Source: Halofilum ochraceum
GTDB taxonomy: Bacteria > Pseudomonadota > Gammaproteobacteria > XJ16 > Halofilaceae
Direction of reading: 5' to 3'
Assembly: GCF_001614315.2 (NCBI RefSeq)
Contig: NZ_LVEG02000007.1
Location: 1-64,000 of the forward strand
Length of the DNA stretch: 64,000 nucleotides
In this document: piece by piece, positions 1 through 64,000 of the stretch
Numbering within the stretch: position 1 is the first letter of the stretch
Layout: each line of letters begins with the position of its first letter
The notes under the pieces: model-generated
The model's input: only the letters and a program-made list of their open reading frames with translations
What the model was told of the DNA's origin: nothing
Databases searched by the model: none
Position numbers and translations under genes: made by a program

Positions 1-38
1 CCGGACTGTTCGTAGAGCGGTCCCTCGTAGAGGTCCAT
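1..38 (-). CDS. N-terminal fragment of an unidentified protein cut by the window edge
   Basis: An ATG at 38 opens a frame reading MDLYEGPLYEQS before the sequence ends. It lies 14 bases downstream of the argE-type stop codon on the same strand, so it is probably the next gene of the minus-strand cluster that holds the flavin monooxygenase, RidA, DUF1028 protein and M20 deacylase. Only twelve residues are visible and no family can be assigned. Confidence 0.4.
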   Translation of the reverse strand, partial: MDLYEGPLYEQS

Positions 39-52
39 TTCGGGTGGCCGGA

Positions 53-1264
53 TTACGCGAAGTCGGAGGCGGAGAGGCCGGCCTCGGCCAACCGTTGTTG
101 CGCTTCCGGCCCGGAGAGGGCGTCGATCAGCCGGTCCAGGAAGGCGCCGCAGCGGGCCAGCTGGTCGCGCGTCACGAACTCGTCGGGCTGGTGCCCTTGG
201 GCCATGCTTCCGGGACCGCAGACCAGCGCGGGAATACCCAGTTCGCGCTGGAAGAGGCCGCCCTCGGTGCCGTAGCCGATACGCTCCAGATTGCGGTCGT
301 CGAGCAGCGCCAGTACGTAGTCGACCAGCGCGTGATCGTCGGCCATCGACAGGCCCGGGTAGTCGTTGAGCCGCTCCAGGCGGATGCCGGCCTCGGCGTG
401 TGCCGCCCGCATCTCCGTTTCGAGCGAGGCGGCAACCTTCATCAGTTCGTCGAGCAGGTCCTCGGGATCCTCCTCCGGCACGTTCCGGATCTCGAAATCG
501 AGCCGGCAATCCTGCGGAACGATGTTGAGCACCGTGCCGCCCTGGACGGTGCCCACCTGCAGCGTGGTGTGGGGAATGGCGAAGCGCTCGTCGAACGGGC
601 CGCGGGCGGCCCTGGTCGCGGCCATGTCCTCCACCTTGCTGATCAGCCGCGCAGCGGCGTGGATGGCGTTGACGCCCTCGGGGGCCATGCCGGAGTGGCA
701 GGCCCGGCCGCGGATATGCAAGCGCGCGCCAAGTTTGCCCTTATGGGCCGTGGCCACCCGCATGGAGGTCGGTTCGCCGATCAGACAGGCGGCCGGACGG
801 ACCGGCTGCTCGGCGAGATCGGCGAGCAGGGTGCGCACACCCACGCAGCCGACTTCCTCGTCGTGGGAGAAGGCGATGTGCACGGGGACTGCAAGATCGG
901 CTTCTGCCAGCTTTGGCACGGCGGCCAGCACCGCGGCGAGAAAGCCCTTCATGTCGGCTGAGCCGCGTCCGTACAGCCGGTCGCCATCCGCGGTCAGCCG
1001 GAAGGGCTCGACGCGCCAGTTCTGGCCGGTGACCGGCACGGTGTCGGTGTGGCCCGAGAGCATCACGCCGGGGCGGTCTGATGGACCGATCGTGGCGTAG
1101 AGGTTCGCCTTTTCGCCGGTGGCATCGGGAACGCGTCGCGACGCTACGCCGTGCCGGGCCAGCCAGTCCTCGACGAAGGCGATCAGCTCCAGGTTCGAGC
1201 GATCGCTGGTGGTGTCGAACGCCAGCAGTTCGGCAAGCAGATCGACGGCGGTCTCTTCGGACAT
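53..1264 (-). CDS. argE: ArgE-type acetylornithine deacetylase (M20 metallopeptidase family)
   Basis: A 403-residue zinc hydrolase predicted to remove an N-acyl group from an amino acid; acetylornithine is the family reference substrate. Metal-site motifs are complete: SGHTDTVP (H72, D74), GRGSADMKG (D104), the catalytic/metal pair HDEE (E136, E137), GEPT (E164) and a C-terminal GHQPDEF histidine. The start used is the ATG at 1264 (MSEETAVDLL), because a longer frame would run into the upstream DUF1028 gene. It sits 19 bases after that gene's stop, and the context of RidA and DUF1028 suggests a catabolic deacylase rather than arginine biosynthesis; that is inference. A second ArgE-type gene lies at 27655-28830. 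Confidence 0.9.
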   Translation of the reverse strand: MSEETAVDLLAELLAFDTTSDRSNLELIAFVEDWLARHGVASRRVPDATGEKANLYATIGPSDRPGVMLSGHTDTVPVTGQNWRVEPFRLTADGDRLYGRGSADMKGFLAAVLAAVPKLAEADLAVPVHIAFSHDEEVGCVGVRTLLADLAEQPVRPAACLIGEPTSMRVATAHKGKLGARLHIRGRACHSGMAPEGVNAIHAAARLISKVEDMAATRAARGPFDERFAIPHTTLQVGTVQGGTVLNIVPQDCRLDFEIRNVPEEDPEDLLDELMKVAASLETEMRAAHAEAGIRLERLNDYPGLSMADDHALVDYVLALLDDRNLERIGYGTEGGLFQRELGIPALVCGPGSMAQGHQPDEFVTRDQLARCGAFLDRLIDALSGPEAQQRLAEAGLSASDFA

Positions 1265-1283
1265 GGGAACTCCCGATTTCCAG

Positions 1284-1958
1284 TCAGCGCTCATCCCCCG
1301 GTACGCCGTAGGACGGCGACTCGTCCGGGCGCACGGCGCGGAGCACATAAGTATCGCGCTGCGGCCGATAGTGGTCCCATATCATGCGCAGTTCAGTGAG
1401 CGGCGCGATGTGCCAGTCGACACGCAGGTCCACGACCGGCCAGCTCGCCTGGTCGGTTACCTTGAGCCCCGCGGAGTAGACCGGTCCCATCTCGCCGCCG
1501 GCGGCCAGGCCGGCGTCCATGGCCGCCAGCAGCCGCTCGGCGAGTTCGCCGTCATGGGACTCGAAGGCCGCGATCATGGCATCGATCACGCCGGTTTCGG
1601 CGAGCATATTGCCCCCCGCGACGCAGTCCCGGCCCTGGCGGGTCGCATGCACGCCCAGCGTCTCGGCGCCGCTGTGCATGGCGCTGCGGCCGTCGCCGTC
1701 GAGCACGATGAGCTGGCGCCATTCCGGGTATGCCTCATGCTCGCGGAGCGTTGTCAGCACGCGCTCGGCGTCCAGGCCCTGCTCGAGGAGCCGCACACCC
1801 ATTTGGCCGAGTTCGGGGTTGGTCACGTTCTGGGTCAGCACTGCCCCCTTGCCAGGGGCGATGAAGGGGCAGCGGCTGGCCACGCAGATGCTCGACGAGC
1901 TGATCGCGGTGCCGAACTGGCCGGTCTCCCGGCAGAAGCCGGCTACGGAAAAAGTCAT
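1284..1958 (-). CDS. DUF1028 family protein (Ntn-hydrolase-like)
   Basis: A 224-residue protein starting MTFSVAGFCRETGQFGTAIS, the typical opening of the DUF1028 family, followed by the conserved middle with GGNML and repeated Ala/Gly-rich helices. The family is thought to have an N-terminal-nucleophile hydrolase fold, but its substrates are not established. The ATG at 1958 overlaps the end of the ridA-like gene by four bases (ATGA), which indicates translational coupling. The neighbours (RidA upstream, M20 deacylase downstream) point to amide or imine chemistry on an amino-acid derivative; this is inference from context. Confidence 0.85.
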   Translation of the reverse strand: MTFSVAGFCRETGQFGTAISSSSICVASRCPFIAPGKGAVLTQNVTNPELGQMGVRLLEQGLDAERVLTTLREHEAYPEWRQLIVLDGDGRSAMHSGAETLGVHATRQGRDCVAGGNMLAETGVIDAMIAAFESHDGELAERLLAAMDAGLAAGGEMGPVYSAGLKVTDQASWPVVDLRVDWHIAPLTELRMIWDHYRPQRDTYVLRAVRPDESPSYGVPGDER

Positions 1959-2380
1959 GGGCTTGCCTCCTCGTCGGGGATCACCGCGATCACATCGATC
2001 TCCATGAGCCACTCCGGCTGTGCCAGTCCCGCCACCACCAGCCCGGTGGAGATCGGATACACGCCCCGCAGCCACTGGCCCACTTCCTGGTACACGGGCT
2101 CGCGAAAACGTGGATCGGTGATGTAGGTCGTCGTTTTGACGATGTGACTGAGCTCGGAACCGGCTTCCGCGAGCAGCTGTTTGACGTTCTTCATCGCCTG
2201 TTCGGCCTGGGCGCGCGGATCGCCAAGACCCACGAGGTTGCCCTCGAAGTCGGTCCCGACCTGGCCGCGGACGTAGACGGTGTTGCCGGCGCGCACCGCC
2301 TGACAGAGATCGTTGTCCAGGGACTGGTTCGGGTACGTTTCCTTCGTATTGAACATGCGGATTCGGGTATGCGTAGGCAT
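1955..2380 (-). CDS. RidA/YjgF family enamine/imine deaminase
   Basis: A 141-residue RidA-fold protein. RidA proteins hydrolyse reactive 2-enamine or 2-imine intermediates released by PLP enzymes or amine oxidation. The fold signature is visible in the N-terminal VRAGNTVYVRGQVG stretch, the QAEQAMKNVKQLL helix and the SHIVKTTTYIT strand. The C-terminus reads WLMEIDVIAVIP, where the classical RidA motif has an Arg-x-x-(V/I)E-(I/V)-(D/E); the usual binding Arg is not obvious, so this may be a non-archetypal Rid subfamily. The start is the ATG at 2380 with GAGAG upstream; the codon before it (TTG at 2383) is less likely. It overlaps the downstream DUF1028 gene by 4 bp. Confidence 0.88.
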   Translation of the reverse strand: MPTHTRIRMFNTKETYPNQSLDNDLCQAVRAGNTVYVRGQVGTDFEGNLVGLGDPRAQAEQAMKNVKQLLAEAGSELSHIVKTTTYITDPRFREPVYQEVGQWLRGVYPISTGLVVAGLAQPEWLMEIDVIAVIPDEEASP

Positions 2381-2434
2381 CAATGGGCTCTCATCATGCT
2401 GGCGTTTCGCGCTGATCGGTCACCGTGCCTGTCG

Positions 2435-3739
2435 TCAGGCCGGGCGCCTCGATTCGCCCATGTTCCGGCGTTTGCGGTCACGATCATGGACGAGGTACTT
2501 GCGTTGTTTGCCGATGTGGTCGGCGATATGTTTCGCGTCATGCCACACGCCCCAGATGAAGCTGGAACTGCGGTTCGATAACCATGGCAGGCCCAGGAAA
2601 TAGATGCCCGGGTCGTTTGCGATACCGCGCCGGTGGTGGGGCTTACCGTCGTTGTCCAGACCATTGCCGTTCAGCCAACCGAAGTCGACCTCGAACCCGG
2701 TGGCCCAGATGATCGAACGGACGCCGGCCGCCGCCAGGTCGAGTTCCTCAACGGGCCGCGTGACGCATTCCGGATCCGGCGGAATCCTGCGGGCTTCCGG
2801 CTCCTCCGGCAGGTCGAGGCCGTTGCGGGCGGCGTAGTCGTCGGCCGCATCCAGCAGCGAGAGATAATTCGCGTCGCCGGCGGCGATGTTGTCCGCCAGA
2901 TCCGGCTCGAAGGTAGCCATGCCGTCATGGAATGCCTTCGTGCGGCCGACGAGCGTCATGCCACCATGGGCCAGCGTGCGGAAGTCGACGGTCCGGCCGC
3001 CATGCGCCCCGCTCACGGCGATGGTGACGTGTTCCGTGCCGGGCTTCATGGCCTCGGCTTCCCACTCGCCGAGCACGCCGAGCCACCAGGTGAAGTCGCG
3101 GTTGCGATAGGCGCGTGGCGGGCGGTGGTGGGGGCCAACCGAGAGATACACCTTCCGGCCGGCGCGCTGCAGGTCATCCGCGATCTGTGCCCCGGACGAC
3201 CCGGCGCCGACCACCAGAACCGCCCCCTCGGGCAATTGTCCGGCATTGCGGTATTCGGCGGAGTGGATCTGCGTAATGTCTTTGTCCGCAGGCGCGATCG
3301 GCGGGATGACCGGGTTCTGGAAAGGTCCGGTCGCCGCGACCACCCGATGGGCCTCGAGAATGCCCTCGGATGTCTCGATCGTGAAGCCCGGGCGGTCGGC
3401 GTTGCGCTCCACCTTTTTGACTTCCACGCCGGCTCGGATCGGGGCATGGAACTTCTCCGCATAGGCCTCGAAGTAATCCGCGACGCGTTCTTTGCCCGGA
3501 AACGCGTCGGGGTCGATCCCGTCGAATTCCAGACCGGGAAATCGATCGTGCCAGGCGGGCCCATTGGCGACCAGGGAATCCCATCGCGCCGTGCGCCAGC
3601 GCTCGGCGATGCGATCGCGCTCCAGCACCAGGTGGGGTACGCCGAGGCCGCTCAGATGTTCACTCATCGCGATGCCGGCCTGACCACCGCCGACTACCAG
3701 CGTATCGATTTCACTGCTTGAACGCGCCGTCGGGGGCAT
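2435..3739 (-). CDS. Flavin-containing monooxygenase-like NAD(P)/FAD oxidoreductase
   Basis: A 434-residue protein of the group A/YUCCA-like flavin monooxygenase type. It has an N-terminal FAD-binding Rossmann motif GGGQAG (residues 17-22), a second NADPH-binding motif VVGAGSSG in the middle and the ATG-containing signature IIWATGFEVDFGWL near the C-terminus. Such enzymes N-, S- or C-oxygenate small nucleophilic substrates such as amines. The ATG at 3739 follows GGAGA at a good distance. The gene is 54 bases upstream of the RidA gene on the same strand and is likely the first gene of that operon. Its substrate cannot be read from sequence. Confidence 0.88.
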   Translation of the reverse strand: MPPTARSSSEIDTLVVGGGQAGIAMSEHLSGLGVPHLVLERDRIAERWRTARWDSLVANGPAWHDRFPGLEFDGIDPDAFPGKERVADYFEAYAEKFHAPIRAGVEVKKVERNADRPGFTIETSEGILEAHRVVAATGPFQNPVIPPIAPADKDITQIHSAEYRNAGQLPEGAVLVVGAGSSGAQIADDLQRAGRKVYLSVGPHHRPPRAYRNRDFTWWLGVLGEWEAEAMKPGTEHVTIAVSGAHGGRTVDFRTLAHGGMTLVGRTKAFHDGMATFEPDLADNIAAGDANYLSLLDAADDYAARNGLDLPEEPEARRIPPDPECVTRPVEELDLAAAGVRSIIWATGFEVDFGWLNGNGLDNDGKPHHRRGIANDPGIYFLGLPWLSNRSSSFIWGVWHDAKHIADHIGKQRKYLVHDRDRKRRNMGESRRPA

Positions 3740-3988
3740 CGGTTTGTCTCCGTGTGGTCTTGTTATTACCCACATTACGGAATTGATCTGATTAATTAAA
3801 ATATATTTATATGGTCACTTGGATCAATAAAAACGATTCAAACACCGCGGGCGTCGCAGGTTGGGTTGACGCAGGAAACCCGACGGGCACGGTCGCAGGC
3901 TCCTGATCCGTTCCAATCGATCCAGTGGGTGCCCGCACTGTGCGCGGAACAAGCGTGGCGACGACTGGTACGGACGTCAGGCTTGCAC
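3740..3988. promoter_or_regulatory. AT-rich intergenic control region upstream of the monooxygenase gene
   Basis: The stretch 3779-3835 is strongly AT-rich against the GC-rich background and contains the palindrome TTAATTAA (3792-3799). The seven-base arms ATTGATC (3782-3788) and GATCAAT (3822-3828) form an inverted repeat around it. It directly precedes the minus-strand FMO-RidA-DUF1028-M20 set and is the natural place for its promoter and an operator. The remainder, to 3988, shows nothing else I can support. Confidence 0.4.
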
Positions 3989-4576
3989 TCAGCCGAAGAA
4001 GTTCAACAGCAGCCAGTGGGTCGGGAGATACACGCCAACCGGCAGGGCGACCATCAACAGGGCAAGATAGGCCAACGGGTGCATCGCGGTCTGGCATACC
4101 CCCTCGCCACCGGGTCCATGCACCCAGTTGATGTTTTTATATGGGTTGGTGAGCATCCAGGTCAGCGGCAGTACCACCCAGTTGATTACCGTCATGACGG
4201 GCAGCGCGCGCGGATCGTAGCCCAGTGTCCACACGAGCCATAGCAGGATCAGGGGCATCGGGATGTGGAACAGCGAGATGAGCTTCAGGTGGAGCGGGCG
4301 CTCCGGCTCGAACATGTAATCGACGATGCCGGTAATCCGCACACCGATCAGCAGGCGGCTGACGAGGCTGACGTTCCACAGGAGTTCCGGCAGCAGGATA
4401 CCGACGAGCATCGTGCTGGCCAGCAGGCCACTCTCCAGCCAGAGGGCCGGGATGGTGCCGATCAGTGCAATATCGGAGAACCACAGATAGTTGGCCGGAC
4501 CGTATCGGACCCAATAGATCACGAGGATCCCGAGCGTCACGGCGGTCCAGGCCAAGCTGAACCAGAATGGGATCAC
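3989..4576 (-). CDS. Unknown polytopic membrane protein
   Basis: A 195-residue hydrophobic protein with about five to six predicted membrane spans, not assignable to a transporter family by eye. Notable conserved-looking elements are LLIGVRITGIVDYMFEPERP in the middle and NPYKNINWVHGPGGEG between the last spans. I chose the GTG at 4576 (VIPFWFSLAW), which begins directly before the first membrane span; the upstream part of the open frame is Arg-rich and overlaps a hairpin, so it looks non-coding. The gene is transcribed away from the M42 peptidase gene and separated from it by a strong stem-loop. Function unknown. Confidence 0.65.
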   Translation of the reverse strand: MIPFWFSLAWTAVTLGILVIYWVRYGPANYLWFSDIALIGTIPALWLESGLLASTMLVGILLPELLWNVSLVSRLLIGVRITGIVDYMFEPERPLHLKLISLFHIPMPLILLWLVWTLGYDPRALPVMTVINWVVLPLTWMLTNPYKNINWVHGPGGEGVCQTAMHPLAYLALLMVALPVGVYLPTHWLLLNFFG

Positions 4577-4660
4577 GATACGTTCAGTTCGTGTGTCGAA
4601 CCGGATACGGGAGTGGCATCTGCCCTCCGAAACCTCACCCGGGCAAGCGCGCGATCGGGT

Positions 4661-4714
4661 GCCGGGACGGTGTACCGTGCCGGGGAGGTCCCGGGCACGG
4701 TAAGCGGTCCCGGC
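4661..4714 (-). terminator. Nested inverted repeat downstream of the M42 peptidase gene
   Basis: Outer arms GCCGGGAC (4661-4668) and GTCCCGGC (4707-4714) enclose inner arms TACCGTGCC (4673-4681) and GGCACGGTA (4694-4702), which extend by a GGG/CCC pair with one bulge. It begins 14 bases after the M42 stop on the minus strand, as expected of a terminator. No clear T tract follows, so it could also be an mRNA-stabilising or REP-like structure. Confidence 0.5.
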
Positions 4715-4727
4715 ATGCACTCATGCG

Positions 4728-5981
4728 TTACCCCTTGGTGTCCGCATCGGGTTTGGCGGAACCCTGGTGTGTCAGCGGAGTCGCCTGATCCAGGCGCGGG
4801 TGATTGTCCCGGAATGCCTGGTGCGGATCGGGCAGGGCGTCCAGCGCCTGGATCGTGCCCGCAAGCACGTGCGCGGCGGCCAGGACATCGCGTGTGTTCC
4901 CGGTTTCGGAGATGGTGTGCATGTTCCGGATCGGGAAGCCGATGGAGGTGGCGGCGCAGTCGACACTGGCGAGCACGCCGGCCATGCCGTCGGTGCCAGT
5001 GTCCACCCCGGCCACGTCACGCTGCATGGGGATGCCCTGCTCATGGGCCGTGGTCTCGATGATGCGGTTGAGCTGCTCGCTGGCGATGGAGCCGACGCAC
5101 ATGGTGAAGCCCTTGCCCATCTCCAGTGGGGGCAGGCGGCGGTCGCCCACGCCGGGCGCGGCGGTGTAGTCGTGGTTCACATCCACGCCGATGAGCACAT
5201 CGGGCTCGAGTTCGCCCGCGAACACGCGGCTGCCCATGCGGCCGATCTCCTCATAGCTCGCGATGGCGAACAGGATCCGGATCTGTTCGGTCCCGCCGCG
5301 CTCGGCGATCAGGCGTGCCACTTCGGCGGTGGTGAAGCACCCGAGGCCATTATCCAGGTAGGCACCGTAGAACGTGTCCGGACTGAATCCGCGCCGGATC
5401 GGACGGTTCAGGATGATGCTGTCGCCCGGGCGCACACCGAGATTCTCGACCTGCTGCTTCTTGTTCTCGCCGTGGATCTGCAGCTCGAGGTAGAGCTGTT
5501 CCTTCTTGACGCCCTTGTCGCCCGTGCGCACGGCGTTGTCCGCGAAATGGATGGCGCCCAGCGCCTCCACCGTGCCGCCCTCGATGACGCGATAGTTGCC
5601 CGGGTTGGACGGATCCTCGCTGAACAGCTTGACCTCGTGGCCGATGAGCGTGGTCGGCAGGAACGAGTCGCTGTTGATCCAGATCTTGCCGTCGTCGCCG
5701 ATCGAGCGGACCTGCATGCGGATCTTGTCGGCGTGGCCGATGAGCATGACCTTGAACAGGTCGTCCCGCCCCGGATGCGTATCCATCACGATGCCCGCGT
5801 GGCCCCGGAACTGGTGGACGTGCCAGTCGGACGGCACGTGGCGCTCCAGCCAGGGCTTGAGCACGCCATACGTCATGGCGCCCTCGATCCCGACCGGGCT
5901 CGGGGCCGCCAGGATGTCGCGCATGAATCCGAACTGTTCGTCCGGCATGGGCTGGTTCCAGGGCTGATCGGTTGCACTCAT
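4728..5981 (-). CDS. M42 family metallopeptidase (glutamyl aminopeptidase-like)
   Basis: A 417-residue cytoplasmic aminopeptidase of the M42 clan, normally a dodecameric enzyme with two metal ions per subunit. Visible ligand motifs are GHADKI (first His), AYLDNGLG (bridging Asp), YEEIGRMG (catalytic Glu and metal Glu), GVDVNHD (Asp) and RNMHTISE (last His). The segment between GHADKI and the LDNG motif corresponds to the inserted PDZ-like dimerisation domain of the family. The ATG at 5981 (MSATDQ) is preceded by GGAG. It is longer than many M42 enzymes (about 350 residues), mostly at the two ends. It is divergent from the L,D-transpeptidase gene. Confidence 0.88.
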   Translation of the reverse strand: MSATDQPWNQPMPDEQFGFMRDILAAPSPVGIEGAMTYGVLKPWLERHVPSDWHVHQFRGHAGIVMDTHPGRDDLFKVMLIGHADKIRMQVRSIGDDGKIWINSDSFLPTTLIGHEVKLFSEDPSNPGNYRVIEGGTVEALGAIHFADNAVRTGDKGVKKEQLYLELQIHGENKKQQVENLGVRPGDSIILNRPIRRGFSPDTFYGAYLDNGLGCFTTAEVARLIAERGGTEQIRILFAIASYEEIGRMGSRVFAGELEPDVLIGVDVNHDYTAAPGVGDRRLPPLEMGKGFTMCVGSIASEQLNRIIETTAHEQGIPMQRDVAGVDTGTDGMAGVLASVDCAATSIGFPIRNMHTISETGNTRDVLAAAHVLAGTIQALDALPDPHQAFRDNHPRLDQATPLTHQGSAKPDADTKG

Positions 5982-6164
5982 GGGGTGGTCTGACTCCAGT
6001 TGCGGTCGGGTAATCCCACAGTCTGACACGATCCGCACCCGTATGGCATGTAGGGCCGGGGCGTACTTCGGGATGGGTCAATGAAAGCGGCCTGTTGCTC
6101 GGTTATCCTCAACCTGAATCGGCCGTCGGCCGAGTCTCGTGCAAAGGGGACTATCCTGATATCC

Positions 6165-7712
6165 ATGAATGCCCGCCGGAACGCGGCTGCGCTTGTCCTG
6201 GCGTTTGCAACCATCGTACCGGGTCTGTCCGGCGCCGCTGCTGCTGACGATGAGCGGCGCGGCTGGGGGGATCCGTGTCGCGACGGGAACGACGCGCGTT
6301 CGTCCGCCATTTATCGACTGTATGAGCGACGCGACCAGGCACCCGTCTGGCTCACGCGTGACGGTCGGACGCCTTCCGGCTACCAGCTCGTGCGCCTGCT
6401 GCGGACGGCTGAAGAAGGGGTCATGACCGATTGTCTGGCGCGGGCGCTCACTGAGCCCGACGGCCCGTACTCGCGCGGTGCGCTCGATGTCATGCTTACC
6501 GATGCCTGGCTGGAACTCCATGTCCGTCGCGCCGGCGGTCAAGGGGATCTGGAGGACCGGCTTGCGCCGCTGCTGCCCGGCGAACGGGAACGCCGGCAGC
6601 GCCATCTCCAGCGGCTCGCGGAGAGCGGCACCGGAGCGGATCAGTCGCCGGGCGCGGATGCCGGTGCCCGCATGGCGGCCGCGCTGGAACGCTATCGCCG
6701 GATCGCCGACCAGGGTGGCTGGCCGGAAGTGGGGCCGGGAACGCCGCTTAACCCCGGCGACAGCGACCCCAGAGTTCCCTCCCTGCGCGAACGCCTTGCG
6801 GCAACGGGCGATCTCGAAACCGGGGGGCGCGGCGGCGATGGGAATCGGTATGCCGGCCGGCTGGTGGAGGCGGTCATCGGCTTCCAGCAACGCCACGGTC
6901 TGGCACCGGATGGCGTGGTCGGAGAGGCGACCCGGAAGGCCCTTGACGTACCCGCTCGCCAGCGGGTGGCACTGATGGAGATCAATCTGCGCCGGATCGA
7001 GGCGCGCGCGATCGACGACGACGCCCCCGTCGTCCGCGTCAATATTCCGGACTTCCGGGTGACGCTGCACGAAAAAGGCCGGGTCACTTTCAGCACGCGC
7101 GCCATCGTGGGTCGCCCCGAGCATCAGACCCCGCAGATGAAGGCCCGGATCACCGCCCTGACACTCAATCCCGCCTGGTATGTGCCGCGGACGGTGCTGC
7201 GCGACGACCTGGCGCCACGCTTCGCGAGAGACAATGGCTACGCGGAACGCCACGGCTTCCACGCCGCGAACAGTGATCGTCCGCTCGATGCGTTCGACTG
7301 GAGCGGGGCGCCGATGGTGCCGGTGCGCCAGGCGCCGGGCCCGACCAACGCGCTGGGTCGGATCAAGTTCGAGATGCCCAATCGACAGGCGATCTACCTC
7401 CACGATACGCCTTCCAGACACCTGTTCGAATCGCGTCGGCGCGCATTCAGTGCCGGCTGCGTCCGCGTCGAGGAACCGATGGAGCTCGCGGCGCGACTGA
7501 CCGGGGTGGATGCCGACCGGCTCGAGGATATGGCGGGCGACGGTGAGACCCGGACGCTTCGACTCGGCTGGCGGATCCCGGTGCAGCTGGTCTATTTCAC
7601 CGCCTGGGTCGATGAGAGCGGTCGCGTGCAGTTTCGGCCCGACATCTATGGACGGGATGATCTTCCTGCGGATCCGTCTGCTGATCGCCTGGATGCCGGT
7701 ACCGGGACGTGA
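6165..7712 (+). CDS. YcbB/LdtD-type L,D-transpeptidase
   Basis: A 515-residue periplasmic enzyme predicted to form 3-3 meso-diaminopimelate cross-links in peptidoglycan or to attach proteins to it. An N-terminal signal peptide follows the ATG at 6165 (MNARRNAAALVLAFATIVPG). A peptidoglycan-binding domain (RYAGRLVEAVIGFQQRHGL) precedes a YkuD domain with YLHDTPSRHLF and the catalytic cysteine in FSAGCVRVEEP. The form SxGCVRV matches YcbB-type enzymes rather than the shorter SHGC(I/V)R enzymes. A GGGGA sequence lies 16 bases upstream of the ATG, so initiation is probably modest. It is transcribed alone. Confidence 0.9.
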   Translation: MNARRNAAALVLAFATIVPGLSGAAAADDERRGWGDPCRDGNDARSSAIYRLYERRDQAPVWLTRDGRTPSGYQLVRLLRTAEEGVMTDCLARALTEPDGPYSRGALDVMLTDAWLELHVRRAGGQGDLEDRLAPLLPGERERRQRHLQRLAESGTGADQSPGADAGARMAAALERYRRIADQGGWPEVGPGTPLNPGDSDPRVPSLRERLAATGDLETGGRGGDGNRYAGRLVEAVIGFQQRHGLAPDGVVGEATRKALDVPARQRVALMEINLRRIEARAIDDDAPVVRVNIPDFRVTLHEKGRVTFSTRAIVGRPEHQTPQMKARITALTLNPAWYVPRTVLRDDLAPRFARDNGYAERHGFHAANSDRPLDAFDWSGAPMVPVRQAPGPTNALGRIKFEMPNRQAIYLHDTPSRHLFESRRRAFSAGCVRVEEPMELAARLTGVDADRLEDMAGDGETRTLRLGWRIPVQLVYFTAWVDESGRVQFRPDIYGRDDLPADPSADRLDAGTGT

Positions 7713-7749
7713 GTGCCCGGCGGGCGCGCCGCGGCCACCGATCGCGACA

Positions 7750-8508
7750 TCAGTGCGCGGATCGCCCGGCGGCCAATTCGCGCTCCGCCGCACCGACAAT
7801 GCGGCCGGCGTGCCCGTTCTGAACCAGGACAACAACACCGTCCCGCTCGTTCAGTTCAGACTCCGCCGCGTCGAGCGCGATACGGATCTCTTCACCGTGC
7901 CATGTACCGATACGCCGCATGCTGCGTACGACGTGGTGGTTGATCAGTTCCCGTCCCGCATTTTCGCCGTTGTCGACGATCGTGGTGTGGCGATCGTCAT
8001 AAGCCATCAGCCAGACCGTCGCCGGTTGCTCGGGTGGCGACTGCCGCATCGACGGCAGGTGCACGTACTCCGGTGATTCGCCCGTGATGCGCGGGTGCAG
8101 GCTTGCCGGCCCGGTTCGGGCTCGCTCGATCGCGGCCTCCACCCGCTCGGCAACGTGACCGACGACGGCGTAGCGGCCGTCGACGACGATCTGCGGCGTA
8201 TAGACGCCGGTGGTGTATGGGTTGTCGTCTTCAAGCCCTTCGGCGTAGGCGCGCTGGCGGTCGCTGAAGCGTGCTTTGGCAAAAGGATCCTTCCACCCGA
8301 GTCGATCCCAGTAATCGACGTGCAGCGAGAGCGCAATGACGGACTCGCGATCCGCGAGTCGTCCGAGTAGTTCATCGGCAGGCGGACAGCTCGAACAGCC
8401 CTGAGACGTGAAGAGTTCCACGACGACTGGGCTCGCCTTTCTGGAGGTATCGGTGGCCGACAGCGTCGCCAGTGGCAGCAGGAGCAGCAACGCAAGATGA
8501 TGTCGCAT
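7750..8508 (-). CDS. DUF1223 thioredoxin-like secreted protein
   Basis: A 252-residue protein with a short hydrophobic signal peptide (residues 1-18) and a thioredoxin-like fold. A CxxC motif sits in TSQGCSSCPPADELL (C38, C41), and TPQIVVDGR supplies the usual cis-proline region. This is the DUF1223 family, whose role is not established; the motif implies a periplasmic thiol-disulfide function. It starts 26 bases downstream of the ABC transporter ATPase gene on the same strand and may be the last gene of that operon. Confidence 0.87.
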   Translation of the reverse strand: MRHHLALLLLLPLATLSATDTSRKASPVVVELFTSQGCSSCPPADELLGRLADRESVIALSLHVDYWDRLGWKDPFAKARFSDRQRAYAEGLEDDNPYTTGVYTPQIVVDGRYAVVGHVAERVEAAIERARTGPASLHPRITGESPEYVHLPSMRQSPPEQPATVWLMAYDDRHTTIVDNGENAGRELINHHVVRSMRRIGTWHGEEIRIALDAAESELNERDGVVVLVQNGHAGRIVGAAERELAAGRSAH

Positions 8509-8534
8509 ACGCCTGCCTCTGTCGGACCGGGTGA

Positions 8535-9296
8535 TCAGTGCCGGAGCACCCGGGACAGGAACGCCTGGGTCCGTTTGTGTTGCGGGTTGTCGAAGACGTT
8601 CTCCGGGGGGCCCTGTTCGACGATCTGGCCGTCGTGGATATAGATCGCGCGGTGCGCCACCTCGCGGGCGAAGCCCATTTCATGGGTGACGATCATCATG
8701 GTCATGCCCTCGCGGGCGAGTTCCCGCATCACGTCCAGTACCTCGCCGATCATCTCCGGATCCAGCGCCGAGGTAGGCTCGTCGAAGAGCATCACTTTGG
8801 GTTCCATCGCCAGTGATCGCGCGATAGCCACCCGCTGCTGCTGGCCACCGGAGAGCTGACTCGGATACTTGTCGGCCTGATCGCCGATGCCAACACGGTC
8901 CAGCAGGCGGCGCGCATTCTCGGTCGCCTGTTCGCGCGACCAGCCGCGGACCTTCATCGGGGCCAGCGTAATGTTGTCCAGCACCTTGCGGTGCGGGAAC
9001 AGATTGAACTGCTGGAAGACCATGCCGACCTCGGTGCGGATGGCCTGCAGGGCACTGCCGCCTCCGCCGTTCGGAAGCAGTCGGTATCCATCCACTTCGA
9101 TGGCGCCTGCCTGGAATGGTTCCAGGCCATTGACGCAGCGGATGAGCGTCGACTTGCCGGATCCACTGGCGCCGATGACCACGATGACCTCACCGGGATC
9201 GACGGAGAGTTCAACGTCCTGCAGCACATGGAGGCTGCCGAAGTGTTTGTTCACGTTTTCCATGCGGACGATGGGTTCGTCGGTTCGCTCGCTCAC
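8535..9296 (-). CDS. Polar amino acid ABC transporter ATP-binding protein
   Basis: A 253-residue ATPase of the GlnQ/ArtP/HisP group that powers amino acid import. It has Walker [10 protein letters not shown] (42-50), the Q-loop glutamine at 95, signature LSGGQ (148-152), Walker B VMLFDE (168-173) and switch histidine H205 in IVTHEMGF. It starts 15 bases after the permease stop, so both are translated from one message. With a single permease and one binding protein the system probably works as a permease homodimer. Confidence 0.93.
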
Positions 9297-9311
9297 TTCG
9301 GGGCTCCCGAT

Positions 9312-9980
9312 TCAGGCTCGGCCGGCGGCGCCGCGGCGCTCGTATAATCGCAGAAGTAACGAAAGGCTCAGGGTGATGACCAGATAGAGCATCGCCACCA
9401 TGAAATAGGTCTCCAGCGCCGAGAAGGTATCGGCGATGTAGATCTGGCCCTCACGCACCAGCTCGCCCACGCCGATCACGGAGAACAGCGAAGTGTCCTT
9501 GAGACTGATGATGGCCTGGTTGCCCAGCGGCGGGACCATGCGCCGGAGGGCCTGGGGCCAGATGATGTAGTAGAAGGTCTGGGTGCGCGAGAGGCCGATC
9601 GAGAGGCCGGCCTCCTTCTGGCCGCGTTCGATGGACTGGACACCGCCACGAACGATCTCGGAAATGTAGGCGCCGGCGTTGAGTGCGATCGCCACGATGC
9701 TGGCGGTGATCTTGTCGATGGGACCGCCGAGGAGCTGGGGCATGCCATAGAAGATGAACAGCACCTGCACCAGGACCGGCGTGCCGCGAAAGATCTCGAT
9801 GTAGGCGATGGCCGGGGCCCGCACCAGCCGTGACGGCGCGATGCTCAGCAGCCCGAACAGGATGCCGATGAAGAAGCCGATGAACAGGCCGCCGCCGGCG
9901 ATGGCGACCGTCCACGGCAAGCCCTGGATGAGGTATGGCAGCGCATTGAACGCCGCCTGCCAGTCGAACTGGAATTCCAC
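9312..9980 (-). CDS. Polar amino acid ABC transporter permease
   Basis: A 222-residue inner-membrane permease of the HisM/GlnP type. It has the family opening LPYLIQGLPWTVAIAGGGL, the conserved YIEIFRGTPVLVQVLFIFYG segment and the EAA loop (EAGLSIGLSRTQTFYYIIWPQALR) that docks on the ATPase. It forms an operon with the downstream ATPase gene. A perfect palindrome lies between it and the upstream binding-protein gene. Confidence 0.92.
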   Translation of the reverse strand: MEFQFDWQAAFNALPYLIQGLPWTVAIAGGGLFIGFFIGILFGLLSIAPSRLVRAPAIAYIEIFRGTPVLVQVLFIFYGMPQLLGGPIDKITASIVAIALNAGAYISEIVRGGVQSIERGQKEAGLSIGLSRTQTFYYIIWPQALRRMVPPLGNQAIISLKDTSLFSVIGVGELVREGQIYIADTFSALETYFMVAMLYLVITLSLSLLLRLYERRGAAGRA

Positions 9981-10050
9981 GTCGTCTCCCGTTTCGTTGG
10001 GGTGCGTGGTAATTACGGCCGCCTGATCGGCGGCCGGATGAGAGAGATCC

Positions 10051-10078
10051 GCGGCCCGTCACGCGCGTGACGGGCCGC
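10051..10078 (-). terminator. Perfect 14-bp palindromic stem between binding-protein and permease genes
   Basis: The left arm GCGGCCCGTCACGC and right arm GCGTGACGGGCCGC are perfectly complementary with no spacer. The element begins nine bases after the binding-protein stop. It is probably an intercistronic stem-loop that stabilises the binding-protein message or partly terminates transcription, giving more binding protein than permease. Confidence 0.6.
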
Positions 10079-10087
10079 GTCATGCCA

Positions 10088-10864
10088 TCAGCTGTCGTCC
10101 GGCAGGGAGCCGAACCACTTCTTGTAGATCTCGTCGTAGGTGCCGTCTTCCTTCATCGATGCCAGGGCCTCGTTGACGTCATCCACCCACTCGCTGCCCT
10201 CGACGAGCGCGAGTCCGTACTGCTGGCCCTCGTAGAGCGGGCCGACGGTCTTGACCTGTTCCTTGCCCTTGGTCTGGGCGAAGTAGCCGACATTGGGGGC
10301 GTCGTAGAACACCGCATCGACCGCGCCACCGAGCAGGGCCTGATACATGTCGGAACTGCCCGGATACGGCTCAACGCCGACATCATCGCTCAGCTCATTG
10401 CGCAGGTAGTCGTGGCTGGTGCTGCCGGTCTTGGTGCCGACACTCTTGCCGGCAAGATCCTCTACCGTCTTGATGGAGTCATCATCGGCCATGACCAGCA
10501 GGCGCAGACCGGAGTCGTAGTATGGGTCCGAGAAATCGACCACCTCTTCACGCTCTTCGGTGATCGTGATGCCGGCGATGGCGATCTGTTTGTTGCCGGT
10601 CTGCAGAGCGGGGATGATGCCCTGGAAGTCCATCGTCTCCAGCTCGTAGTCGAACCCGGCGCGTTTGGCCACCTCGGCGAGGATGTCCATGTCGAAGCCG
10701 ACCATCTCGCCGGTCTCGCGGTCGCGCAACTCGAAAGGCACAAAGCTCGGATCAGTGACTGCATCCAGGGTGGTCTTATCCTGGCCCCAGGCGACACCCG
10801 AGGCGGTCAGGGCGGCGACCATGCAGCCGAGCAGGGACAATCCGCGCAAAGCTTTGATGTTCAT
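10088..10864 (-). CDS. Periplasmic substrate-binding protein of a polar amino acid ABC transporter
   Basis: A 258-residue SBP_bac_3 family protein that captures an amino acid in the periplasm. The signal peptide covers about residues 1-28 (MNIKALRGLSLLGCMVAALT onward, cut near AWG-QD). The mature part has the family motifs VPFELRDRETGEMVGFDMDI and the hinge-region DFSDPYYDSG and GTKTGSTSHDYL. The ATG at 10864 has an ideal AAGGAGAT Shine-Dalgarno. It is first in the operon binding protein-permease-ATPase (-DUF1223). The ligand is not certain; the motif set fits a polar amino acid such as Gln, His or Arg. Confidence 0.92.
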   Translation of the reverse strand: MNIKALRGLSLLGCMVAALTASGVAWGQDKTTLDAVTDPSFVPFELRDRETGEMVGFDMDILAEVAKRAGFDYELETMDFQGIIPALQTGNKQIAIAGITITEEREEVVDFSDPYYDSGLRLLVMADDDSIKTVEDLAGKSVGTKTGSTSHDYLRNELSDDVGVEPYPGSSDMYQALLGGAVDAVFYDAPNVGYFAQTKGKEQVKTVGPLYEGQQYGLALVEGSEWVDDVNEALASMKEDGTYDEIYKKWFGSLPDDS

Positions 10865-11259
10865 ACCGATCTCCTTGGTTGATCGCTGTGCGAAATGGGT
10901 CGACCATTCCGATGCCACGCAACCATCGCGCTATATGGGGCGCGCGTCAACTCGCTTGTCCACCCCCGGGCATGAGGGTTTCTGCCGATAGCGATTAAAA
11001 AGAATGCAGGATCAGTGGTTTGCAGTTGTACGTGGTGACCGGCGCAGTCGAGCGTGAGCGCCGTGTACCCGGTGATACGTGGTAGCCGGAGATCGTCGAC
11101 CGGAGATGATTTCGGGTTCGACGGACCGTCTTTTATTCCGGACAATCCGATCGATCGGGCGCGGATGGATATGGCATCGGCGTTGTACGATACCTGCGCT
11201 TATGGCGCGATGGCACGGATCGTCGGGTATGAGCGGATATCGTCGCCGTTTCCCGGGAG
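10865..11259. other. Divergent intergenic region, no recognisable element
   Basis: These 395 bases separate the minus-strand ABC operon from the plus-strand dehydratase gene and must hold both promoters. Apart from the strong Shine-Dalgarno at its left end and a small AT-richer patch near 10990-11005, I see no convincing -35/-10 pair, palindrome or small gene. Confidence 0.4.
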
Positions 11260-12213
11260 GTGATTATCCGTATCCCCGATTTTGATGACATATCGCTCGC
11301 CCGGGAACGGATCCGGCCATGGATCCACCGCACGCCCGTGCTGACCAGCGTCACGCTTGATCGCATGAGTGGCGCGCGGCTGTCGTTCAAGTGCGAGAAC
11401 CTGCAGAAGGCCGGTGCGTTCAAGGTGCGGGGCGCGACCAACGCCGTCTACAGCCTGGACGACGCCCAGGCATCGCGCGGCGTCGCGACCCATTCGTCAG
11501 GGAATCACGGCCTCGCCTTGAGCCGCGCCGCCGGCTGCCGGGGCATCCGGGCGACGGTGGTGATGCCGCGCGGTGCCAGCCGCGCGAAATCCCGCGCCGT
11601 GGAGACGTATGGCGGCGAGATCGTCACCTGCGAGCCCACCATGGCGGCGCGGCAACGCACGCTGGCCGAAGTGATCGAGAGAACGGGAGCGGACGTCATC
11701 CATCCGTACAACGATGCCCGGGTAATCGCGGGACAGGCGACCTGCGCGCTGGAACTGCACGAGGATGCGGGGCCGTTCGATGCGGTCGTGGCGCCAATCG
11801 GTGGCGGGGGACTGATCAGCGGCACGGCGCTCACGCTCGCGGCCCTGGCGCCAGGGACCCGTATCTATGCCGCGGAGCCCGCGAACGCCGACGATGCGTA
11901 CCGCTCCCTGCAGGGTGGGCAGCTCGTCACGGCAGACGCACCCGATACCATCGCGGACGGACTGCGCGCGTCGCTTGGAGATATGACCTGGGAGATCGTC
12001 CGCGAACGTGTCACCGATGTGCTGCTGGCGAGTGAAGAAGAGATCGTCGATGCGATGCGTCTCGTCTGGGAGCGCATGAAGATCGTGATCGAACCGTCGA
12101 GTGCCGTCGCGATCGCGGTGATTCTCGCGCGCCCTGAATTGTTCCGGGATCAGCGTGTCGGCGTGATCCTCACCGGCGGCAACGTGGATCTGGACGACCT
12201 GCCCTGGAGCTGA
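11260..12213 (+). CDS. Threonine/serine dehydratase-like PLP enzyme
   Basis: A 317-residue fold-type II PLP enzyme related to biodegradative threonine dehydratase (deaminates Thr/Ser to the 2-oxoacid). The PLP lysine is K55 in AGAFKVRGA, the SSGNHG motif binds the substrate carboxylate, and GGGGL is the phosphate-binding loop. There is no C-terminal ACT-like regulatory domain, so it is the short catabolic form. The start is awkward. An in-frame TGA lies at 11230, and the only standard codon left is GTG at 11260, which is fused to the GGGAGG that should be its ribosome-binding site. The true start may therefore be unusual. Ectoine-pathway EutB-like or hydroxyamino-acid dehydratase activity is possible. 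Confidence 0.88.
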   Translation: MIIRIPDFDDISLARERIRPWIHRTPVLTSVTLDRMSGARLSFKCENLQKAGAFKVRGATNAVYSLDDAQASRGVATHSSGNHGLALSRAAGCRGIRATVVMPRGASRAKSRAVETYGGEIVTCEPTMAARQRTLAEVIERTGADVIHPYNDARVIAGQATCALELHEDAGPFDAVVAPIGGGGLISGTALTLAALAPGTRIYAAEPANADDAYRSLQGGQLVTADAPDTIADGLRASLGDMTWEIVRERVTDVLLASEEEIVDAMRLVWERMKIVIEPSSAVAIAVILARPELFRDQRVGVILTGGNVDLDDLPWS

Positions 12214-12238
12214 GCGACATGGGCCGGGGGGACTGGCG

Positions 12239-12727
12239 ATGAGCGTCGACAGCCTCACGATGTTCCTGGCGACGGGCATGGGCCTTGGCCATGTGCCGGG
12301 ACTGCCCGGGACCGCCGCTGCAATCGCTGGAGCCGTTCTGGCGGTCGGGCTGGGGTTGATGCGGCGGCGGGCCCGGTTGGCGGCGACGCTGGCGCTCGTG
12401 GTCCTTGCCGTACCCGTGTGCGAGTACGGTGGTCGGACGCTCGGCGGGGACGATACCCGCATTGTCGCCGATGAACTGCTGACGTTCCCGATTGCCACCG
12501 CGGTGTTGCCCGTGAATCATCATCCCGGTCTTTTCGTGGGCGTGTTCCTCACGAGCCGCATCCTCGATGGTCTCAAACCACCGCCCGCCCGGGCGGCCCA
12601 GCGGCTGCACGGGGGGCTCGGCATCATGCTCGACGATGCGGTCTCGAATCTGTGGTCATTGGCCCTCGGCGCGATCGGCTGGCGCGCCTGGAAACGGTGG
12701 AAGTGCGCCGGACGACCGGGCGAGTAG
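12239..12727 (+). CDS. pgpA: Phosphatidylglycerophosphatase A-like membrane protein
   Basis: A 162-residue membrane protein of the PgpA family, which dephosphorylates phosphatidylglycerol phosphate in phospholipid synthesis. Family landmarks are the N-terminal GMGLGHVPGLPGT, the acidic motif DTRIVADELL, the SRILDGLKPPPA segment and the terminal GGLGIMLDDAVSN. It is a divergent member: several hydrophobic positions and the exact DE motif differ from E. coli PgpA as I remember it. The ATG at 12239 follows a GGGGGGA sequence. It is 25 bases after the dehydratase gene. Confidence 0.8.
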   Translation: MSVDSLTMFLATGMGLGHVPGLPGTAAAIAGAVLAVGLGLMRRRARLAATLALVVLAVPVCEYGGRTLGGDDTRIVADELLTFPIATAVLPVNHHPGLFVGVFLTSRILDGLKPPPARAAQRLHGGLGIMLDDAVSNLWSLALGAIGWRAWKRWKCAGRPGE

Positions 12728-12849
12728 CGATCGATACCGGGAATGGCGCATCCTGACCAGCGCGTTGCCCGGGAGCGGACAATGCCCGGATCGAATTGGT
12801 TGGTGCCCCGGAGACAATCGGGGATCCGGCCCGGACGGGAGGTGACGAC

Positions 12850-13203
12850 ATGATCGGCACGATTGCCCTGTTGCTCGGGTTCCAGCTGGCCGGCGAGGTG
12901 GCGGTGCGCATGCTCGGGCTGCCCGTGCCCGGGCCGGTTGCGGGTATGCTCATGCTGTTCGTGGCGCTGGCGATACGCCGTGCCGTACCGGAGGAGGTCG
13001 CGACGGTCGCGAACGGTCTGCTCGCTCATCTCGCCCTCCTGTTCGTGCCGGCGGGCGTGGGCATTATCGCCCACACGGGACGGCTGGAAGGCATCTGGCC
13101 GATCCTGCTCGTGGTGCTGATCGCCAGTACCCTCATGGCCGTCGCCGTCACGGCCGTCACCCTGTCCGCCTTGCGGCGGCTCCAGCGGCGGGGTGGATCA
13201 TGA
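12850..13203 (+). CDS. CidA/LrgA family membrane protein
   Basis: A 117-residue protein with four predicted membrane spans, including the typical PVPGPVAGMLMLF motif of CidA/LrgA holin-like proteins. These pair with a CidB/LrgB partner and are linked to murein hydrolase export, overflow metabolism or, in some cases, small organic acid (pyruvate/glycolate-type) transport. The ATG at 12850 has a GGGAGGTG Shine-Dalgarno five bases away. Its stop overlaps the next gene's start by four bases (ATGA), so the two proteins are made together. Confidence 0.88.
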   Translation: MIGTIALLLGFQLAGEVAVRMLGLPVPGPVAGMLMLFVALAIRRAVPEEVATVANGLLAHLALLFVPAGVGIIAHTGRLEGIWPILLVVLIASTLMAVAVTAVTLSALRRLQRRGGS

Positions 13204-13928
13204 GCGAACTGTTCGAGATCTGGGTGTACCTCGCCGAGCGGCCGCTGGTCTGGCTCACCGTGACCGTGCTGGTGTACTGGGCGGCACACCGTCTTTATCT
13301 GCAATGTAACGAACTGGCCCTGCTGAACCCCGTGTTGATTGCCGTGGTGGTACTGGTCGGCATACTCATCGCGACCGACACGGAGTACGGCACCTATTTC
13401 GAGGGGGCCCAGTTCGTGCACTTTCTGCTCGGGCCGGCGACCGTGGCGTTGGCCGTCCCGCTGTACGGGCAGGCCCACCGGCTGCGGAAAATGGGTCTGC
13501 CGCTGGGGGTCGCCCTGATCGCGGGGTCGGTGACGGCGGTGGTGAGCGCGTTGGGTATCGGCTGGTTGCTGGGGCTCGAGGCGGACGTGCTGCGTTCGTT
13601 GATGCCGAAATCCGTCACGACCCCGGTTGCAATGGGCATCTCGGAGAAAATCGGTGGTCTGCCTTCGCTCACCGCCGTGCTCGTCATCCTGACCGGGATC
13701 ACCGGCGCGGTGCTGGCGATGCCGCTCCTGCACCTGCTCGGCTACGGTCCCGAGGACGCGACGGCCAAGGGGTTCGCACTGGGCGTCAGCGCGCACGGGA
13801 TCGGTACGGCGCGCGCTTTCCAGCACAGCGAGGAGGCGGGGGCGTTCGCCGGCCTCGGGATGGGACTCAACGCGCTGCTCACGGCGCTGCTGGTACCTCT
13901 CGTCGACGCGCTGATCGTGGCCTTGTGA
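13200..13928 (+). CDS. LrgB/CidB family membrane protein
   Basis: A 242-residue polytopic protein with the LrgB signatures LLGPATVALAVPLYGQ, LMPKSVTTPVAMGISE and the C-terminal GVSAHGIGTARAFQ. It is the obligate partner of the overlapping CidA/LrgA-type gene. Bacterial homologues modulate autolysis, and the plant homologue PLGG1 is a plastidic glycolate/glycerate transporter. With a glycolate oxidase operon in this window, an organic-acid transport role deserves consideration; that is inference. Confidence 0.9.
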   Translation: MSELFEIWVYLAERPLVWLTVTVLVYWAAHRLYLQCNELALLNPVLIAVVVLVGILIATDTEYGTYFEGAQFVHFLLGPATVALAVPLYGQAHRLRKMGLPLGVALIAGSVTAVVSALGIGWLLGLEADVLRSLMPKSVTTPVAMGISEKIGGLPSLTAVLVILTGITGAVLAMPLLHLLGYGPEDATAKGFALGVSAHGIGTARAFQHSEEAGAFAGLGMGLNALLTALLVPLVDALIVAL

Positions 13929-14066
13929 GGCTGCCGAACCGGCACGCGACAGTATTGTGCGTGGCGCGAGTGCGGTACGCTGCGCGCTGCACGCGGGGCA
14001 GGCTGAACGAGCGTGCAGCGATACCACCCTGGCGGGACCACCACTGACGACGGGAGCGCGATACCG

Positions 14067-15167
14067 GTGTCCGATTTCGGCTTCGAGCTTGAACCCAACA
14101 CCCGGCCAGCGAGCGACGATGCGCGCGCGGGGATCCTCGCCGACCCGGGCTTCGGGCGTTACTTCACGGACCACATGGCCCACGTCCGCTGGACGCAGGA
14201 CGGGGGCTGGCACGATCGCGTCGTGCGTCCCTATGCACCGCTCCAGCTCGATCCGGCGACCGCCGTGCTGCACTACGCCCAGGAAATCTTCGAGGGCATC
14301 AAGGCCTATCGCCATGCCGATGGCTCTGTCTGGGCCTTCCGCCCTGAGAAGAACGCGGAGCGCTTCCGCAACTCGGCGCGGCGGCTGGCGCTGCCGGAAC
14401 TCGACACCGAAACGTTCGTCAACTCGCTCAAGGCGCTGGTCAGCCGGGATGTCGACTGGGTGCCGACGCCGAGGAGTGCTGCCGACGAATCGAGTCTGTA
14501 CCTGCGGCCCTTCATGATCGCCAGCGAACCGTTCCTCGGTGTGCGGCCATCGACCGAGGTCGACTATTTCGTGATCGCCTCACCGGCCGCGGCGTATTTC
14601 CGGGGCGGGGTGCAGCCGGTTTCCATCTGGCTGTCCTCCGCGTATACGCGGGCCGCGCCGGGCGGCACCGGTGCCGCCAAGTGCGGTGGCAACTATGCGG
14701 CGTCGCTGGCCGCCCAGAAGGAGGCGGTGGCGCACGACTGTGACCAGGTCGCGTTCCTCGATGCCGTCGAGCACCGCTGGGTGGAGGAACTCGGCGGGAT
14801 GAACCTGTTCTTCGTGTTCCGTGATGGGCGCATCGTGACACCCGCGCTGACCGGTACCATCCTGGAAGGCGTGACGCGCGATTCCGTCCTGCAACTCGCG
14901 CGTGATGCCGGTTACGAGACCGAAGAGCGGCCGATCAGCATCGAGGAATGGCGTGAAACCGCCGCTTCCGGCGAACTCACCGAGGTGTTCGCCTGCGGCA
15001 CGGCCGCGGTGATCACGCCGGTCGGCGTCCTGTGCAGCGACAACGAACGGATCGTGTGCAGCCCGGAAAACGGTGGCGAGGCCGGTCTCACCCTGCGGAC
15101 CCGCCTGCTGGATCTGCAGTATGGTCGCAGTGCCGATCACAGGGGATGGCTGACGCGCCTGGCCTGA
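14067..15167 (+). CDS. ilvE: Branched-chain amino acid aminotransferase (type II)
   Basis: A 366-residue fold-type IV PLP enzyme transferring amino groups to or from leucine, isoleucine and valine. Motifs are PGFGRYFTDHM, the substrate-loop EIFEGIKAYR, SLYLRPFMIA, the PLP lysine in GAAKCGGNYA and the EELGGMNLFFV block. I prefer the GTG at 14067 (MSDFGFELEPN), which matches the usual N-terminus and has GGGAG upstream; another GTG at 14013 would add 18 residues without homology value. The gene is alone on its transcript; its stop is 44 bases from the convergent zinc-ribbon gene. Confidence 0.92.
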   Translation: MSDFGFELEPNTRPASDDARAGILADPGFGRYFTDHMAHVRWTQDGGWHDRVVRPYAPLQLDPATAVLHYAQEIFEGIKAYRHADGSVWAFRPEKNAERFRNSARRLALPELDTETFVNSLKALVSRDVDWVPTPRSAADESSLYLRPFMIASEPFLGVRPSTEVDYFVIASPAAAYFRGGVQPVSIWLSSAYTRAAPGGTGAAKCGGNYAASLAAQKEAVAHDCDQVAFLDAVEHRWVEELGGMNLFFVFRDGRIVTPALTGTILEGVTRDSVLQLARDAGYETEERPISIEEWRETAASGELTEVFACGTAAVITPVGVLCSDNERIVCSPENGGEAGLTLRTRLLDLQYGRSADHRGWLTRLA

Positions 15168-15211
15168 TCGCCGATCCCCGGATTCCACTTGCGCTCCATC
15201 CGAGGCCTGCC

Positions 15212-15499
15212 TCATTCTTTTCGATCGTCGTTCCGCTCACCGCGGATCAGCGCGAGCTTGCGCCGCCGGTACTCGTCTTCCTCGATCTCGCCGCGCCGTC
15301 GCATGTCCTCGAGGCGGCCCAGGTCCACGGTGCTCATATCGAGATCCTGACCGCAGCGGGGGCAGGCTGGTGTCCCGGGATGCGCCGCGAAGCCACAGCG
15401 CGCACAGACCAGACTCCCGCGGCGACGAGGCCGGAACAGGTACCAGGCGGCGCCGATCAGTGCGATGAGCGCGATGATGCGCCAAATGCCGGAATCCAT
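15212..15499 (-). CDS. Membrane-anchored zinc-ribbon protein with SHOCT domain
   Basis: A 95-residue protein with one N-terminal membrane span (about residues 6-22), then a zinc ribbon built from C32-x2-C35 and C46-x2-C49. A short SHOCT-type helix pair, RLEDMRRRGEIEEDEYRRRK, follows (about 60-80). SHOCT domains are thought to mediate oligomerisation or protein contacts. The ATG at 15499 has GGGAG upstream; a longer frame to 15604 overlaps the LysR gene and has no family features. Function unknown. Confidence 0.8.
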   Translation of the reverse strand: MDSGIWRIIALIALIGAAWYLFRPRRRGSLVCARCGFAAHPGTPACPRCGQDLDMSTVDLGRLEDMRRRGEIEEDEYRRRKLALIRGERNDDRKE

Positions 15500-15554
15500 G
15501 GGTGACTCCCCGTGTCGTTCGGTGTCGCGTTGAGCCCAGTCTGCCAGTTGCGAT

Positions 15555-16484
15555 CTACGGCTGGATTCGCTCGTCCCCGGCCACGGATGTCGCCACCGCC
15601 TCACGGATCATTTCGACCAGCCGCCGCGCGCCGGGACCGACCGTATCCGGATCGGCGGTGGCCAGATACAGGGTGGCCCAGCGCTCCCCGCCCTCGCTGA
15701 GCGGCAGGGGGCGGAGCTGGTCCGATGCCAGTTCCTCGCGGATCAGGTCTTCCGCGTACCAGGCGAACCCGAGGCCCATGCAGGCGGCGCGGATCGAGGT
15801 GGCCTTGTGGCTTACGGTCCAGCGTTGCTCCGTGATCTCGCGGGCCGTGTCCGTCCCGCGGCGGGTGGCCGTGTCGCGCACGAACAAATGCCGGTGCTCG
15901 CGCAGATCCTGGTGGGTCAGCGTGCGGCCCAGCTGGTGCAGTGGATGGGAGGGGGCAGCCACGGCGATGAAGCGGACATGCATCAACGGGTCGCCGACGT
16001 AGCCGGGTGGAACCCGCGAGCAGATGGCGAGCTGCACCTGGCCTTCGCCCAGCAGCTCTTCGGTGCCTCCGAGGACGGACTCATAGAGTTCGATCCGTGT
16101 ATCCGGGCGTTCTTCCGCGAATCGCTGCAGGCATTGCAGCAGCAGCCAGGTCGGGAACACGATCTCCACTGCCAGGCGCAGTTCGGGCTCCTGGCCTCCG
16201 GCGAGTGCGGCGGCGGTCCGTTCAACGCGTTCGGATTCGCGCAGCAGGGCCTTGCCGCGGCGATACAGTACGCGGCCGGCCTCGGTCAGGGCCGCCCGGC
16301 GTCCCTCCAGTTCGAATACGTCAACGCCGAGTTGTTCCTCGATCTTGCGCACGGCGTAGCTGATCGTGGACTGGGTCCGGTGCAGCTCTTCCGCGGCCTG
16401 GGCGTAACCACCGGCGTCAACCACGGCGACGAGCGCCTGCCATTGGTCGAGCGTGACGCGGGAACGGTTCATAAATCGATCCAT
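15555..16484 (-). CDS. LysR family transcriptional regulator
   Basis: A 309-residue regulator with an N-terminal winged helix-turn-helix (TLDQWQALVAVVDAGGYAQA then HRTQSTISYAVRKIEEQLG) and a C-terminal periplasmic-binding-like effector domain. It is divergent from the azoreductase gene with 85 bases between them, the classic arrangement for a LysR protein controlling its neighbour. Two starts are possible, ATG at 16484 (MDRFMNRS) and ATG at 16472 (MNRSRV). A T-N11-A palindrome covers the first, so the shorter form may be the real one. Confidence 0.92.
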   Translation of the reverse strand: MDRFMNRSRVTLDQWQALVAVVDAGGYAQAAEELHRTQSTISYAVRKIEEQLGVDVFELEGRRAALTEAGRVLYRRGKALLRESERVERTAAALAGGQEPELRLAVEIVFPTWLLLQCLQRFAEERPDTRIELYESVLGGTEELLGEGQVQLAICSRVPPGYVGDPLMHVRFIAVAAPSHPLHQLGRTLTHQDLREHRHLFVRDTATRRGTDTAREITEQRWTVSHKATSIRAACMGLGFAWYAEDLIREELASDQLRPLPLSEGGERWATLYLATADPDTVGPGARRLVEMIREAVATSVAGDERIQP

Positions 16485-16490
16485 TCGATT
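16474..16490. promoter_or_regulatory. Candidate LysR operator
   Basis: The arms AATCG (16474-16478) and CGATT (16486-16490) are perfectly complementary around seven bases and contain a T-N11-A core (T at 16476, A at 16488), the LysR box pattern. It lies in the regulator/azoreductase divergent region and overlaps the upstream start codon of the regulator. Confidence 0.4.
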
Positions 16491-16569
16491 GGTTTTGGCG
16501 AAATAATCCGCTTTTTTATCGTTCTGATCAATCGTTTAATGCGCGCACATCAACCGGAAGGAGTGCGTC

Positions 16570-17172
16570 ATGAAAACGATTCTGCAGCTCAACAACAGCG
16601 TGTTCAGCGATGAAGGGCAGTCTTCTCGCCTGGCGGACGCGTTCGTCGCACGCGCCCGGGCCGACGAACCCGGGGTCCGCGTGATTCGCCGCGACCTCGC
16701 CGAATACCCGGTACCGCATCTCAATCAGCAGACGTTTTTCGCCGGCCTGACGGCCGCCGATGAGCGCACCACCGAGCAGGCGCGGGCGGCGGCCCACGCG
16801 GATACGCTGGTCCAGGAACTGCAGGAAGCGGACACGGTGGTGATCGGTGTGCCGGTCTACAATTTCCTTGTTCCGTCGACGCTCAAGGCGTGGTTCGATC
16901 ATGTCGCCCGCGCCGGCACGACGTTCCGGTATACGGAGAATGGCCCCGAGGGACTGCTCGAAGGCAAGCGCGCCTACGTGTTCGTCACCAGCGGCGGCCA
17001 GTACGCCGGCACCGATATCGATTTCGCCGCGCCCTACCTCCAGCATATGCTCGGGTTCCTCGGGATCACCGATGTCACGGTGACGCGCGCGGAAGGCCTG
17101 GCGATGGGGGAGGAAACCAGTCAGGCGGCGCTGGAATCGGCCCGCGAGCGGATCGACCGCCTCGCCGCGTGA
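16570..17172 (+). CDS. azoR: FMN-dependent NADH-azoreductase
   Basis: A 200-residue flavodoxin-fold quinone/azo reductase that uses NADH and FMN. The N-terminal phosphate-binding region LQLNNSVFSDEGQSSRLADA, the VPVYNFLVPSTLKAWFDHV flavin-binding motif and FVTSGGQYAG are characteristic of AzoR. The length matches E. coli AzoR. The Shine-Dalgarno GGAAGGAG precedes the ATG. The divergent LysR regulator at 15555-16484 is probably its activator in response to quinones or electrophiles. Confidence 0.94.
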   Translation: MKTILQLNNSVFSDEGQSSRLADAFVARARADEPGVRVIRRDLAEYPVPHLNQQTFFAGLTAADERTTEQARAAAHADTLVQELQEADTVVIGVPVYNFLVPSTLKAWFDHVARAGTTFRYTENGPEGLLEGKRAYVFVTSGGQYAGTDIDFAAPYLQHMLGFLGITDVTVTRAEGLAMGEETSQAALESARERIDRLAA

Positions 17173-17194
17173 CCGGCGTTCCCCTCTGGGGCTC

Positions 17195-17224
17195 ATGGGG
17201 CGGCAGCGCCCGCTGCCGCCCCAT
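17195..17224 (+). terminator. Stem-loop after azoR
   Basis: The arms ATGGGGCGGCAGCG (17195-17208) and CGCTGCCGCCCCAT (17211-17224) are perfectly complementary. The structure starts 22 bases after the azoreductase stop; it lacks a T run, so termination may be partial. Confidence 0.6.
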
Positions 17225-17319
17225 GGCCTGCTGACCCCGGATATCCGGCGCCTGGTTGGGGTGCGGGCAGGCAACCCGTGTATCCTTGGCCGCCCACTCA
17301 GGCTGACCGGGAGATGATC

Positions 17320-18450
17320 ATGGCCGCTGAACCGCAAACCTCCGTGGATCCGGACGGACTGCTCGAATACTCGGTCGTCTATACCGACCGCTCGCTCAAC
17401 CATATGTCCGCGGCCTTCCAGGGCGTGATGCGGGATCTCTCCGCGGCGCTGAAGCGCGTCTACCACGCCCATTCGGCCGTGATCGTGCCCGGCAGCGGCA
17501 CGTTCGGCATGGAGGCCGTGGCCCGCCAGTTCGCCACCGGGCGCAACTGCATGATCATCCGCAATGGCTGGTTCAGCTATCGCTGGACCCAGATTTTCGA
17601 TATGGGCGATATCCCCGCCCATTCGACCGTCCTCAAAGCCCGCCAGACCGGCGAAGACTCGCGCGCGCCCTTCGCGCCGGCGCCGATCGAGGAAGTGGAG
17701 GCCCGGATCCGGGAGGAGCGCCCGGAGGTAGTCTGTGCGCCGCACGTCGAGACCTCCGCCGGCATCATGCTGCCCGAGGACTACATCCGGCGCGTCGCCG
17801 CCGCCGTGCACGAGGTCGGCGGCCTGTTCGTGCTCGACTGCATCGCCTCCGGCACGCTCTGGGTCGATATGCAGGCGACCGGCGTGGATGTGCTTATTAC
17901 CGCGCCGCAGAAGGGCTGGACCGGGACGCCGTGCTGCGCGATGGTCATGCTCAGCGAGACCGCCCGGCAGCGCATCGAGGACACGACCAGCACAAGCTTC
18001 TCGATCGATCTGCGCAAGTGGCTGCAGATCATGGAGACCTACGAAGGTGGTGGCCATGCGTATCACGCAACCATGCCCACCGATGGCCTGCGGCGGCTCC
18101 GCGAGGTCATGGAAGAAACTGAGAAGGATGGCCTCGAGAACGTACGCGAGGCGCAACAGCAACTGGGTGATCGCGTGCGCGCGCTGCTGGCCCGTTACGG
18201 CTATGAGAGCGTCGCGGCGGAAGGCTTCCAGGCCCCCAGCGTGGTGGTCAGCTATGCGGACGACGCCGGTATCGTCGGGCGCTTCGCCGGGGCAGGCCTG
18301 CAGGTGGCCGGTGCAGTGCCGCTGATGTGCGATGAACCCGACGATTACCAGGCATTCCGGATCGGTCTTTTCGGTCTGGACAAACTCGAACACGTGGACC
18401 GTACGGTGGAGCGCCTGGAGCAGGCACTGGAACGTCTCGCGCAAGAATGA
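17320..18450 (+). CDS. Class V aminotransferase (serine/alanine-glyoxylate aminotransferase type)
   Basis: A 376-residue fold-type I PLP enzyme. The phosphate-site motif PGSGTFGMEA (about 57-66), the PLP-binding Asp (D173, in VLDCIASG) and the Schiff-base lysine K198 in ITAPQKGW fit the group of alanine-glyoxylate, serine-pyruvate and related aminotransferases. The ATG at 17320 is seven bases after GGGAG; the ATG six bases earlier is too close. The following 2-hydroxyacid dehydrogenase-like gene is on the same strand 185 bases away, which suggests linked glyoxylate/hydroxypyruvate metabolism. Substrate assignment is inference. Confidence 0.88.
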   Translation: MAAEPQTSVDPDGLLEYSVVYTDRSLNHMSAAFQGVMRDLSAALKRVYHAHSAVIVPGSGTFGMEAVARQFATGRNCMIIRNGWFSYRWTQIFDMGDIPAHSTVLKARQTGEDSRAPFAPAPIEEVEARIREERPEVVCAPHVETSAGIMLPEDYIRRVAAAVHEVGGLFVLDCIASGTLWVDMQATGVDVLITAPQKGWTGTPCCAMVMLSETARQRIEDTTSTSFSIDLRKWLQIMETYEGGGHAYHATMPTDGLRRLREVMEETEKDGLENVREAQQQLGDRVRALLARYGYESVAAEGFQAPSVVVSYADDAGIVGRFAGAGLQVAGAVPLMCDEPDDYQAFRIGLFGLDKLEHVDRTVERLEQALERLAQE

Positions 18451-18634
18451 TGCGCGGGCGGGGTTTTGCGGATCGGCTCCCTTGAATCATGGGGCGGTCC
18501 GCCTCCTCGGGGATCCCGAATCTCTCTGCAGACCGTAGGCCGGCTTTTGCCGAAGGCAACAGCCGGCGCCCCGGTCGTTTTCTGATCGCCCGCAGCGATT
18601 CCGCGCGTCCGGACCAACGCAAAGGGTAGTTTCA

Positions 18635-19654
18635 ATGAAGGTTCTGCTCACCTGGCAGGCTCATGCCCAGGAAATCGAGCGCGTGCGCTCGGCACTGCCG
18701 ACCGAAACGGAGGTCGTGGCGCACGACGAGATCCCCTCGTTCTCGCGCTTCGACGCCTCGTACGAGGGGTTGGCCGAAGAGGCGGGGCACGCCGATATCC
18801 TGATGGGTTTCTGCTTGCCGCCCGGCATCCTCGATATCGCCGACCATCTCAAGCTCATCTGCTGGATGCATGCCGGCGTCAATCGGCTTGATTCCGCGAA
18901 GCTCATGGAGAAAGGCATCCGCGTGTGCAACTCGCGCGGCGCCAATGGCCCGGCGGTCGCCGAGCATGCGATGGCCCTGCTGCTGGGGAGCGCGAAACGA
19001 CTGGTCATGAAACAGCAGGCCATGCGCGAGGCCGAGTACTTCCCGCTGTACGAACCGGGTACGCGCTCGGCGATGCTGTCCGGGCGGACGTTGCTCGTCG
19101 TCGGTCTTGGCAGGATCGGGACCGCGATCGCGAAGTTCGCGCAGGCCTTCGATATGCACGTCATGGCGATCCGGCGACACCCGGAACGCGGCGGCGATCA
19201 CGTCGACAGCGTGCACGGCCCGGATGCGCTGCGGGACCTGCTTCCACAGGCGGATTACGTCATGCTCGCGACGCCGATCACCGGCGAGACCGAGCACTTC
19301 TTTGGCGAGCGCGAACTCGCCGCGATGAAGCCCACGGCCTTCCTGATCAATATCGCCCGTGGCAATCTCACTCAGGAAGTGCCGCTGCAGCGGGCGCTCA
19401 AGAGCGAGGCCATCGCCGGGTACGCCGCTGACGTATGGCCGGATTACGGGATGGTTTTCCCCGAGACGTGCTATTTCCAGTGCCCGACCCGCACGGGCTA
19501 TCACAAGCTGCCCAACGTGCTCGGAACCGGCGATCAGGCCGCCAATGCCGAGGGCGTGCTGGAGCGCCACATCGATCAGGGGGTCGAGAGCATCCAGCAG
19601 TTCATGCGGGGCGAGCCGCTGTCATGGGAAGTGGATCTGGAACTCGGGTACTGA
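18635..19654 (+). CDS. D-2-hydroxyacid dehydrogenase-like NAD-binding protein
   Basis: A 339-residue protein of the formate/glycerate dehydrogenase superfamily. The Rossmann motif GLGRIG (157-162) and the catalytic-arginine region INIARGNL are present. The segment that normally carries the catalytic histidine (TPHxAG) reads VLGTGDQAAN, so that residue appears to be missing, and the acidic DVW-P-D loop is also unusual. It may be a diverged dehydrogenase with different chemistry or a bona fide subfamily with an altered site. The long C-terminal extension LSWEVDLELGY is also atypical. Confidence 0.87.
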   Translation: MKVLLTWQAHAQEIERVRSALPTETEVVAHDEIPSFSRFDASYEGLAEEAGHADILMGFCLPPGILDIADHLKLICWMHAGVNRLDSAKLMEKGIRVCNSRGANGPAVAEHAMALLLGSAKRLVMKQQAMREAEYFPLYEPGTRSAMLSGRTLLVVGLGRIGTAIAKFAQAFDMHVMAIRRHPERGGDHVDSVHGPDALRDLLPQADYVMLATPITGETEHFFGERELAAMKPTAFLINIARGNLTQEVPLQRALKSEAIAGYAADVWPDYGMVFPETCYFQCPTRTGYHKLPNVLGTGDQAANAEGVLERHIDQGVESIQQFMRGEPLSWEVDLELGY

Positions 19655-19696
19655 GCCCGGTCGACAGACGTCCACACGCGTTCCATATTTGATGCG

Positions 19697-19730
19697 AGGA
19701 GGCTGTCCGGGGTTTCCCGGACAGGCTCCT
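19697..19730 (+). terminator. Hairpin, copy 1 of a recurring terminator-like sequence
   Basis: The arms 19697-19711 and 19716-19730 pair at 14 of 15 positions around a GTTT loop. The same left-arm sequence, AGGAGGCTGTCCGG, recurs at 22821-22834 after another gene. It is probably the terminator of the dehydrogenase-like gene. Confidence 0.65.
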
Positions 19731-19814
19731 GACCCGATCCGCATCGTTCCGTGATGCGCCACCGGGTCTGGATCGAAAATCCCCTGGAGTCCGAGAGGCG
19801 ACGATTCGCGCGCC

Positions 19815-20531
19815 ATGATCTACACAGGCACTGCAAGCTGGCGTCTGTTGAAACCGATCCAGGCGCAATTCCCCGGTGAGGGCACGCACCTGGCGCGTTA
19901 CGCCCGGCGGCTGCCGGCCGTCGAGGTCAACAGCAGTTTCTATCGCCATCACCGGCGCACCCAGTACGCGAAGTGGGCCTCGGAAGTGTCCGAAGATTTC
20001 CGCTTCGCGGTCAAGCTGCCGCGCTGGCTGAGCCACGATCAGCGTCTGCGCGGGCACGAAGGGCTGGACGATTTCCTCGAGGAGGTCCACGGCCTCGGCG
20101 ATCGGCTGGGCCCGCTGCTCGTGCAACTGCCCCCGTCGCTGGATTTCGAGGAAGAGGAGGTCGGTGGTTTCCTCGAGGCCTTGCGCGAGCACTTCGATGG
20201 CGGTGTCGTCTGTGAACCGCGCCATTCCGGCTGGTTCGACGGTCGGGCGGACGAGTTGCTCGCTCGTTTCTCCGTCAGCCGGGCAGCGGCCGATCCGCCT
20301 CCGGTCGCGGGTGCCGATGAGCCCGGAGGCTGGGGCGGGCGTGTATACCTGCGCCTGCATGGTCGGCCGCAACGGTTCTATTCCGCGTACACCGACGCGT
20401 TCCTCGACCAGCTCGCCGGTAACCTCCCGTCGCGCGCCGGTCATGCCGAGACATGGTGCATCTTCAATAACACCGCCAGCGAGGCGGGTATCGAGAATGC
20501 ATTGGCCCTGCACGGGCGCCTCACGTCCTGA
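19815..20531 (+). CDS. DUF72 domain protein (YecE-like)
   Basis: A 238-residue protein of the DUF72/YecE family with a TIM-barrel fold. Landmarks are YTGTASW, the VEVNSSFYRHHRR strand-turn, FRFAVKLPRWLSHD, LGPLLVQLPPSL, VVCEPRHSGWF, YLRLHGRPQRFYSAY and the terminal CIFNNTASEAGIENAL. The biochemical role of the family is not established. It lies between two terminators and is probably monocistronic. Confidence 0.88.
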   Translation: MIYTGTASWRLLKPIQAQFPGEGTHLARYARRLPAVEVNSSFYRHHRRTQYAKWASEVSEDFRFAVKLPRWLSHDQRLRGHEGLDDFLEEVHGLGDRLGPLLVQLPPSLDFEEEEVGGFLEALREHFDGGVVCEPRHSGWFDGRADELLARFSVSRAAADPPPVAGADEPGGWGGRVYLRLHGRPQRFYSAYTDAFLDQLAGNLPSRAGHAETWCIFNNTASEAGIENALALHGRLTS

Positions 20532-20621
20532 AGCCGTAACCCGCGGAACCGGGTTGGTGTGGTATGCGGGTAACGGGAATAATGGCCCCCCTACGCATTC
20601 ATGCACAGGCAGGAGGAACGC

Positions 20622-21785
20622 GTGAGCTCCGAACTGATCCCATCGACCATGGCGGCGATGCTGCTCACCGGACACGGTGGCACCGACAAGCTGGTGTACC
20701 ACGAAGATGTACCGGTCCCGGAACCCGGAGCCGGCGAGGTGCTGGTCAAGGTGACCGCCACCGCCAAGAACAATACCGACCGCAAGGCACGGGAGGGCCT
20801 GTATCCCACGAAGGACAAGGGCGATGTCACCTCCTTCGCGATGGGCGGCTCACCGACATTCACGTTCCCGCGCATTCAGGGCGCGGATGTGGCCGGGCGC
20901 GTGGTCGCCGTGGGCGAGGGCGTTGATGAGGGACGCATCGGCGACCGTGGCCTGCTCGACTTCAATCTGTATGCGGATGACCGTCGCGACATCAATCTGA
21001 CGCCGGATTACTACGGCCATGGTGCCGACGGCGGTTTCGCCGAATATATCGCCGTGCCGTCGGATCAGTTTCATTCGGTGCCCAATCCCGAACTCGCCGA
21101 TGCCGAACTGGCGGCGATGGGGATGTGCTCCTACCAGACGGCCGTGCACATGCTGAATGCGGCGGGCGTTCGCGCAGGGGAGCGCGTGCTCGTGACCGGC
21201 GCCAGCGGTGGGGTCGGTACGGCACTCATCCAGCTGTGCCGCGTGATGGGAGCGATCCCGTATGCGCTCAGCCGACAGGACAAGGCGGAGGCGCTGCGCG
21301 AACTTGGTGCCGAGGCCGTGCTCGACCGATCCGATATGGAAGGGTTCGTTGATCGTGTACGCGAGGTGACGCAGGGGGAGCCGATCGATGCGGTGATGGA
21401 TCTCGTCGGCGGGACCATGACCGACCAGTTCATCGATGCGATGATTTTCGATATGCGCCGCCGGGCCACGTATCCGCGCCTGAGCATCGCCGGCGCCAGT
21501 GGCGGCAATCTCAGCGAGATCATGTGGACGCGGATCTATCTCTACCAGGTGCAGATCTTCGGCGTTTCCCACGGGACCCGGGAAGAGGCCGAACAGCTCA
21601 TCGAGTGGGTCCGCGGTGGCAAGCTTCGCCCGGTGCTCCATGCCGCATTCCGGTTGTCGGATCTGCGCGCCGCCGAGGACTACTTCGTCAACCGAGGCAG
21701 CGGCTTCCTCGGCAAGATCGTGATCGTGCCGAATTCGCAGTGGGATGAGCACGGCGCACCGTATGCGCTGGAAGGAATGGCATGA
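20622..21785 (+). CDS. Zinc-type alcohol dehydrogenase-like / quinone oxidoreductase (MDR superfamily)
   Basis: A 387-residue medium-chain reductase. The GroES-like N-terminal half contains FPRIQGADVAGRVVAVGEGV and the NAD(P)-binding half contains VLVTGASGGVGTALIQLCR. I see no zinc-site Cys/His set, so it resembles NADPH:quinone reductase (QOR) proteins. The GTG at 20622 is directly behind AGGAGG with ideal spacing and is preferred to an ATG 21 bases upstream. Its stop overlaps the next start by four bases, so it is co-translated with the proline-racemase-like enzyme and the two probably act in one pathway. Confidence 0.9.
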   Translation: MSSELIPSTMAAMLLTGHGGTDKLVYHEDVPVPEPGAGEVLVKVTATAKNNTDRKAREGLYPTKDKGDVTSFAMGGSPTFTFPRIQGADVAGRVVAVGEGVDEGRIGDRGLLDFNLYADDRRDINLTPDYYGHGADGGFAEYIAVPSDQFHSVPNPELADAELAAMGMCSYQTAVHMLNAAGVRAGERVLVTGASGGVGTALIQLCRVMGAIPYALSRQDKAEALRELGAEAVLDRSDMEGFVDRVREVTQGEPIDAVMDLVGGTMTDQFIDAMIFDMRRRATYPRLSIAGASGGNLSEIMWTRIYLYQVQIFGVSHGTREEAEQLIEWVRGGKLRPVLHAAFRLSDLRAAEDYFVNRGSGFLGKIVIVPNSQWDEHGAPYALEGMA

Positions 21786-22822
21786 GCGACGCCCTGAGCC
21801 TGGAGCTGATCGACACCCACGCCGGCGGCGATGTCAGCCGGATCGTGGTCGGTGGCATCAAGCCCCTGCCCGGGGCAACGGTGCGCGAGCAGATGGAGTA
21901 TCTGCAGGCGGATGCGGACGGGCTGCGCAGACTGCTGCTGTTCGAGCCTTACGGCATGCCGGAAATGTCGGTGGACCTGATCGTGCCCGCCAGTCACCCG
22001 GAGGCAGAGGCCGGCTACATCATCATGGAAGTGATGGGCTATCCGATCTATTCCGGCTCCAACACGCTGTGCACCGCGATGGCGGCGCTCGAGAGCGGCA
22101 TCGTGGAGAAACACGAGGGGCACCAGCGGTTCATGCTCGAGGCACCGGCGGGACTGGTGCAGATCGAGGCGCATGTAACCAACGGGGTCGTCGAGTCCGT
22201 GACCGCCGAGGGCCTGCCCAGCTATATCGATACGTATCGGACCACGATCGAGGTGCCATCCATCGGTGAGGTGACCTACAGCATCGCCTATAGCGGCGGC
22301 TTCTATGCGCTGGTCGACGCGGCCGAACTCGGCTTCGCGCTGACACGCGAGGAGGAGTCGCGCATCGCCGCCTGCGCACATGACATCGTCGAGGCGATCC
22401 GCGCCAAGAGCGTGTTCTCCCATTACAGCCTGGGTGATGTCGGCCCGTTGCCGTTCCTGCATTTCATGGGACCGGTCGAACAGGTGGCGGATGATTTCTA
22501 TCGTTCGCGCTCGACGACGTATGTGCATCCCGGCGTGATCTGTCGCAGCACTACCGGCACCGGCACGTCGGCGCGCCTGGCGCTGATGCATTACGAAAAC
22601 CGGATCGGTCCCGGTGACCGGCTGGAGACGGTATCGCTGCGAGACACGAGCTTCATCGGCGAGTTGACCGGTATCAGCGAGGCCGGCGGCCATGACGTCG
22701 TCGAGAACACGATCACTGGTCGCAGCTACGTGCTCGCGCGTTCGGAGATCGTCGTCAACTGCGACGATCCGATGGTGGAGTGTTCGGGGCTGCGCCATAT
22801 ACTGCGGGACGATTCTGCTTAG
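21782..22822 (+). CDS. Proline racemase family protein with Ser/Thr in place of both catalytic cysteines
   Basis: A 346-residue member of the proline racemase / hydroxyproline epimerase / trans-3-hydroxyproline dehydratase family. The first catalytic motif (usually MCGH) reads YSGS with S91. The second (usually DRSPCGTG) reads CRSTTGTG with T258. A Thr at the second site is known from trans-3-hydroxy-L-proline dehydratases, but the Ser/Thr pair together with loss of the motif His and Asp argues against racemase activity. Another cysteine (C97) lies six residues after S91. The gene overlaps the upstream MDR gene by 4 bp and ends in a hairpin. The substrate is unknown. Confidence 0.88.
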   Translation: MSDALSLELIDTHAGGDVSRIVVGGIKPLPGATVREQMEYLQADADGLRRLLLFEPYGMPEMSVDLIVPASHPEAEAGYIIMEVMGYPIYSGSNTLCTAMAALESGIVEKHEGHQRFMLEAPAGLVQIEAHVTNGVVESVTAEGLPSYIDTYRTTIEVPSIGEVTYSIAYSGGFYALVDAAELGFALTREEESRIAACAHDIVEAIRAKSVFSHYSLGDVGPLPFLHFMGPVEQVADDFYRSRSTTYVHPGVICRSTTGTGTSARLALMHYENRIGPGDRLETVSLRDTSFIGELTGISEAGGHDVVENTITGRSYVLARSEIVVNCDDPMVECSGLRHILRDDSA

Positions 22823-22853
22823 GAGGCTGTCCGGTTTTCGCGGATAGGCTCCC
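22821..22853 (+). terminator. Hairpin, copy 2 of a recurring terminator-like sequence
   Basis: The arms at 22822-22833 and 22841-22852 pair with one mismatch and one G-T pair around a TTTT-containing loop. It overlaps the last two bases of the upstream stop codon. The left arm is identical over 14 bases to the hairpin at 19697. Confidence 0.6.
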
Positions 22854-22901
22854 GGCGCGCGGTGGTTGTGTGCCGCGGCTGATCGGCGCATGCCGATCGT
22901 C

Positions 22902-22907
22902 TATAAT
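22902..22907 (+). promoter_or_regulatory. Consensus -10 element upstream of the small disordered protein gene
   Basis: A perfect TATAAT lies 42 bases before the ATG at 22949 and stands out in this GC-rich sequence. No good -35 element sits 16-18 bases upstream, so the promoter may need an activator or use another upstream contact. Confidence 0.45.
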
Positions 22908-22948
22908 GGGTCACAGGCATGGATGATCAGTGTATGGAGGCTATAGCG

Positions 22949-23314
22949 ATGGGTACGACCAGGAAAGACGAAGGCCCGAACCGCGATGAAGAGGCGGACG
23001 CGGGGGTCCGGGGATCGCGCGAGGCGATGCTCGGCGCGGACGGCCTGCGTGTGTCGAAGGCATCCGGGACCACACCGGCGACGCGTCCGGACGATTCGCG
23101 TCCCTCCGCGTACGCGGACGACGATCCCGAGCCGCTGGCCGCTGACGAGGTGCATGCCTCACGCGAGGCCAGCCTCGGCGGCACCGCGACCGAAAACCAC
23201 CCGGCCGGCGGGCTTGCGCCCGAAGACGAGCGCCTGCCCTATGGCGCGCGCCCCGGCGACCCGGATCCGGAACGCAACTGGGCCCGCGACGAAAAGGCCG
23301 GCGCTAAGAAGTAG
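22949..23314 (+). CDS. Small, highly charged, probably disordered protein of unknown function
   Basis: A 121-residue protein very rich in Asp, Glu, Gly, Ala, Pro, Arg and Lys with no hydrophobic core, which suggests intrinsic disorder. It contains two related motifs, GSREAMLGADGL and ASREASLGGTAT, about 55 residues apart. The ATG at 22949 is eight bases after GGAGG; earlier ATGs at 22919 and 22934 are poorer. It has its own TATAAT and a hairpin terminator after the stop, which argues that it is a real gene. I do not recognise a family. Confidence 0.65.
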   Translation: MGTTRKDEGPNRDEEADAGVRGSREAMLGADGLRVSKASGTTPATRPDDSRPSAYADDDPEPLAADEVHASREASLGGTATENHPAGGLAPEDERLPYGARPGDPDPERNWARDEKAGAKK

Positions 23315-23360
23315 CCGAGCGGCGCTGTACGCGACTGCCGGTCGGCACCCACCCCACACG

Positions 23361-23391
23361 CCCCTGCGCGCGGATTCAGCCCGCGCAGGGG
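23361..23391 (+). terminator. Stem-loop terminator after the small disordered protein gene
   Basis: The ten-base arms CCCCTGCGCG (23361-23370) and CGCGCAGGGG (23382-23391) are perfectly complementary around an eleven-base loop and are followed by TTGTT. Confidence 0.7.
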
Positions 23392-23451
23392 TTGTTCGGC
23401 TACGCCTGCACCCCCACATCGGTGGCAACACCCTGCACGGGAGATGCCCCG

Positions 23452-24111
23452 ATGAGCGCCGTCCTTTTCGTACTGACCAGTCACGATCGCATGTCCAATG
23501 GTGACCCCACCGGGGTCTGGCTGGAGGAGTATGCGGTCCCATGGATGCGGCTGACGGACGCCGGCCACGAGGTCACGGTGGCCTCGGTCGCCGGTGGCGA
23601 CGTCCCGGTCGATCCGAACAGCGAGCCGAGCGAAGAGCAGGCAGCGGAATGGAGCGAGGCGATCCGGCGGCTGAAGGGAACCCCCGCCCTCGATACGTTC
23701 TCCGCGGACGACTTCGATGCCGTGTATCTGCCGGGCGGTCACGGCACGATGTTCGACCTCCCTGACAACCAGCAACTGCACGAGCTGCTGCTGCGCTTCG
23801 ACGAGCAGGGCAAGGTGATCGCCAGTGTCTGCCACGCGCCGGCGGTGTTCAGCGGCCTGCAGCGACGCGATGGTCAGCCCTTTGTCGCGGGCCGCCGGGT
23901 CACGGCCTTCACTGATTCCGAAGAGCGGGCCGTCGGTGGGGAGGAAAAAGTCCCGTTTCTGCTCGAGGCCCGCCTGCGCGAACTCGGTGCGGATGTCAGC
24001 ACCGGCGGAGACTGGGCGTCGCATGTCGTGGTCGACGGCCGCCTGATTACCGGGCAGAACCCGCAGTCATCCGAAGCGGTGGCCGGCAAACTGCTGACGA
24101 CCCTGGCGTAA
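23452..24111 (+). CDS. DJ-1/PfpI superfamily protein (Hsp31-like glutamine amidotransferase fold)
   Basis: A 219-residue protein with the class I amidotransferase-like fold. The nucleophile-elbow cysteine is C127 in IASVCHAP, followed by H128, and YLPGGHGTMFDLP is the family's conserved turn. The TSHDRMSNGDPTGVWLEEYAVP start is typical of the Hsp31/YhbO-like glyoxalase III or deglycase-type members, with E25 or E26 as candidate partner acid. Predicted role: detoxification of methylglyoxal/glyoxal or protein quality control. The ATG at 23452 has GGGAG upstream. It converges on the MOSC gene. Confidence 0.88.
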   Translation: MSAVLFVLTSHDRMSNGDPTGVWLEEYAVPWMRLTDAGHEVTVASVAGGDVPVDPNSEPSEEQAAEWSEAIRRLKGTPALDTFSADDFDAVYLPGGHGTMFDLPDNQQLHELLLRFDEQGKVIASVCHAPAVFSGLQRRDGQPFVAGRRVTAFTDSEERAVGGEEKVPFLLEARLRELGADVSTGGDWASHVVVDGRLITGQNPQSSEAVAGKLLTTLA

Positions 24112-24121
24112 AACGGATGCC

Positions 24122-24169
24122 CGTTGACACGATGACCGGCGGCCGGACCGCCAGATCATCGTGTCAACG
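24122..24169. terminator. Bidirectional terminator-like inverted repeat between convergent genes
   Basis: The fourteen-base arms CGTTGACACGATGA (24122-24135) and TCATCGTGTCAACG (24156-24169) are perfectly complementary, and the 20-base interior can form a second GC-rich stem. The right arm covers the stop codon of the MOSC gene. It starts 11 bases after the DJ-1-like stop, so it can serve both transcripts. Confidence 0.65.
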
Positions 24170-25000
24170 AGGGCTGGCCGTGACCCGGTCTCCGACCGCC
24201 ACGGTCTGCCCGTCACCGTCGAGCAGAATGGCGTTCTGGCCGAAGAACGCGCCCTTCATGCCCGGCTGCGTCGCCATCTCCGCGAGCGTCTTCAAGGGTT
24301 CCTTGATCAGGGGCGTGGTCCCGTTGTCCTGATCGACCGTGATCACCTTGCAGCGCTTGCAGGGTTTGCGGATACCGATCCGCCAGCCGTCTCCGTCCGC
24401 TGCCAGTTCATCCCAGTCCCGCTCCGCGAATGGCGCGTCGCTGTCGACCACGATATTCGGGCGGAAGCGGTCCATGGGAACGGCGTCCAGCCCTTTTTTG
24501 GCCAGGCTTTCATTGAGCCCGGCGAGTGAACCCTCGGCGGTCACGAGAAACGGATAGCCATCCGGAAAGGCGGTGTGTGCCTGCTCGCCCCGGAGCCAGT
24601 CGGGCTCGACATCGCGCCGCCGGTCCTCCGCGAACCGCACGAGGCGCAGCCCCTGCTGGCCGAGTATCGCGCTCAGCCACGCCGCGGCCTCCTCGCCCTC
24701 ATCCAGTGCCTCGCACTCGTCCTGGAAGATGGTTACCGCAAGCCGCGGCTGGTCGGAGCGCGTCAGTTCGATGGTCAACGGGGCGTGATCGGCGTGTTCC
24801 AGGATGAGCGCGTCGTCGGTCAGGCGAACCGCAATGCGGGCCATGGGCGGAATTTCCCGCTGCGTAACGAAACGCTGGGCCGCGTCGACGACCATCCAGT
24901 GCCGGTCGTACGCCAGCCCGCGTGGCGTCAGGCGCGCACGGGTCAAACCGACGCCATGCAACGATTTGACCGGATAGATATTGAGTTCACTGATCTGCAT
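24164..25000 (-). CDS. MOSC domain protein (YcbX/mARC-like)
   Basis: A 278-residue protein with an N-terminal MOSC beta-barrel domain ([22 protein letters not shown]) and a C-terminal MOSC domain with FRPNIVV and [15 protein letters not shown]214 is the candidate molybdenum-cofactor ligand and C217 is nearby. Unlike YcbX, I see no C-terminal 2Fe-2S ferredoxin domain, so it is the short form closer to mARC and presumably takes electrons from a separate partner. Predicted role: reduction of N-hydroxylated or N-oxide compounds. The ATG at 25000 begins [13 protein letters not shown], the expected start. Confidence 0.88.
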
Positions 25001-25266
25001 GTCGGTGCCGGAATCGGTTGGGAACTTGCGGGTCGACCGCGCGAGCGGCCACTGTACCCGAGCCTGACCCGCTTGCGCACGATGTGTTTTTTGTCTGGAA
25101 TGATCGCTGGGACAGTCGGCGATCGCCCGCCAGATGGCGGCCAGGATATGAGAAGCGACGCCGGCGTGAGTGCGTCCCGGGCTGCCCGTCGTTGCGGCGG
25201 GCGGATCGGGATGACAGGGTAATCCGCACAAGCCGGCGCGCGCGCCGGGCAACCAGGGTAGACGTG

Positions 25267-27462
25267 ATGACGGACAGAATCGAGGTGGCCGGACTCCATG
25301 TGCATCGGGCGCTCCATGCGCTGGTCGCCGATGAGGTGGTGCCCGGGCTCGGGATCGAGCCCGATTCGGTATGGGAGGGTCTGGCCGCGATTGTGCGTGA
25401 TCTCGCACCGAAAAATCGCGACCTGCTGGAACGTCGTGATGCGCTGCAGGGCCGGCTCGATGCCTTCTGCCGCGAGCACGCCGGGGCCCGGCCGGATCCG
25501 TCTACGGTCCGTTCATTGCTGGAAGAGATCGGTTATCTGGAACCCGAGGGCGAGGATTTCGCCATCTCCACGTCCGGGGTGGACGCCGAGATCGCGACCG
25601 TGCCCGGACCGCAGCTCGTCGTGCCGGTGAGCAACGCCCGCTTCGCCCTCAACGCGGCGAATGCGCGCTGGGGCAGTCTCTACGACGCGCTCTACGGTAC
25701 CGATATCATCCCGGAGACCGATGGCGCCGAGAAAGGCTCGCGCTATAACCCGGTGCGCGGCCGCAGGGTCATGGAACACGCGGCGGCGATACTCGATGAG
25801 ATCGCGCCGTTGGCGGATGCGAGCCACCGCGACGCGACCGGCTATGCGCTGAGCAAGGATGGGGGTCGCCGGCGTCTGCGGGTACACACCGACACGGGCG
25901 AAACGGCGCTGAGTGATCCCGACCAGTTTGTCGGTTACACGGGGTCGGAAGACGCGCCCGACGGCATCCTGCTCGCGCATCACGGGCTGCACGCCGAGAT
26001 CCGGATCGATCACGAGGACGAGGTCGGGCGCGACCACCCGGCGGGCGTCCGCGATGTCATCCTCGAGGCGGCGGTCACCACCATCCAGGACTGCGAGGAT
26101 TCGGTCGCCGCGGTCGATGGCGAGGACAAGACCCTCGTCTATCGCAACTGGCTCGGGCTGATGACCGGATCGCTCGAGGAGAAGCTGGATAAGGGCGGGC
26201 GCACGCTCACGCGACGGCTGCACCCCGACCGGACGTACACGGCCGCGGATGGCGGCAACCTGACCCTGCCCGGGCGCAGCCTCATGCTGGTCCGCAACGT
26301 GGGCCATCTGATGACCACGCCGGCGGTGCTCGATGCCGACGGGAACGAGATCCCCGAAGGCATGCTCGATGCCATGATGACGTCGCTGATCGCCATGCAT
26401 GACCTCAAGCGCACCGGTTCGGTGGTCAACTCGCGCACCGGCGAGAGTGTCTATATCGTCAAGCCGAAGATGCACGGTCCCGCGGAGGTCGCCTTCACGG
26501 TCGAACTGTTCGGCCGCGTCGAGGACGCCTTGGGGCTGGCGCGCAATACGCTCAAGGTCGGCATCATGGACGAGGAACGCCGCACCACGGTCAACCTCAA
26601 GGCATGCATCCGTGAGGCGCGCGAGCGGGTCATCTTCATCAATACCGGATTCCTCGACCGCACCGGCGATGAGATCCATACCTCGATGGAACTGGGCCCG
26701 ATGGTGCGCAAGGAGGCCATGAAGAGCGAGCCCTGGATCCAGGCCTATGAGGACCGCAACGTCGATGTCGGCCTCGCCTGCGGGTTCCGCGGGCGCGCCC
26801 AGATCGGCAAGGGCATGTTCCCGAAACCGGAGCAGATGGCCGAGATGATGGAAACGAAGCAGGCGCACCCGGACGCGGGGGCGAACTGCGCGTGGGTACC
26901 GTCACCGACGGCGGCCACGCTGCATGCCATCCACTACCACCGGACCGACGTGCTGGCCGTCCAGGACCGCCTCGCGGGTCGGCAAAGGGCGGACCTGCAT
27001 GATCTGTTGACGATCCCGGTCGCCGAGGATCCCTCGTGGTCCACGAAGGAAATCCAGCAGGAACTGGATAACAACGCGCAGGGCGTTCTCGGCTATCTGG
27101 TGCGCTGGATCGATCAGGGGATCGGCTGTTCGAAGGTGCCGGACATCAACGACGTCGCATTGATGGAAGATCGGGCCACCTGCCGGATCTCGAGCCAGCA
27201 CATCGCCAACTGGCTGCGCCACGGGGTGTGCAGCGAGGAACAGGTCCGTAAGACGCTGGAGCGGATGGCCGCCGTCGTGGATAAACAGAACAGCGACGAT
27301 CCGGCCTACCGCCCGATGACCGCCGATCTCGAACACAGCGTCGCGTTCCAGGCCGCCTGCGATCTCATCTTCCGTGGACGCGAGCAGCCGAGCGGCTATA
27401 CCGAACCGGTGCTCCATGCCCGCCGCCTGGAGCGCAAGGCCCGGGATCGCGAAGACGGCTGA
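25267..27462 (+). CDS. glcB: Malate synthase G
   Basis: A 731-residue cytoplasmic enzyme, close to the normal G-isoform length, which condenses glyoxylate with acetyl-CoA to malate. Diagnostic sequence includes [22 protein letters not shown], the [14 protein letters not shown] stretch, [14 protein letters not shown] and [14 protein letters not shown]. The ATG at 25267 ([16 protein letters not shown]) fits the family; the open frame extends upstream but that part is low-complexity non-coding sequence. It supplies the step that disposes of glyoxylate from the GlcDEF complex encoded at 41.6-45.4 kb. It ends before a REP pair. Confidence 0.95.
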
Positions 27463-27543
27463 GCCGTTACGCCGACGGGTGGGATCAAGACGCCGTGCTG
27501 CGGTTCTTTCGCGAATCATCAACGCGAGGGCACGGGGCCCGCT

Positions 27544-27624
27544 GATCGCGAGCAAGCTCGCTCCTACATGAATCCTGTCACTCGGCGGATGATTCTACCT
27601 GTAGGAGCGAGCTTGCTCGCGATC
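27544..27624. repeat. REP-type inverted pair (REPIN-like)
   Basis: A 25-base arm at 27544-27568 (starts GATCGCGAGCAAGCTCGCTC) is the perfect reverse complement of the arm at 27600-27624, with 31 bases between. Each arm contains a smaller palindrome around AGCTCGC. The sequence type (TAGGAGCGAGCTTGCTCGCG) resembles REP elements common in Pseudomonas and other gammaproteobacteria. It sits between the 3' ends of convergent malate synthase and ArgE-type genes, a typical REP location. Confidence 0.88.
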
Positions 27625-27654
27625 GCTCGCGGGGGGCGGCCGAGGGCGTTTCGC

Positions 27655-28830
27655 TCATCCTCGGCGGTCCGCGTGTTCAGCGAGCCGTCCGAGGAAATCC
27701 AGGCAGGCCTCGAGCTCGGAGACCTCGATGTATTCGTTGGTCTCGTGCATGCGCGCGGTCTGGCCGGGGCCCAGGATGACCGTGGATATCCCGGCGGCCT
27801 GGAAATAACCGCCGTCGGTACCGATCGAGAAGACGCCGGGTGGCGCGTCGGTCCAGAGGTCGCGCACGAGCCGGGCGGCGGCGCCGTCGGGCTCGGCCCG
27901 CAGTGCCGGGTAGATGACCTCGTGCCGGAGCATGATTCCGGTGTCCGGGTGTTGCGCCCGCATTTCGGGCTGCAGGACGGTGTCGATGTGCTGCTGGATG
28001 CCGGCAAGGATCGCATCGCCGTCGTCCTCGGGAATGGGGCGGATCTCCCAGTCGAAGCGACAGGATTCGGGTACGACATTGCGGGCCATGCCGCCCTCGA
28101 TCCAGCCGACGTTGATGGTCGTGTACGGCGGATCAAACGGCGAGCCCACGCGCGGCTGCGCCGCCATCGACTGGGCGCGCTCTTCCAGATGGGCAATCAG
28201 CCGGCTGGCGTAGTGGATCGCGTTGACCCCGGCGTAGGGACGCGCGGCGTGGCTCGCGGCGCCATGCACCTCGGCGATCATTTCGTAGCCCGCCTTGTGA
28301 CCGACGATGGGCCGCATGCCGGTGGGTTCGCCGACGATGGCGATCGCGGGCCGGGTCGGGCGGGCCATCAGGAAATCGTACAGCCGCTGGGCGCCGAAGT
28401 TCCCGGACTCCTCGTCATACGTGAACGCGAGATGCAGCGGCCGGTCGAGTTCCGCCGCGCGGGCCTGGAACACCGGCACCATGGCGAGCACCGCCGCGAG
28501 AAAGCCCTTCATGTCGACGGCACCGCGCCCGAACAGGAGGCCGTCGCGCTCGGTCAGTGTGAATGGCGCACTGTCCCAGCCGTCCGGCACGGCCGGCACG
28601 ACGTCGAGGTGGGCCGACAGCATGACCCCGCCGCCGCGGTCGGGCCCGATCGTGGCGAACAGGTTCGCGCGCTCGCCGGACTCGTCGCTCACCCGTTCAC
28701 AGGGGACCCCGTGCTCCGCCAGCCAGCGTTCGATGTACTCGACGATCGGCAGGTTGGATTGCCCACTGACCGAGGGGAACGCGACGAGGTCGTGCAGGAG
28801 CGCCGTGCATTGTTCCAGTGCGGTTTTCAT
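27655..28830 (-). CDS. argE: ArgE-type acetylornithine deacetylase (second M20 copy)
   Basis: A 391-residue M20 zinc hydrolase predicted to deacylate an N-acyl amino acid. Metal-site motifs are MLSAHLDVVP, GRGAVDMKGF, TYDEESGNFG, GEPTGMRP and a C-terminal MHETNEYIEV histidine. The first motif has Ala-His rather than Gly-His. It is only moderately similar to the ArgE-type protein at 53-1264, so one copy probably serves arginine biosynthesis and the other catabolism; which is which cannot be decided here. The gene is convergent with malate synthase and divergent from an MFS gene. Confidence 0.9.
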   Translation of the reverse strand: MKTALEQCTALLHDLVAFPSVSGQSNLPIVEYIERWLAEHGVPCERVSDESGERANLFATIGPDRGGGVMLSAHLDVVPAVPDGWDSAPFTLTERDGLLFGRGAVDMKGFLAAVLAMVPVFQARAAELDRPLHLAFTYDEESGNFGAQRLYDFLMARPTRPAIAIVGEPTGMRPIVGHKAGYEMIAEVHGAASHAARPYAGVNAIHYASRLIAHLEERAQSMAAQPRVGSPFDPPYTTINVGWIEGGMARNVVPESCRFDWEIRPIPEDDGDAILAGIQQHIDTVLQPEMRAQHPDTGIMLRHEVIYPALRAEPDGAAARLVRDLWTDAPPGVFSIGTDGGYFQAAGISTVILGPGQTARMHETNEYIEVSELEACLDFLGRLAEHADRRG

Positions 28831-28981
28831 GGCTTCGGGTCCAGCGGGAATAGACGGCGGGCGGGATCATCGCGCGATGGGGGCTGGCTGTACAGCGATG
28901 GATTATCTATGGTCGCCGGGACCAGACCGAGCGGATCCTTTGCGGGGAGAGCACCCTTGTCGGAATGCAGCAGGAAACGGT

Positions 28982-30328
28982 ATGACGACCGGGAGGTATC
29001 CCGTGGGATCCCGGCGTAACACGACCGACAGGCCGGTTCTCAGCGCCGCTCTCGGTATTTGGGCACTGTTGCTCGGCATGCTCATGCTCATGCTCGGCAA
29101 CGGTCTGCAGGGCACGGTCATCGGTGTCCGGGCGACCGCTGAGGGATTTGCGACCAACACCACCGGGCTGATCATCTCGGGCTACTTTATCGGTTTCCTG
29201 CTCGGCTCGTGGCTCACGCCAAAATTCATCCAACAGGTGGGGCATCTGCGGGTTTTCGCCGCTTTCGCGTCGATGGCCTCGGTGACCGTGCTGGTCCACA
29301 GCATGGTCATCGCGCCGTGGGTCTGGGTGCTGATGCGGCTCGTCACCGGTTTCGCCTTCGCCGGCGTCTATATCGTTGCCGAGAGCTGGCTCAACGATCG
29401 CGTGACCAATGAACACCGCGGCGGCCTGCTCTCGATTTACATGATCATCAGCTATGCGGGCCTGACGGGCGGGCAATTACTGCTCAACGCGGCCGATCCG
29501 ATGCTCCACGACCTCTTCATTCTGGTCGCGATGCTGGTATCGCTGGCCGCCGTGCCGATTCTGCTGGTGGTAACCCAGGCGCCCGCCGTGCAGCAGTGGA
29601 CCGCAATGGGACCCCTGCGGCTCTATCGCGCCTGCGGCCTGGGTGCCGTGGGCAGCTGCGTGGCCGGGATCGCGGGCGGCGCACTGTTGGGCATGGGGCC
29701 GGTCTATGCCGCCGGCGCCGGCATGTCCACCGCCCAGATTTCCCTGTTTATGGCCTTGCTGATCGGCGCCGGCGCCGTGTGTCAGTGGCCGATCGGCAGG
29801 GCGTCGGACCGGCTCGATCGCCGCATCATGATCCTGGCCGTGAGTATCGCCGGCGCCGCTGCCGCCTTCGGCGCCGCGTGGGTGACCGCGACTGCGAGCG
29901 CAGCCGAGGAAGCCGTCACGCCGGTCATGTTTTTCGGGATGGTGATCGGCGCGGCCTCGCTCGCGCTGTACCCGCTGTTCTCCGCCCACACCAATGACCG
30001 ACTGCGCCCGGAGCAGTTCGTCGGCGCGGGCAGCAGTCTGATCATGCTGTACGGGGTGGGGGCGATCGCGGGCCCTCTGCTGGCGGGGGCGTCCATGGAG
30101 TACCTCGGGCCGGCCGGCTTTTTCTGGCTGGTGGCCCTGACGCTCGCGGCGATGGCCGCTTATACGGTCTGGCGGCTGCGGCGGGGTGACCCGTTGGCCG
30201 TCGAGGACCAGTCCCCGTGGATCGGGACGCCCGGTCGTACACCGTCAATGGCGCCGGCGCACGCGGGTCGTGGCTGGCTTCGTTGGCGCCCGAAAGGATC
30301 AGGGTCCGGTTCGTCGGGCGATGGATAA
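28982..30328 (+). CDS. MFS transporter (YcaD-like)
   Basis: A 448-residue major facilitator with about twelve membrane spans. The first half has LIISGYFIGFLLGSWLTPK and RLVTGFAFAGVYIVAESWLN; the second half has GMSTAQISLFMALLIGAGAV and a loop GRASDRLDRR like the cytoplasmic MFS motif A. The ATG at 28982 has AGGAAA upstream. A GTG at 29003 behind GGGAGG would shorten it by seven residues. The roughly 45-residue C-terminal tail after the last span is hydrophilic and Gly/Arg-rich. A related MFS gene is at 59290-60480. Substrate unknown. Confidence 0.87.
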   Translation: MTTGRYPVGSRRNTTDRPVLSAALGIWALLLGMLMLMLGNGLQGTVIGVRATAEGFATNTTGLIISGYFIGFLLGSWLTPKFIQQVGHLRVFAAFASMASVTVLVHSMVIAPWVWVLMRLVTGFAFAGVYIVAESWLNDRVTNEHRGGLLSIYMIISYAGLTGGQLLLNAADPMLHDLFILVAMLVSLAAVPILLVVTQAPAVQQWTAMGPLRLYRACGLGAVGSCVAGIAGGALLGMGPVYAAGAGMSTAQISLFMALLIGAGAVCQWPIGRASDRLDRRIMILAVSIAGAAAAFGAAWVTATASAAEEAVTPVMFFGMVIGAASLALYPLFSAHTNDRLRPEQFVGAGSSLIMLYGVGAIAGPLLAGASMEYLGPAGFFWLVALTLAAMAAYTVWRLRRGDPLAVEDQSPWIGTPGRTPSMAPAHAGRGWLRWRPKGSGSGSSGDG

Positions 30329-30363
30329 GACCCGCATGACCCGCCTGGCGCGAGCGCAACGGG

Positions 30364-31302
30364 TCAGTCCCCGCGTGGCGGGTGCAGCGGTTCCGGCTCC
30401 GATGGCCGGCGGCGGCCATTGCGGGTCTGGCTGTAGGCCAGATAGCCACCGCAGAGGGCGATGACGATGCCGCCCGCCACGGACAGCGGTGACGGTATCT
30501 CAGCCCAGATGAGCCAGCCGAACACCGTCGCCCAGACGAGGCCCGTATAGTCGAAGGGGGCCACGACCGAGGCGACACCGATGCGGAACCCCTGGGTGAT
30601 CAGGGTCATCGCGAGGCCGCCGAAGAGTCCGGAGCCGATGAAGTACGGCAGATGGGCGAGTTCCGGCGTCTTCCAGACCCAGGGCAGCAGCATGCCGATC
30701 AGCACCAGCGGGACCGCCGTCGCATAGAACATGGTCGCCCAGATGGTCTCGCGGCGCCCCAGCATGCGTGCGGTGAGCATGAGCATGCCGTAGGCGAATG
30801 CCGTGGTGAGCGGCGCCAGGGCCGCCAGCGAGAAGGCGGCGCCGCCCGGGCGTGCAATGAGCAGGATGCCGCCGAAGCCGGCGATGGTCGCTATCCACTG
30901 GACGGGGCCGGGACGCTCGCCCAGCAGCGGTATGGCGAGCAGCGTGACGAACAGCGGAGCGGTGAACGCGATCGCGCTCACCTCGGCCAGTGGCAGCAGC
31001 GTCAGTCCGAGGAAGAAACTGAGCGTCGCGCAGGTCGCGAGCAGTCCGCGGCCGATGTGCGCGAGCGGGCGCGCGGTCGTGAGCGAACGCGGCCCGGCGA
31101 CCGCCAAGGCCACACCGACGATCAGCGGCAGCGCGAACAACATGCGGAAGAAGGCGACCTCGACCACGGGGTACAGTTCGCCGAGCCATTTCGCGAACAC
31201 GTCGTTGATCGTCAGGCAGAAAACGCCCGCGCACATGAAGGCGATGCCGGCGGCGGGCGAGCCATCGGCCTCACTGGCGGTCGCGCTGCGCGCAATGGCC
31301 AT
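30364..31302 (-). CDS. EamA/DMT superfamily transporter
   Basis: A 312-residue drug/metabolite transporter with ten predicted spans in two EamA repeats. The first begins AAGIAFMCAGVFCLTINDVFAKWL and the second LAALAPLTTAFAYGMLMLTAR. The ATG at 31302 is chosen because GGAG lies eight bases upstream; upstream ATGs at 31323 and 31377 lack a ribosome-binding site and would add an Ala/Pro-rich tail. Substrate unknown; exporters of amino acids or metabolites are common in this family. Confidence 0.87.
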   Translation of the reverse strand: MAIARSATASEADGSPAAGIAFMCAGVFCLTINDVFAKWLGELYPVVEVAFFRMLFALPLIVGVALAVAGPRSLTTARPLAHIGRGLLATCATLSFFLGLTLLPLAEVSAIAFTAPLFVTLLAIPLLGERPGPVQWIATIAGFGGILLIARPGGAAFSLAALAPLTTAFAYGMLMLTARMLGRRETIWATMFYATAVPLVLIGMLLPWVWKTPELAHLPYFIGSGLFGGLAMTLITQGFRIGVASVVAPFDYTGLVWATVFGWLIWAEIPSPLSVAGGIVIALCGGYLAYSQTRNGRRRPSEPEPLHPPRGD

Positions 31303-31530
31303 AGCGGTACTCCGTCCGGCCATGACCGCGGGTACCGGCGCAGAGGCGCGAGGTGGCCCCATAGCTGCCGCGGACATGGTGTCGTTGATGATCGTGTGCC
31401 CGGATACGGGCGTGCACCGGCAGGTGCGGGCGGAGGCTAACATGGCCCAGGCTGATGCCGTCGTGCGGTGGCCGCCACCGCCGCTCGGCGCTATCCTGCG
31501 CGGTCCTTATGCGACCACGGAGTCAACGCA

Positions 31531-32406
31531 GTGTGGCAGGTTCTCGAGGTCACGGTACCGGTCTTCGCGGTCATTCTGGTCGGTTATCTGTATGCACGGT
31601 TCCGCGCCAGCGATATGGCGGTCGCGAACCGGCTCAACGTGCATCTGTTCGTGCCGGCGCTGCTGTTCTTCGTGCTGTCGGAGAAACTCCCCGAGGCCTC
31701 TGCGATCCTGGTGCCCGCGCTGGGCGCTGGCTTCGTCGTGCTGGCCAGCGGGCTCCTCGCGTGGCCGGTGATCCGGCTTGCGGGGCGGTCGGCCCGCACG
31801 GTCGCGCCGCCGATGATGTTCAACAATGCGGGCAATCTCGGGTTGCCGCTGGCGGCCCTCGCGTTCGGTGACGCCGGACTTGCGCTGGCGGTCGTGCTGT
31901 TCGTTGTTTCGATGACGCTGCACTTCACCTTCGGGGTGTTCATGCTGCACGGTCGGGCCTCGCTCGGGCCGCTGTTGTACAACCCCATTCTGATCGCGAC
32001 GATCGTCGGCCTCTGGGCGCATTTCGGGGACTGGCGGGCGCCGGAACTGCTGCTCCCCGGTCTCGAGATGATGGCGGATGTATCGATTCCGTTGATGCTT
32101 GTGGCACTGGGCGTGCGCCTGACCGATGTCGACCTTTCACAATGGCGGGTGGGCCTCGTCGGCGCGTTGCTGTGTCCGGCGACCGGTCTGCTGGCCGCAT
32201 GGATGTTTATCGCCGCGTTTGGGCTGACCGGTCCGCAGGCCGGCCTCCTGTGGCTCTTCGGTGTGCTGCCGCCGGCGGTTCTGAACTACATCCTTGCCGA
32301 GCACTACCAGCGTGGGCCCGGGCAGGTGGCCTCGATCGTGGTGATGGGGAATGCGGCCGCCCTGATCACGATCCCGGCGGCACTCTACTTCATCCTGCCA
32401 GGCTGA
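31531..32406 (+). CDS. AEC family (auxin efflux carrier-like) transporter
   Basis: A 291-residue membrane protein with ten predicted spans. It starts VWQVLEVTVPVFAVILVGYL and contains the conserved MMFNNAGNLGLPLAALAFGD segment of AEC carriers and a repeat-like LMLVALGVRL. Bacterial members transport malate, malonate or other carboxylates. The GTG at 31531 has GGAG eight bases upstream and places the first span at the N-terminus. It ends before a strong terminator shared with ompA. Confidence 0.87.
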   Translation: MWQVLEVTVPVFAVILVGYLYARFRASDMAVANRLNVHLFVPALLFFVLSEKLPEASAILVPALGAGFVVLASGLLAWPVIRLAGRSARTVAPPMMFNNAGNLGLPLAALAFGDAGLALAVVLFVVSMTLHFTFGVFMLHGRASLGPLLYNPILIATIVGLWAHFGDWRAPELLLPGLEMMADVSIPLMLVALGVRLTDVDLSQWRVGLVGALLCPATGLLAAWMFIAAFGLTGPQAGLLWLFGVLPPAVLNYILAEHYQRGPGQVASIVVMGNAAALITIPAALYFILPG

Positions 32407-32462
32407 ACGCCGCGGCTTGAGCCCGGACTCCGCCCGTGTATTCGGGCGGTTCCGAAAAAGAA

Positions 32463-32496
32463 AAGGGCCGGGACACATACTGCTGTCCCGGCCCTT
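32463..32496. terminator. Bidirectional rho-independent terminator
   Basis: Perfect thirteen-base arms AAGGGCCGGGACA (32463-32475) and TGTCCCGGCCCTT (32484-32496) enclose an eight-base loop. A-rich sequence (AAAAAGAAAA) precedes and T-containing sequence follows, so it can terminate both the AEC transporter (plus) and the OmpA-like gene (minus). Confidence 0.8.
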
Positions 32497-32521
32497 GCTC
32501 TTGCCTGCCTGAATAGCGCCG

Positions 32522-33451
32522 TTAGCGCGGCAGGATGATCACGCGCCGATTCCGCGCGCGTCCCTCTGCGGTCGCATTGGTCGCGACCGGATCCGCCTCA
32601 CCACGTCCAGACACGGACATCAGGTCGCGGTCGATACCCTGGTCGGCAAGATAATCGGCCACGGCCTCGGCACGACGGCGGGAGAGGTCGCGGTTGTAGT
32701 CCGCGCTGCCCTGGCTGTCGGTGTAACCGATGATCTCGATCCGATCGACCCCGCCGCGGGCCTTGAGGCTTGCGGCCGTGTCCTGCAGCGCCCGCTCCGT
32801 CTCCGGACGCAGCTCGGCACTGTTGACGGCGAATTCGCCGCCTTCGACCTCGAGATCGATGACTTCGCAGCCGCTATCGCGGACTTCGGCACCTTCCGGC
32901 GTGCCGGGACACTGGTCGCGGTCGTCCGCGACACCGTCGCCGTCGCTGTCGAGCACACAGCCGCTGTTGTCGACCGGGCGTCCCGAAGCGGTACCCGGGC
33001 AGGAATCGGCGTGGTCAGCCACGCCATCGCCGTCGCTGTCCAGCGCACAGCCGTTGGCATCCACGCGGGCGCCGGACGGCGTCCCCGGACACTGATCGTT
33101 GACGTCGGTGACGCCGTCGCCATCGCTGTCGAGGGCGCAGCCGTTGTCGTCGACGCGGACCCCTTCGGGCGTATCCGGGCACTGGTCGTCGGGATCGTTG
33201 ACACCGTCGCCGTCGCTGTCGACAACGTCGCCGCATTTTTCGGCGAATTCGCTCTGGTCCTCTTCAGCCGGATACGGACTGCGCCAGCACTCGCCGTAAC
33301 GCGTCATCCAGACGTCACCGTCACGGGTGGTGACATAGCCGCGTGTATCAGGGTCGGCAGCGAAGGCGGGCAGTGTGATCATGCCCGCGATGAGCGCGAG
33401 GATCACCGCTGCCGGCGGCGAAAAACGGATGGTTCGGATCGCTCGGAGCAT
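32522..33451 (-). CDS. OmpA family outer-membrane protein with thrombospondin type 3 repeats
   Basis: A 309-residue secreted protein. A signal peptide (about residues 1-30, ending LPAFA-AD) precedes a short Trp/Cys-containing domain. Then come TSP3-type calcium-binding repeats, with DSDGDGV appearing four times, each followed by DQCPGTP- or DSCPGTA-like sequence. The C-terminal OmpA domain (IGYTDSQGSADYNRDLSRRR) binds peptidoglycan. No beta-barrel is present, so it is probably a periplasmic peptidoglycan-associated protein linked to the outer membrane by other means. The ATG at 33451 is the start that gives the signal peptide. Confidence 0.9.
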   Translation of the reverse strand: MLRAIRTIRFSPPAAVILALIAGMITLPAFAADPDTRGYVTTRDGDVWMTRYGECWRSPYPAEEDQSEFAEKCGDVVDSDGDGVNDPDDQCPDTPEGVRVDDNGCALDSDGDGVTDVNDQCPGTPSGARVDANGCALDSDGDGVADHADSCPGTASGRPVDNSGCVLDSDGDGVADDRDQCPGTPEGAEVRDSGCEVIDLEVEGGEFAVNSAELRPETERALQDTAASLKARGGVDRIEIIGYTDSQGSADYNRDLSRRRAEAVADYLADQGIDRDLMSVSGRGEADPVATNATAEGRARNRRVIILPR

Positions 33452-33747
33452 TGCTGTTTTATCCTGGGGCCAAAAGGCCCGAATGGGGGAAGATCGGGTT
33501 GTGGCTGACACGGATACCACGCCCCTTGATGGTAGTTGAACCCGGAATCCCGCTGCAGTGAGCAGATACATTGTGGGCAATCCGAAATCAAAGACTGCAG
33601 CCCTCGGGCTGGGCTGTCAACGCGATTCACCCGCGAACGCGCGGTGCGTCATGGCTCCTTGTCGCCAGGATTCGTCTCCAGGTGGCAGATGCGTATGATG
33701 AAGTCCGTGACTCCATAGAGGGAGTCGGGCTGATCGGGAGGTCCGGG
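33452..33747. other. Divergent intergenic region between ompA-like and BPSS1780-like genes
   Basis: These 296 bases hold the promoters of both genes. A GGCC-TTTT-GGCC mini-palindrome lies near 33465-33476. I see no clear -35/-10 pair, regulatory RNA or credible small gene. Confidence 0.35.
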
Positions 33748-34452
33748 ATGAATCATCAACGGGTCGATGCAGGGGCCGCCGGGCGCTGGCTGCAGCGCGG
33801 CTGGAACCTGTTCACGCAGAGCGCCGGGTTGTGGGTCTTACTGGCGCTCGTGATGGGGATTATTTTCGTGGTGCTCCAGTTCGTGCCGCTGCTGGGCAGT
33901 CTCGTGGGGGCACTGCTGATGCCGACGCTGTTCGGTGGCCTCGTCTACGGTGCACGCGAGCTCGAGCGTGGACGTGTTCTCGAACTCGGGCATCTGTTCC
34001 AGGCGTTTCGCGAACCGGGGCGCGCTGGCCCGATGCTGGCGCTGGGTCTGGTGCCGCTCGCCGCCGGGGTGATGTCCGGCTCAGCCGGCGCCGGGATGGC
34101 CTCCGGTTCCGGCGGTATGGGGGTCGGCATGATGGCCGGCGGCGGTATGCTGATGATGCTGATCTCGCTGCTGATCGGGCTGGTCTCGGGCGCCCTGCTG
34201 CTGTTCGCGATCCCCCGCGTGATGTTCGGGATCGATGCCCCCATGGCGGCGATCCAGGCCAGTTTCAGCGCGGTGCTGGACAACCTCGGGGCGTACTTCG
34301 TGCTGGCGGTGATCTATTTCGTGCTCGCGATCGTAGCGGCGATCCCCCTGGGCCTGGGCTTCCTCGTTCTGCTGCCGGTGATGGCGGGGGCGGTCTACAC
34401 GGCACATGCCGAGGTTTTCGGGGACCATTCGGTCGAGGCCGCGCCGCAATAG
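33748..34452 (+). CDS. BPSS1780-like polytopic membrane protein
   Basis: A 234-residue membrane protein with about six spans. It begins with a conserved-type amphipathic region (AAGRWLQRGWNLFTQSAGLWV) and has a Gly/Met-rich linker (MSGSAGAGMASGSGGMGVG) in the middle. This resembles the BPSS1780 family of unknown function. The ATG at 33748 follows GGGAGG with good spacing; upstream sequence in frame is not conserved-looking. Probably monocistronic. Confidence 0.75.
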   Translation: MNHQRVDAGAAGRWLQRGWNLFTQSAGLWVLLALVMGIIFVVLQFVPLLGSLVGALLMPTLFGGLVYGARELERGRVLELGHLFQAFREPGRAGPMLALGLVPLAAGVMSGSAGAGMASGSGGMGVGMMAGGGMLMMLISLLIGLVSGALLLFAIPRVMFGIDAPMAAIQASFSAVLDNLGAYFVLAVIYFVLAIVAAIPLGLGFLVLLPVMAGAVYTAHAEVFGDHSVEAAPQ

Positions 34453-34479
34453 CGATCCGCCCCGGGGCCGCGCATCCCG

Positions 34480-35415
34480 TCAGCGGTCGGGCAGCCACCG
34501 GGATGCACGGGTCGGCGGCTCGACCGGCGCGAAATGGAAACCCTGGCCGATGTCGCAGCCCAGCTCGGCCAGGAAGTCACGCTGGTTGTCGTGCTCGATC
34601 CCGACCGCGGCGACCTGCATCCCGTGGTCATGGGAGACGGCGATGACCGCCCGCGCGACGGCCGCGCAGCGCCGATTGCCCGGCAGCCCGGCCACGATAC
34701 TGTTGTCGAGCTTGGCGATATCGACCGGGAGCGAGCGGATCAGTTCTCCCGACCGTGGGCCGGTGCCGACATCATCGAGTGCGAGCCGGATCCGGTCGCC
34801 GCAGAGGCGGCGATGTTCCGCGCACGCGTTCGACAGTTCGATCGAGGTGGAGCGCTCCGAGACCTCGATCACGAGGTGCCGTGCGATGTCGGGCCGCTCC
34901 CGCCCCAGCCGGCGCAGATCCTTCAGCAGTGACTGGTCCGCCAGAATCGCAGCCGGGATATTGACGCCGATCCCGGCCTCGTGCGGCAGCCGTTCCCGCC
35001 AGTCCTCGATCTGACCGGTCATCCGGTCGATCACGTCCAGTGTCGCGGCGCGCAGCATGCCGCCGTGCTTCAGTTCGTTCAGGAAATCCGAGGGCAGCAC
35101 CAGTTCGCCCGAAGGATCCTGCCAGCGCAGCAGTCCCTCGAAGCCCACAAGCCGGCCATCCAGCAGCGCGAACTGCGGCTGGTAGTGGACCGTCAGTTCC
35201 TGGATCTCGACGGTGGCGCTGGATGAATTCGCCGCGATATCGGTGCTCCGTTGTTCGGGTTGGTCAGGGTCTTCCGGTGCCGGCTGAGCGGTGCGTGTTC
35301 GTCCCGCGGCCCATGGCCATGGGCTCCGGCCGGTCGCTCTAAAAGACCATGCGAAACCCGTGCCGTTGGCGCAGCGCCCGGCGGCGCAGACGGGCCGGCG
35401 AAATGCGCAGATCAT
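34480..35415 (-). CDS. Degenerate EAL domain protein
   Basis: A 311-residue protein whose residues from about 70 form an EAL fold. Key positions of the c-di-GMP phosphodiesterase site are changed: EAL reads EGL (FEGLLRW), DDFGTG reads DDVGTG and the AEGVE motif reads AAVGIE, so its glutamate is lost. GVNIPA and IAKLD keep the Asn and Lys. It is probably a c-di-GMP sensor or partner rather than an active phosphodiesterase. The first 60 residues are Arg/Pro/Trp-rich and may be untranslated; the ATG at 35415 has no ribosome-binding site, so the start is uncertain. Confidence 0.78.
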   Translation of the reverse strand: MICAFRRPVCAAGRCANGTGFAWSFRATGRSPWPWAAGRTRTAQPAPEDPDQPEQRSTDIAANSSSATVEIQELTVHYQPQFALLDGRLVGFEGLLRWQDPSGELVLPSDFLNELKHGGMLRAATLDVIDRMTGQIEDWRERLPHEAGIGVNIPAAILADQSLLKDLRRLGRERPDIARHLVIEVSERSTSIELSNACAEHRRLCGDRIRLALDDVGTGPRSGELIRSLPVDIAKLDNSIVAGLPGNRRCAAVARAVIAVSHDHGMQVAAVGIEHDNQRDFLAELGCDIGQGFHFAPVEPPTRASRWLPDR

Positions 35416-35522
35416 ACGGAAGTCGGCTGGACCATTGTGAGGGTGGCCACCACGCGGCGTACACTGGTGGTCATCGATGAGGGCAGGTGGCCCGCACGCC
35501 GCCCTGAAGAGGAAGCTCGATT

Positions 35523-36194
35523 ATGCAGACCGTACGGATCGACCTGGTTTCCGATATCGCCTGTCCATGGTGCGCAATCGGTTATAAACGCCTGGCGCAG
35601 GCGCTGGCCGAGCTTGAGGGCGAGGTGGAAGTCGAACTCGTCTGGCAGCCGTTTGAGCTGAATCCCGACATGCCGCCCGAAGGCGAGCCGATTCTCGATC
35701 ACCTCTGTCGCAAGTATGGTCAGGACGCCGCGACTGTCGAGCGGACGCAGGGCGAGATCATGGCGTTGGCGCAAGGGCTCGGACTGGACTTCCGGCGTGC
35801 CCGTGAGCGGCGCGCACTTGCCACGTTCGACGCCCATCGGGTGCTGGCCTGGGCTGCCGAGCAGGGCCGTGAGACCGCCCTGAATCTGGCCCTGTTCGAT
35901 GTCTATTTCGGTGAGGCGAAGAATCCCTCCGATCCGCTGGTCCTGCGTGCCGCCGCGGAGCGTGCCGGCCTCGATGGTGACGAGGCCGAGGCGGTCGCCC
36001 GCTCCGATCGCTATGCCGACAGCGTCCGGGCGGCCAAACGCCGGTTCATGGACGCGGGTGTCGACGCGGTGCCCGCGTTCATCCTCAACCAGCGCTGGCT
36101 TGTTTCGGGCGCCCAGCCACCCGCTACACTGGTCGCAGCGATTCGTCAGGCCGCGGCGGAGGAGGGGCAGTCGGCCGCCGCATCCGGGGCCTGA
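35523..36194 (+). CDS. DsbA family oxidoreductase (FrnE-like)
   Basis: A 223-residue thioredoxin-fold protein with an inserted helical domain, like FrnE and 2-hydroxychromene-2-carboxylate isomerase relatives. The active-site motif is C14-P-W-C17 in DIACPWCAIGY, the cis-Pro loop is GVDAVPAFI and no signal peptide is present, so it acts in the cytoplasm. Predicted role: disulfide chemistry in the oxidative stress response. The 107 bases upstream are the divergent promoter region shared with the EAL gene. Confidence 0.88.
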   Translation: MQTVRIDLVSDIACPWCAIGYKRLAQALAELEGEVEVELVWQPFELNPDMPPEGEPILDHLCRKYGQDAATVERTQGEIMALAQGLGLDFRRARERRALATFDAHRVLAWAAEQGRETALNLALFDVYFGEAKNPSDPLVLRAAAERAGLDGDEAEAVARSDRYADSVRAAKRRFMDAGVDAVPAFILNQRWLVSGAQPPATLVAAIRQAAAEEGQSAAASGA

Positions 36195-36315
36195 TCACCC
36201 GCGACGCCTGAATGCCCGCCAGCCGCGGTCCGCGATGACCGCGGCACGCGCTTGTCGTATCATCCACTGCCGGTCGCGGGTCGAACCGCCGCCGCCATCC
36301 CCTGACAGGACGGAT

Positions 36316-37014
36316 ATGCCCTCACGACGCGAGCAATTCGGCGCCGGCGTCGCCGCCGTGGCGCCCATGCTTCCGGGCGTCGCGCCGTTTGGCGTGATCG
36401 CCGGTCTGACGGCGATCGGCACCGGGCTCAGTTCGGCCCAGGCGATGGCGATGTCCGTGGTGATCTTCGCGGGCGCCTCGCAACTCGCCACGCTGCAGTT
36501 GGTGGCGGATGGCGCGATGCCCGCGATCATCCTGCTCACCGTATTTACCATCAATCTGCGCTTTTCCATGTACAGCGCATCGCTGGCGCCGCATTTCCAG
36601 CACCTCGGCCGGCGCTGGCGGTTGCCGCTCGCCTACGTGCTGGTGGATCAGAACTACGCGCTCGGGATCCACCACTACCGCCAGGGGAAGCCGGGTGCGG
36701 CGGAATTCGGTCACTGGTTTTTCCTCGGGGCCGGTATCACGCTCTGGCTTACCTGGCAGGCCGCGACCGCGGTCGGCGTGTTCATGGGTGCCAGCGTGCC
36801 GCGCGACTGGTCGCTGGATTTCGCCATTCCGCTGGTCTTCATGGTCCTGCTCGTGCCGACGCTGCAGGATCGGCCCCACATCGCGGCCGCGGTCACGGGT
36901 GGCGTAGTGGCGACGCTCGCCGCGGATATGCCGCTGCATCTCGGGATCGTGACCGGGGCGCTGTGCGGGATCGCCGCGGGCGTGTGGTTCGAATACCGCG
37001 CGGAGGCCGCATGA
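36316..37014 (+). CDS. azlC: AzlC family branched-chain amino acid exporter, large subunit
   Basis: A 232-residue membrane protein with about six to seven spans. Family motifs APFGVIAGLTAIGTGLSSAQA, IFAGASQLATLQL and TINLRFSMYSASLAPHF are clear. It exports branched-chain amino acids (for example leucine analogues) together with AzlD. The ATG at 36316 follows AGGA. It overlaps azlD by four bases (ATGA), so the subunits are made in step. Confidence 0.92.
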   Translation: MPSRREQFGAGVAAVAPMLPGVAPFGVIAGLTAIGTGLSSAQAMAMSVVIFAGASQLATLQLVADGAMPAIILLTVFTINLRFSMYSASLAPHFQHLGRRWRLPLAYVLVDQNYALGIHHYRQGKPGAAEFGHWFFLGAGITLWLTWQAATAVGVFMGASVPRDWSLDFAIPLVFMVLLVPTLQDRPHIAAAVTGGVVATLAADMPLHLGIVTGALCGIAAGVWFEYRAEAA

Positions 37015-37334
37015 GCGAGGCGACGCTGTGGCTGACGATCCTCGGTGCGGGCCTGTGCACCTGGCTGCTGCGACTGTCGTTCATCGAGCTGTGGCAATGG
37101 ATGCGGGTGCCGCCGCTGTTGGATCGCGCCCTGCGCTACGTCCCCCCGGCGGTCCTCGCGGCGCTGGTCGTGCCGGCTTTGGCGCGCTCCGGCGGCGGCA
37201 TCGATCTCTCACCGGAGAATCTGCGCCTGGTCGCCGGTGTCGTCGCGGCCTTCGTCGCCTGGTTCTCGCGCAATGTGCTGCTGACGCTCGCCGCCGGCAT
37301 GGGCATGCTCTGGTTCCTGCAGACGCTTACCTGA
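37011..37334 (+). CDS. azlD: AzlD family branched-chain amino acid exporter, small subunit
   Basis: A 107-residue membrane protein with four spans. It contains the family landmarks ILGAGLCTWLLRLSF, LRYVPPAVLAALVVPAL and AGVVAAFVAWFSRN. It is translationally coupled to azlC through the ATGA overlap and completes the two-subunit exporter. Confidence 0.92.
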   Translation: MSEATLWLTILGAGLCTWLLRLSFIELWQWMRVPPLLDRALRYVPPAVLAALVVPALARSGGGIDLSPENLRLVAGVVAAFVAWFSRNVLLTLAAGMGMLWFLQTLT

Positions 37335-37487
37335 CGCCGCGCATGGCGCGTCCGCGGTGGTTCATGCGCTGAGTCGTTGTGGTCGGCTGCCGTTCCGTCA
37401 TTGCATTGTGGAACCATTTACGACGGCCATGCTCGAAACAGACTGGCCCGTGTCCGGGACGGTAATTCAACAGCGGGGTGAAGAACG

Positions 37488-38357
37488 ATGAACCATCAGG
37501 TCACACGGCGCCAGCAGACCAGCGTCGGGGAAATCGCATGGGATGCGGTCGGCAGCGGACCCGATGTCGTGCTGGTGCATGGCACGCCCACCCGTTCGCT
37601 GGTGTGGCAGGGCGTGATCGAGCGCCTGCGTGAGCACTACCGTATCCATTATCTCGACCTGCCGGGCTACGGCGAGTCGCAGCAGTTCGAGGGACAGGAG
37701 GTGCGGCTGCGCAGCTTCGCCCGGGCACTGCGCGAGTTTCTGGGCGAGCGCGGGCTCGAACGGCCGCATCTGGTCGGTCACGATTTTGGCGCGGCCGCCG
37801 TGATGGGGGCGCACCTGATCGAAGCGGTGCCGGTCGCCAGCATCACGGTCGCCGACGGCGTGCTGCTCAGTCCCTGGGGGACGCCGTTCTCGCGGCACGT
37901 GCGCGAGCATGAATCCGTGTTCGCCGCCGTTCCCGGGTACATCCACCGGGCCACGCTGGCGGCCCATCTGGCCACCGGTGTCGTGCGGCCATTGCCGGCG
38001 GATCTGGAACGGGCGCTGATCGAGCCATGGACGGGGCCGGAGGGGCAGGCGGCCTACTATCGTCAGGTGGGACAGTATGACTATGAATACACCGAGTGGC
38101 TGGAGGCCCGTTATCCCTCGCTCGAGGTGCCGGTGACGATCCTCTGGGGGGAACAGGACGGCTGGGTGCCGCCGAGCGAGGCCTACCGCCTGCAGGCCAT
38201 GATTCCGGGTGCCGGACTGCGCCTGCTGCCGGATGCCGGCCACTTCTCGATGCTCGACTGTCCAGGGCTGTTCGCCCGCGAACTGGATCAGGTACTGCGC
38301 GGCAATCTCGGCGAAAGCGGGATTCAGGGGGCGGGCGTCCATACCGTGCGCGTTTGA
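37488..38357 (+). CDS. Alpha/beta hydrolase of the haloalkane dehalogenase / epoxide hydrolase type
   Basis: A 289-residue alpha/beta hydrolase. The oxyanion-region motif is HGTPTRSLVW (31-40), the nucleophile is an aspartate, D99, in VGHDFGAA, and the base is the His of DAGHFSMLD near residue 260. An Asp nucleophile is typical of haloalkane dehalogenases, fluoroacetate dehalogenases and epoxide hydrolases. The residue after the nucleophile is Phe, where haloalkane dehalogenases have a halide-binding Trp, so the leaving group may differ. The ATG at 37488 is preceded by GGGGTGAAGA. Probably monocistronic. Confidence 0.87.
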   Translation: MNHQVTRRQQTSVGEIAWDAVGSGPDVVLVHGTPTRSLVWQGVIERLREHYRIHYLDLPGYGESQQFEGQEVRLRSFARALREFLGERGLERPHLVGHDFGAAAVMGAHLIEAVPVASITVADGVLLSPWGTPFSRHVREHESVFAAVPGYIHRATLAAHLATGVVRPLPADLERALIEPWTGPEGQAAYYRQVGQYDYEYTEWLEARYPSLEVPVTILWGEQDGWVPPSEAYRLQAMIPGAGLRLLPDAGHFSMLDCPGLFARELDQVLRGNLGESGIQGAGVHTVRV

Positions 38358-38574
38358 GGCGGTTCCGCCTCTCTCGCGTCCATACCACAAGACGCAGAAA
38401 CACGCGCGCGAATTCACTTGGCAGGGTATCTGCGATATCGTCAGGGGGCCCTGCAGATCCGTGCCCGCGGATTCGGTTTACCGTGTTGCAGTCCCTGGTC
38501 GCCCATCATGGCGTTCCCTGTAACCGCGCCGACCGGAGACCGGCGGGGCAACGCCGTCATCACGAGGAAAAGCC

Positions 38575-39240
38575 TTGAGCCGAAAGAAAGGCAACAGCAA
38601 GCGGAAGCCAAAATCCGCAAGCGGAAAAACCACGCCGAAGAAGAACACATCGGGCGCCGGCGCATCGGGACGCCCGCGTCGGCCACTGAGCCGGGCGAAG
38701 ATCCGACGGCGCATTCACGCGGCCCTGTTCGCGGTATTCCTGGTGGCGCTTGCCGGCGCCATGTGGTGGGTGTCCAGCGCGCGTCAGGGCGATTTCCTGA
38801 CGCTGGCCGAGCAGGGCACCGAGGCGATGCGCGCGCAGGTGGTTTCCGAGCCCTCGGCCGGGCGTGAACATGTGTCCGGATCGATCGATTACGACCATCG
38901 TTTCCCGTTGTCGGGGCCACACAATCCCACCTGGGTCGAGCCCGGCGTGTATGACGCGCGGCAGCCGATGGAGAAGCTGGTCCACGCGCTCGAGCACGGC
39001 AATATCGTCATTTATTACGATGAACCGGGCGCGGAGGTCATGGGCCGGTTACGCGAGTGGGCCGGGCTGTATGACAACCAGTGGTCGGGGATCGTGGTCA
39101 CGCCGGCGGCGGGGCTGGGCGAGCAGATCGTCATGAGCGCCTGGACGAAAAGGCTGCAGCTGGAGGAATTCACGGCCGCACCGGCCGCCGCGTTTATTGA
39201 CGCATACCGCGGGCGCGGTCCGGAGAATCCGGTCCGATGA
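38575..39240 (+). CDS. DUF3105 family membrane-anchored protein
   Basis: A 221-residue protein with a Lys/Ser-rich cytoplasmic N-terminus, one membrane span (about 47-66) and an extracytoplasmic DUF3105 domain. The domain signature is GPHNPTWVEPGVYDARQPME followed by LVHALEHGNIVIYYDEPGA, with His residues that could bind metal. The start is a TTG at 38575 behind GAGGAAA; no better codon is available. Its stop overlaps the next ATG by four bases, so it is co-translated with the cupredoxin-like gene. Function unknown. Confidence 0.83.
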   Translation: MSRKKGNSKRKPKSASGKTTPKKNTSGAGASGRPRRPLSRAKIRRRIHAALFAVFLVALAGAMWWVSSARQGDFLTLAEQGTEAMRAQVVSEPSAGREHVSGSIDYDHRFPLSGPHNPTWVEPGVYDARQPMEKLVHALEHGNIVIYYDEPGAEVMGRLREWAGLYDNQWSGIVVTPAAGLGEQIVMSAWTKRLQLEEFTAAPAAAFIDAYRGRGPENPVR

Positions 39241-39641
39241 TGTGCCGGCGTTTGGATATGCGCGTGGGGTTACGCCGGCGCCAGTCGCCTCTGCGGTGGC
39301 TCGGCGTGGTCATGCTGGCGCTCGGATTGTCGGGTCCATGGCCCGGAACTGCGAACGTGGCGATCGGCGCGCCGAGTTTCGAGGTTGTGCTCCAAGACGG
39401 CGGTTCGCGCGAGGAAAACCGGACACTGTCGGCGAAGGCCGGCGACACGGTCGCGATACGGTTCCGTTCCGACCAGGCAGTAACGCTGCATCTCCATGGA
39501 TACGATCGTGAACTGCGGGTACCCGCCGGCGGCGCGGCGACCATGCGGTTCGATGCCGCTATTCCGGGGCGTTTCCCGATCGAATTACACGGCGGCCACG
39601 GCCACGGCACCATTGTGTATCTCGAAATCCTGCCGGACTGA
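39237..39641 (+). CDS. Exported cupredoxin-like protein
   Basis: A 134-residue protein with an N-terminal signal/anchor segment (about 21-40) and a single cupredoxin-fold domain. The potential metal ligands are histidines: H85 and H87 in LHLHGYDRE and H118, H121 and H123 in ELHGGHGHG. The type I copper cysteine is absent, so it is not an ordinary blue copper protein, but it could bind Cu(II) or Cu(I). It overlaps the DUF3105 gene by 4 bp and is four bases from the next gene, forming a coupled trio. Exact function unknown. Confidence 0.78.
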   Translation: MMCRRLDMRVGLRRRQSPLRWLGVVMLALGLSGPWPGTANVAIGAPSFEVVLQDGGSREENRTLSAKAGDTVAIRFRSDQAVTLHLHGYDRELRVPAGGAATMRFDAAIPGRFPIELHGGHGHGTIVYLEILPD

Positions 39642-39645
39642 CGTT

Positions 39646-41130
39646 TTGTCCGGCGGCGCGTGTTCTCGAGGCCTGTTCCTGTTCGTCCTGTCGGCACCGG
39701 TCGCACCGGCGTGGGGGCACGCGCTCGGTGGCCGCTACGATCTGCCTCTGCCGCTGGGCCTGTATCTCATGGGCGCTGGTCTGGCGGTGGCCTTTTCGTT
39801 CATCGGGGCCATCGCTTTGCTGCGCCCGGTCGGCGCGCGTGTGGCTCGCCGATTCGATCTGCTCGGCGCGGCGCCCGCGCGCGGCCTCCTGCGGCCACCG
39901 CTTGTGTGGGTCGGCCCGATCGCGGGGATCGCCGGTTTCCTGTTCATCGTCACGACCGCATTGTTCGGCAGTGCGCACGCGAGCGAGAACCCGGCGGTCA
40001 CGCTGGTGTGGGTCGCCTTCTGGGTGGGTGGGGCCTACCTGAGCGTGGTGTTCGGGGACGCCTGGTGGCGCGCGCTCGATCCATGGCGTCACGGCTATCG
40101 CTTCTGGGAGCGATGGGCCGCTGGCCGTGGCTGGCGCCATCACCTCGGCTGGCCGGCCGCCGGCATGGGCCGTTGGCCGGCCGTTGTCCTGCTGGCGGGC
40201 GTTTTCTGGCTCGAACTGGTCTATCCCGATTCCGCGCAGCCGCCGACGCTCGCCGTGCTGATCCTGGCGTACAGCGCCGTGACCTGGACGGGCATGGCCC
40301 TGTTCGGGCCGGATCGCTGGTCCCGGCGGGGCGATCCCTTCGGTGCCCTGTTCCGCGAATTCGGCCGTCTGGCGCCCATGCGCTATCGGGCCGGTGGCGC
40401 GGGCGGGGAACCGTCACTGGAACTGCGCCCTCCCGGTGCGGGCCTGACACCGGCATCGCCGGTACATCGCTCGACCACCGCGCTGATCCTGCTGGTGCTC
40501 GCTGCGGTCTCGTTCGACGGCCTGTTGGCGACGCCCCAGTGGGCCGCCACCTGGCGCACGCTGACCGGGCTCGAGGGCGTCAGTACGCTCCTGCGCGCAT
40601 TCGAACGGGCGGGCCTGAGCGGCTACGCCGTGATCTCAACGCTCGCTTTCGTTCTGACGGTGGGCGTGTTCGTGGGACTGTATGGTGCGGCCTGTGCCGG
40701 CATGGCCCGCCTGTTGCGTGGCGAGAGCGCATTCATTACCGGACGCATGGCCGATCTGTTCGCACCGTCGCTGCTGCCGATCGGTGTCGGCTACCACCTC
40801 GCGCATTATGTCTCCTACCTGCTGATCCAGGGGCAGCGGCTCATTGCGCAGGCGAGTGACCCGTTCGCCAGCGGAGCCGATCTGCTCGGCACCGCCGACT
40901 ACCGGGTCGCGATCGATGTCATCTCACCGGGCACGGTCTGGTACCTCGCGGTCGCGGCCGTGGTCCTCGGTCATGTGATCGCCGTCTACGCCGCCCATCG
41001 CCTCGCACTCATGCACCTCGGCGACCGCCGCGCGGCCGCCATCAGCCAACTCCCGCTGATCGCCCTGATGATCGCGTACACGGTCTTCAGCCTGTGGCTG
41101 TTCGCCCAGCCGACCGTTGAGGCGGGATAA
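39646..41130 (+). CDS. Polytopic membrane protein resembling proteins annotated as fenitrothion hydrolase (FedB-like)
   Basis: A 494-residue membrane protein with roughly ten spans. It starts with a signal-like segment ending WGHALGGRYDLPLPLGLYL, a sequence type I associate with proteins labelled fenitrothion hydrolase. It has no recognisable hydrolase motif, so that name should not be taken as function. Conserved-looking His residues lie in GVGYHLAHYVSYLL and near the C-terminus (HVIAVYAAHRLAL). The start is TTG at 39646, four bases after the cupredoxin stop; no ATG in frame fits. Coupling suggests a membrane complex with the two upstream products. Confidence 0.72.
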   Translation: MSGGACSRGLFLFVLSAPVAPAWGHALGGRYDLPLPLGLYLMGAGLAVAFSFIGAIALLRPVGARVARRFDLLGAAPARGLLRPPLVWVGPIAGIAGFLFIVTTALFGSAHASENPAVTLVWVAFWVGGAYLSVVFGDAWWRALDPWRHGYRFWERWAAGRGWRHHLGWPAAGMGRWPAVVLLAGVFWLELVYPDSAQPPTLAVLILAYSAVTWTGMALFGPDRWSRRGDPFGALFREFGRLAPMRYRAGGAGGEPSLELRPPGAGLTPASPVHRSTTALILLVLAAVSFDGLLATPQWAATWRTLTGLEGVSTLLRAFERAGLSGYAVISTLAFVLTVGVFVGLYGAACAGMARLLRGESAFITGRMADLFAPSLLPIGVGYHLAHYVSYLLIQGQRLIAQASDPFASGADLLGTADYRVAIDVISPGTVWYLAVAAVVLGHVIAVYAAHRLALMHLGDRRAAAISQLPLIALMIAYTVFSLWLFAQPTVEAG

Positions 41131-41602
41131 AAAGGCTTTTCACGCAGAGCCGCAGAGCACGCGAAGGAAGGTCAAAATCGGTTTCTCGCCAAGACGCCAA
41201 GCGCGCCAAGTAAGGCAAAAATAGAGAGATAAAAAAACAGAAGGGCGCGCATTGATCAGCGCGATAGAAATGCCTCCAGGGAACCTCTGGCCAAGTCCAG
41301 ACAGCGTATTGAGGAATGGTGTAGGTCGGGCTTCTAGCCCGACAGATCAGGGGCTTACGAGTGTCGGGCTGTAAGCCCGACCTACAGGCCTCCCGATAAT
41401 CGGAGGATCCCTGATCAGCGATGCCGCGTTGTGAGCTACCGAAGAAATCGGCGCGGATCAGGAGAATCACAGAGTGATTTTTATACTTTAACGATTTTCC
41501 TTGGCGCGCTTGGCGTCTTGGCGAGAAACCGATTTTGACTTTTCTCCGCGCCTCAGCGCCTCTGCGTGAGGCCGATTTTGACCTTCCTGCACTATCGCCG
41601 GA
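41131..41602. repeat. Intergenic repeat island between convergent genes
   Basis: This 472-base gap contains no credible gene. A 38-base arm at 41173-41210 is the perfect reverse complement of 41500-41537. A second pairing links 41166-41181 to 41572-41587. Both ends carry CTCTGCG/CGCAGAG-type tracts of a kind seen in many environmental bacterial genomes. A REP-like pair sits inside at 41321-41385, and a weak hairpin (AATCAC/GTGATT, 41465-41479, then TTT) follows it. The whole has the look of a non-autonomous, MITE-like insertion. Confidence 0.75.
41321..41385. repeat. REP-like inverted pair, second family
   Basis: The left unit (41321-41343, starts GTAGGTCGGGCTTCTAGCCC) and right unit (41363-41385, starts GTCGGGCTGTAAGCCCGACC) are near-perfect reverse complements. 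Each is itself a small hairpin (GTCGGGCT/AGCCCGAC). The sequence differs from the REP pair at 27.5 kb. Confidence 0.85.
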
Positions 41603-42829
41603 TCAACCGTCGAGATCCGTGGCGGTGATCATTTCCAGCCAGTGGCGGACCGGCAACCCGGTGCCGGTCTGGATGTGGGTCAGGCAGCCGATGTTCGCGG
41701 TCGCGATCATCTCCGGTGCGCCTTTTTCCAGGTTCCGCACCTTGTCGCCGCGCAGCTGCTCGGCGAGTTCCGGCTGCAGGACGGAGTAGGTGCCCGCGGA
41801 GCCGCAGCAGATGTGCGGGTCGGCGACCGGCGTGAGTTCGAAGCCGATCCGCCGGAGCAGGTTCTCCACCCGGCCGCCGAGCCCGAGGCCGTGCTGCAGG
41901 GTGCAGGGCGCATGGAAGGCGATCCGTTTCGGGATGCCGTCGGCGGGGCGGAGCCGATCGGCGTAGGGCTCCAGCAGTTCGACCGGATCCACGGCCCGTT
42001 GCGTCGCCTGCTGCGCGCGCTCCGAATACGCGGGATCGGTGGCCAGCGCGTGCGCGTACTCGGCGACCTGGGCGCCGCAGCCGGTGGCGTTCACCACGAT
42101 GGCGTCGGCGCCGGCGTCGAGTTCGGGCGCCCAGGCGTCGAGGTTGTGGCGGATCCGTTCGCGCGCCTTCTCGGGCGCGCCGAGGTGCTGGTCGATCGCG
42201 CCGCAGCAGCCGGCCGCGGGGGTGCGCACCGCCGCGATCCCGAGTTCGTCGAGTACACGGGCCGTATGGGCGTTGATGGCCGGGACGAGGGCGGGTTGTA
42301 CGCACCCCTCGAACAGGATCACGCGGCGTGTCGCCGTGTTCGTCGCACTGGGCCAGGGTGCCCGACGGGCCGTCGGCACGTGGTGGCGCAGCATGGCCGG
42401 GATCAGCGGGCGGAACGTGCGGCCCAGCGTGAGCAGCGGTGTGAACAGCCGGCGGTGGGGCAGCACCGTGCGCAGCAGGCCGCGCATAATGCGCTCCTGG
42501 CGCGAGCGCGGTACGCGCTCTTCGACGATCTGGCGCCCGAGATCGGCGAGGCGCCCGTATTCGACGCCGGAGGGGCAGGTGGTCTCGCAGGCGCGGCAGG
42601 TCAGGCAGCGATCGAGGTGGAGCTGGGTGGTTGCGGTTGGCTCAGCGCCCTCCAGCACCTGCTTGATCTGATAGATGCGTCCGCGCGGGCTGTCGAGTTC
42701 GTCGCCCAGCAGGCGATAGGTCGGGCAGTTGGCGAGGCAGAAACCGCAGTGCGTGCACTTGCGCAGGATCGCGTCGGCTTCCTGGCCGGCCTCGGTATCG
42801 CGGATGAAGGGTGCGAGGTTTGTCTGCAT
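41603..42829 (-). CDS. glcF: Glycolate oxidase iron-sulfur subunit
   Basis: A 408-residue electron-transfer subunit of the glycolate oxidase complex that passes electrons from the flavin subunits towards quinone. Two ferredoxin-type clusters are complete: C25, C28, C31, C35 (CTHCGFCLANCP) and C75, C78, C81, C85 (CLTCRACETTCP). Two CCG domains follow, with GCCGAIDQHLG and CCGSAGTYSVL. It is last in the minus-strand operon dctP-dctQM-glcD-glcE-glcF, 18 bases after glcE. Confidence 0.94.
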   Translation of the reverse strand: MQTNLAPFIRDTEAGQEADAILRKCTHCGFCLANCPTYRLLGDELDSPRGRIYQIKQVLEGAEPTATTQLHLDRCLTCRACETTCPSGVEYGRLADLGRQIVEERVPRSRQERIMRGLLRTVLPHRRLFTPLLTLGRTFRPLIPAMLRHHVPTARRAPWPSATNTATRRVILFEGCVQPALVPAINAHTARVLDELGIAAVRTPAAGCCGAIDQHLGAPEKARERIRHNLDAWAPELDAGADAIVVNATGCGAQVAEYAHALATDPAYSERAQQATQRAVDPVELLEPYADRLRPADGIPKRIAFHAPCTLQHGLGLGGRVENLLRRIGFELTPVADPHICCGSAGTYSVLQPELAEQLRGDKVRNLEKGAPEMIATANIGCLTHIQTGTGLPVRHWLEMITATDLDG

Positions 42830-42847
42830 GGTCTGGCCGATCTCGCG

Positions 42848-43918
42848 TCAGAGTTCCGGGTACATGCGGCCGGGATTGAGCACGCCGTGTGGATCGAACG
42901 CGCGCTTGAGCCGCTCGTGGAAGCGGGCCAGCGCCGGCTGCAGCGGCGTGAACACCGGTGTATCGGCAGCGCCGCCCCGGAACAGGGTGGCGTGTCCGCC
43001 GCGCGCCGTGGTCTCGCTGCGGATCCGTTCGGCGGGGGCATCCGTGCGCAGCCAGTGCAGCTGCCCGGCCCAGTCGATCACCCGGCGTCCAGGGAATTCC
43101 GGGGCCTGGCCGCCGGGCGGCAGCGAGACCCGCCATAAGGCTTCGGCAGTATCGTCCCGGAAAAATTCCGTCGTCTGGTCGCGCAGGCCGCTCCAGAACG
43201 CGTCATCGGCGGGGGTGTCGCCGCCGAGTGCGGCGGCGCCGGCGGTCACGGCTGATGCGGCGCCGGCCAGGCGAATCCAGGCACGAGCACCGTCATGGGC
43301 GGCCGCGGTGATTGGGGCGCCGTTGCGCAGCGCCTCCTCGACGCGGTCATGGAGGACTTCCGGCCCCATATCGAGGCATACCGTCCGCTCGGTCTCGGGG
43401 CGCGGCAGCACCTTGATCGAGATCTCGAGCACGACGCCGAGCGTGCCCAGGGCACCGACCGAGAGCCGTGAGACGTCATAACCGGCGACATTCTTGATGA
43501 CTTCGCCACCGAAACGCCCGACCGTCCCGTTGCCGTCGACGATCCGTACACCGAGCACGTGATCGCGCAGTGCGCCCGCGAACGGCCGCCGCGGACCCGA
43601 CAGGCCGGCAGCCAGGGCACCGCCGAGCGTGGCGGCACCGTCGAACCGTGGCGGCTCGAACGCGAGCATCTGGCCATTGTCCGCGAGCAGTGCTTCGAGT
43701 TCCGCCAGCGGCGTGCCGGCGCGGGCGGTCAGCATCAGTTCGGTCGGCTCGTAGTTGAGCACGCCGCGATGACCGGTGACGTCGAGCGTCTCGCCGCGCA
43801 CGGGGTGTCCGTAGAACGGCTTCGAGCCGCCGCCGCGGACCGCCAGCGGCGTGCCGCTCGCGGCGGCGTCGCGCACACGCGCCGCGATCGCCTCAGTCTG
43901 GTCGTTGGCTTCGCTCAC
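42848..43918 (-). CDS. glcE: Glycolate oxidase FAD-binding subunit
   Basis: A 356-residue FAD-binding subunit of the PCMH type. The FAD motifs PLAVRGGGSKPFYG, RAGTPLAELEALL and FDGAATLGGALAAGLSGPRR are present. The protein is shorter than GlcD, as usual. The GTG at 43918 is seven bases after the glcD stop and gives the expected N-terminus; an ATG at 43972 would lie inside glcD. Together with GlcD and GlcF it oxidises glycolate to glyoxylate (often also D-lactate). Confidence 0.93.
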   Translation of the reverse strand: MSEANDQTEAIAARVRDAAASGTPLAVRGGGSKPFYGHPVRGETLDVTGHRGVLNYEPTELMLTARAGTPLAELEALLADNGQMLAFEPPRFDGAATLGGALAAGLSGPRRPFAGALRDHVLGVRIVDGNGTVGRFGGEVIKNVAGYDVSRLSVGALGTLGVVLEISIKVLPRPETERTVCLDMGPEVLHDRVEEALRNGAPITAAAHDGARAWIRLAGAASAVTAGAAALGGDTPADDAFWSGLRDQTTEFFRDDTAEALWRVSLPPGGQAPEFPGRRVIDWAGQLHWLRTDAPAERIRSETTARGGHATLFRGGAADTPVFTPLQPALARFHERLKRAFDPHGVLNPGRMYPEL

Positions 43919-43925
43919 GGTCCGG

Positions 43926-45425
43926 TCAGTATCGTTCGAGTTCGGGATGGGCCACCTCGCCGTGATGCACATGCATGGCGCCGAACTCCGCGCAGCGGTT
44001 CAGGGTCGGAATGGCCTTGCCGGGGTTGAGCAGGCCCGGTGGATCGAACGCGCGCTTGATCGCGAAGAAGGTCTCGCGCTCGGTGTCCGAGAACTGGATG
44101 CACATCTCGTTGATCTTCTCGACGCCGACGCCGTGCTCACCGGTAATGGTGCCGCCTTTCTCAACGCAGAGCTCGAGTATGCGCGCCCCGAACGCCTCGG
44201 CCTGCTCGAGCTCGCCCGGGGTGTTGCCATCGTAGAGGATCAGCGGGTGCAGGTTGCCGTCGCCGGCGTGAAACACGTTGACCACGCCGAGTCCGTGCTC
44301 GCGGCCCATGTCCGCGATCCGCGTCAGGACATCGCCCAGGTGTTTGCGCGGGATGGTCCCGTCCATGCAGTAGTAATCGGGCGAGATCCGCCCGGCCGCC
44401 GGGAACGCGGCCTTGCGACCGGCCCAGAAGCGGGCGCGCTCGTCGGCGTCGCGCGCGACGCGCACTTCCGTCGCGCCGCTTTCGCGCAAAAGGGCGTCGA
44501 CGCGTTCGGTGTCGGCAACGACCTCCTCGGTGCCGCCATCCAGTTCGCAGATCAGGATCGCCGCCGCATCGGTCGGGTAGCCTGCATGCACGAAGTCTTC
44601 CGCCGCCTTGATCGCCGGACCGTCCATCATCTCCAGGCCGGCGGGGACGATGCCCGCGGCGATCAGTCCGGCGACGGCATTGCCCGCGGTCGCGGCGCTG
44701 TCGAAAGCGGCCAGCAGGACCTGTTTGGTCAGCGGCTCCGGCAGCAGGCGCACGGTCGCCTCCAGGATCACGCCGAGCATGCCCTCGGAGCCGTGCATCA
44801 GGGCGAGCAGGTCGTAGCCGGGCGTGTCGAGCGCCTGCGATCCGACCGTGATGACGTCGCCCTCGATGGTGGCGAGCGTCACCTCGAGGACGTTGTGCAC
44901 GGTCAGGCCATACTTGAGGCAATGCACGCCACCGGCGTTCTCGGCGATGTTGCCGCCGATGGAACAGGCGATCTGCGAGGAGGGGTCGGGGGCGTAGTAC
45001 AGGCCGTGCGGCGCGGCGGCCTCGCTGATGGCGAGGTTGCGCACGCCGGGCTGTACCCGCGCCATGCGCCGCTCCGGGTCGAGTTCCAGCACCTGATTGA
45101 AGCGCGCCATCGACAGGAGGACGCCCTGCGGATGCGGCATGGCGCCCCCCGAAAGGCTCGTGCCGGAACCACGGGCGACCACCGGGACGCCCAGTTCATG
45201 GCAGGTGGCAAGGACCGCCTGGACCTGTTCGATGGTGTCGGGTATTGCCACCACGAGCGGCAACTGGCGGAAGGCGGACAGACCGTCGCTCTCGTAGGCG
45301 CGGCGCTCGGCCTCCTCGATCACCAGCGCCCGCTCCGGCAGCAGCACGCGCAGCCGCTCGATCACCTGTGGGGCCTGCACCGCGAATGCGGTGTCGTCGC
45401 TGTGGTATGGCGTTGCCGCGGTCAT
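43926..45425 (-). CDS. glcD: Glycolate oxidase catalytic FAD-linked subunit
   Basis: A 499-residue flavoenzyme with an N-terminal PCMH-type FAD domain (PVVARGSGTSLSGGAMPH and IGGNIAENAGGVHCLKYG) and a C-terminal FAD-oxidase domain (GDGNLHPLILYD, TGEHGVGVEK). It carries the active site for 2-hydroxyacid oxidation. It begins 79 bases after the TRAP permease gene with GAGG just before the ATG, and a short hairpin lies in between. Its position in a transporter operon indicates the imported substrate is a 2-hydroxyacid. Confidence 0.95.
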   Translation of the reverse strand: MTAATPYHSDDTAFAVQAPQVIERLRVLLPERALVIEEAERRAYESDGLSAFRQLPLVVAIPDTIEQVQAVLATCHELGVPVVARGSGTSLSGGAMPHPQGVLLSMARFNQVLELDPERRMARVQPGVRNLAISEAAAPHGLYYAPDPSSQIACSIGGNIAENAGGVHCLKYGLTVHNVLEVTLATIEGDVITVGSQALDTPGYDLLALMHGSEGMLGVILEATVRLLPEPLTKQVLLAAFDSAATAGNAVAGLIAAGIVPAGLEMMDGPAIKAAEDFVHAGYPTDAAAILICELDGGTEEVVADTERVDALLRESGATEVRVARDADERARFWAGRKAAFPAAGRISPDYYCMDGTIPRKHLGDVLTRIADMGREHGLGVVNVFHAGDGNLHPLILYDGNTPGELEQAEAFGARILELCVEKGGTITGEHGVGVEKINEMCIQFSDTERETFFAIKRAFDPPGLLNPGKAIPTLNRCAEFGAMHVHHGEVAHPELERY

Positions 45426-45462
45426 GCCTCGATTGTACGCCCTGCGGGCCGGGGATCACGAG

Positions 45463-45487
45463 CCGGCGGCGGAGACACCGCCGCCGG
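45463..45487 (-). terminator. Small hairpin between the TRAP permease gene and glcD
   Basis: The ten-base arms CCGGCGGCGG (45463-45472) and CCGCCGCCGG (45478-45487) pair around AGACA. It lies between dctQM and glcD and could be an intercistronic mRNA structure that sets relative expression. Confidence 0.45.
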
Positions 45488-45504
45488 CAACGGCTCCCTG
45501 CGCG

Positions 45505-47724
45505 TCACTTGCCCCCGTAGACCTCGTTGGGCAGCCAGGTCACCAGCGACGGGAAGATGATCACGAGGATCAGCGCCAGCGCCTGCAGCGCCAGGAAGGG
45601 CAGCGCCGCGCGGAAGATGGTGCCCATCGTGATCCACGCCGGGGCCACGCCGCGGATATAGAACAGCGCGTACCCGAACGGTGGACTGAGGAACGACATC
45701 TGCATGTTCACGAGGTACACCACGCCGAACCACAGCGCCAGATCCCCGGGGTTCACGCCCGGCAGGCCGAACACGCCGTCGAACGTCATCGACTCGATGA
45801 TCGGGATGAAGATCGGCACCGCCAGCAGAAGGATCCCGACCCAGTCGAGGAACATGCCGAGCAGGATCAGAAGGATCATCATGATCATGAGAATGCCGTA
45901 CGGGCCCAGTCCGGTCCCCTGGATCATCTCGATCACGAATTCCTGACCGCCGGTGCGGATGTAGAAGCCGACGAAGATCGTGGCGCCGAAGATGATCCAC
46001 ATCACCATCGACGTCGCCTTGAGCGTGGTCATCGCCGCCGTGTGCAGGTTCGGCCATGTCAGGCGTCCGTGCAGGGCCGCGACGACCATGGCCCCGAGGG
46101 TGCCGATGCCGGCCGCCTCGACCGGCGTCGCCAGTCCGGTGAAGATGACGCCGAGCACGATGACCACGAGCGCGATGGGCGCGATCATGTTGCGGAGCAG
46201 GCGGATCTTCTCACTCATGCTGACGCGGTCCTCGACCGGCAGGGAGGGGGCCGTGCCGGGTTTGAGGGTCGCGCGGATCCAGATGTACAGGGCGTAGAGA
46301 CCGGCGAGCAGCAGCCCGGGGACGATCGCCCCGATGTACAGTTCGCCCACGGACTGCTGGGCGACCACGCCGTAGATGATGGCCAGGATCGAGGGCGGGA
46401 TCAGGATGCCAAGCGTACCCCCGGCCATGACGGACCCGAGCGCGATCTTCGGATCGTAATTGCGCGCCAGCATGGCCGGCAGCGCGATCAGGCCCATCGT
46501 GACCACCGCCGCGCCGATCACGCCGACCATCGCCGCGAGCAGCGTGGAGGCCGCGACGGTCGCGATCCCCAGGCCGCCCTTCAGCGCGCCCAGCCACTTG
46601 TAGGCGACGTCGAAGAGCTCATCGATAAGACCGGCTTTCTCCAGCACCGCCGCCATGAAGATGAACAGCGGGATCGCAGAGAGCTGGTAATTGGTCATCA
46701 GCGGGAAGATGCGCGACGGCGTGATGTGCAATGCCGCTTGGTCGCTGATGAGGTAGAGGAAAACGATGCCGAGCCCGCCGGTCACGAACGCCAGCGGCAG
46801 GCCCGCCATCAGCAGCACGATCAGCGTGCCGAACATGATGACGGTGAGCCAGCCGATGCTGACGTTCTCCAGCAGCGCCTCCATGCTGACCGGCGCCTCG
46901 CGCGGGAAGTACATTACCGTATTGATGCCCTCGCCGATGGCGATGAGCGCGATGATCCCGCCGGCGATCACCAGCCCCCAGCCGAGGCGGCGGTTGCCGT
47001 CGCCGGCCGCCATCGCGATCCGGAACGACTGCCAGTCCTTGATCAGGCGGCAGATGCCCTGAATCAGCAGCAGCAGGCCGCCCAGGAACATGCTGAACTT
47101 GATCGGGTAGTACTGGATCGACCACTCGCTGAACGATACTTCGTTGCGGTAGCCGGTGGCCCAGAAATAGTCGTCCGATGCCATGGAGTTGGCGAAGAAG
47201 TTCCACGCCGTGCTCGTGAGGACGACCGCGAAGATGAAGAAGAAAACCGAGGTCAGGATATCGAGGGCGGACTTGGTGATCGGGCGGAGTCCCGCGTAGA
47301 TCACGTCCACGCGCACGTGACCGTCCTCGCGCAGCGTGTAGGCCCCGGAGATCAGGTACTGCATGCCGAACATCAGGAACATGGACTCGTGGGCCCAGTT
47401 CGTCGGCGAGTTGAAGCCGTAGCGGGCGACGACCTCGTAGGTGTAGATGAAAGGCGCGAGCAGTGACCAGTACGCCACGTAACGACCCGTGAAACCGGAT
47501 ATCCGGTCCACGGTCCGGGTGACGATGTTGCCGGCAACGCTGACGTGGCTCGTGCTCTCCGGTCCCGGAGCGACCTGGTCGGTCTGCGACTCGGCGCCAC
47601 CGCTGGGGGTGCCGCCGCGACGATAACTGCGGTCCACGAGATACATGACCACGAGCGGGCCAATCAGCAGCAGGGACCAGTACAGCCAATGGGGCATCTG
47701 CCAGGAGAGCTGGAGATCGATCAT
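45505..47724 (-). CDS. TRAP transporter, fused small (DctQ) and large (DctM) permease
   Basis: A 739-residue membrane protein. The N-terminal part (about 60-215) is the four-span DctQ domain with NWAHESMFLMFGMQYLISGA. The C-terminal part (about 290-735) is the twelve-span DctM domain with GGTLGILIPPSILAIIYGVV and SFLSPPFGYALFYIRGV. In many bacteria these are separate proteins; fusion is also known. It needs the binding protein encoded upstream and uses a sodium or proton gradient. Location in front of glcDEF indicates uptake of glycolate, lactate or a related 2-hydroxyacid; that is inference. Confidence 0.93.
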   Translation of the reverse strand: MIDLQLSWQMPHWLYWSLLLIGPLVVMYLVDRSYRRGGTPSGGAESQTDQVAPGPESTSHVSVAGNIVTRTVDRISGFTGRYVAYWSLLAPFIYTYEVVARYGFNSPTNWAHESMFLMFGMQYLISGAYTLREDGHVRVDVIYAGLRPITKSALDILTSVFFFIFAVVLTSTAWNFFANSMASDDYFWATGYRNEVSFSEWSIQYYPIKFSMFLGGLLLLIQGICRLIKDWQSFRIAMAAGDGNRRLGWGLVIAGGIIALIAIGEGINTVMYFPREAPVSMEALLENVSIGWLTVIMFGTLIVLLMAGLPLAFVTGGLGIVFLYLISDQAALHITPSRIFPLMTNYQLSAIPLFIFMAAVLEKAGLIDELFDVAYKWLGALKGGLGIATVAASTLLAAMVGVIGAAVVTMGLIALPAMLARNYDPKIALGSVMAGGTLGILIPPSILAIIYGVVAQQSVGELYIGAIVPGLLLAGLYALYIWIRATLKPGTAPSLPVEDRVSMSEKIRLLRNMIAPIALVVIVLGVIFTGLATPVEAAGIGTLGAMVVAALHGRLTWPNLHTAAMTTLKATSMVMWIIFGATIFVGFYIRTGGQEFVIEMIQGTGLGPYGILMIMMILLILLGMFLDWVGILLLAVPIFIPIIESMTFDGVFGLPGVNPGDLALWFGVVYLVNMQMSFLSPPFGYALFYIRGVAPAWITMGTIFRAALPFLALQALALILVIIFPSLVTWLPNEVYGGK

Positions 47725-47752
47725 CGTGCGCCTCGCAGGGAAGTGGATCAGA

Positions 47753-47784
47753 ACGGGGCCGTGCCATTACTGGCACGGCCCCGT
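47753..47784 (-). terminator. Perfect stem-loop between TRAP binding-protein and permease genes
   Basis: The arms ACGGGGCCGTGCCA (47753-47766) and TGGCACGGCCCCGT (47771-47784) are fully complementary around TTAC. It lies 39 bases after the binding-protein stop. It probably stabilises that message or reduces read-through, giving excess binding protein over permease. Confidence 0.65.
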
Positions 47785-47823
47785 GCGGATCCGTTTATTG
47801 TGGTAGCGGATCGTCTCGCTGGA

Positions 47824-48981
47824 TCAGATATCCAGCGAGTAGTCCTTCACGTCTTCGTCGGTAATGACCGCGATGGACGGATCCTTCATGGTCTCGAGAT
47901 GGATCTTGAAGAGCCGGGCGGCGTCTTCGTCCTTGTTGGCCCACTCGAACCATTTCGGGATGGCCGCCTGACGGAAGCGTGCGGCGTCTTCCTCGCTGAG
48001 GTGGATGACCTCGACGCCGGCCTCCTCGTATTTCGGCCATGCCTTGCGGTTGGCCTCCTGGATCGCCGCATAGTGCTCGCGCGAGTAAGCGGCGACCAGG
48101 TCGCGCATGACGTCCTGCGTCTGCGAGGACAGGCGGTTCCAGGTGCGCTTGTTGATCGCGATATCCATCAGGTCGACCGGCTGGTGCAGGCACGGGGTCG
48201 AGGTCGGACCCATGATGATGTAGTCGGTCACCTGGTGGAACCCGAGCTCGTAGTTGACGGCCGGGCCGACGAAGTCGGCGGCGTCGATCGTGCCCTTCTC
48301 GAGCGCCGGATAGACCTCGGAACCGGGCAGCAGGGTCGTGCGCACCCCGACCGAGGCGAAGGTCTCGGCGACGATGCCGCCCGGGAAGCGGATCTTCTTG
48401 CCCTTGAAGTCATCGAAGCTGCGCAGCGGCTCCTTCGAGTGGATCAGGTTCATGTCGTGGTGGACATGCCCCAGGAACTCCATCCCGAATTTGCCGTACA
48501 GGTCGTTGACGAACCCGTGGCCGCCATAGGCGCCGTACATGATGTCCCAGTGGTGGGGTACGGACAGTGCCATCGGGTAGGAGCTGAAGAATACGCCCGC
48601 GGGCATCTTGCCGGCCCAGTACACGGTGAACATGTTCTGGCCCTCGATGACCCCGTCGCGGACACCATCGACCAGCGAGAAATCACCGACGATCGAGCCC
48701 GCGGGATGCGGTTCGATCCGGACCTCGCCGTGGGTCAGTTCCTGGACGCGCTTGGCCCAGTTCTCGAACGTCTTGTAGCCGACGGTTCCGGGCTGCCAGG
48801 AACTCTGGATCCGCAGCCGGATACCGTTGCTGTCCTGGGCGTTGCCGATGGCCGGCGCGCCGAGGATCGCACCGCCCGCGCCCAGCGCGGCACTCTTTTT
48901 CAGGAAACCACGCCGGGACGAACTGACGTTGTCCTCGTGCGCTGAATTCTGGTCGACACGATCATCTTTCTGGTCTTTCAT
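47824..48981 (-). CDS. TRAP transporter substrate-binding protein (DctP type)
   Basis: A 385-residue periplasmic binding protein. It has a twin-arginine signal (SSSRRGFLKKSAALGAGGAI, about 21-40), which suggests export by the Tat pathway after folding. The mature part is a TRAP ligand-binding domain with a conserved-type KIRFPGGIVAETFASVG region and an Arg/Trp-containing pocket. It is first in the operon and starts behind GGAGGTG. Its length and the downstream glcDEF favour a 2-hydroxycarboxylate ligand; lactate-binding TRAP proteins are known, but the ligand is inferred. Confidence 0.93.
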   Translation of the reverse strand: MKDQKDDRVDQNSAHEDNVSSSRRGFLKKSAALGAGGAILGAPAIGNAQDSNGIRLRIQSSWQPGTVGYKTFENWAKRVQELTHGEVRIEPHPAGSIVGDFSLVDGVRDGVIEGQNMFTVYWAGKMPAGVFFSSYPMALSVPHHWDIMYGAYGGHGFVNDLYGKFGMEFLGHVHHDMNLIHSKEPLRSFDDFKGKKIRFPGGIVAETFASVGVRTTLLPGSEVYPALEKGTIDAADFVGPAVNYELGFHQVTDYIIMGPTSTPCLHQPVDLMDIAINKRTWNRLSSQTQDVMRDLVAAYSREHYAAIQEANRKAWPKYEEAGVEVIHLSEEDAARFRQAAIPKWFEWANKDEDAARLFKIHLETMKDPSIAVITDEDVKDYSLDI

Positions 48982-49520
48982 GCCTTACACCTCCAGATTG
49001 GCCGCGACATGCCGCCGGGTAACGGGAGCGTGCGGCTGTCCTTCGACGGACGGCCCCATATCAATGTCCCGTTCCCGGATGGTTGATGGCAGCGGCCTCG
49101 GGATATAGCGATCGTCGGGAGGCGCGCTGCCGGCAGGCGGGAAACGGTTGCGTTATCGTTGTTCCGGCTGCCCTCCTGCATGAACTCTGATGCCCATGTG
49201 CCGGCGACCTGTCGCGGACGGTTTGCCGCATGGGCTGGCGCGCACAGACATCGGCCATGTGGACCGAATCATCTGGCGCGAGTCTATTGTGTATCAGAGC
49301 ATCCCCGCGGCGGCAAATCGAATGCAGCCATACACCGGGTGCGTGATCAGTCCCGATATGCCTGAACGGCGTCAGTCCGGGCCTGAGCTCCGGGTCGAGG
49401 CGCGACCAGGGCATGCGCTCTCGCGGTCCGGCGTTGCCCGGGGCGGGCGGGCCTGGGTCCGAGTCCCGAGCGGTTGCGCAACGGTCGTACACGCCGTTTC
49501 AGCGGGTTACACTTGGCGTC
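48982..49520. promoter_or_regulatory. Divergent control region between the TRAP-glc operon and lutABC
   Basis: A 539-base gap with no credible coding sequence. It must carry promoters for both operons, and no regulator gene is next to it. A TATTGTGTATC sequence near 49285-49296 resembles half of a GntR-type TTGTATACAA operator, but I cannot find the second half. No clear promoter pair or riboswitch is visible. Confidence 0.4.
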
Positions 49521-50315
49521 ATGAGCGCATCCAGTGAACCCGGGGATCGGCCACGCGTCGGTCTGTTCGTGACCTGCCTGGTCGATCTGTTCCGTCCCGG
49601 GGTGGGTTTCGCGGCGGCGACGCTGATCGAACAGGCGGGCTGCGAAGTGGTCGTCCCCGAGCAGACCTGTTGTGGCCAGCCGGCCTACAACAGCGGCGAC
49701 CGTGGCGATGCGCGGGTGCTTGCCGAACAGGTGATCGCGAACTTCTCGGGGTGCGATTACGTAGTAGTGCCATCGGGGTCCTGTGCCGGCACCATTCGCG
49801 AGCACTATCCACGGTTGTTTTCCGAAGCGGAGGAGCCCGAGGCGCACGCCCGGGCGATGGCTCTCGCGGCCCGGACCTGGGAGCTGGCCGCATTCCTGGT
49901 CGATGAACGCGGCCTTGAACTCGACGGCGTGCGGTTTGATGGCACCGTGACCTACCACGATGCCTGTGCCGGACTGCGTGAACTGCACGTGCGCGAGCAG
50001 CCGCGCCGCCTGCTGCGCCAGGTCGCTGGACTGACCCTCTCGGAGTCCGAAGGCTGCGAGGAATGCTGTGGTTTCGGCGGCACCTTCTGCGTCAAATACC
50101 CGGAAATATCGACCCGCATGGTGAGCGATAAATGCCGCCGCTTCGCGGCGAGCGGGGCCGATACGGTGCTGGCGGGCGATCTGGGGTGTCTGCTGAACAT
50201 CGCCGGCCGCCTCAGCCGCGAAGGTCATGAACTCAAGGCACGGCATGTCGCGGAAGTTCTCGCCGGCATGACGGATGCGCCCGCGATCGGCGAAGCGGAC
50301 GAAACCCTGCGGTAA
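49521..50315 (+). CDS. lutA: L-lactate utilization protein LutA (CCG-domain oxidoreductase)
   Basis: A 264-residue cytoplasmic subunit of the LutABC L-lactate oxidase system. Two cysteine-rich CCG motifs are present: EQTCCGQPAYNSG near residue 50 and GCEECCGFGGTFC near 190. These bind an iron-sulfur centre or FAD-partner heterodisulfide-reductase-like site. The ATG at 49521 gives the usual N-terminus (VGLFVTCLVDLFRP). It is followed by lutB after 110 bases. Confidence 0.93.
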   Translation: MSASSEPGDRPRVGLFVTCLVDLFRPGVGFAAATLIEQAGCEVVVPEQTCCGQPAYNSGDRGDARVLAEQVIANFSGCDYVVVPSGSCAGTIREHYPRLFSEAEEPEAHARAMALAARTWELAAFLVDERGLELDGVRFDGTVTYHDACAGLRELHVREQPRRLLRQVAGLTLSESEGCEECCGFGGTFCVKYPEISTRMVSDKCRRFAASGADTVLAGDLGCLLNIAGRLSREGHELKARHVAEVLAGMTDAPAIGEADETLR

Positions 50316-50425
50316 ATTGCCGCGAATATACGGATCGGTGCAGGTCCGCCGGAATGCCGGACGGATCGGATGACCGCCGATCGACCGGGTGTGAGTCGAA
50401 ACGGCCCGCCCACTGGGACAGCGCG

Positions 50426-51844
50426 ATGGAAGTCGAGAGCAAGCGTTTCAAGCCGGCCGCGCGCGCGGCGCTTCTGGATCCGCGTCTTCAGAGTGCGCTG
50501 GAAAACATCCAGAAGGGGTTTCCCGGCAAGCGTGCGCGGGCGATCGATGGTCTGCCGGAGTGGCCCGAGATCCGCGAGCATGGGACGGCGATCCGCGACC
50601 ATACGATCGCCCATCTGGACACCTACCTCGAACGGTTCGAGCGGCGGGTCACGGACAGCGGCGGGCAGGTGCACTGGGCCACCGGCCCGGCGGAAGCGTG
50701 CAGTGCCATCGCCGCGATCTGTCGCGCCGCCGGTGCCCGCACGGTCGCCAAGGGCAAGTCCATGGCGACCGAGGAGATCGGGCTCAACGATCACCTGGAA
50801 AGCGAGGGTTTCACGCCGATCGAGACCGATCTCGGCGAGTACATCCTGCAGCTGCGCGGCGACCACCCGAGCCACATCATCGCGCCGGCAATCCACCTCA
50901 AACGCGACCAGATCTACGAGGCCTTCAAGGCGCACCACGATCCGGCCATGTCCTCGAACTCCGACGGACATGCCGAGCTCCAGGCAGAGGCGCGCCGCGT
51001 CCTCCGCCAGCGGTTCCTGGACGCCGACGTGGGGATTACCGGGGCGAATTTCTGTATCGCCGAGACCGGCAGTACCGTGATCGTGACCAACGAGGGCAAC
51101 GGCGATCTGTCCCAGGCGCTGCCCCGGGTACATATCGTCGTCGCGGGCATCGACAAGGTCGTGCCGACCCTCGAGGACACGAGCACGCTCCTGCGCCTTC
51201 TGGGGCGGTCCGCGACCGGTCAGGACATCACCGTCTACACCACGTTCTCCACCGGGCCGAAGCGCCAGGAGGATCTCGACGGCCCGGAAGAATTCCATGT
51301 GGTGCTCGTGGACAACGGCCGCTCCGACATGCTCGGTGGCGAACTCGAGCCGATGATGCGCTGCATCCGCTGCGGGGCGTGCATGAATCACTGCCCGGTC
51401 TACGGCGCCGTCGGCGGACACGCCTACGGCTGGGTCTATCCCGGGCCCATGGGCGCGGTGCTGACGCCACAGATGGTCGGTATCGAGAACAGCGGCGACC
51501 TGCCCAACGCCAGCACCTTCTGCGGCCGCTGTGCCGAGGTCTGTCCGGTGAAGATCCCGTTGCCCGACCTGATGCGGCATTGGCGCGAGCGGGAATACGA
51601 GGCCGGTTATCAGCCCGCGGCCGCGCGCTGGGGAATCGGCATCTGGGCGTGGATCGCCCGTCGTCCCCGCCTCTATCACCGCATGGCGCGGATCGGGGCC
51701 CGTATGCTGCGCTTGATGGGGCGACGCCGGGGCCGGATCGTGCGCATGCCGTTGGCCGCTGGCTGGACGTCCAGCCGGGATCTGCCGGCCCCCGCTGGCC
51801 GTACCTTTACCGATCAATGGCGTGACCGGGGGCGATCCCATTGA
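50426..51844 (+). CDS. lutB: L-lactate utilization iron-sulfur protein LutB
   Basis: A 472-residue protein with an N-terminal LUD domain (GITGANFCIAETGSTVIVTN) and a C-terminal ferredoxin-type region (MRCIRCGACMNHCPVYGAVG and CGRCAEVCPVKIPLPDL), giving two [4Fe-4S] clusters. It transfers electrons from lactate oxidation. The start taken is the ATG at 50426 (MEVESKRFKPAARA). Its TGA overlaps the TTG start of lutC by four bases. Confidence 0.94.
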   Translation: MEVESKRFKPAARAALLDPRLQSALENIQKGFPGKRARAIDGLPEWPEIREHGTAIRDHTIAHLDTYLERFERRVTDSGGQVHWATGPAEACSAIAAICRAAGARTVAKGKSMATEEIGLNDHLESEGFTPIETDLGEYILQLRGDHPSHIIAPAIHLKRDQIYEAFKAHHDPAMSSNSDGHAELQAEARRVLRQRFLDADVGITGANFCIAETGSTVIVTNEGNGDLSQALPRVHIVVAGIDKVVPTLEDTSTLLRLLGRSATGQDITVYTTFSTGPKRQEDLDGPEEFHVVLVDNGRSDMLGGELEPMMRCIRCGACMNHCPVYGAVGGHAYGWVYPGPMGAVLTPQMVGIENSGDLPNASTFCGRCAEVCPVKIPLPDLMRHWREREYEAGYQPAAARWGIGIWAWIARRPRLYHRMARIGARMLRLMGRRRGRIVRMPLAAGWTSSRDLPAPAGRTFTDQWRDRGRSH

Positions 51845-52491
51845 GTGGACGCAACGATATCCTGGGCAATATCCGTGCGCGGCTCGGGCGCGATGCGGAC
51901 AATCCGGCGCCAGTGGATGAACGCATTGCCACGCACGCGCCGGGACCCCTGCCGGCCCGCGGCGAGGGAACCGCCGAGGAACTGCGGGCGCGCTTCGTGG
52001 AAATGGCCCGCAAGGCCAGTGCCGACGTCGAGCAGCTGGGCGCGATCGAGGAACTGCCGGGACTCGTCGGCGGTATCTGCGGCGCGCATGGCTTTGATGC
52101 GGCCGCAGCGATCGCCCCCCATCCGTCGCTCGACGCGCTGAGCTGGGCGGACGCGGGTATCGCGATCGAAGCGCGCCGCGGCCAACCCGATGACCGGCTT
52201 TGTGTCAGCCATGCTGTCTGCGGCGTGGCCGAGACCGGTACTCTCGTGCTGGCTTCGGGGCCGCAGAGCCCGATCACGCTGAATTTTCTGCCGGATGTGC
52301 ATGTGGTCGCCATTCCGGCGGAGGCGATCGTCGGCACGTACGAGCATGCCTGGAGCCTGATGCGCGCGCGCGGTGCCATGCCGCGTGCCGTCAACTGGAT
52401 TACGGGTCCATCGCGTTCGGCCGATATCGAGCAGACTCTGCAGCTGGGCGCCCACGGACCGATCCGGCTCGTGATCGCGCTCTACGGGTGA
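51841..52491 (+). CDS. lutC: L-lactate utilization protein LutC
   Basis: A 216-residue LUD-domain protein, third subunit of LutABC. Signature: HAVCGVAETGTLVLASGP and ITGPSRSADIEQTLQLGAHG. It starts with a TTG at 51841 overlapping the lutB stop, which shows translational coupling; the N-terminus MSGRNDILGNIRARLG is the expected family opening. LutABC here would oxidise L-lactate to pyruvate beside the TRAP uptake system. Confidence 0.92.
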   Translation: MSGRNDILGNIRARLGRDADNPAPVDERIATHAPGPLPARGEGTAEELRARFVEMARKASADVEQLGAIEELPGLVGGICGAHGFDAAAAIAPHPSLDALSWADAGIAIEARRGQPDDRLCVSHAVCGVAETGTLVLASGPQSPITLNFLPDVHVVAIPAEAIVGTYEHAWSLMRARGAMPRAVNWITGPSRSADIEQTLQLGAHGPIRLVIALYG

Positions 52492-52499
52492 GTCCACCA

Positions 52500-52514
52500 G
52501 CCACCGGGGGTGGC
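52500..52514. terminator. Short hairpin between lutC and the convergent GGDEF/EAL gene
   Basis: Six-base arms GCCACC and GGTGGC surround GGG, nine bases after the lutC stop, in a 40-base gap between convergent genes. It is weak, with no T tract. Confidence 0.3.
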
Positions 52515-52531
52515 CAGTCGGTACCGGGGGC

Positions 52532-54934
52532 TCATGTCTCGATGCTCGGCCCCGCTGTCGTGCGCCCAAAGGCCGTATCGAAAGGCGCCGGTCGCCCCCA
52601 GTAGAAGCCCTGGAATCGTTCGCAGCCCCTCGCGCGCAGCAGCGTCAGCTGCTCCCCGGTCTCGACACCCTCCGCGACCACGCGCAGTCCGAGTCGGCCC
52701 GCCATGGCGATGATCCCTTCGACGATGGCGCCATCGGCGGGATCCACATCGAGATCGCGTATGAAACTGCGATCGATCTTGATGGTGTCCACCGGCAGGC
52801 GTTTGAGATACGTCAGCGAAGAATAGCCCGTACCGAAATCATCCACGGCAAAGGCGATGCCGCGGCGACGCAGCCGTTCCATTTTGTCGATCGTGGACGT
52901 CACGCGATCGATCAGCACACTCTCGGTGATCTCGAACACGATCCGGCGGCCGTCTATCCCGGTGTGATCCAGCGTCTCCTCGACGTGACGTGCAAAGCCC
53001 GGATGGTGAAATTCCTGGGCGCTGACGTTGATGGAGATCGGCAGACCCGCCGCTACGGGGCCGAATTCGTGCAGCCGCTGACAGACCTCGCCGAAAACCC
53101 AGCGCCCGATCGATATGATCAGGCCATCGTCTTCGGCCAGCGGTATGAATCGATCGGGCGGGATCAGGCCGCGTTCCGGATGTTGCCAGCGTAACAGTGC
53201 TTCCGCACCGAGTACCGTGCCGTCGGCCTGCACGACAGGCTGGTAATGCAGCAACAGTTGATCCCGCTCCAGCGCGAACCGCAGGTCATGCTCCAGGTTG
53301 GCCGTGTCGTGGCCCGCGGGGTCGTCCGCCACGTCGTAGAACCGGGCCTCTCCACGCAGTTCGCGCTTGACGCTGTACATCGCCGTGTCGGATTGGCGCA
53401 GCAGTTCTTCCGCCGGGGCGTTGTCCTGGGGGAAAAGCGTGATACCGAGGCTGGCTGTCAGCCGAACCGCGCCCTGCGGGGTTTCGAACGACTCCTGCAG
53501 GGCCGCCAGGATCTTGTCGCACACCGCCCGCGCGGCCTTGGCGGCGAGTTCCTCCGTGTCGGCGACCTCGCGCAGCAGGAGGATGAATTCGTCACCGCTG
53601 AGGCGGGCGACCGTGTCCTCGTCCCGCAGGCTGGCGACCAGGCGTTCGGCGACCCGGGACAGGACATGGTCACCGGCGGCATGACCGAGGCGGTCATTGA
53701 TGCGTTTGAAGTGATCGATATCGAGGAATACCAGCGCCCCGAAACGCCCGTGACGCCGTGCGGCGCGGAGTGCCTGTTCGAGACGGTCGGCCAGGAGTCG
53801 GCGGTTCGGCAGCCCGGTCAGGGCATCGTAGTAGGCCTCGCGGTGCAGCGCTTCTTCCGCCCGCTTGCGCTGGGTGAAATCCTCGATAATGCCCACGCCG
53901 CCCAGACTTGAGTCATCCGGCCCCCGGACCGCGTTGAAAAAGGCGCGCAATGGCGTGCCGTGGGCATCCGCGTCGGATCCCCAGGTGTCCTCGTAATATC
54001 CCCAGCCGGTGCGGAGCGATGCCCTTACCGCCGAGGCCATGCGGGCATCCCCGATATCGTCGAGCATGCTGGTCGCGACCATCTCCGGGCCGGTCCGGCC
54101 GAGGATTTCGGCCAGCGGCTCGTTGCAGTCGAGGACGATGCCGTTGGCGTCGTAGTGAACGATGCCCAGCGGACTCTGGTGGAACATCAGCCGATAGCGG
54201 GATTCGCTCTCATGGAGTGCCGCCTCGCTCAGGCTCTTTTCAATCCGCAGACGGATATTCTCCCGCAGCGTCCGGTAGAGATGGCGGTTGGCCATGACGA
54301 GGGTCAACAGCAACACCAGCAGCATCGCGAGAATGAGATGGGCATGGGTCGTCCCGGCCAATGCGAACTGGTAGGCGAGCGGCAGCAGCGCCGGGACAAT
54401 GAAGGCCACGCCCGTGACCGAGATCGATGAAATCACGGTGATCGCGCCGGCCGCCAGGCCGGCGAACATGATGGTCAGGATGGCCTGGTTGGTGAAATAC
54501 GCATCGGGGAACAACTGGAACGCGCCGATGCTCCAGGTGACGCCATAGACCAGCGCGGCGAACGCGGCCGCCGTGAGCCATTGGCGGTGCGGACCACCGC
54601 GGGTGGCGCGATGGTGGTAGATCACGATCGCGGCGGCCCAGAGGATCGAGACCATGAGCAGCAGTCCGAACCAGCCGAGCAGCCTTGCGTGATCGATCAC
54701 CGCCCATTGCGCTGCCACCAGTGCGACGCCGATGGCGCCGCCGAGGCCCACCAGGAGATAGGCCTGAGACCAGAACAACCGCGTCTGCTCGCTCTGAACC
54801 CGCGCCTCGAGTGAGTCCACCGCCTCGCTCGCGGACAGGCGCAGGTCGCGTTCAATATGCGAACTCAGGTCGTACACACGGCCCTCCGGACGGGTGAGCG
54901 TCTGTCTCTCGATCAGCACGGGACGGCGGATCAT
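52532..54934 (-). CDS. PAS-GGDEF-EAL c-di-GMP signalling protein
   Basis: An 800-residue membrane sensor. Six or so spans occupy about residues 60-215, followed by a PAS domain (about 245-365), GGDEF (about 370-530) and EAL (about 545-790). The GGDEF signature reads SGDEF, and an intact inhibitory-site RxxD (RDED) lies five residues upstream. The EAL site is complete: EALLRW, SINVSAQEF, FEITES, DDFGTGYSSL, IKIDRSF, AEGVET. It can therefore degrade c-di-GMP, while cyclase activity is less certain. It is convergent with lutC and divergent from the cyclic-nucleotide-binding gene. Confidence 0.92.
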   Translation of the reverse strand: MIRRPVLIERQTLTRPEGRVYDLSSHIERDLRLSASEAVDSLEARVQSEQTRLFWSQAYLLVGLGGAIGVALVAAQWAVIDHARLLGWFGLLLMVSILWAAAIVIYHHRATRGGPHRQWLTAAAFAALVYGVTWSIGAFQLFPDAYFTNQAILTIMFAGLAAGAITVISSISVTGVAFIVPALLPLAYQFALAGTTHAHLILAMLLVLLLTLVMANRHLYRTLRENIRLRIEKSLSEAALHESESRYRLMFHQSPLGIVHYDANGIVLDCNEPLAEILGRTGPEMVATSMLDDIGDARMASAVRASLRTGWGYYEDTWGSDADAHGTPLRAFFNAVRGPDDSSLGGVGIIEDFTQRKRAEEALHREAYYDALTGLPNRRLLADRLEQALRAARRHGRFGALVFLDIDHFKRINDRLGHAAGDHVLSRVAERLVASLRDEDTVARLSGDEFILLLREVADTEELAAKAARAVCDKILAALQESFETPQGAVRLTASLGITLFPQDNAPAEELLRQSDTAMYSVKRELRGEARFYDVADDPAGHDTANLEHDLRFALERDQLLLHYQPVVQADGTVLGAEALLRWQHPERGLIPPDRFIPLAEDDGLIISIGRWVFGEVCQRLHEFGPVAAGLPISINVSAQEFHHPGFARHVEETLDHTGIDGRRIVFEITESVLIDRVTSTIDKMERLRRRGIAFAVDDFGTGYSSLTYLKRLPVDTIKIDRSFIRDLDVDPADGAIVEGIIAMAGRLGLRVVAEGVETGEQLTLLRARGCERFQGFYWGRPAPFDTAFGRTTAGPSIET

Positions 54935-54979
54935 GCCGGCAGTCGATGCGCATGCCGGCAGGGTTCAGCCGCTTCATGT

Positions 54980-54989
54980 TGACATGTCA
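54980..54989. promoter_or_regulatory. Palindrome in a divergent promoter region
   Basis: TGACATGTCA is a perfect ten-base palindrome and its left part forms a TTGACA hexamer (54979-54984) on the plus strand. It lies 46 bases upstream of the GGDEF/EAL start and 146 before the cyclic-nucleotide-binding gene. It could be an operator or a -35 element; no matching -10 is evident. Confidence 0.3.
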
Positions 54990-55134
54990 TGGGTTCGGAT
55001 GGGTAGGAAACGCCTCAGTCGCGGGTTTCGGTCGGTCCGGGATCGACTATGCTCGGAGGGACATCGTGACGAATGCCCCGCAGGACTTCGAAGGGCACTC
55101 GGTCCCGGAATCGAACAACTGAATGGAGCAGGGG

Positions 55135-55608
55135 ATGAACGACGAGTCGCTGGTCAACTCGCTGATGCAGTATCAATTCTTTGCGGGTCTTGCATCAGAG
55201 ACCGTGGAATTTCTCGCGGCGAATGCCACGGTCACGAACCTGGAAAAGGAGGCGATCCTGTTCGAGCACGGGCAGACGGCCGATAGGTTTTACCTGATCC
55301 GCGCCGGCCGGATCACGGTCGGGGTGCCCGCGATCGAAGGACCCTCCCTGGAGGTGCAGGCGCTGGGTGCTGGCGAAGTCCTCGGGTGGTCATGGCTGAT
55401 TCCACCGTACCGATGGAATTTCCGGGGGCGGGTCATCGAAGTCACCGAGGTGGTCGAATTCGACGGGAAGCCGATCCTCGAGCGCTGCGAGCGCGATCCC
55501 GCTTTTGGTTACCCGCTGATGAAGCGCTTCGCCGCACTGATGTCGGAACGCCTGGAGGCCGCCCGCCGCAGGATGATGGACGAGTGGAATCCCGCGGGGT
55601 TCGCCTGA
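55135..55608 (+). CDS. Cyclic nucleotide-binding domain protein
   Basis: A 157-residue single-domain protein with the Crp-like cyclic nucleotide-binding fold: FFAGLASETVEFLAANA, then EAILFEHGQTADRFYLIRAG, then LGAGEVLGWSWLIPPYRW. There is no helix-turn-helix after it, so it is not a DNA-binding regulator by itself. The phosphate-binding cassette residues are not canonical (GWSWL rather than GE-x-A). The ATG at 55135 is preferred to the one at 55123 because GGAGCAGGGG lies before it. It may act with the neighbouring c-di-GMP enzyme or bind another ligand. Confidence 0.83.
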   Translation: MNDESLVNSLMQYQFFAGLASETVEFLAANATVTNLEKEAILFEHGQTADRFYLIRAGRITVGVPAIEGPSLEVQALGAGEVLGWSWLIPPYRWNFRGRVIEVTEVVEFDGKPILERCERDPAFGYPLMKRFAALMSERLEAARRRMMDEWNPAGFA

Positions 55609-55612
55609 GCCT

Positions 55613-55724
55613 GGCGGCAGGCGGCAGGCGGCAGGCGGCAGGCGGCAGGCGGCAGGGCCAAGGGCCGAGGGCCGAGGGCGAAGGGCCAAGGGCCAAGGGC
55701 CAAGGGCCAAGGGCCAAGGGCCAA
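55613..55724. repeat. Two adjoining heptamer tandem arrays
   Basis: Six exact copies of GGCGGCA (55613-55654) are followed directly by ten copies of a GGGCCAA-type heptamer (55655-55724), three of which vary (GGGCCGA twice, GGGCGAA once). They start five bases after the stop codon of the cyclic-nucleotide-binding gene and fill most of the 143-base gap before the convergent htpX end. Simple 7-bp arrays are prone to slippage. Confidence 0.9.
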
Positions 55725-55751
55725 GGGCGTCCGGTCGGTTCGGTCGTTCCG

Positions 55752-56648
55752 TTAACCGTTTCGGTCTGCCGCCTTGAGTGCGGCGATCCGTTCCTCGATC
55801 GGCGGATGGGACATGAACAGGCGCTTGAGGCCCTGGCCGACGCCTCCACTGATCCCGAACGCTTCCACCTCGTCCGGCAATGTCGACGCGACACGGTTCT
55901 GGCCCAGGCGCTGGAGTGCGGCGATCATGTTGCGCCTGGAGGAGAGTTCCGCGCCGCCACGGTCGGCCCCGTACTCGCGCCAGCGCGAGAACGCCATCAC
56001 GATGATCGAAGCGAGGACGCCCAGCACGACCTGGGCCAGCAGGGTCGCGATCCAGAAACCGGGTCCGTGGCCGCTCTCGTTGCGCAACAGGACGCGGTCG
56101 ATGAAGTGGCCCACCAGGTGCGAGAGGAAGACGACGAAGGTATTGACCACGCCCTGGATGAGCGTGAGCGTCACCATGTCCCCATTCGCCACGTGGGTCA
56201 CCTCATGACCCAGAACGGCTTCCGCTTCGTCGCGGGTCATGCCCCTGAGCAGGCCGGAACTGACGGCCACCAGGGCGGCATTGCGGCGCGCCCCCGTCGC
56301 GAAGGCATTGATTTCGGGGGCGTCGTAGATCGCCACTTCCGGCATGCCGATCCCGGCCGCCCGGGCCTGGCGCTGGACGGTATCCAGCAGCCAGCGCTCC
56401 GCCTCGTTGCGGGGCGTATCGATGACGCGGCAGCCGGCCATCCGCTTCGCCATGGTCTTCGACAGCGCCAGCGAGATCAGCGATCCGCCGAAACCGATGA
56501 CCACCGCGAGGATCAAAAGGGCACCGAAATCGATGCCGATCTGTTGCTCGTCGAGGATGCCGCTGAAGCCGAGAAGCCCGAGGACGACGCTCAGCACCAG
56601 TACGATGGCGATGTTGGTGGCGACGAACAGCAGTACGCGTTTACCCAT
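55752..56648 (-). CDS. htpX: HtpX membrane zinc metalloprotease
   Basis: A 298-residue inner-membrane protease that degrades misfolded membrane proteins. Two N-terminal spans (about 4-27 and 38-62) precede the catalytic zinc motif HEVTH (148-152), two further hydrophobic segments and the third ligand region [13 protein letters not shown]. The ATG at 56648 ([10 protein letters not shown]) fits the family and has GGGAG upstream. Length matches E. coli HtpX. Expression is usually stress-induced; no heat-shock promoter can be identified here. Confidence 0.95.
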
Positions 56649-56797
56649 TCTCCCGAGCTCCTGACCGTGATGGAAAATCAATGGGGATGGCGGTTACCGT
56701 TTCAAGTTCTTCGGCGATCGCGACCGGACCGTTTCTTTTGGGCCGTGATCATCCGCCGGGTCTGTACCGCCGAGACGCCGCCAGCGGGATCGACGCA

Positions 56798-57313
56798 GTG
56801 ACCGAGTATTTCGAAACCTTCGATGAGGAAGGCCGTCCGGCGGGGCGAGTGGCGCGGCCGCGGGTCCATCGGTACGGCCTTTGGCATCGGGCGGTCCACG
56901 TCTGGCTGTTCCGTTCCGACGGACGCGTCTACGTGCAGCGCCGAGCCCCCGACAAGGACGTTTCACCCGACTGTCTTGACGTGAGTGTAGGCGAGCATCT
57001 GCAGCCCGGTGAGGATTTCCGGGACGCGGCCTATCGCGGTCTTGCGGAAGAGCTTGGTGTGGTCGGAATCACGCCGGTTGCGCTCGGCGGGGAACGCAGG
57101 GTTACTCAGCATCGCCCCGGACTCGACATCCATGATCGGGAGATTCAGCAGGCGTTCCATGTCCGCTACGACGGGGAAGTGGCCCCCGAGCCGACCGAGA
57201 TCGCGACCCTGGAACTGTGGACGATGGAGCGTCTCCGGGCGGCGGTGGCGCGGTCACCGGAGGCGTTCACGCCCGGTCTGCGCGCCGATCTGGCCGATCT
57301 CGATCTGCCCTGA
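56798..57313 (+). CDS. NUDIX hydrolase
   Basis: A 171-residue NUDIX protein beginning with the common VTEYFETFDEEGRPAGRV strand. The Nudix box is GEHLQPGEDFRDAAYRGLAE followed by ELG; the E of the REUxEE core is present but the Arg-Glu is Arg-Gly, so metal binding may be modified. Some relatives are annotated as isopentenyl-diphosphate isomerase-like YfcD proteins. I use the GTG at 56798, which gives the family N-terminus; an ATG at 56681 would add 39 unrelated residues. Substrate unknown. Confidence 0.85.
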   Translation: MTEYFETFDEEGRPAGRVARPRVHRYGLWHRAVHVWLFRSDGRVYVQRRAPDKDVSPDCLDVSVGEHLQPGEDFRDAAYRGLAEELGVVGITPVALGGERRVTQHRPGLDIHDREIQQAFHVRYDGEVAPEPTEIATLELWTMERLRAAVARSPEAFTPGLRADLADLDLP

Positions 57314-57322
57314 TGCGAACGC

Positions 57323-57763
57323 TCACAGGTGGAGATCGTAGAAATAGTATGCTTCATCGCGCACCCACCCCTCGTCCTCGTACAGGGCCTGGGCACTGAC
57401 GTTGTCGATGCCCGTGGACAGCGTCAGCAGGGATGCGCCGCTGCGAACCCCGAGCGCACGCGCTTCGCGCAGCAGCATGCGAGCGACACCGCGGCGACGG
57501 AATGCCGGGGCCACGTAGAGATCGTGCAGGATCCAGGAGCGTGCGAGCGCGATCGAGTCGAGCGTCGGGAACAGCTGCGCGAATCCGGCGATGCCGTCGT
57601 CCGCGACCGCGCAGATCAGATGGGCGTCACCGTTTTCGAGGCGATTTTCCAGAAACCGCCGGGCGGCGGCCGGGTCGGACGGCTGTTCGTAGAACTGGCG
57701 ATAGGCGTCGAACAGTTCGGTGACGGTATCGAGGTGTTCCAGGGTTACTTCTTCGATGCGCAC
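57323..57763 (-). CDS. GNAT family N-acetyltransferase
   Basis: A 146-residue acetyltransferase. The acetyl-CoA pyrophosphate-binding motif A is FRRRGVARMLLREARALG, preceded by HDLYVAPA, and the C-terminal NVSAQALYEDEGWVRDEAYY completes the GNAT fold. The GTG at 57763 has GGGGAG six bases upstream and is preferred to an ATG at 57832. It is convergent with the NUDIX gene, nine bases apart. Substrate unknown. Confidence 0.88.
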   Translation of the reverse strand: MRIEEVTLEHLDTVTELFDAYRQFYEQPSDPAAARRFLENRLENGDAHLICAVADDGIAGFAQLFPTLDSIALARSWILHDLYVAPAFRRRGVARMLLREARALGVRSGASLLTLSTGIDNVSAQALYEDEGWVRDEAYYFYDLHL

Positions 57764-57949
57764 GGCGGACTCCCCGTTTGGACGTTGCGGTGGTCCCGTT
57801 TCCGGAGCGCGTGTCCACCGGCTGCGGGTCATGCGGGACAGGGACGAAAATCTGATTCGTGAATCAGATCATGCCAGAATCGGGGTCGCCTGGCGCGGCC
57901 CGTATGGTGGCCGGCGCCTCCATCCGCGGGTCAGCAAGGGGAGATCGCC

Positions 57950-59293
57950 GTGCCGCTGTACCACCCGTCCATCTACGACACCACGGTCTCGGCCCCCAGC
58001 TACTGGGAGGAAACGGCAGGCTCGTTGCGCGGGGAGTGGCCGGCACTCGAGGGTGATCAAGGCTGCGATGTCGCGATTATCGGTGGCGGATTCACCGGCC
58101 TGTCGGCCGCCCTGCATCTCGCTCGCGATCACGGCATCGATGCCCGCGTGCTGGAAGCCGGACCCATCGCCTGGGGGGCGTCGGGGCGCAACGGCGGCTT
58201 CTGTCTGATCGGTGCGACGAAGCTCTCCATCACCGCGATGGTGCGCCAATACGGTCTGGAAGAGACGCAGCGTTTCTATGCGGCGCAGCAGGAAGGCGTG
58301 GATCTGGTATGGGACCTTTGCGAGCGCGAAGGGATCGAATGTGATCGCTGCGGTGACGGCACGTTCGCGGTGGCGCATACCCCGCGCCGGTTCGACGAAC
58401 TGCGTGCGGAAGGGGATGACCTGACACGCATCTTCGGCATTCCGACGCGGCTCTACTCGCGTGAAGCGTTCCGTGAAATCGGCCATGGCGGCACCGAGCA
58501 ATACGGTGCCCTGCATATTGGCAAGGGATTCGCGCTGCACCCGCTCAAACTGGCGCTCGGTATCGCGGCCGCCGCGGCGCGTCGAGGCGCCACGCTTCAC
58601 GGCAATAGCGGCGTACGGGAGTGGACGCGCGAAGGGGCGACCCATGTCCTGCACACCTCCGGTGGGCGGCTCCGCGCGCGACGGGTGATCGTGGCGACCA
58701 ACGGCTACTGGCGCGACGGTCTGCATGGGTCGTTCGACGGACGGGCGCTGCCAGCCCTCTCGAACATCATCGTAACGCGGCCGCTTATTGAGGAAGAACT
58801 GGCGCGAGAGTCGTACCGGACCGCGACCCCCATCCACAACACCCGCACGCTGCTGTTCTACTATCGCCTGCTGCCGGATCGCCGGATCCTGTTCGGGGCG
58901 CGTGGTGACACGACGGGGCGCCCGGCCGACGGCGAGCGCATGCGCGCCTGGATGACCCGGCGCCTCGGCGAGGTGTTCCCGGGCTGGTGCGATGTCCCGA
59001 TCACGCATTTCTGGCGCGGACTGGTCTGCGTGACGCGCCGTCTCGCGCCGTCGATCGGACGTCTGGATGACGACCCGAGCGTCTGGTACGGCTTCGGCTA
59101 TCACGCGAACGGCGTCAATACGGCGCCCTGGACAGGCATGCGGCTGGCACGCGCGGTCGCCGGCGAGGTCGAAGCGACGGAGGTCGCCCCGGCTGTCATG
59201 CGCGGGCTTCCGGCGCGCTTCCCGTTGCCGGCCCTGCGCCTGTGGGCCCTGCGCGGTGCTTATCTGTACTATCGCTTTCAGGATCGTCGTTAG
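57950..59293 (+). CDS. FAD-dependent amine/amino acid oxidase (PuuB-like, DAO family)
   Basis: A 447-residue flavoprotein of the DAO family. The FAD-binding motif is GGGFTG (45-50) in VAIIGGGFTGLSAALHLA, with SGRNGGF near residue 80, as in gamma-glutamylputrescine oxidases. The C-terminus has YGFGYHANGVNTAPWTGM. The start is GTG at 57950 behind GGGGAG. The role is probably oxidation of a polyamine or amino acid derivative. It shares a four-base stop overlap with the convergent MFS gene. Confidence 0.88.
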   Translation: MPLYHPSIYDTTVSAPSYWEETAGSLRGEWPALEGDQGCDVAIIGGGFTGLSAALHLARDHGIDARVLEAGPIAWGASGRNGGFCLIGATKLSITAMVRQYGLEETQRFYAAQQEGVDLVWDLCEREGIECDRCGDGTFAVAHTPRRFDELRAEGDDLTRIFGIPTRLYSREAFREIGHGGTEQYGALHIGKGFALHPLKLALGIAAAAARRGATLHGNSGVREWTREGATHVLHTSGGRLRARRVIVATNGYWRDGLHGSFDGRALPALSNIIVTRPLIEEELARESYRTATPIHNTRTLLFYYRLLPDRRILFGARGDTTGRPADGERMRAWMTRRLGEVFPGWCDVPITHFWRGLVCVTRRLAPSIGRLDDDPSVWYGFGYHANGVNTAPWTGMRLARAVAGEVEATEVAPAVMRGLPARFPLPALRLWALRGAYLYYRFQDRR

Positions 59294-60480
59294 CCGCGGT
59301 GTTCGGGCATCGAGGTCGTGCGTTTTCGTTCGCGGACGGCCAGGGCGGCGATCGCGATCGCGATGGCGCCGAAGGTCACTACGAATACGAGCGGGAACCC
59401 AACCGGCCCGAAGGCCGACATGGCGCCACCCACCACCGAGGATCCGGCGATGCCGCCCACGCCCCACATGGCCGCGAAGGCCGCATTACCGGTGACCAGC
59501 GTCATGCCGGCGAACGATTCGCCGAGGCGGACCAGCGCGAGCATGTAGATCGCGTAGTAGACACCGCCCCAGAGGAACACGGCGAACGCGAACAGCCACG
59601 GGGTGGTCACCGTGAAGGGCATTGCCGCGGCGCTCAACGCGGCGGCCGCCGAGCAGGCGATCATGACCATGGTCCGCGGTACGCGATCCGCGACCCACCC
59701 GATCGGGTACTGCAGGCTGACGCTGCCGGCGATCATCACGATCAACAGGATCGTTCCTGTTTGCTCCCCGTAGCCATGCGCGAGCGCGTAGATCGGCAGG
59801 AACGACATGGCGCCTTCATCGGCGAGCGCGACGGCCGCGGTCAGCACCAGTAGCAGCGGCGCCATGCGCAGGAATGCGAGTACCGGCACGGTGCGCTCGC
59901 CGGCGGGCAGCGTCGGCAGCGATCCGCGTACCGCCAGCAGCGGCAGCAGGGCCAACAACGGCAGCGCGGCGCCGATCAGGAACGGCGCCCAGCCGCGGCT
60001 GCCCACGATCGCAAGCAGGGCGGGGCCGAGCGCGAAACCGGCGGAAAGGACGGCGGAATAGAATCCGATAATGCGCCCGCGGTGGTTGTCGCTCGCGATC
60101 TGGTTGATCCAGCTCTCGTTGACGACAAGGATGCAGCCGAGCGCGATCCCCGTCAGCAAGCGCAGCGGCATCCACAGCCAGGCGTCCTGCGTTGCGCCGA
60201 TCGCGAGCAGGCAGGCGGCCGACGTGATGAGACTGGCCACGGTCAGATCGCGGCCGCCGAAACGGCGCATCAAGCGGGGCGCCAGCGGGGCCGATACGAT
60301 CATACCGACGGGCATCGTGGCGGCGTTGATGCCGATCAGCCACTCGGGCACGTCCATACGGTTCAGGATCAGCGCCAGCAGGGGATAGGTGAGCCCCTGC
60401 ATGATCGTGAACACGGTCGCGCAGGCCGTGATGGCGAAGGCGAGGCGCCAGATGTGTCGGGGGTTTCCGCGAGAGGTCAT
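59290..60480 (-). CDS. MFS transporter (YcaD-like)
   Basis: A 396-residue major facilitator with twelve predicted spans. Motifs: RMDVPEWLIGINAATMPVGM, RLLTGIALGCILVVNESWIN and GWVADRVPRT. It is distantly related to the MFS at 28982-30328 and shares the same ESW(I/L)N motif. The ATG at 60480 is the start used; no strong ribosome-binding site is seen. It ends within the last codon of the convergent PuuB-like gene. Substrate unknown, possibly an efflux role. Confidence 0.87.
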   Translation of the reverse strand: MTSRGNPRHIWRLAFAITACATVFTIMQGLTYPLLALILNRMDVPEWLIGINAATMPVGMIVSAPLAPRLMRRFGGRDLTVASLITSAACLLAIGATQDAWLWMPLRLLTGIALGCILVVNESWINQIASDNHRGRIIGFYSAVLSAGFALGPALLAIVGSRGWAPFLIGAALPLLALLPLLAVRGSLPTLPAGERTVPVLAFLRMAPLLLVLTAAVALADEGAMSFLPIYALAHGYGEQTGTILLIVMIAGSVSLQYPIGWVADRVPRTMVMIACSAAAALSAAAMPFTVTTPWLFAFAVFLWGGVYYAIYMLALVRLGESFAGMTLVTGNAAFAAMWGVGGIAGSSVVGGAMSAFGPVGFPLVFVVTFGAIAIAIAALAVRERKRTTSMPEHRG

Positions 60481-60750
60481 TTCAACGCCGGGCGTGTTAC
60501 GGGAACGGCGTGATCGTACACGCGCGTCCGTTCGGATGCCTCTGGTGCGGGGGGAGGTATCGTGATGGTGCAGCCAAAGCACCCATGGGTTCGCGAGGCC
60601 GTCGATAGGCCGGTTTCATCGCCCGGAGTGGTGCCAAATCTGCGGTTCAGCCGGGTATTGAAACGTAATCAGGGTCATACCCTGTAAAATCCGGTAAGAA
60701 CTCAATCCAGCCGGATCGTCCAGCCGGCCGGCGCCAGGGGAGTCCGCCGA

Positions 60751-62409
60751 ATGCCGCCATTCGAGAACGTGTTCTACGAGATCAGCGCCATCCTCGCGCT
60801 CGCGACCGCCGCCGGTGCGGCCGCGCTGTTACTGCGGCAGCCCCTGATCGTGGCCTTCATTGCCGTCGGTATCGTCGCGGGACCGGCCGGCATGGAGTGG
60901 GTGTCCGCGACGGATCAGATCGATCTGCTCGCCCGGATGGGCATTGCGCTGCTGTTGTTCGTGGTTGGCCTGCGGCTGGACCTGCACGTGATCCGCACGG
61001 TGGGGCCGGTGGCGCTCGCGACCGGGCTGGGGCAGGTCTTCTTCACCGCGGTGGTCGGTTACCTGATCGCCGTGGCACTGGGTTTCGCGCCCATACCGGC
61101 ACTGTACATCGCCGTCGCGCTGACATTCTCCAGCACGATCATCATCGTCAAGCTGCTGTCGGACAAGCGCGAGCTGGACACGCTGCACGGGCGCATCGCC
61201 GTAGGCTTCCTGATCGTGCAGGACATCGTCGTGGTACTGGTGATGATCGGCCTGACGGCGCTCGGGACCAGCGGTGCCGCCACGAGTCCCGCGCTGGAAG
61301 TCTTCCTGGTTTTGCTCAAGGGGGGCGCGATGCTCGCCGTGCTGGCGGCATTGATGCGCTGGGTGTTGCCCCCGCTGCTGAGGCGCCTCGCCCATTCCGG
61401 GGAGCTTCTGCTGTTGTTCGCCATCGCCTGGGCGGTCGTGTGGGCGACCGCCGGCGACATGCTCGGTTTCAGCAAGGAGGTCGGCGCGTTCCTGGCCGGT
61501 ATTTCGATCGCCTCCACCCCGTACCGGGAACTGGTGGCCGCGCGCATGACCGGGCTGCGGGATTTCCTGCTGCTGTTTTTCTTCATCGATCTCGGCGCCG
61601 GGCTCGACCTCGCGGCGCTTGGCGGGAACCTCATGCCGGCCGCCGTGTTCTCGGCATTCGTGCTGATCGGCAATCCGCTGATCGTCGTACTGATCATGGG
61701 CTGGATGGGGTATCGGCGCCGCACCGGTTTTCTTGCGGGCCTGACCGTGGCGCAGATCAGCGAGTTCTCGCTGGTGCTGGCGGCATTGGGGCTGAGTATC
61801 GGCCATATCGATCGTGACACCGTGGGCCTGATTACCCTGGTAGGGCTGGTCACGATCAGCGCATCGACCTATATGATCCTGTACTCGCATCGCCTGTATC
61901 TGGTGATTGCTCCCTGGCTCGCCGTTTTCGAGCGCCGCGTGCCTTATGCCGAAACGCGGCTGCAAAGCGAGGCGGCGGAAGGCCCGGATGTGATCCTGTT
62001 CGGTCTTGGCCGCTTCGGATCCGCGGTGGCCCGGATACTCACGGACCGGGGCGTGCGCGTACTCGCGGTTGATTCGGACCCGGACCGCGTGCGCGCGCGC
62101 AGTGGCCATGGTTTCGAACTGCGCTACGGCGACGCCGAGGATCCGGAATTCGTGGGGTCACTGCCGCTGGATCGGGTACAGTGCGTGGTCAATACACTGC
62201 GTGATCGACACGTGAATCGTGCGTTGCTGCACGGCATCGAGCGCAGCGGCAGCCGTCCAAGGGTCGTGCTGACCGCCGATTCGGATGCGGAAGCGGAGGC
62301 CCTGCGCTCCCGCGGCGCCGATATTGCTCTGGTGCCCTACAGTGATGCGGCGAGGGACGCGGCAGACCGGATTCTCGCGACGGCGGAGCCGGAGCCGGTC
62401 GATGCCTGA
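60751..62409 (+). CDS. CPA2 family monovalent cation:proton antiporter with TrkA-N domain
   Basis: A 552-residue protein. About twelve spans (residues 10-390) form a KefB/RosB-type Na+(K+)/H+ exchanger with the family segment TFSSTIIIVKLLSDKRELD and the ion-site motif GFSKEVGAFLAGISIASTPY. The C-terminal TrkA-N domain (FGLGRFGSAVARILTDRG, about 420-540) binds NAD(H) or another nucleotide and regulates transport. It starts behind a GGGGAG-like sequence at 60751. The following universal stress protein gene begins 27 bases later, so they are co-transcribed. Confidence 0.92.
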   Translation: MPPFENVFYEISAILALATAAGAAALLLRQPLIVAFIAVGIVAGPAGMEWVSATDQIDLLARMGIALLLFVVGLRLDLHVIRTVGPVALATGLGQVFFTAVVGYLIAVALGFAPIPALYIAVALTFSSTIIIVKLLSDKRELDTLHGRIAVGFLIVQDIVVVLVMIGLTALGTSGAATSPALEVFLVLLKGGAMLAVLAALMRWVLPPLLRRLAHSGELLLLFAIAWAVVWATAGDMLGFSKEVGAFLAGISIASTPYRELVAARMTGLRDFLLLFFFIDLGAGLDLAALGGNLMPAAVFSAFVLIGNPLIVVLIMGWMGYRRRTGFLAGLTVAQISEFSLVLAALGLSIGHIDRDTVGLITLVGLVTISASTYMILYSHRLYLVIAPWLAVFERRVPYAETRLQSEAAEGPDVILFGLGRFGSAVARILTDRGVRVLAVDSDPDRVRARSGHGFELRYGDAEDPEFVGSLPLDRVQCVVNTLRDRHVNRALLHGIERSGSRPRVVLTADSDAEAEALRSRGADIALVPYSDAARDAADRILATAEPEPVDA

Positions 62410-62435
62410 CCGGTCGTTTGCGGACGGAGATGATG

Positions 62436-63407
62436 ATGCAGCGATTTACCAGCGTGCTGTTCGTGGTCACCCCGGATGCGGACGATACATTCGCGTTCGA
62501 GCGTGCACTGCGCCTCGCGGAGGCGAATCAGGCCCGGTTGACGGTAGTGGATCTGCAGCAGGGTCCCGACATACCCGTTGGCCGCATGCCGGAAGGGCTT
62601 TCGAGCGAGCGTCTGCGTGCGGTGCTGGCCGGAATGAGCGGCGACCGGCTTCAGCAGTACATCGATGCTGCCGACGGGCGTGTCGATATCGACACGCGGA
62701 CGCTTGACGGGATCGGCTTCGTCGAGGTGATCCGGGCCGTCCAGGCCGGCGGCTATGATGTGGTCATGAAGGCGGCCATGGAATCCGGAAGCCGGCGCCG
62801 TTACCTGTTCAGCAGTTTCGACATGCATCTCCTGCGCAAATGCCCGGTGCCGGTTTGGCTTATCAAACCGGAGGTCGGCGAAGAGCGGTATCGGCGCGTG
62901 CTCGCGGCGGTCGACGTGGATCCAGACGCTGCCGCGAAGATGGACCCCTCCCTGAACCGCCGTATTATCGAGACCGCGGCGTCACAGGCGCTCGCGGACG
63001 GCGCCGAACTGCACGTCGCGCATGCGTGGGAGCCGGCCTACGAAGGGGTCCTGCGCAGCCGCGGCGTGTTCTCGGGAGAGACCGAGGCGCAGCGGTACGT
63101 CGAGTCGGAGCGTCAGGCGCATCAAGCGGCATTCGATCGGCTTGCCGCCGACATGCCCTCCTGGGTCGGCGGTGAGACCTGTGACTGGCTTCAGCCCGTA
63201 TTCCATCTCCGTCAGGGCCAGGCCGGCACGGTGATCCCGGGACTGGCACAGGAACTGGGAGTCGGGCTCGTGGTCATGGGAACGGTCGGTCGCACGGGCA
63301 TTGCCGGGCTGCTGATCGGAAACACGGCGGAGACCATCGTCGAAGGCATTGCCTGTTCCCTGCTCGCCGTCAAGCCGCCGGGATTCCGTTCACCGATTGA
63401 AGCGTGA
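62436..63407 (+). CDS. Tandem universal stress protein (UspE-like)
   Basis: A 323-residue protein with two Usp domains. The first (about 1-145) starts FTSVLFVVTPDADDTFAFER and lacks an ATP motif. The second (about 150-315) ends in VVMGTVGRTGIAGLLIGNTA, a Gly-rich nucleotide-binding motif. Three ATG codons stand in a row at 62430, 62433 and 62436; the last has the best spacing to GGAG. It sits between two cation antiporter genes, which suggests a nucleotide-sensing partner in ion or stress homeostasis. Confidence 0.9.
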   Translation: MQRFTSVLFVVTPDADDTFAFERALRLAEANQARLTVVDLQQGPDIPVGRMPEGLSSERLRAVLAGMSGDRLQQYIDAADGRVDIDTRTLDGIGFVEVIRAVQAGGYDVVMKAAMESGSRRRYLFSSFDMHLLRKCPVPVWLIKPEVGEERYRRVLAAVDVDPDAAAKMDPSLNRRIIETAASQALADGAELHVAHAWEPAYEGVLRSRGVFSGETEAQRYVESERQAHQAAFDRLAADMPSWVGGETCDWLQPVFHLRQGQAGTVIPGLAQELGVGLVVMGTVGRTGIAGLLIGNTAETIVEGIACSLLAVKPPGFRSPIEA

Positions 63408-63497
63408 TACCCGCAACCCGCCCGCCGACAACACCCGATTGTTTCGGCGCGCGGCAGGCCATCGACGGGATCATCAGCACCTGGACAGGACGCGCGG

Positions 63498-64000
63498 ATG
63501 GATACGGCCGCTCAGCTGATATTCGGCGTCGGCGCACTGCTGCTGGTCAGCGTGCTGGCCAGCCGCATTACCGACCGGCTCGGCGCACCGCTGCTGCTCG
63601 TCTTTCTGGTGATCGGCATGCTCCTGGGCGAGGACGGCCCTGGCGGGATCGTCTTCAACGATATCGATGGCGCATTCGTGCTGGCGAGCCTCGCGCTGGC
63701 GGTCATCCTGTTCGACGGGGGGCTGCGCACGCCGCGTGCAATCTTCCGTCTGGGGCTGCAGCCGGCCGTCGCGCTGGCGACGGTGGGGGTTGTCGTCACG
63801 GCCACGATCACCGGCGCCGCCGCCATGTGGATATTCGATGTCGGCCCGATGGTCGGGCTGATGATCGGCGCAATCGTCGGTTCCACGGACGCGGCGGCCG
63901 TATTCTATCTGCTGCATGCGCACGGGCTTGAGATCAACGAACGCCTGCGCGCGACCCTGGAAATCGAGTCCGGTAGCAACGATCCCATGGCGGTGTTCCT
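63498..64000 (+). CDS. NhaP2-type K+/Na+:proton antiporter, N-terminal part
   Basis: The first 167 residues of a CPA1-family antiporter, cut by the window end. Recognisable: [50 protein letters not shown] and the ion-binding NDP motif in [10 protein letters not shown] at the very end. The ATG at 63498 follows an AGGA sequence. It lies 90 bases after the Usp gene on the same strand and may be in the same transcript. Known NhaP2 proteins export K+ or Na+ at alkaline pH or high salt; a C-terminal RCK domain would be expected beyond the window. Confidence 0.9.

Follow-up and report, generated by a model that had tools for sequence, protein, structure and literature searches.

Three closely spaced genes of Halofilum ochraceum, whose products are here called P1, P2 and P3, raise the question of whether they form one conserved unit and what such a unit would do in the cell envelope. 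They lie in a 64,000-nucleotide stretch of DNA that was analysed as a whole and is referred to below as the window. A preliminary description had presented them as a coupled trio on one strand. All three open reading frames were indeed recovered, with an ATGA overlap between the first two and with the TTG start of P3 (39646) located four bases past the TGA of P2 (Table 1). P1, P2 and P3 are the only members of the operon. That description also deduced a fixed product ratio, which overlaps by themselves do not imply, and called the trio rich in histidine. The histidine contents of P1, P2 and P3 are 2.7, 3.7 and 2.2%, respectively, versus a mean of 3.4% for the ORFs of the window. What is noteworthy in the trio is a few conserved histidines and not the overall histidine content. 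Downstream of P3, long inverted repeats lie in the region 41140-41588, between this gene and a convergent glcF-like gene. They include 54-nt arms (41160-41213 and 41497-41550, 93% identity) and 25-nt arms (41320-41344 and 41362-41386), and related units are found at the same position in the sister genome G001.

Table 1. Coordinates of the genes, signals and conserved residues of the locus (positions in the window)
Feature	Position	Strand	Basis or remark
P1, membrane-anchored DUF3105 protein	38575..39240	+	221 aa, TTG start; PF11303, E 5.8e-28; alignment A3
Putative ribosome-binding site of P1, GAGGAAAA	38564..38571	+	Sequence ahead of the TTG start
ATGA overlap, P1 stop and P2 start	39237..39240	+	ORF coordinates
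P2, exported Cys-less cupredoxin (predicted)	39237..39641	+	134 aa; profile matches to CuA/laccase chains, fold match, alignment A2
P2 H85 and H87 of the LHLHGYD motif	39489..39497	+	Both invariant in the family (alignment A2)
P2 H118 (ExH)	39588..39590	+	In 9/10; adjoins the position of the usual copper Cys (alignment A2)
P3, inner-membrane protein (predicted)	39646..41130	+	494 aa, TTG start, signal peptide, about 10 TM helices; alignment A1, AF2
P3 H25, probable first mature residue (AWG, then H)	39718..39720	+	His in 41/44 Cys-less members
P3 D291, FDG motif	40516..40518	+	Asp in 42/44 Cys-less members vs 0/13; His in 13/13 Cys-bearing members
P3 H384 and H387 (YHxxH), transmembrane helix	40795..40806	+	H387 universal
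P3 H443 and H451, next helix	40972..40998	+	Cys-less branch only

Judged from sequence comparison, the conserved unit is the P2-P3 pair and not the trio. Scanning 84,980 species genomes for P3 yielded 70 loci, mostly from Mesorhizobium but also from other proteobacteria and SAR324, and plasmid records add haloarchaea and Actinomycetota to this range. A P2 gene is located directly upstream of P3 in Rhizobium CF080, Janthinobacterium, Limobrevibacterium, Variovorax, Nonomuraea, Pseudonocardia, Mycolicibacterium rufum, M. chubuense NBB4, M. dioxanotrophicus and Rhodococcus ZPP; the pair thus spans alpha- and betaproteobacteria and Actinomycetota. In seven P2-P3 loci, the stop of P2 and the start of P3 overlap by four bases (ATGA or GTGA). 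A search with P2 alone is less biased, and every match that it gave lies at most 3.5 kb from a P3 gene. On plasmids, all four matches (two of them near-identical) abut P3. Among 398 Pseudomonadota genomes, P2 was found only in the window genome and in one other (G342), where it is encoded 3.1 kb upstream of a same-strand P3, from which two genes separate it. Many P3 genes, including most of those from alphaproteobacteria, have no P2. For the preliminary description, failure of the three families to co-occur in other genomes would refute the system: this disposes of the trio, DUF3105 adjoining P2-P3 in the window genome alone among the P3 loci examined, but not of the P2-P3 pair, which recurs across phyla. 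The P2-P3 gene pair has apparently not been described previously. No paper on the P3 family was found in the open-access literature, most subscription journals being outside the scope of the search, and none of the family models searched covers P3.

The history of the locus was examined in G001, which belongs to the same genus. The trio is absent from this genome, where its two flanking genes (89% and 93% identical) stand side by side. However, a relic of P2 persists between them (G001:C6:75909-75994, L163; 86 bases, 78% identity), with a protein match to P2 residues 62-100 (E 1.9e-9). This relic disfavours a recent insertion of the trio and implies that at least P2 is ancestral and was then lost from G001. 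Since the trio is missing from a sister species, the locus is dispensable.

P2 had been described as an exported protein with a cupredoxin fold but without the copper cysteine, and our data agree. Single-sequence Pfam matches of P2 to cupredoxins are below cut-off. With the P2 family profile, matches at about 1e-5 were obtained to CuA domains, to laccases and to a nitrite reductase, but two designed Ig-like proteins reach similar scores. The AF2 model, built from only four sequences but good in its core, has nitrosocyanin as its best fold match (Z 9.4, rmsd 2.5 over 88 residues). Other matches include nitrite reductases and N2O reductase, and most of the 50 matches listed are cupredoxin domains. 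P2 has a single cysteine, at position 3 within the signal region, and no cysteine is conserved in the family (alignment A2); mature P2 therefore lacks the copper-ligand cysteine that characterizes type-1 blue copper sites. The LHLHGYD motif and a final GxFxxExH are conserved in the family with some exceptions (alignment A2). Furthermore, actinobacterial P2 sequences display lipobox-like signals at their N-terminus.

FtrB (8vuk), which is among the Foldseek matches of the P2 model, likewise has no such cysteine; it binds Cu2+ and accelerates the oxidation of Fe2+ (PMC11966278). P2-P3 might take up or oxidise iron, as FtrB-FtrD within FtrABCD. Both combine a small periplasmic cupredoxin devoid of the HHC type-1 site with a membrane partner (PMC11966278), and haloarchaeal P3 genes have Iron_transport proteins, as well as a heavy-metal P-ATPase, among their neighbours. 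However, no FTR1-type permease or FtrA adjoins P2-P3 in the loci read, and neither FtrA nor FtrC does so in the window operon or the annotated plasmid loci. The neighbours of P2-P3 are mostly copper genes, which are commoner than those pointing to iron. The putative ligands of P2 lie in HxHGYD and ExH, with no match established to D118/H121, the ligands of FtrB (PMC11966278), and P3 has no Fe-S cysteines. In view of the different ligands and the lack of FtrA and FtrC, we did not file P2-P3 as an Ftr system and consider a role in iron very unlikely. In composition, P2-P3 loosely resembles FtrB-FtrD.

P3 has no match in Pfam, NCBIfam or PDB sequences. The preliminary description likened it to proteins labelled fenitrothion hydrolase. 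Nothing beyond that description supports this label: the listed plasmid matches of P3 are annotated as hypothetical proteins or not at all, no hydrolase family is matched, and no paper linking fenitrothion hydrolase to the P3 family was found. The homology of P3 is instead to NapH-like redox membrane proteins. We therefore rejected the idea that P3 is a fenitrothion (organophosphate) hydrolase, which is hardly credible. The AF2 model of P3, based on 30 homologues (alignment A1), has a pLDDT of 88.5 and a pTM of 0.88. Compared with solved structures, it gave a best Foldseek E of 0.09 and a VIA-align Z of at most 5.2, none of them above background; this missing PDB counterpart does not show that the fold of P3 is new.

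The affiliation of P3 is indicated by larger relatives (profile E of about 1e-18 to 1e-26 in 398 genomes) that match Fer4_5 and NapH/MauN (TIGR02163). By homology through these cysteine-bearing proteins, P3 can be classified as a Cys-less remote relative of the NapH-type 4Fe-4S membrane proteins, whose better-known relatives are CcoG and NosR. P3 keeps the PW of the first cluster motif and H387. In contrast to NapH/MauN, it has lost both cysteine motifs, has no cytoplasmic ferredoxin domain and carries H443 and H451 as new histidines and probably an N-terminal one. Residues were counted in 57 non-redundant members of the family, i.e. 44 Cys-less ones (P3 included) and 13 Cys-bearing ones. CxxCPW and CxxxCP are kept in the 13 latter and both absent from the 44 former, where NPW or DPW mostly occupies the first site. 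H387 is present in all 57. H443 is found in 44/44 Cys-less versus 0/12 Cys-bearing members (one gap), and H451 in 40/44 versus 0/12, an arginine occupying this position in all 12. H384 is variable and missing from the actinobacterial group. As the family may have split only once, this pattern of histidines and cysteines should be read as one historical association and not as 57 independent ones. In the model, H387/H443 and H384/H451 would lie at similar depths in consecutive helices.

These intramembrane histidines also form the basis of the main rival explanation, in which P3 is an electron-transfer protein whose Fe-S clusters were replaced by a heme b bound to H387 and H443, and which carries electrons from quinol either to P2-bound copper or to an enzyme of the periplasm. 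The relatives of P3 are NapH-like redox proteins, and neither histidine varies within the Cys-less branch. According to the model, the two would sit in consecutive helices, each some 15-17 residues from the end that faces the periplasm. However, the Cys-bearing relatives possess H387 too, so that its role may be other than heme binding, and no neighbourhood feature is specific to heme. We regard this explanation as unlikely.

The N-terminus of P3 (LSGGACSRGLFLFVLSAPVAPAWG followed by H) reads as a signal peptide. Since H25 follows a signal-peptidase-like site and is conserved in most Cys-less members, mature P3 probably starts with a histidine. CopC and PmoB also have a mature N-terminal histidine. 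P3 would share this trait, and a copper setting, with CopC/CopD and PmoB-type copper proteins, but it differs from CopD in having no sequence match to it or to any other Pfam family; the window genome carries two CopD genes elsewhere. No second conserved periplasmic histidine that could serve as a brace ligand was identified in the clade of P3 to which the window protein belongs. In some Cys-bearing relatives (L115, L121, L123 and L140), the membrane core is preceded by very His-rich N-terminal segments (HDH and HGH repeats), suggesting metal handling there as well.

Copper genes recur in the neighbourhoods of P3. Subunit A of the copper membrane monooxygenase (CuMMO) was found in five of 72,556 plasmid records, and four of these five plasmids carry P3, at 2.1, 6.3, 9.0 and 10.7 kb; since the records are related, the formal probability of 2e-12 overstates their independence. 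Other copper neighbours of P3 are a galactose oxidase, a multicopper oxidase together with a P-ATPase, and PCu(A)C, while CopC, CtaG or DUF305 genes lie about 10-16 kb from P3 in other loci. A search for CuMMO in the window genome gave no match, and the control genomes were likewise silent. In alphaproteobacteria, P3 is accompanied by branched-chain-type ABC transporter genes and only in some cases by PCu(A)C. The P3 neighbour at L093, L147, L004 and L064 is a divergent protein of the PCu(A)C type, and several such loci also contain genes of a branched-chain-type ABC transporter and of a molybdenum hydroxylase. In several proteobacteria, P3 lies beside a secreted propeller-like protein (L017 101-1417, L018 3242-4432, L142 6320-7504), one member of which has a weak match to SBP56.

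P1 was correctly recognized as a DUF3105 protein in the preliminary description, its PF11303 match reaching 98 bits for a curated cut-off of 25. It consists of a basic N-terminus, one hydrophobic helix and the DUF3105 domain, whose H99, H116, H137 and H141 are invariant across the family (alignment A3). DUF3105 occurs in 3/274 genomes of the class. In the records of Halorussus and Nonomuraea it is separated from P3 by 24 and 37 kb, respectively, which is too far to count. We found no paper on DUF3105 in the open-access literature. In six of ten annotated plasmid loci, the gene that follows DUF3105 encodes DUF305, the domain found in the copper-binding resistance protein CopM (PMC4335983), and CopC or CtaG is close by in several. 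In Meiothermus, DUF3105 belongs to a copper-resistance cluster. These associations with DUF305 and CopC-type genes support a link of DUF3105 to copper on its own account. P1 shares with these CopM-like pairs the domain, its invariant histidines and the copper context, but has P2-P3 instead of an adjoining DUF305. It also falls, unlike them, into a subgroup without the usual cysteine pair, with DUF3105 proteins of Meiothermus and Aminobacter as closest relatives. DUF3105 looks like a local addition to P2-P3, apparently from another copper setting. On Aminobacter pUSP5 (L086) and Arthrobacter FB24 plasmid 1 (L124), DUF3105 is also found close to genes for sulfite oxidase, cytochrome c and pseudoazurin, and adjacent to a TDT-family transporter, which hints at a tie to sulfite or redox processes in addition to copper.

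The junction of DUF3105 with P2-P3 in a single genome could also mean that the trio is merely co-transcribed. P1 would then act independently, e.g. as a resistance protein of the DUF305 type, and P2-P3 would have a non-metal role such as aiding ABC transport of organic substrates, Mesorhizobium-type P3 genes being adjacent to Liv-type ABC transporter genes. The cupredoxin fold of P2, the conserved histidines and the copper contexts in unrelated hosts argue against this, and we find it very unlikely.

Our preferred reading, held tentatively and at close to even confidence, is that P2-P3 is a copper-handling module of the envelope, outside the cytoplasm, which DUF3105 has joined in this genome. 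From the copper- or redox-linked envelope complex of the preliminary description, this retains a copper-linked envelope pair and abandons the three-gene conserved unit. It is based on what was seen, i.e. gene order, homology, conserved residues, the fold of P2 and the neighbourhoods. The arguments are the gene order conserved across phyla, the copper neighbourhoods, the conserved histidines, the cupredoxin fold of P2, the exchange of cysteines for histidines in P3 and the pairing of DUF3105 with DUF305 elsewhere. Against it stand the many P3 genes, in fact most, that lack P2, the ABC transporter setting of alphaproteobacterial P3, the neighbours of the trio in the window, which are not copper genes, the missing CuMMO match in the window genome (with silent controls), the relatedness of the CuMMO plasmids and the dispensability of the trio.

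In this module, P2, exported or lipid-anchored, would bind copper through the histidines of LHLHGYD and the downstream ExH, without a type-1 cysteine, and would exchange it with P3. P3 would descend from NapH-type 4Fe-4S proteins, its cluster cysteines being replaced by a set of intramembrane histidines and a mature N-terminal one, and may convey either copper or electrons destined for copper between the periplasm and the membrane, or else only provide a docking site for P2. The outcome would be a supply of copper to envelope cuproenzymes or control of periplasmic copper. Here, DUF3105, a putative periplasmic His-bearing protein from CopM-like DUF305 copper operons, would assist P2-P3. Copper binding, the direction of transfer and physical contact among P1, P2 and P3 are steps that we infer.

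A bolder proposal, doubtful although not far-fetched, is that P3 is the founding member of a widespread family whose Fe-S clusters were exchanged for an intramembrane histidine site and which, together with a dedicated Cys-less cupredoxin, acts as a copper reductase or transporter loading envelope cuproenzymes such as CuMMO. The metal supply of extracytoplasmic copper enzymes, including the CuMMO that oxidise gaseous hydrocarbons, is poorly understood. P2-P3 is a small candidate module that has no family name, occurs in several groups of bacteria (and, as P3 alone, in archaea too) and recurs beside CuMMO. If the proposal is true, it would provide an unusual case of histidines replacing Fe-S ligands in a membrane redox family.
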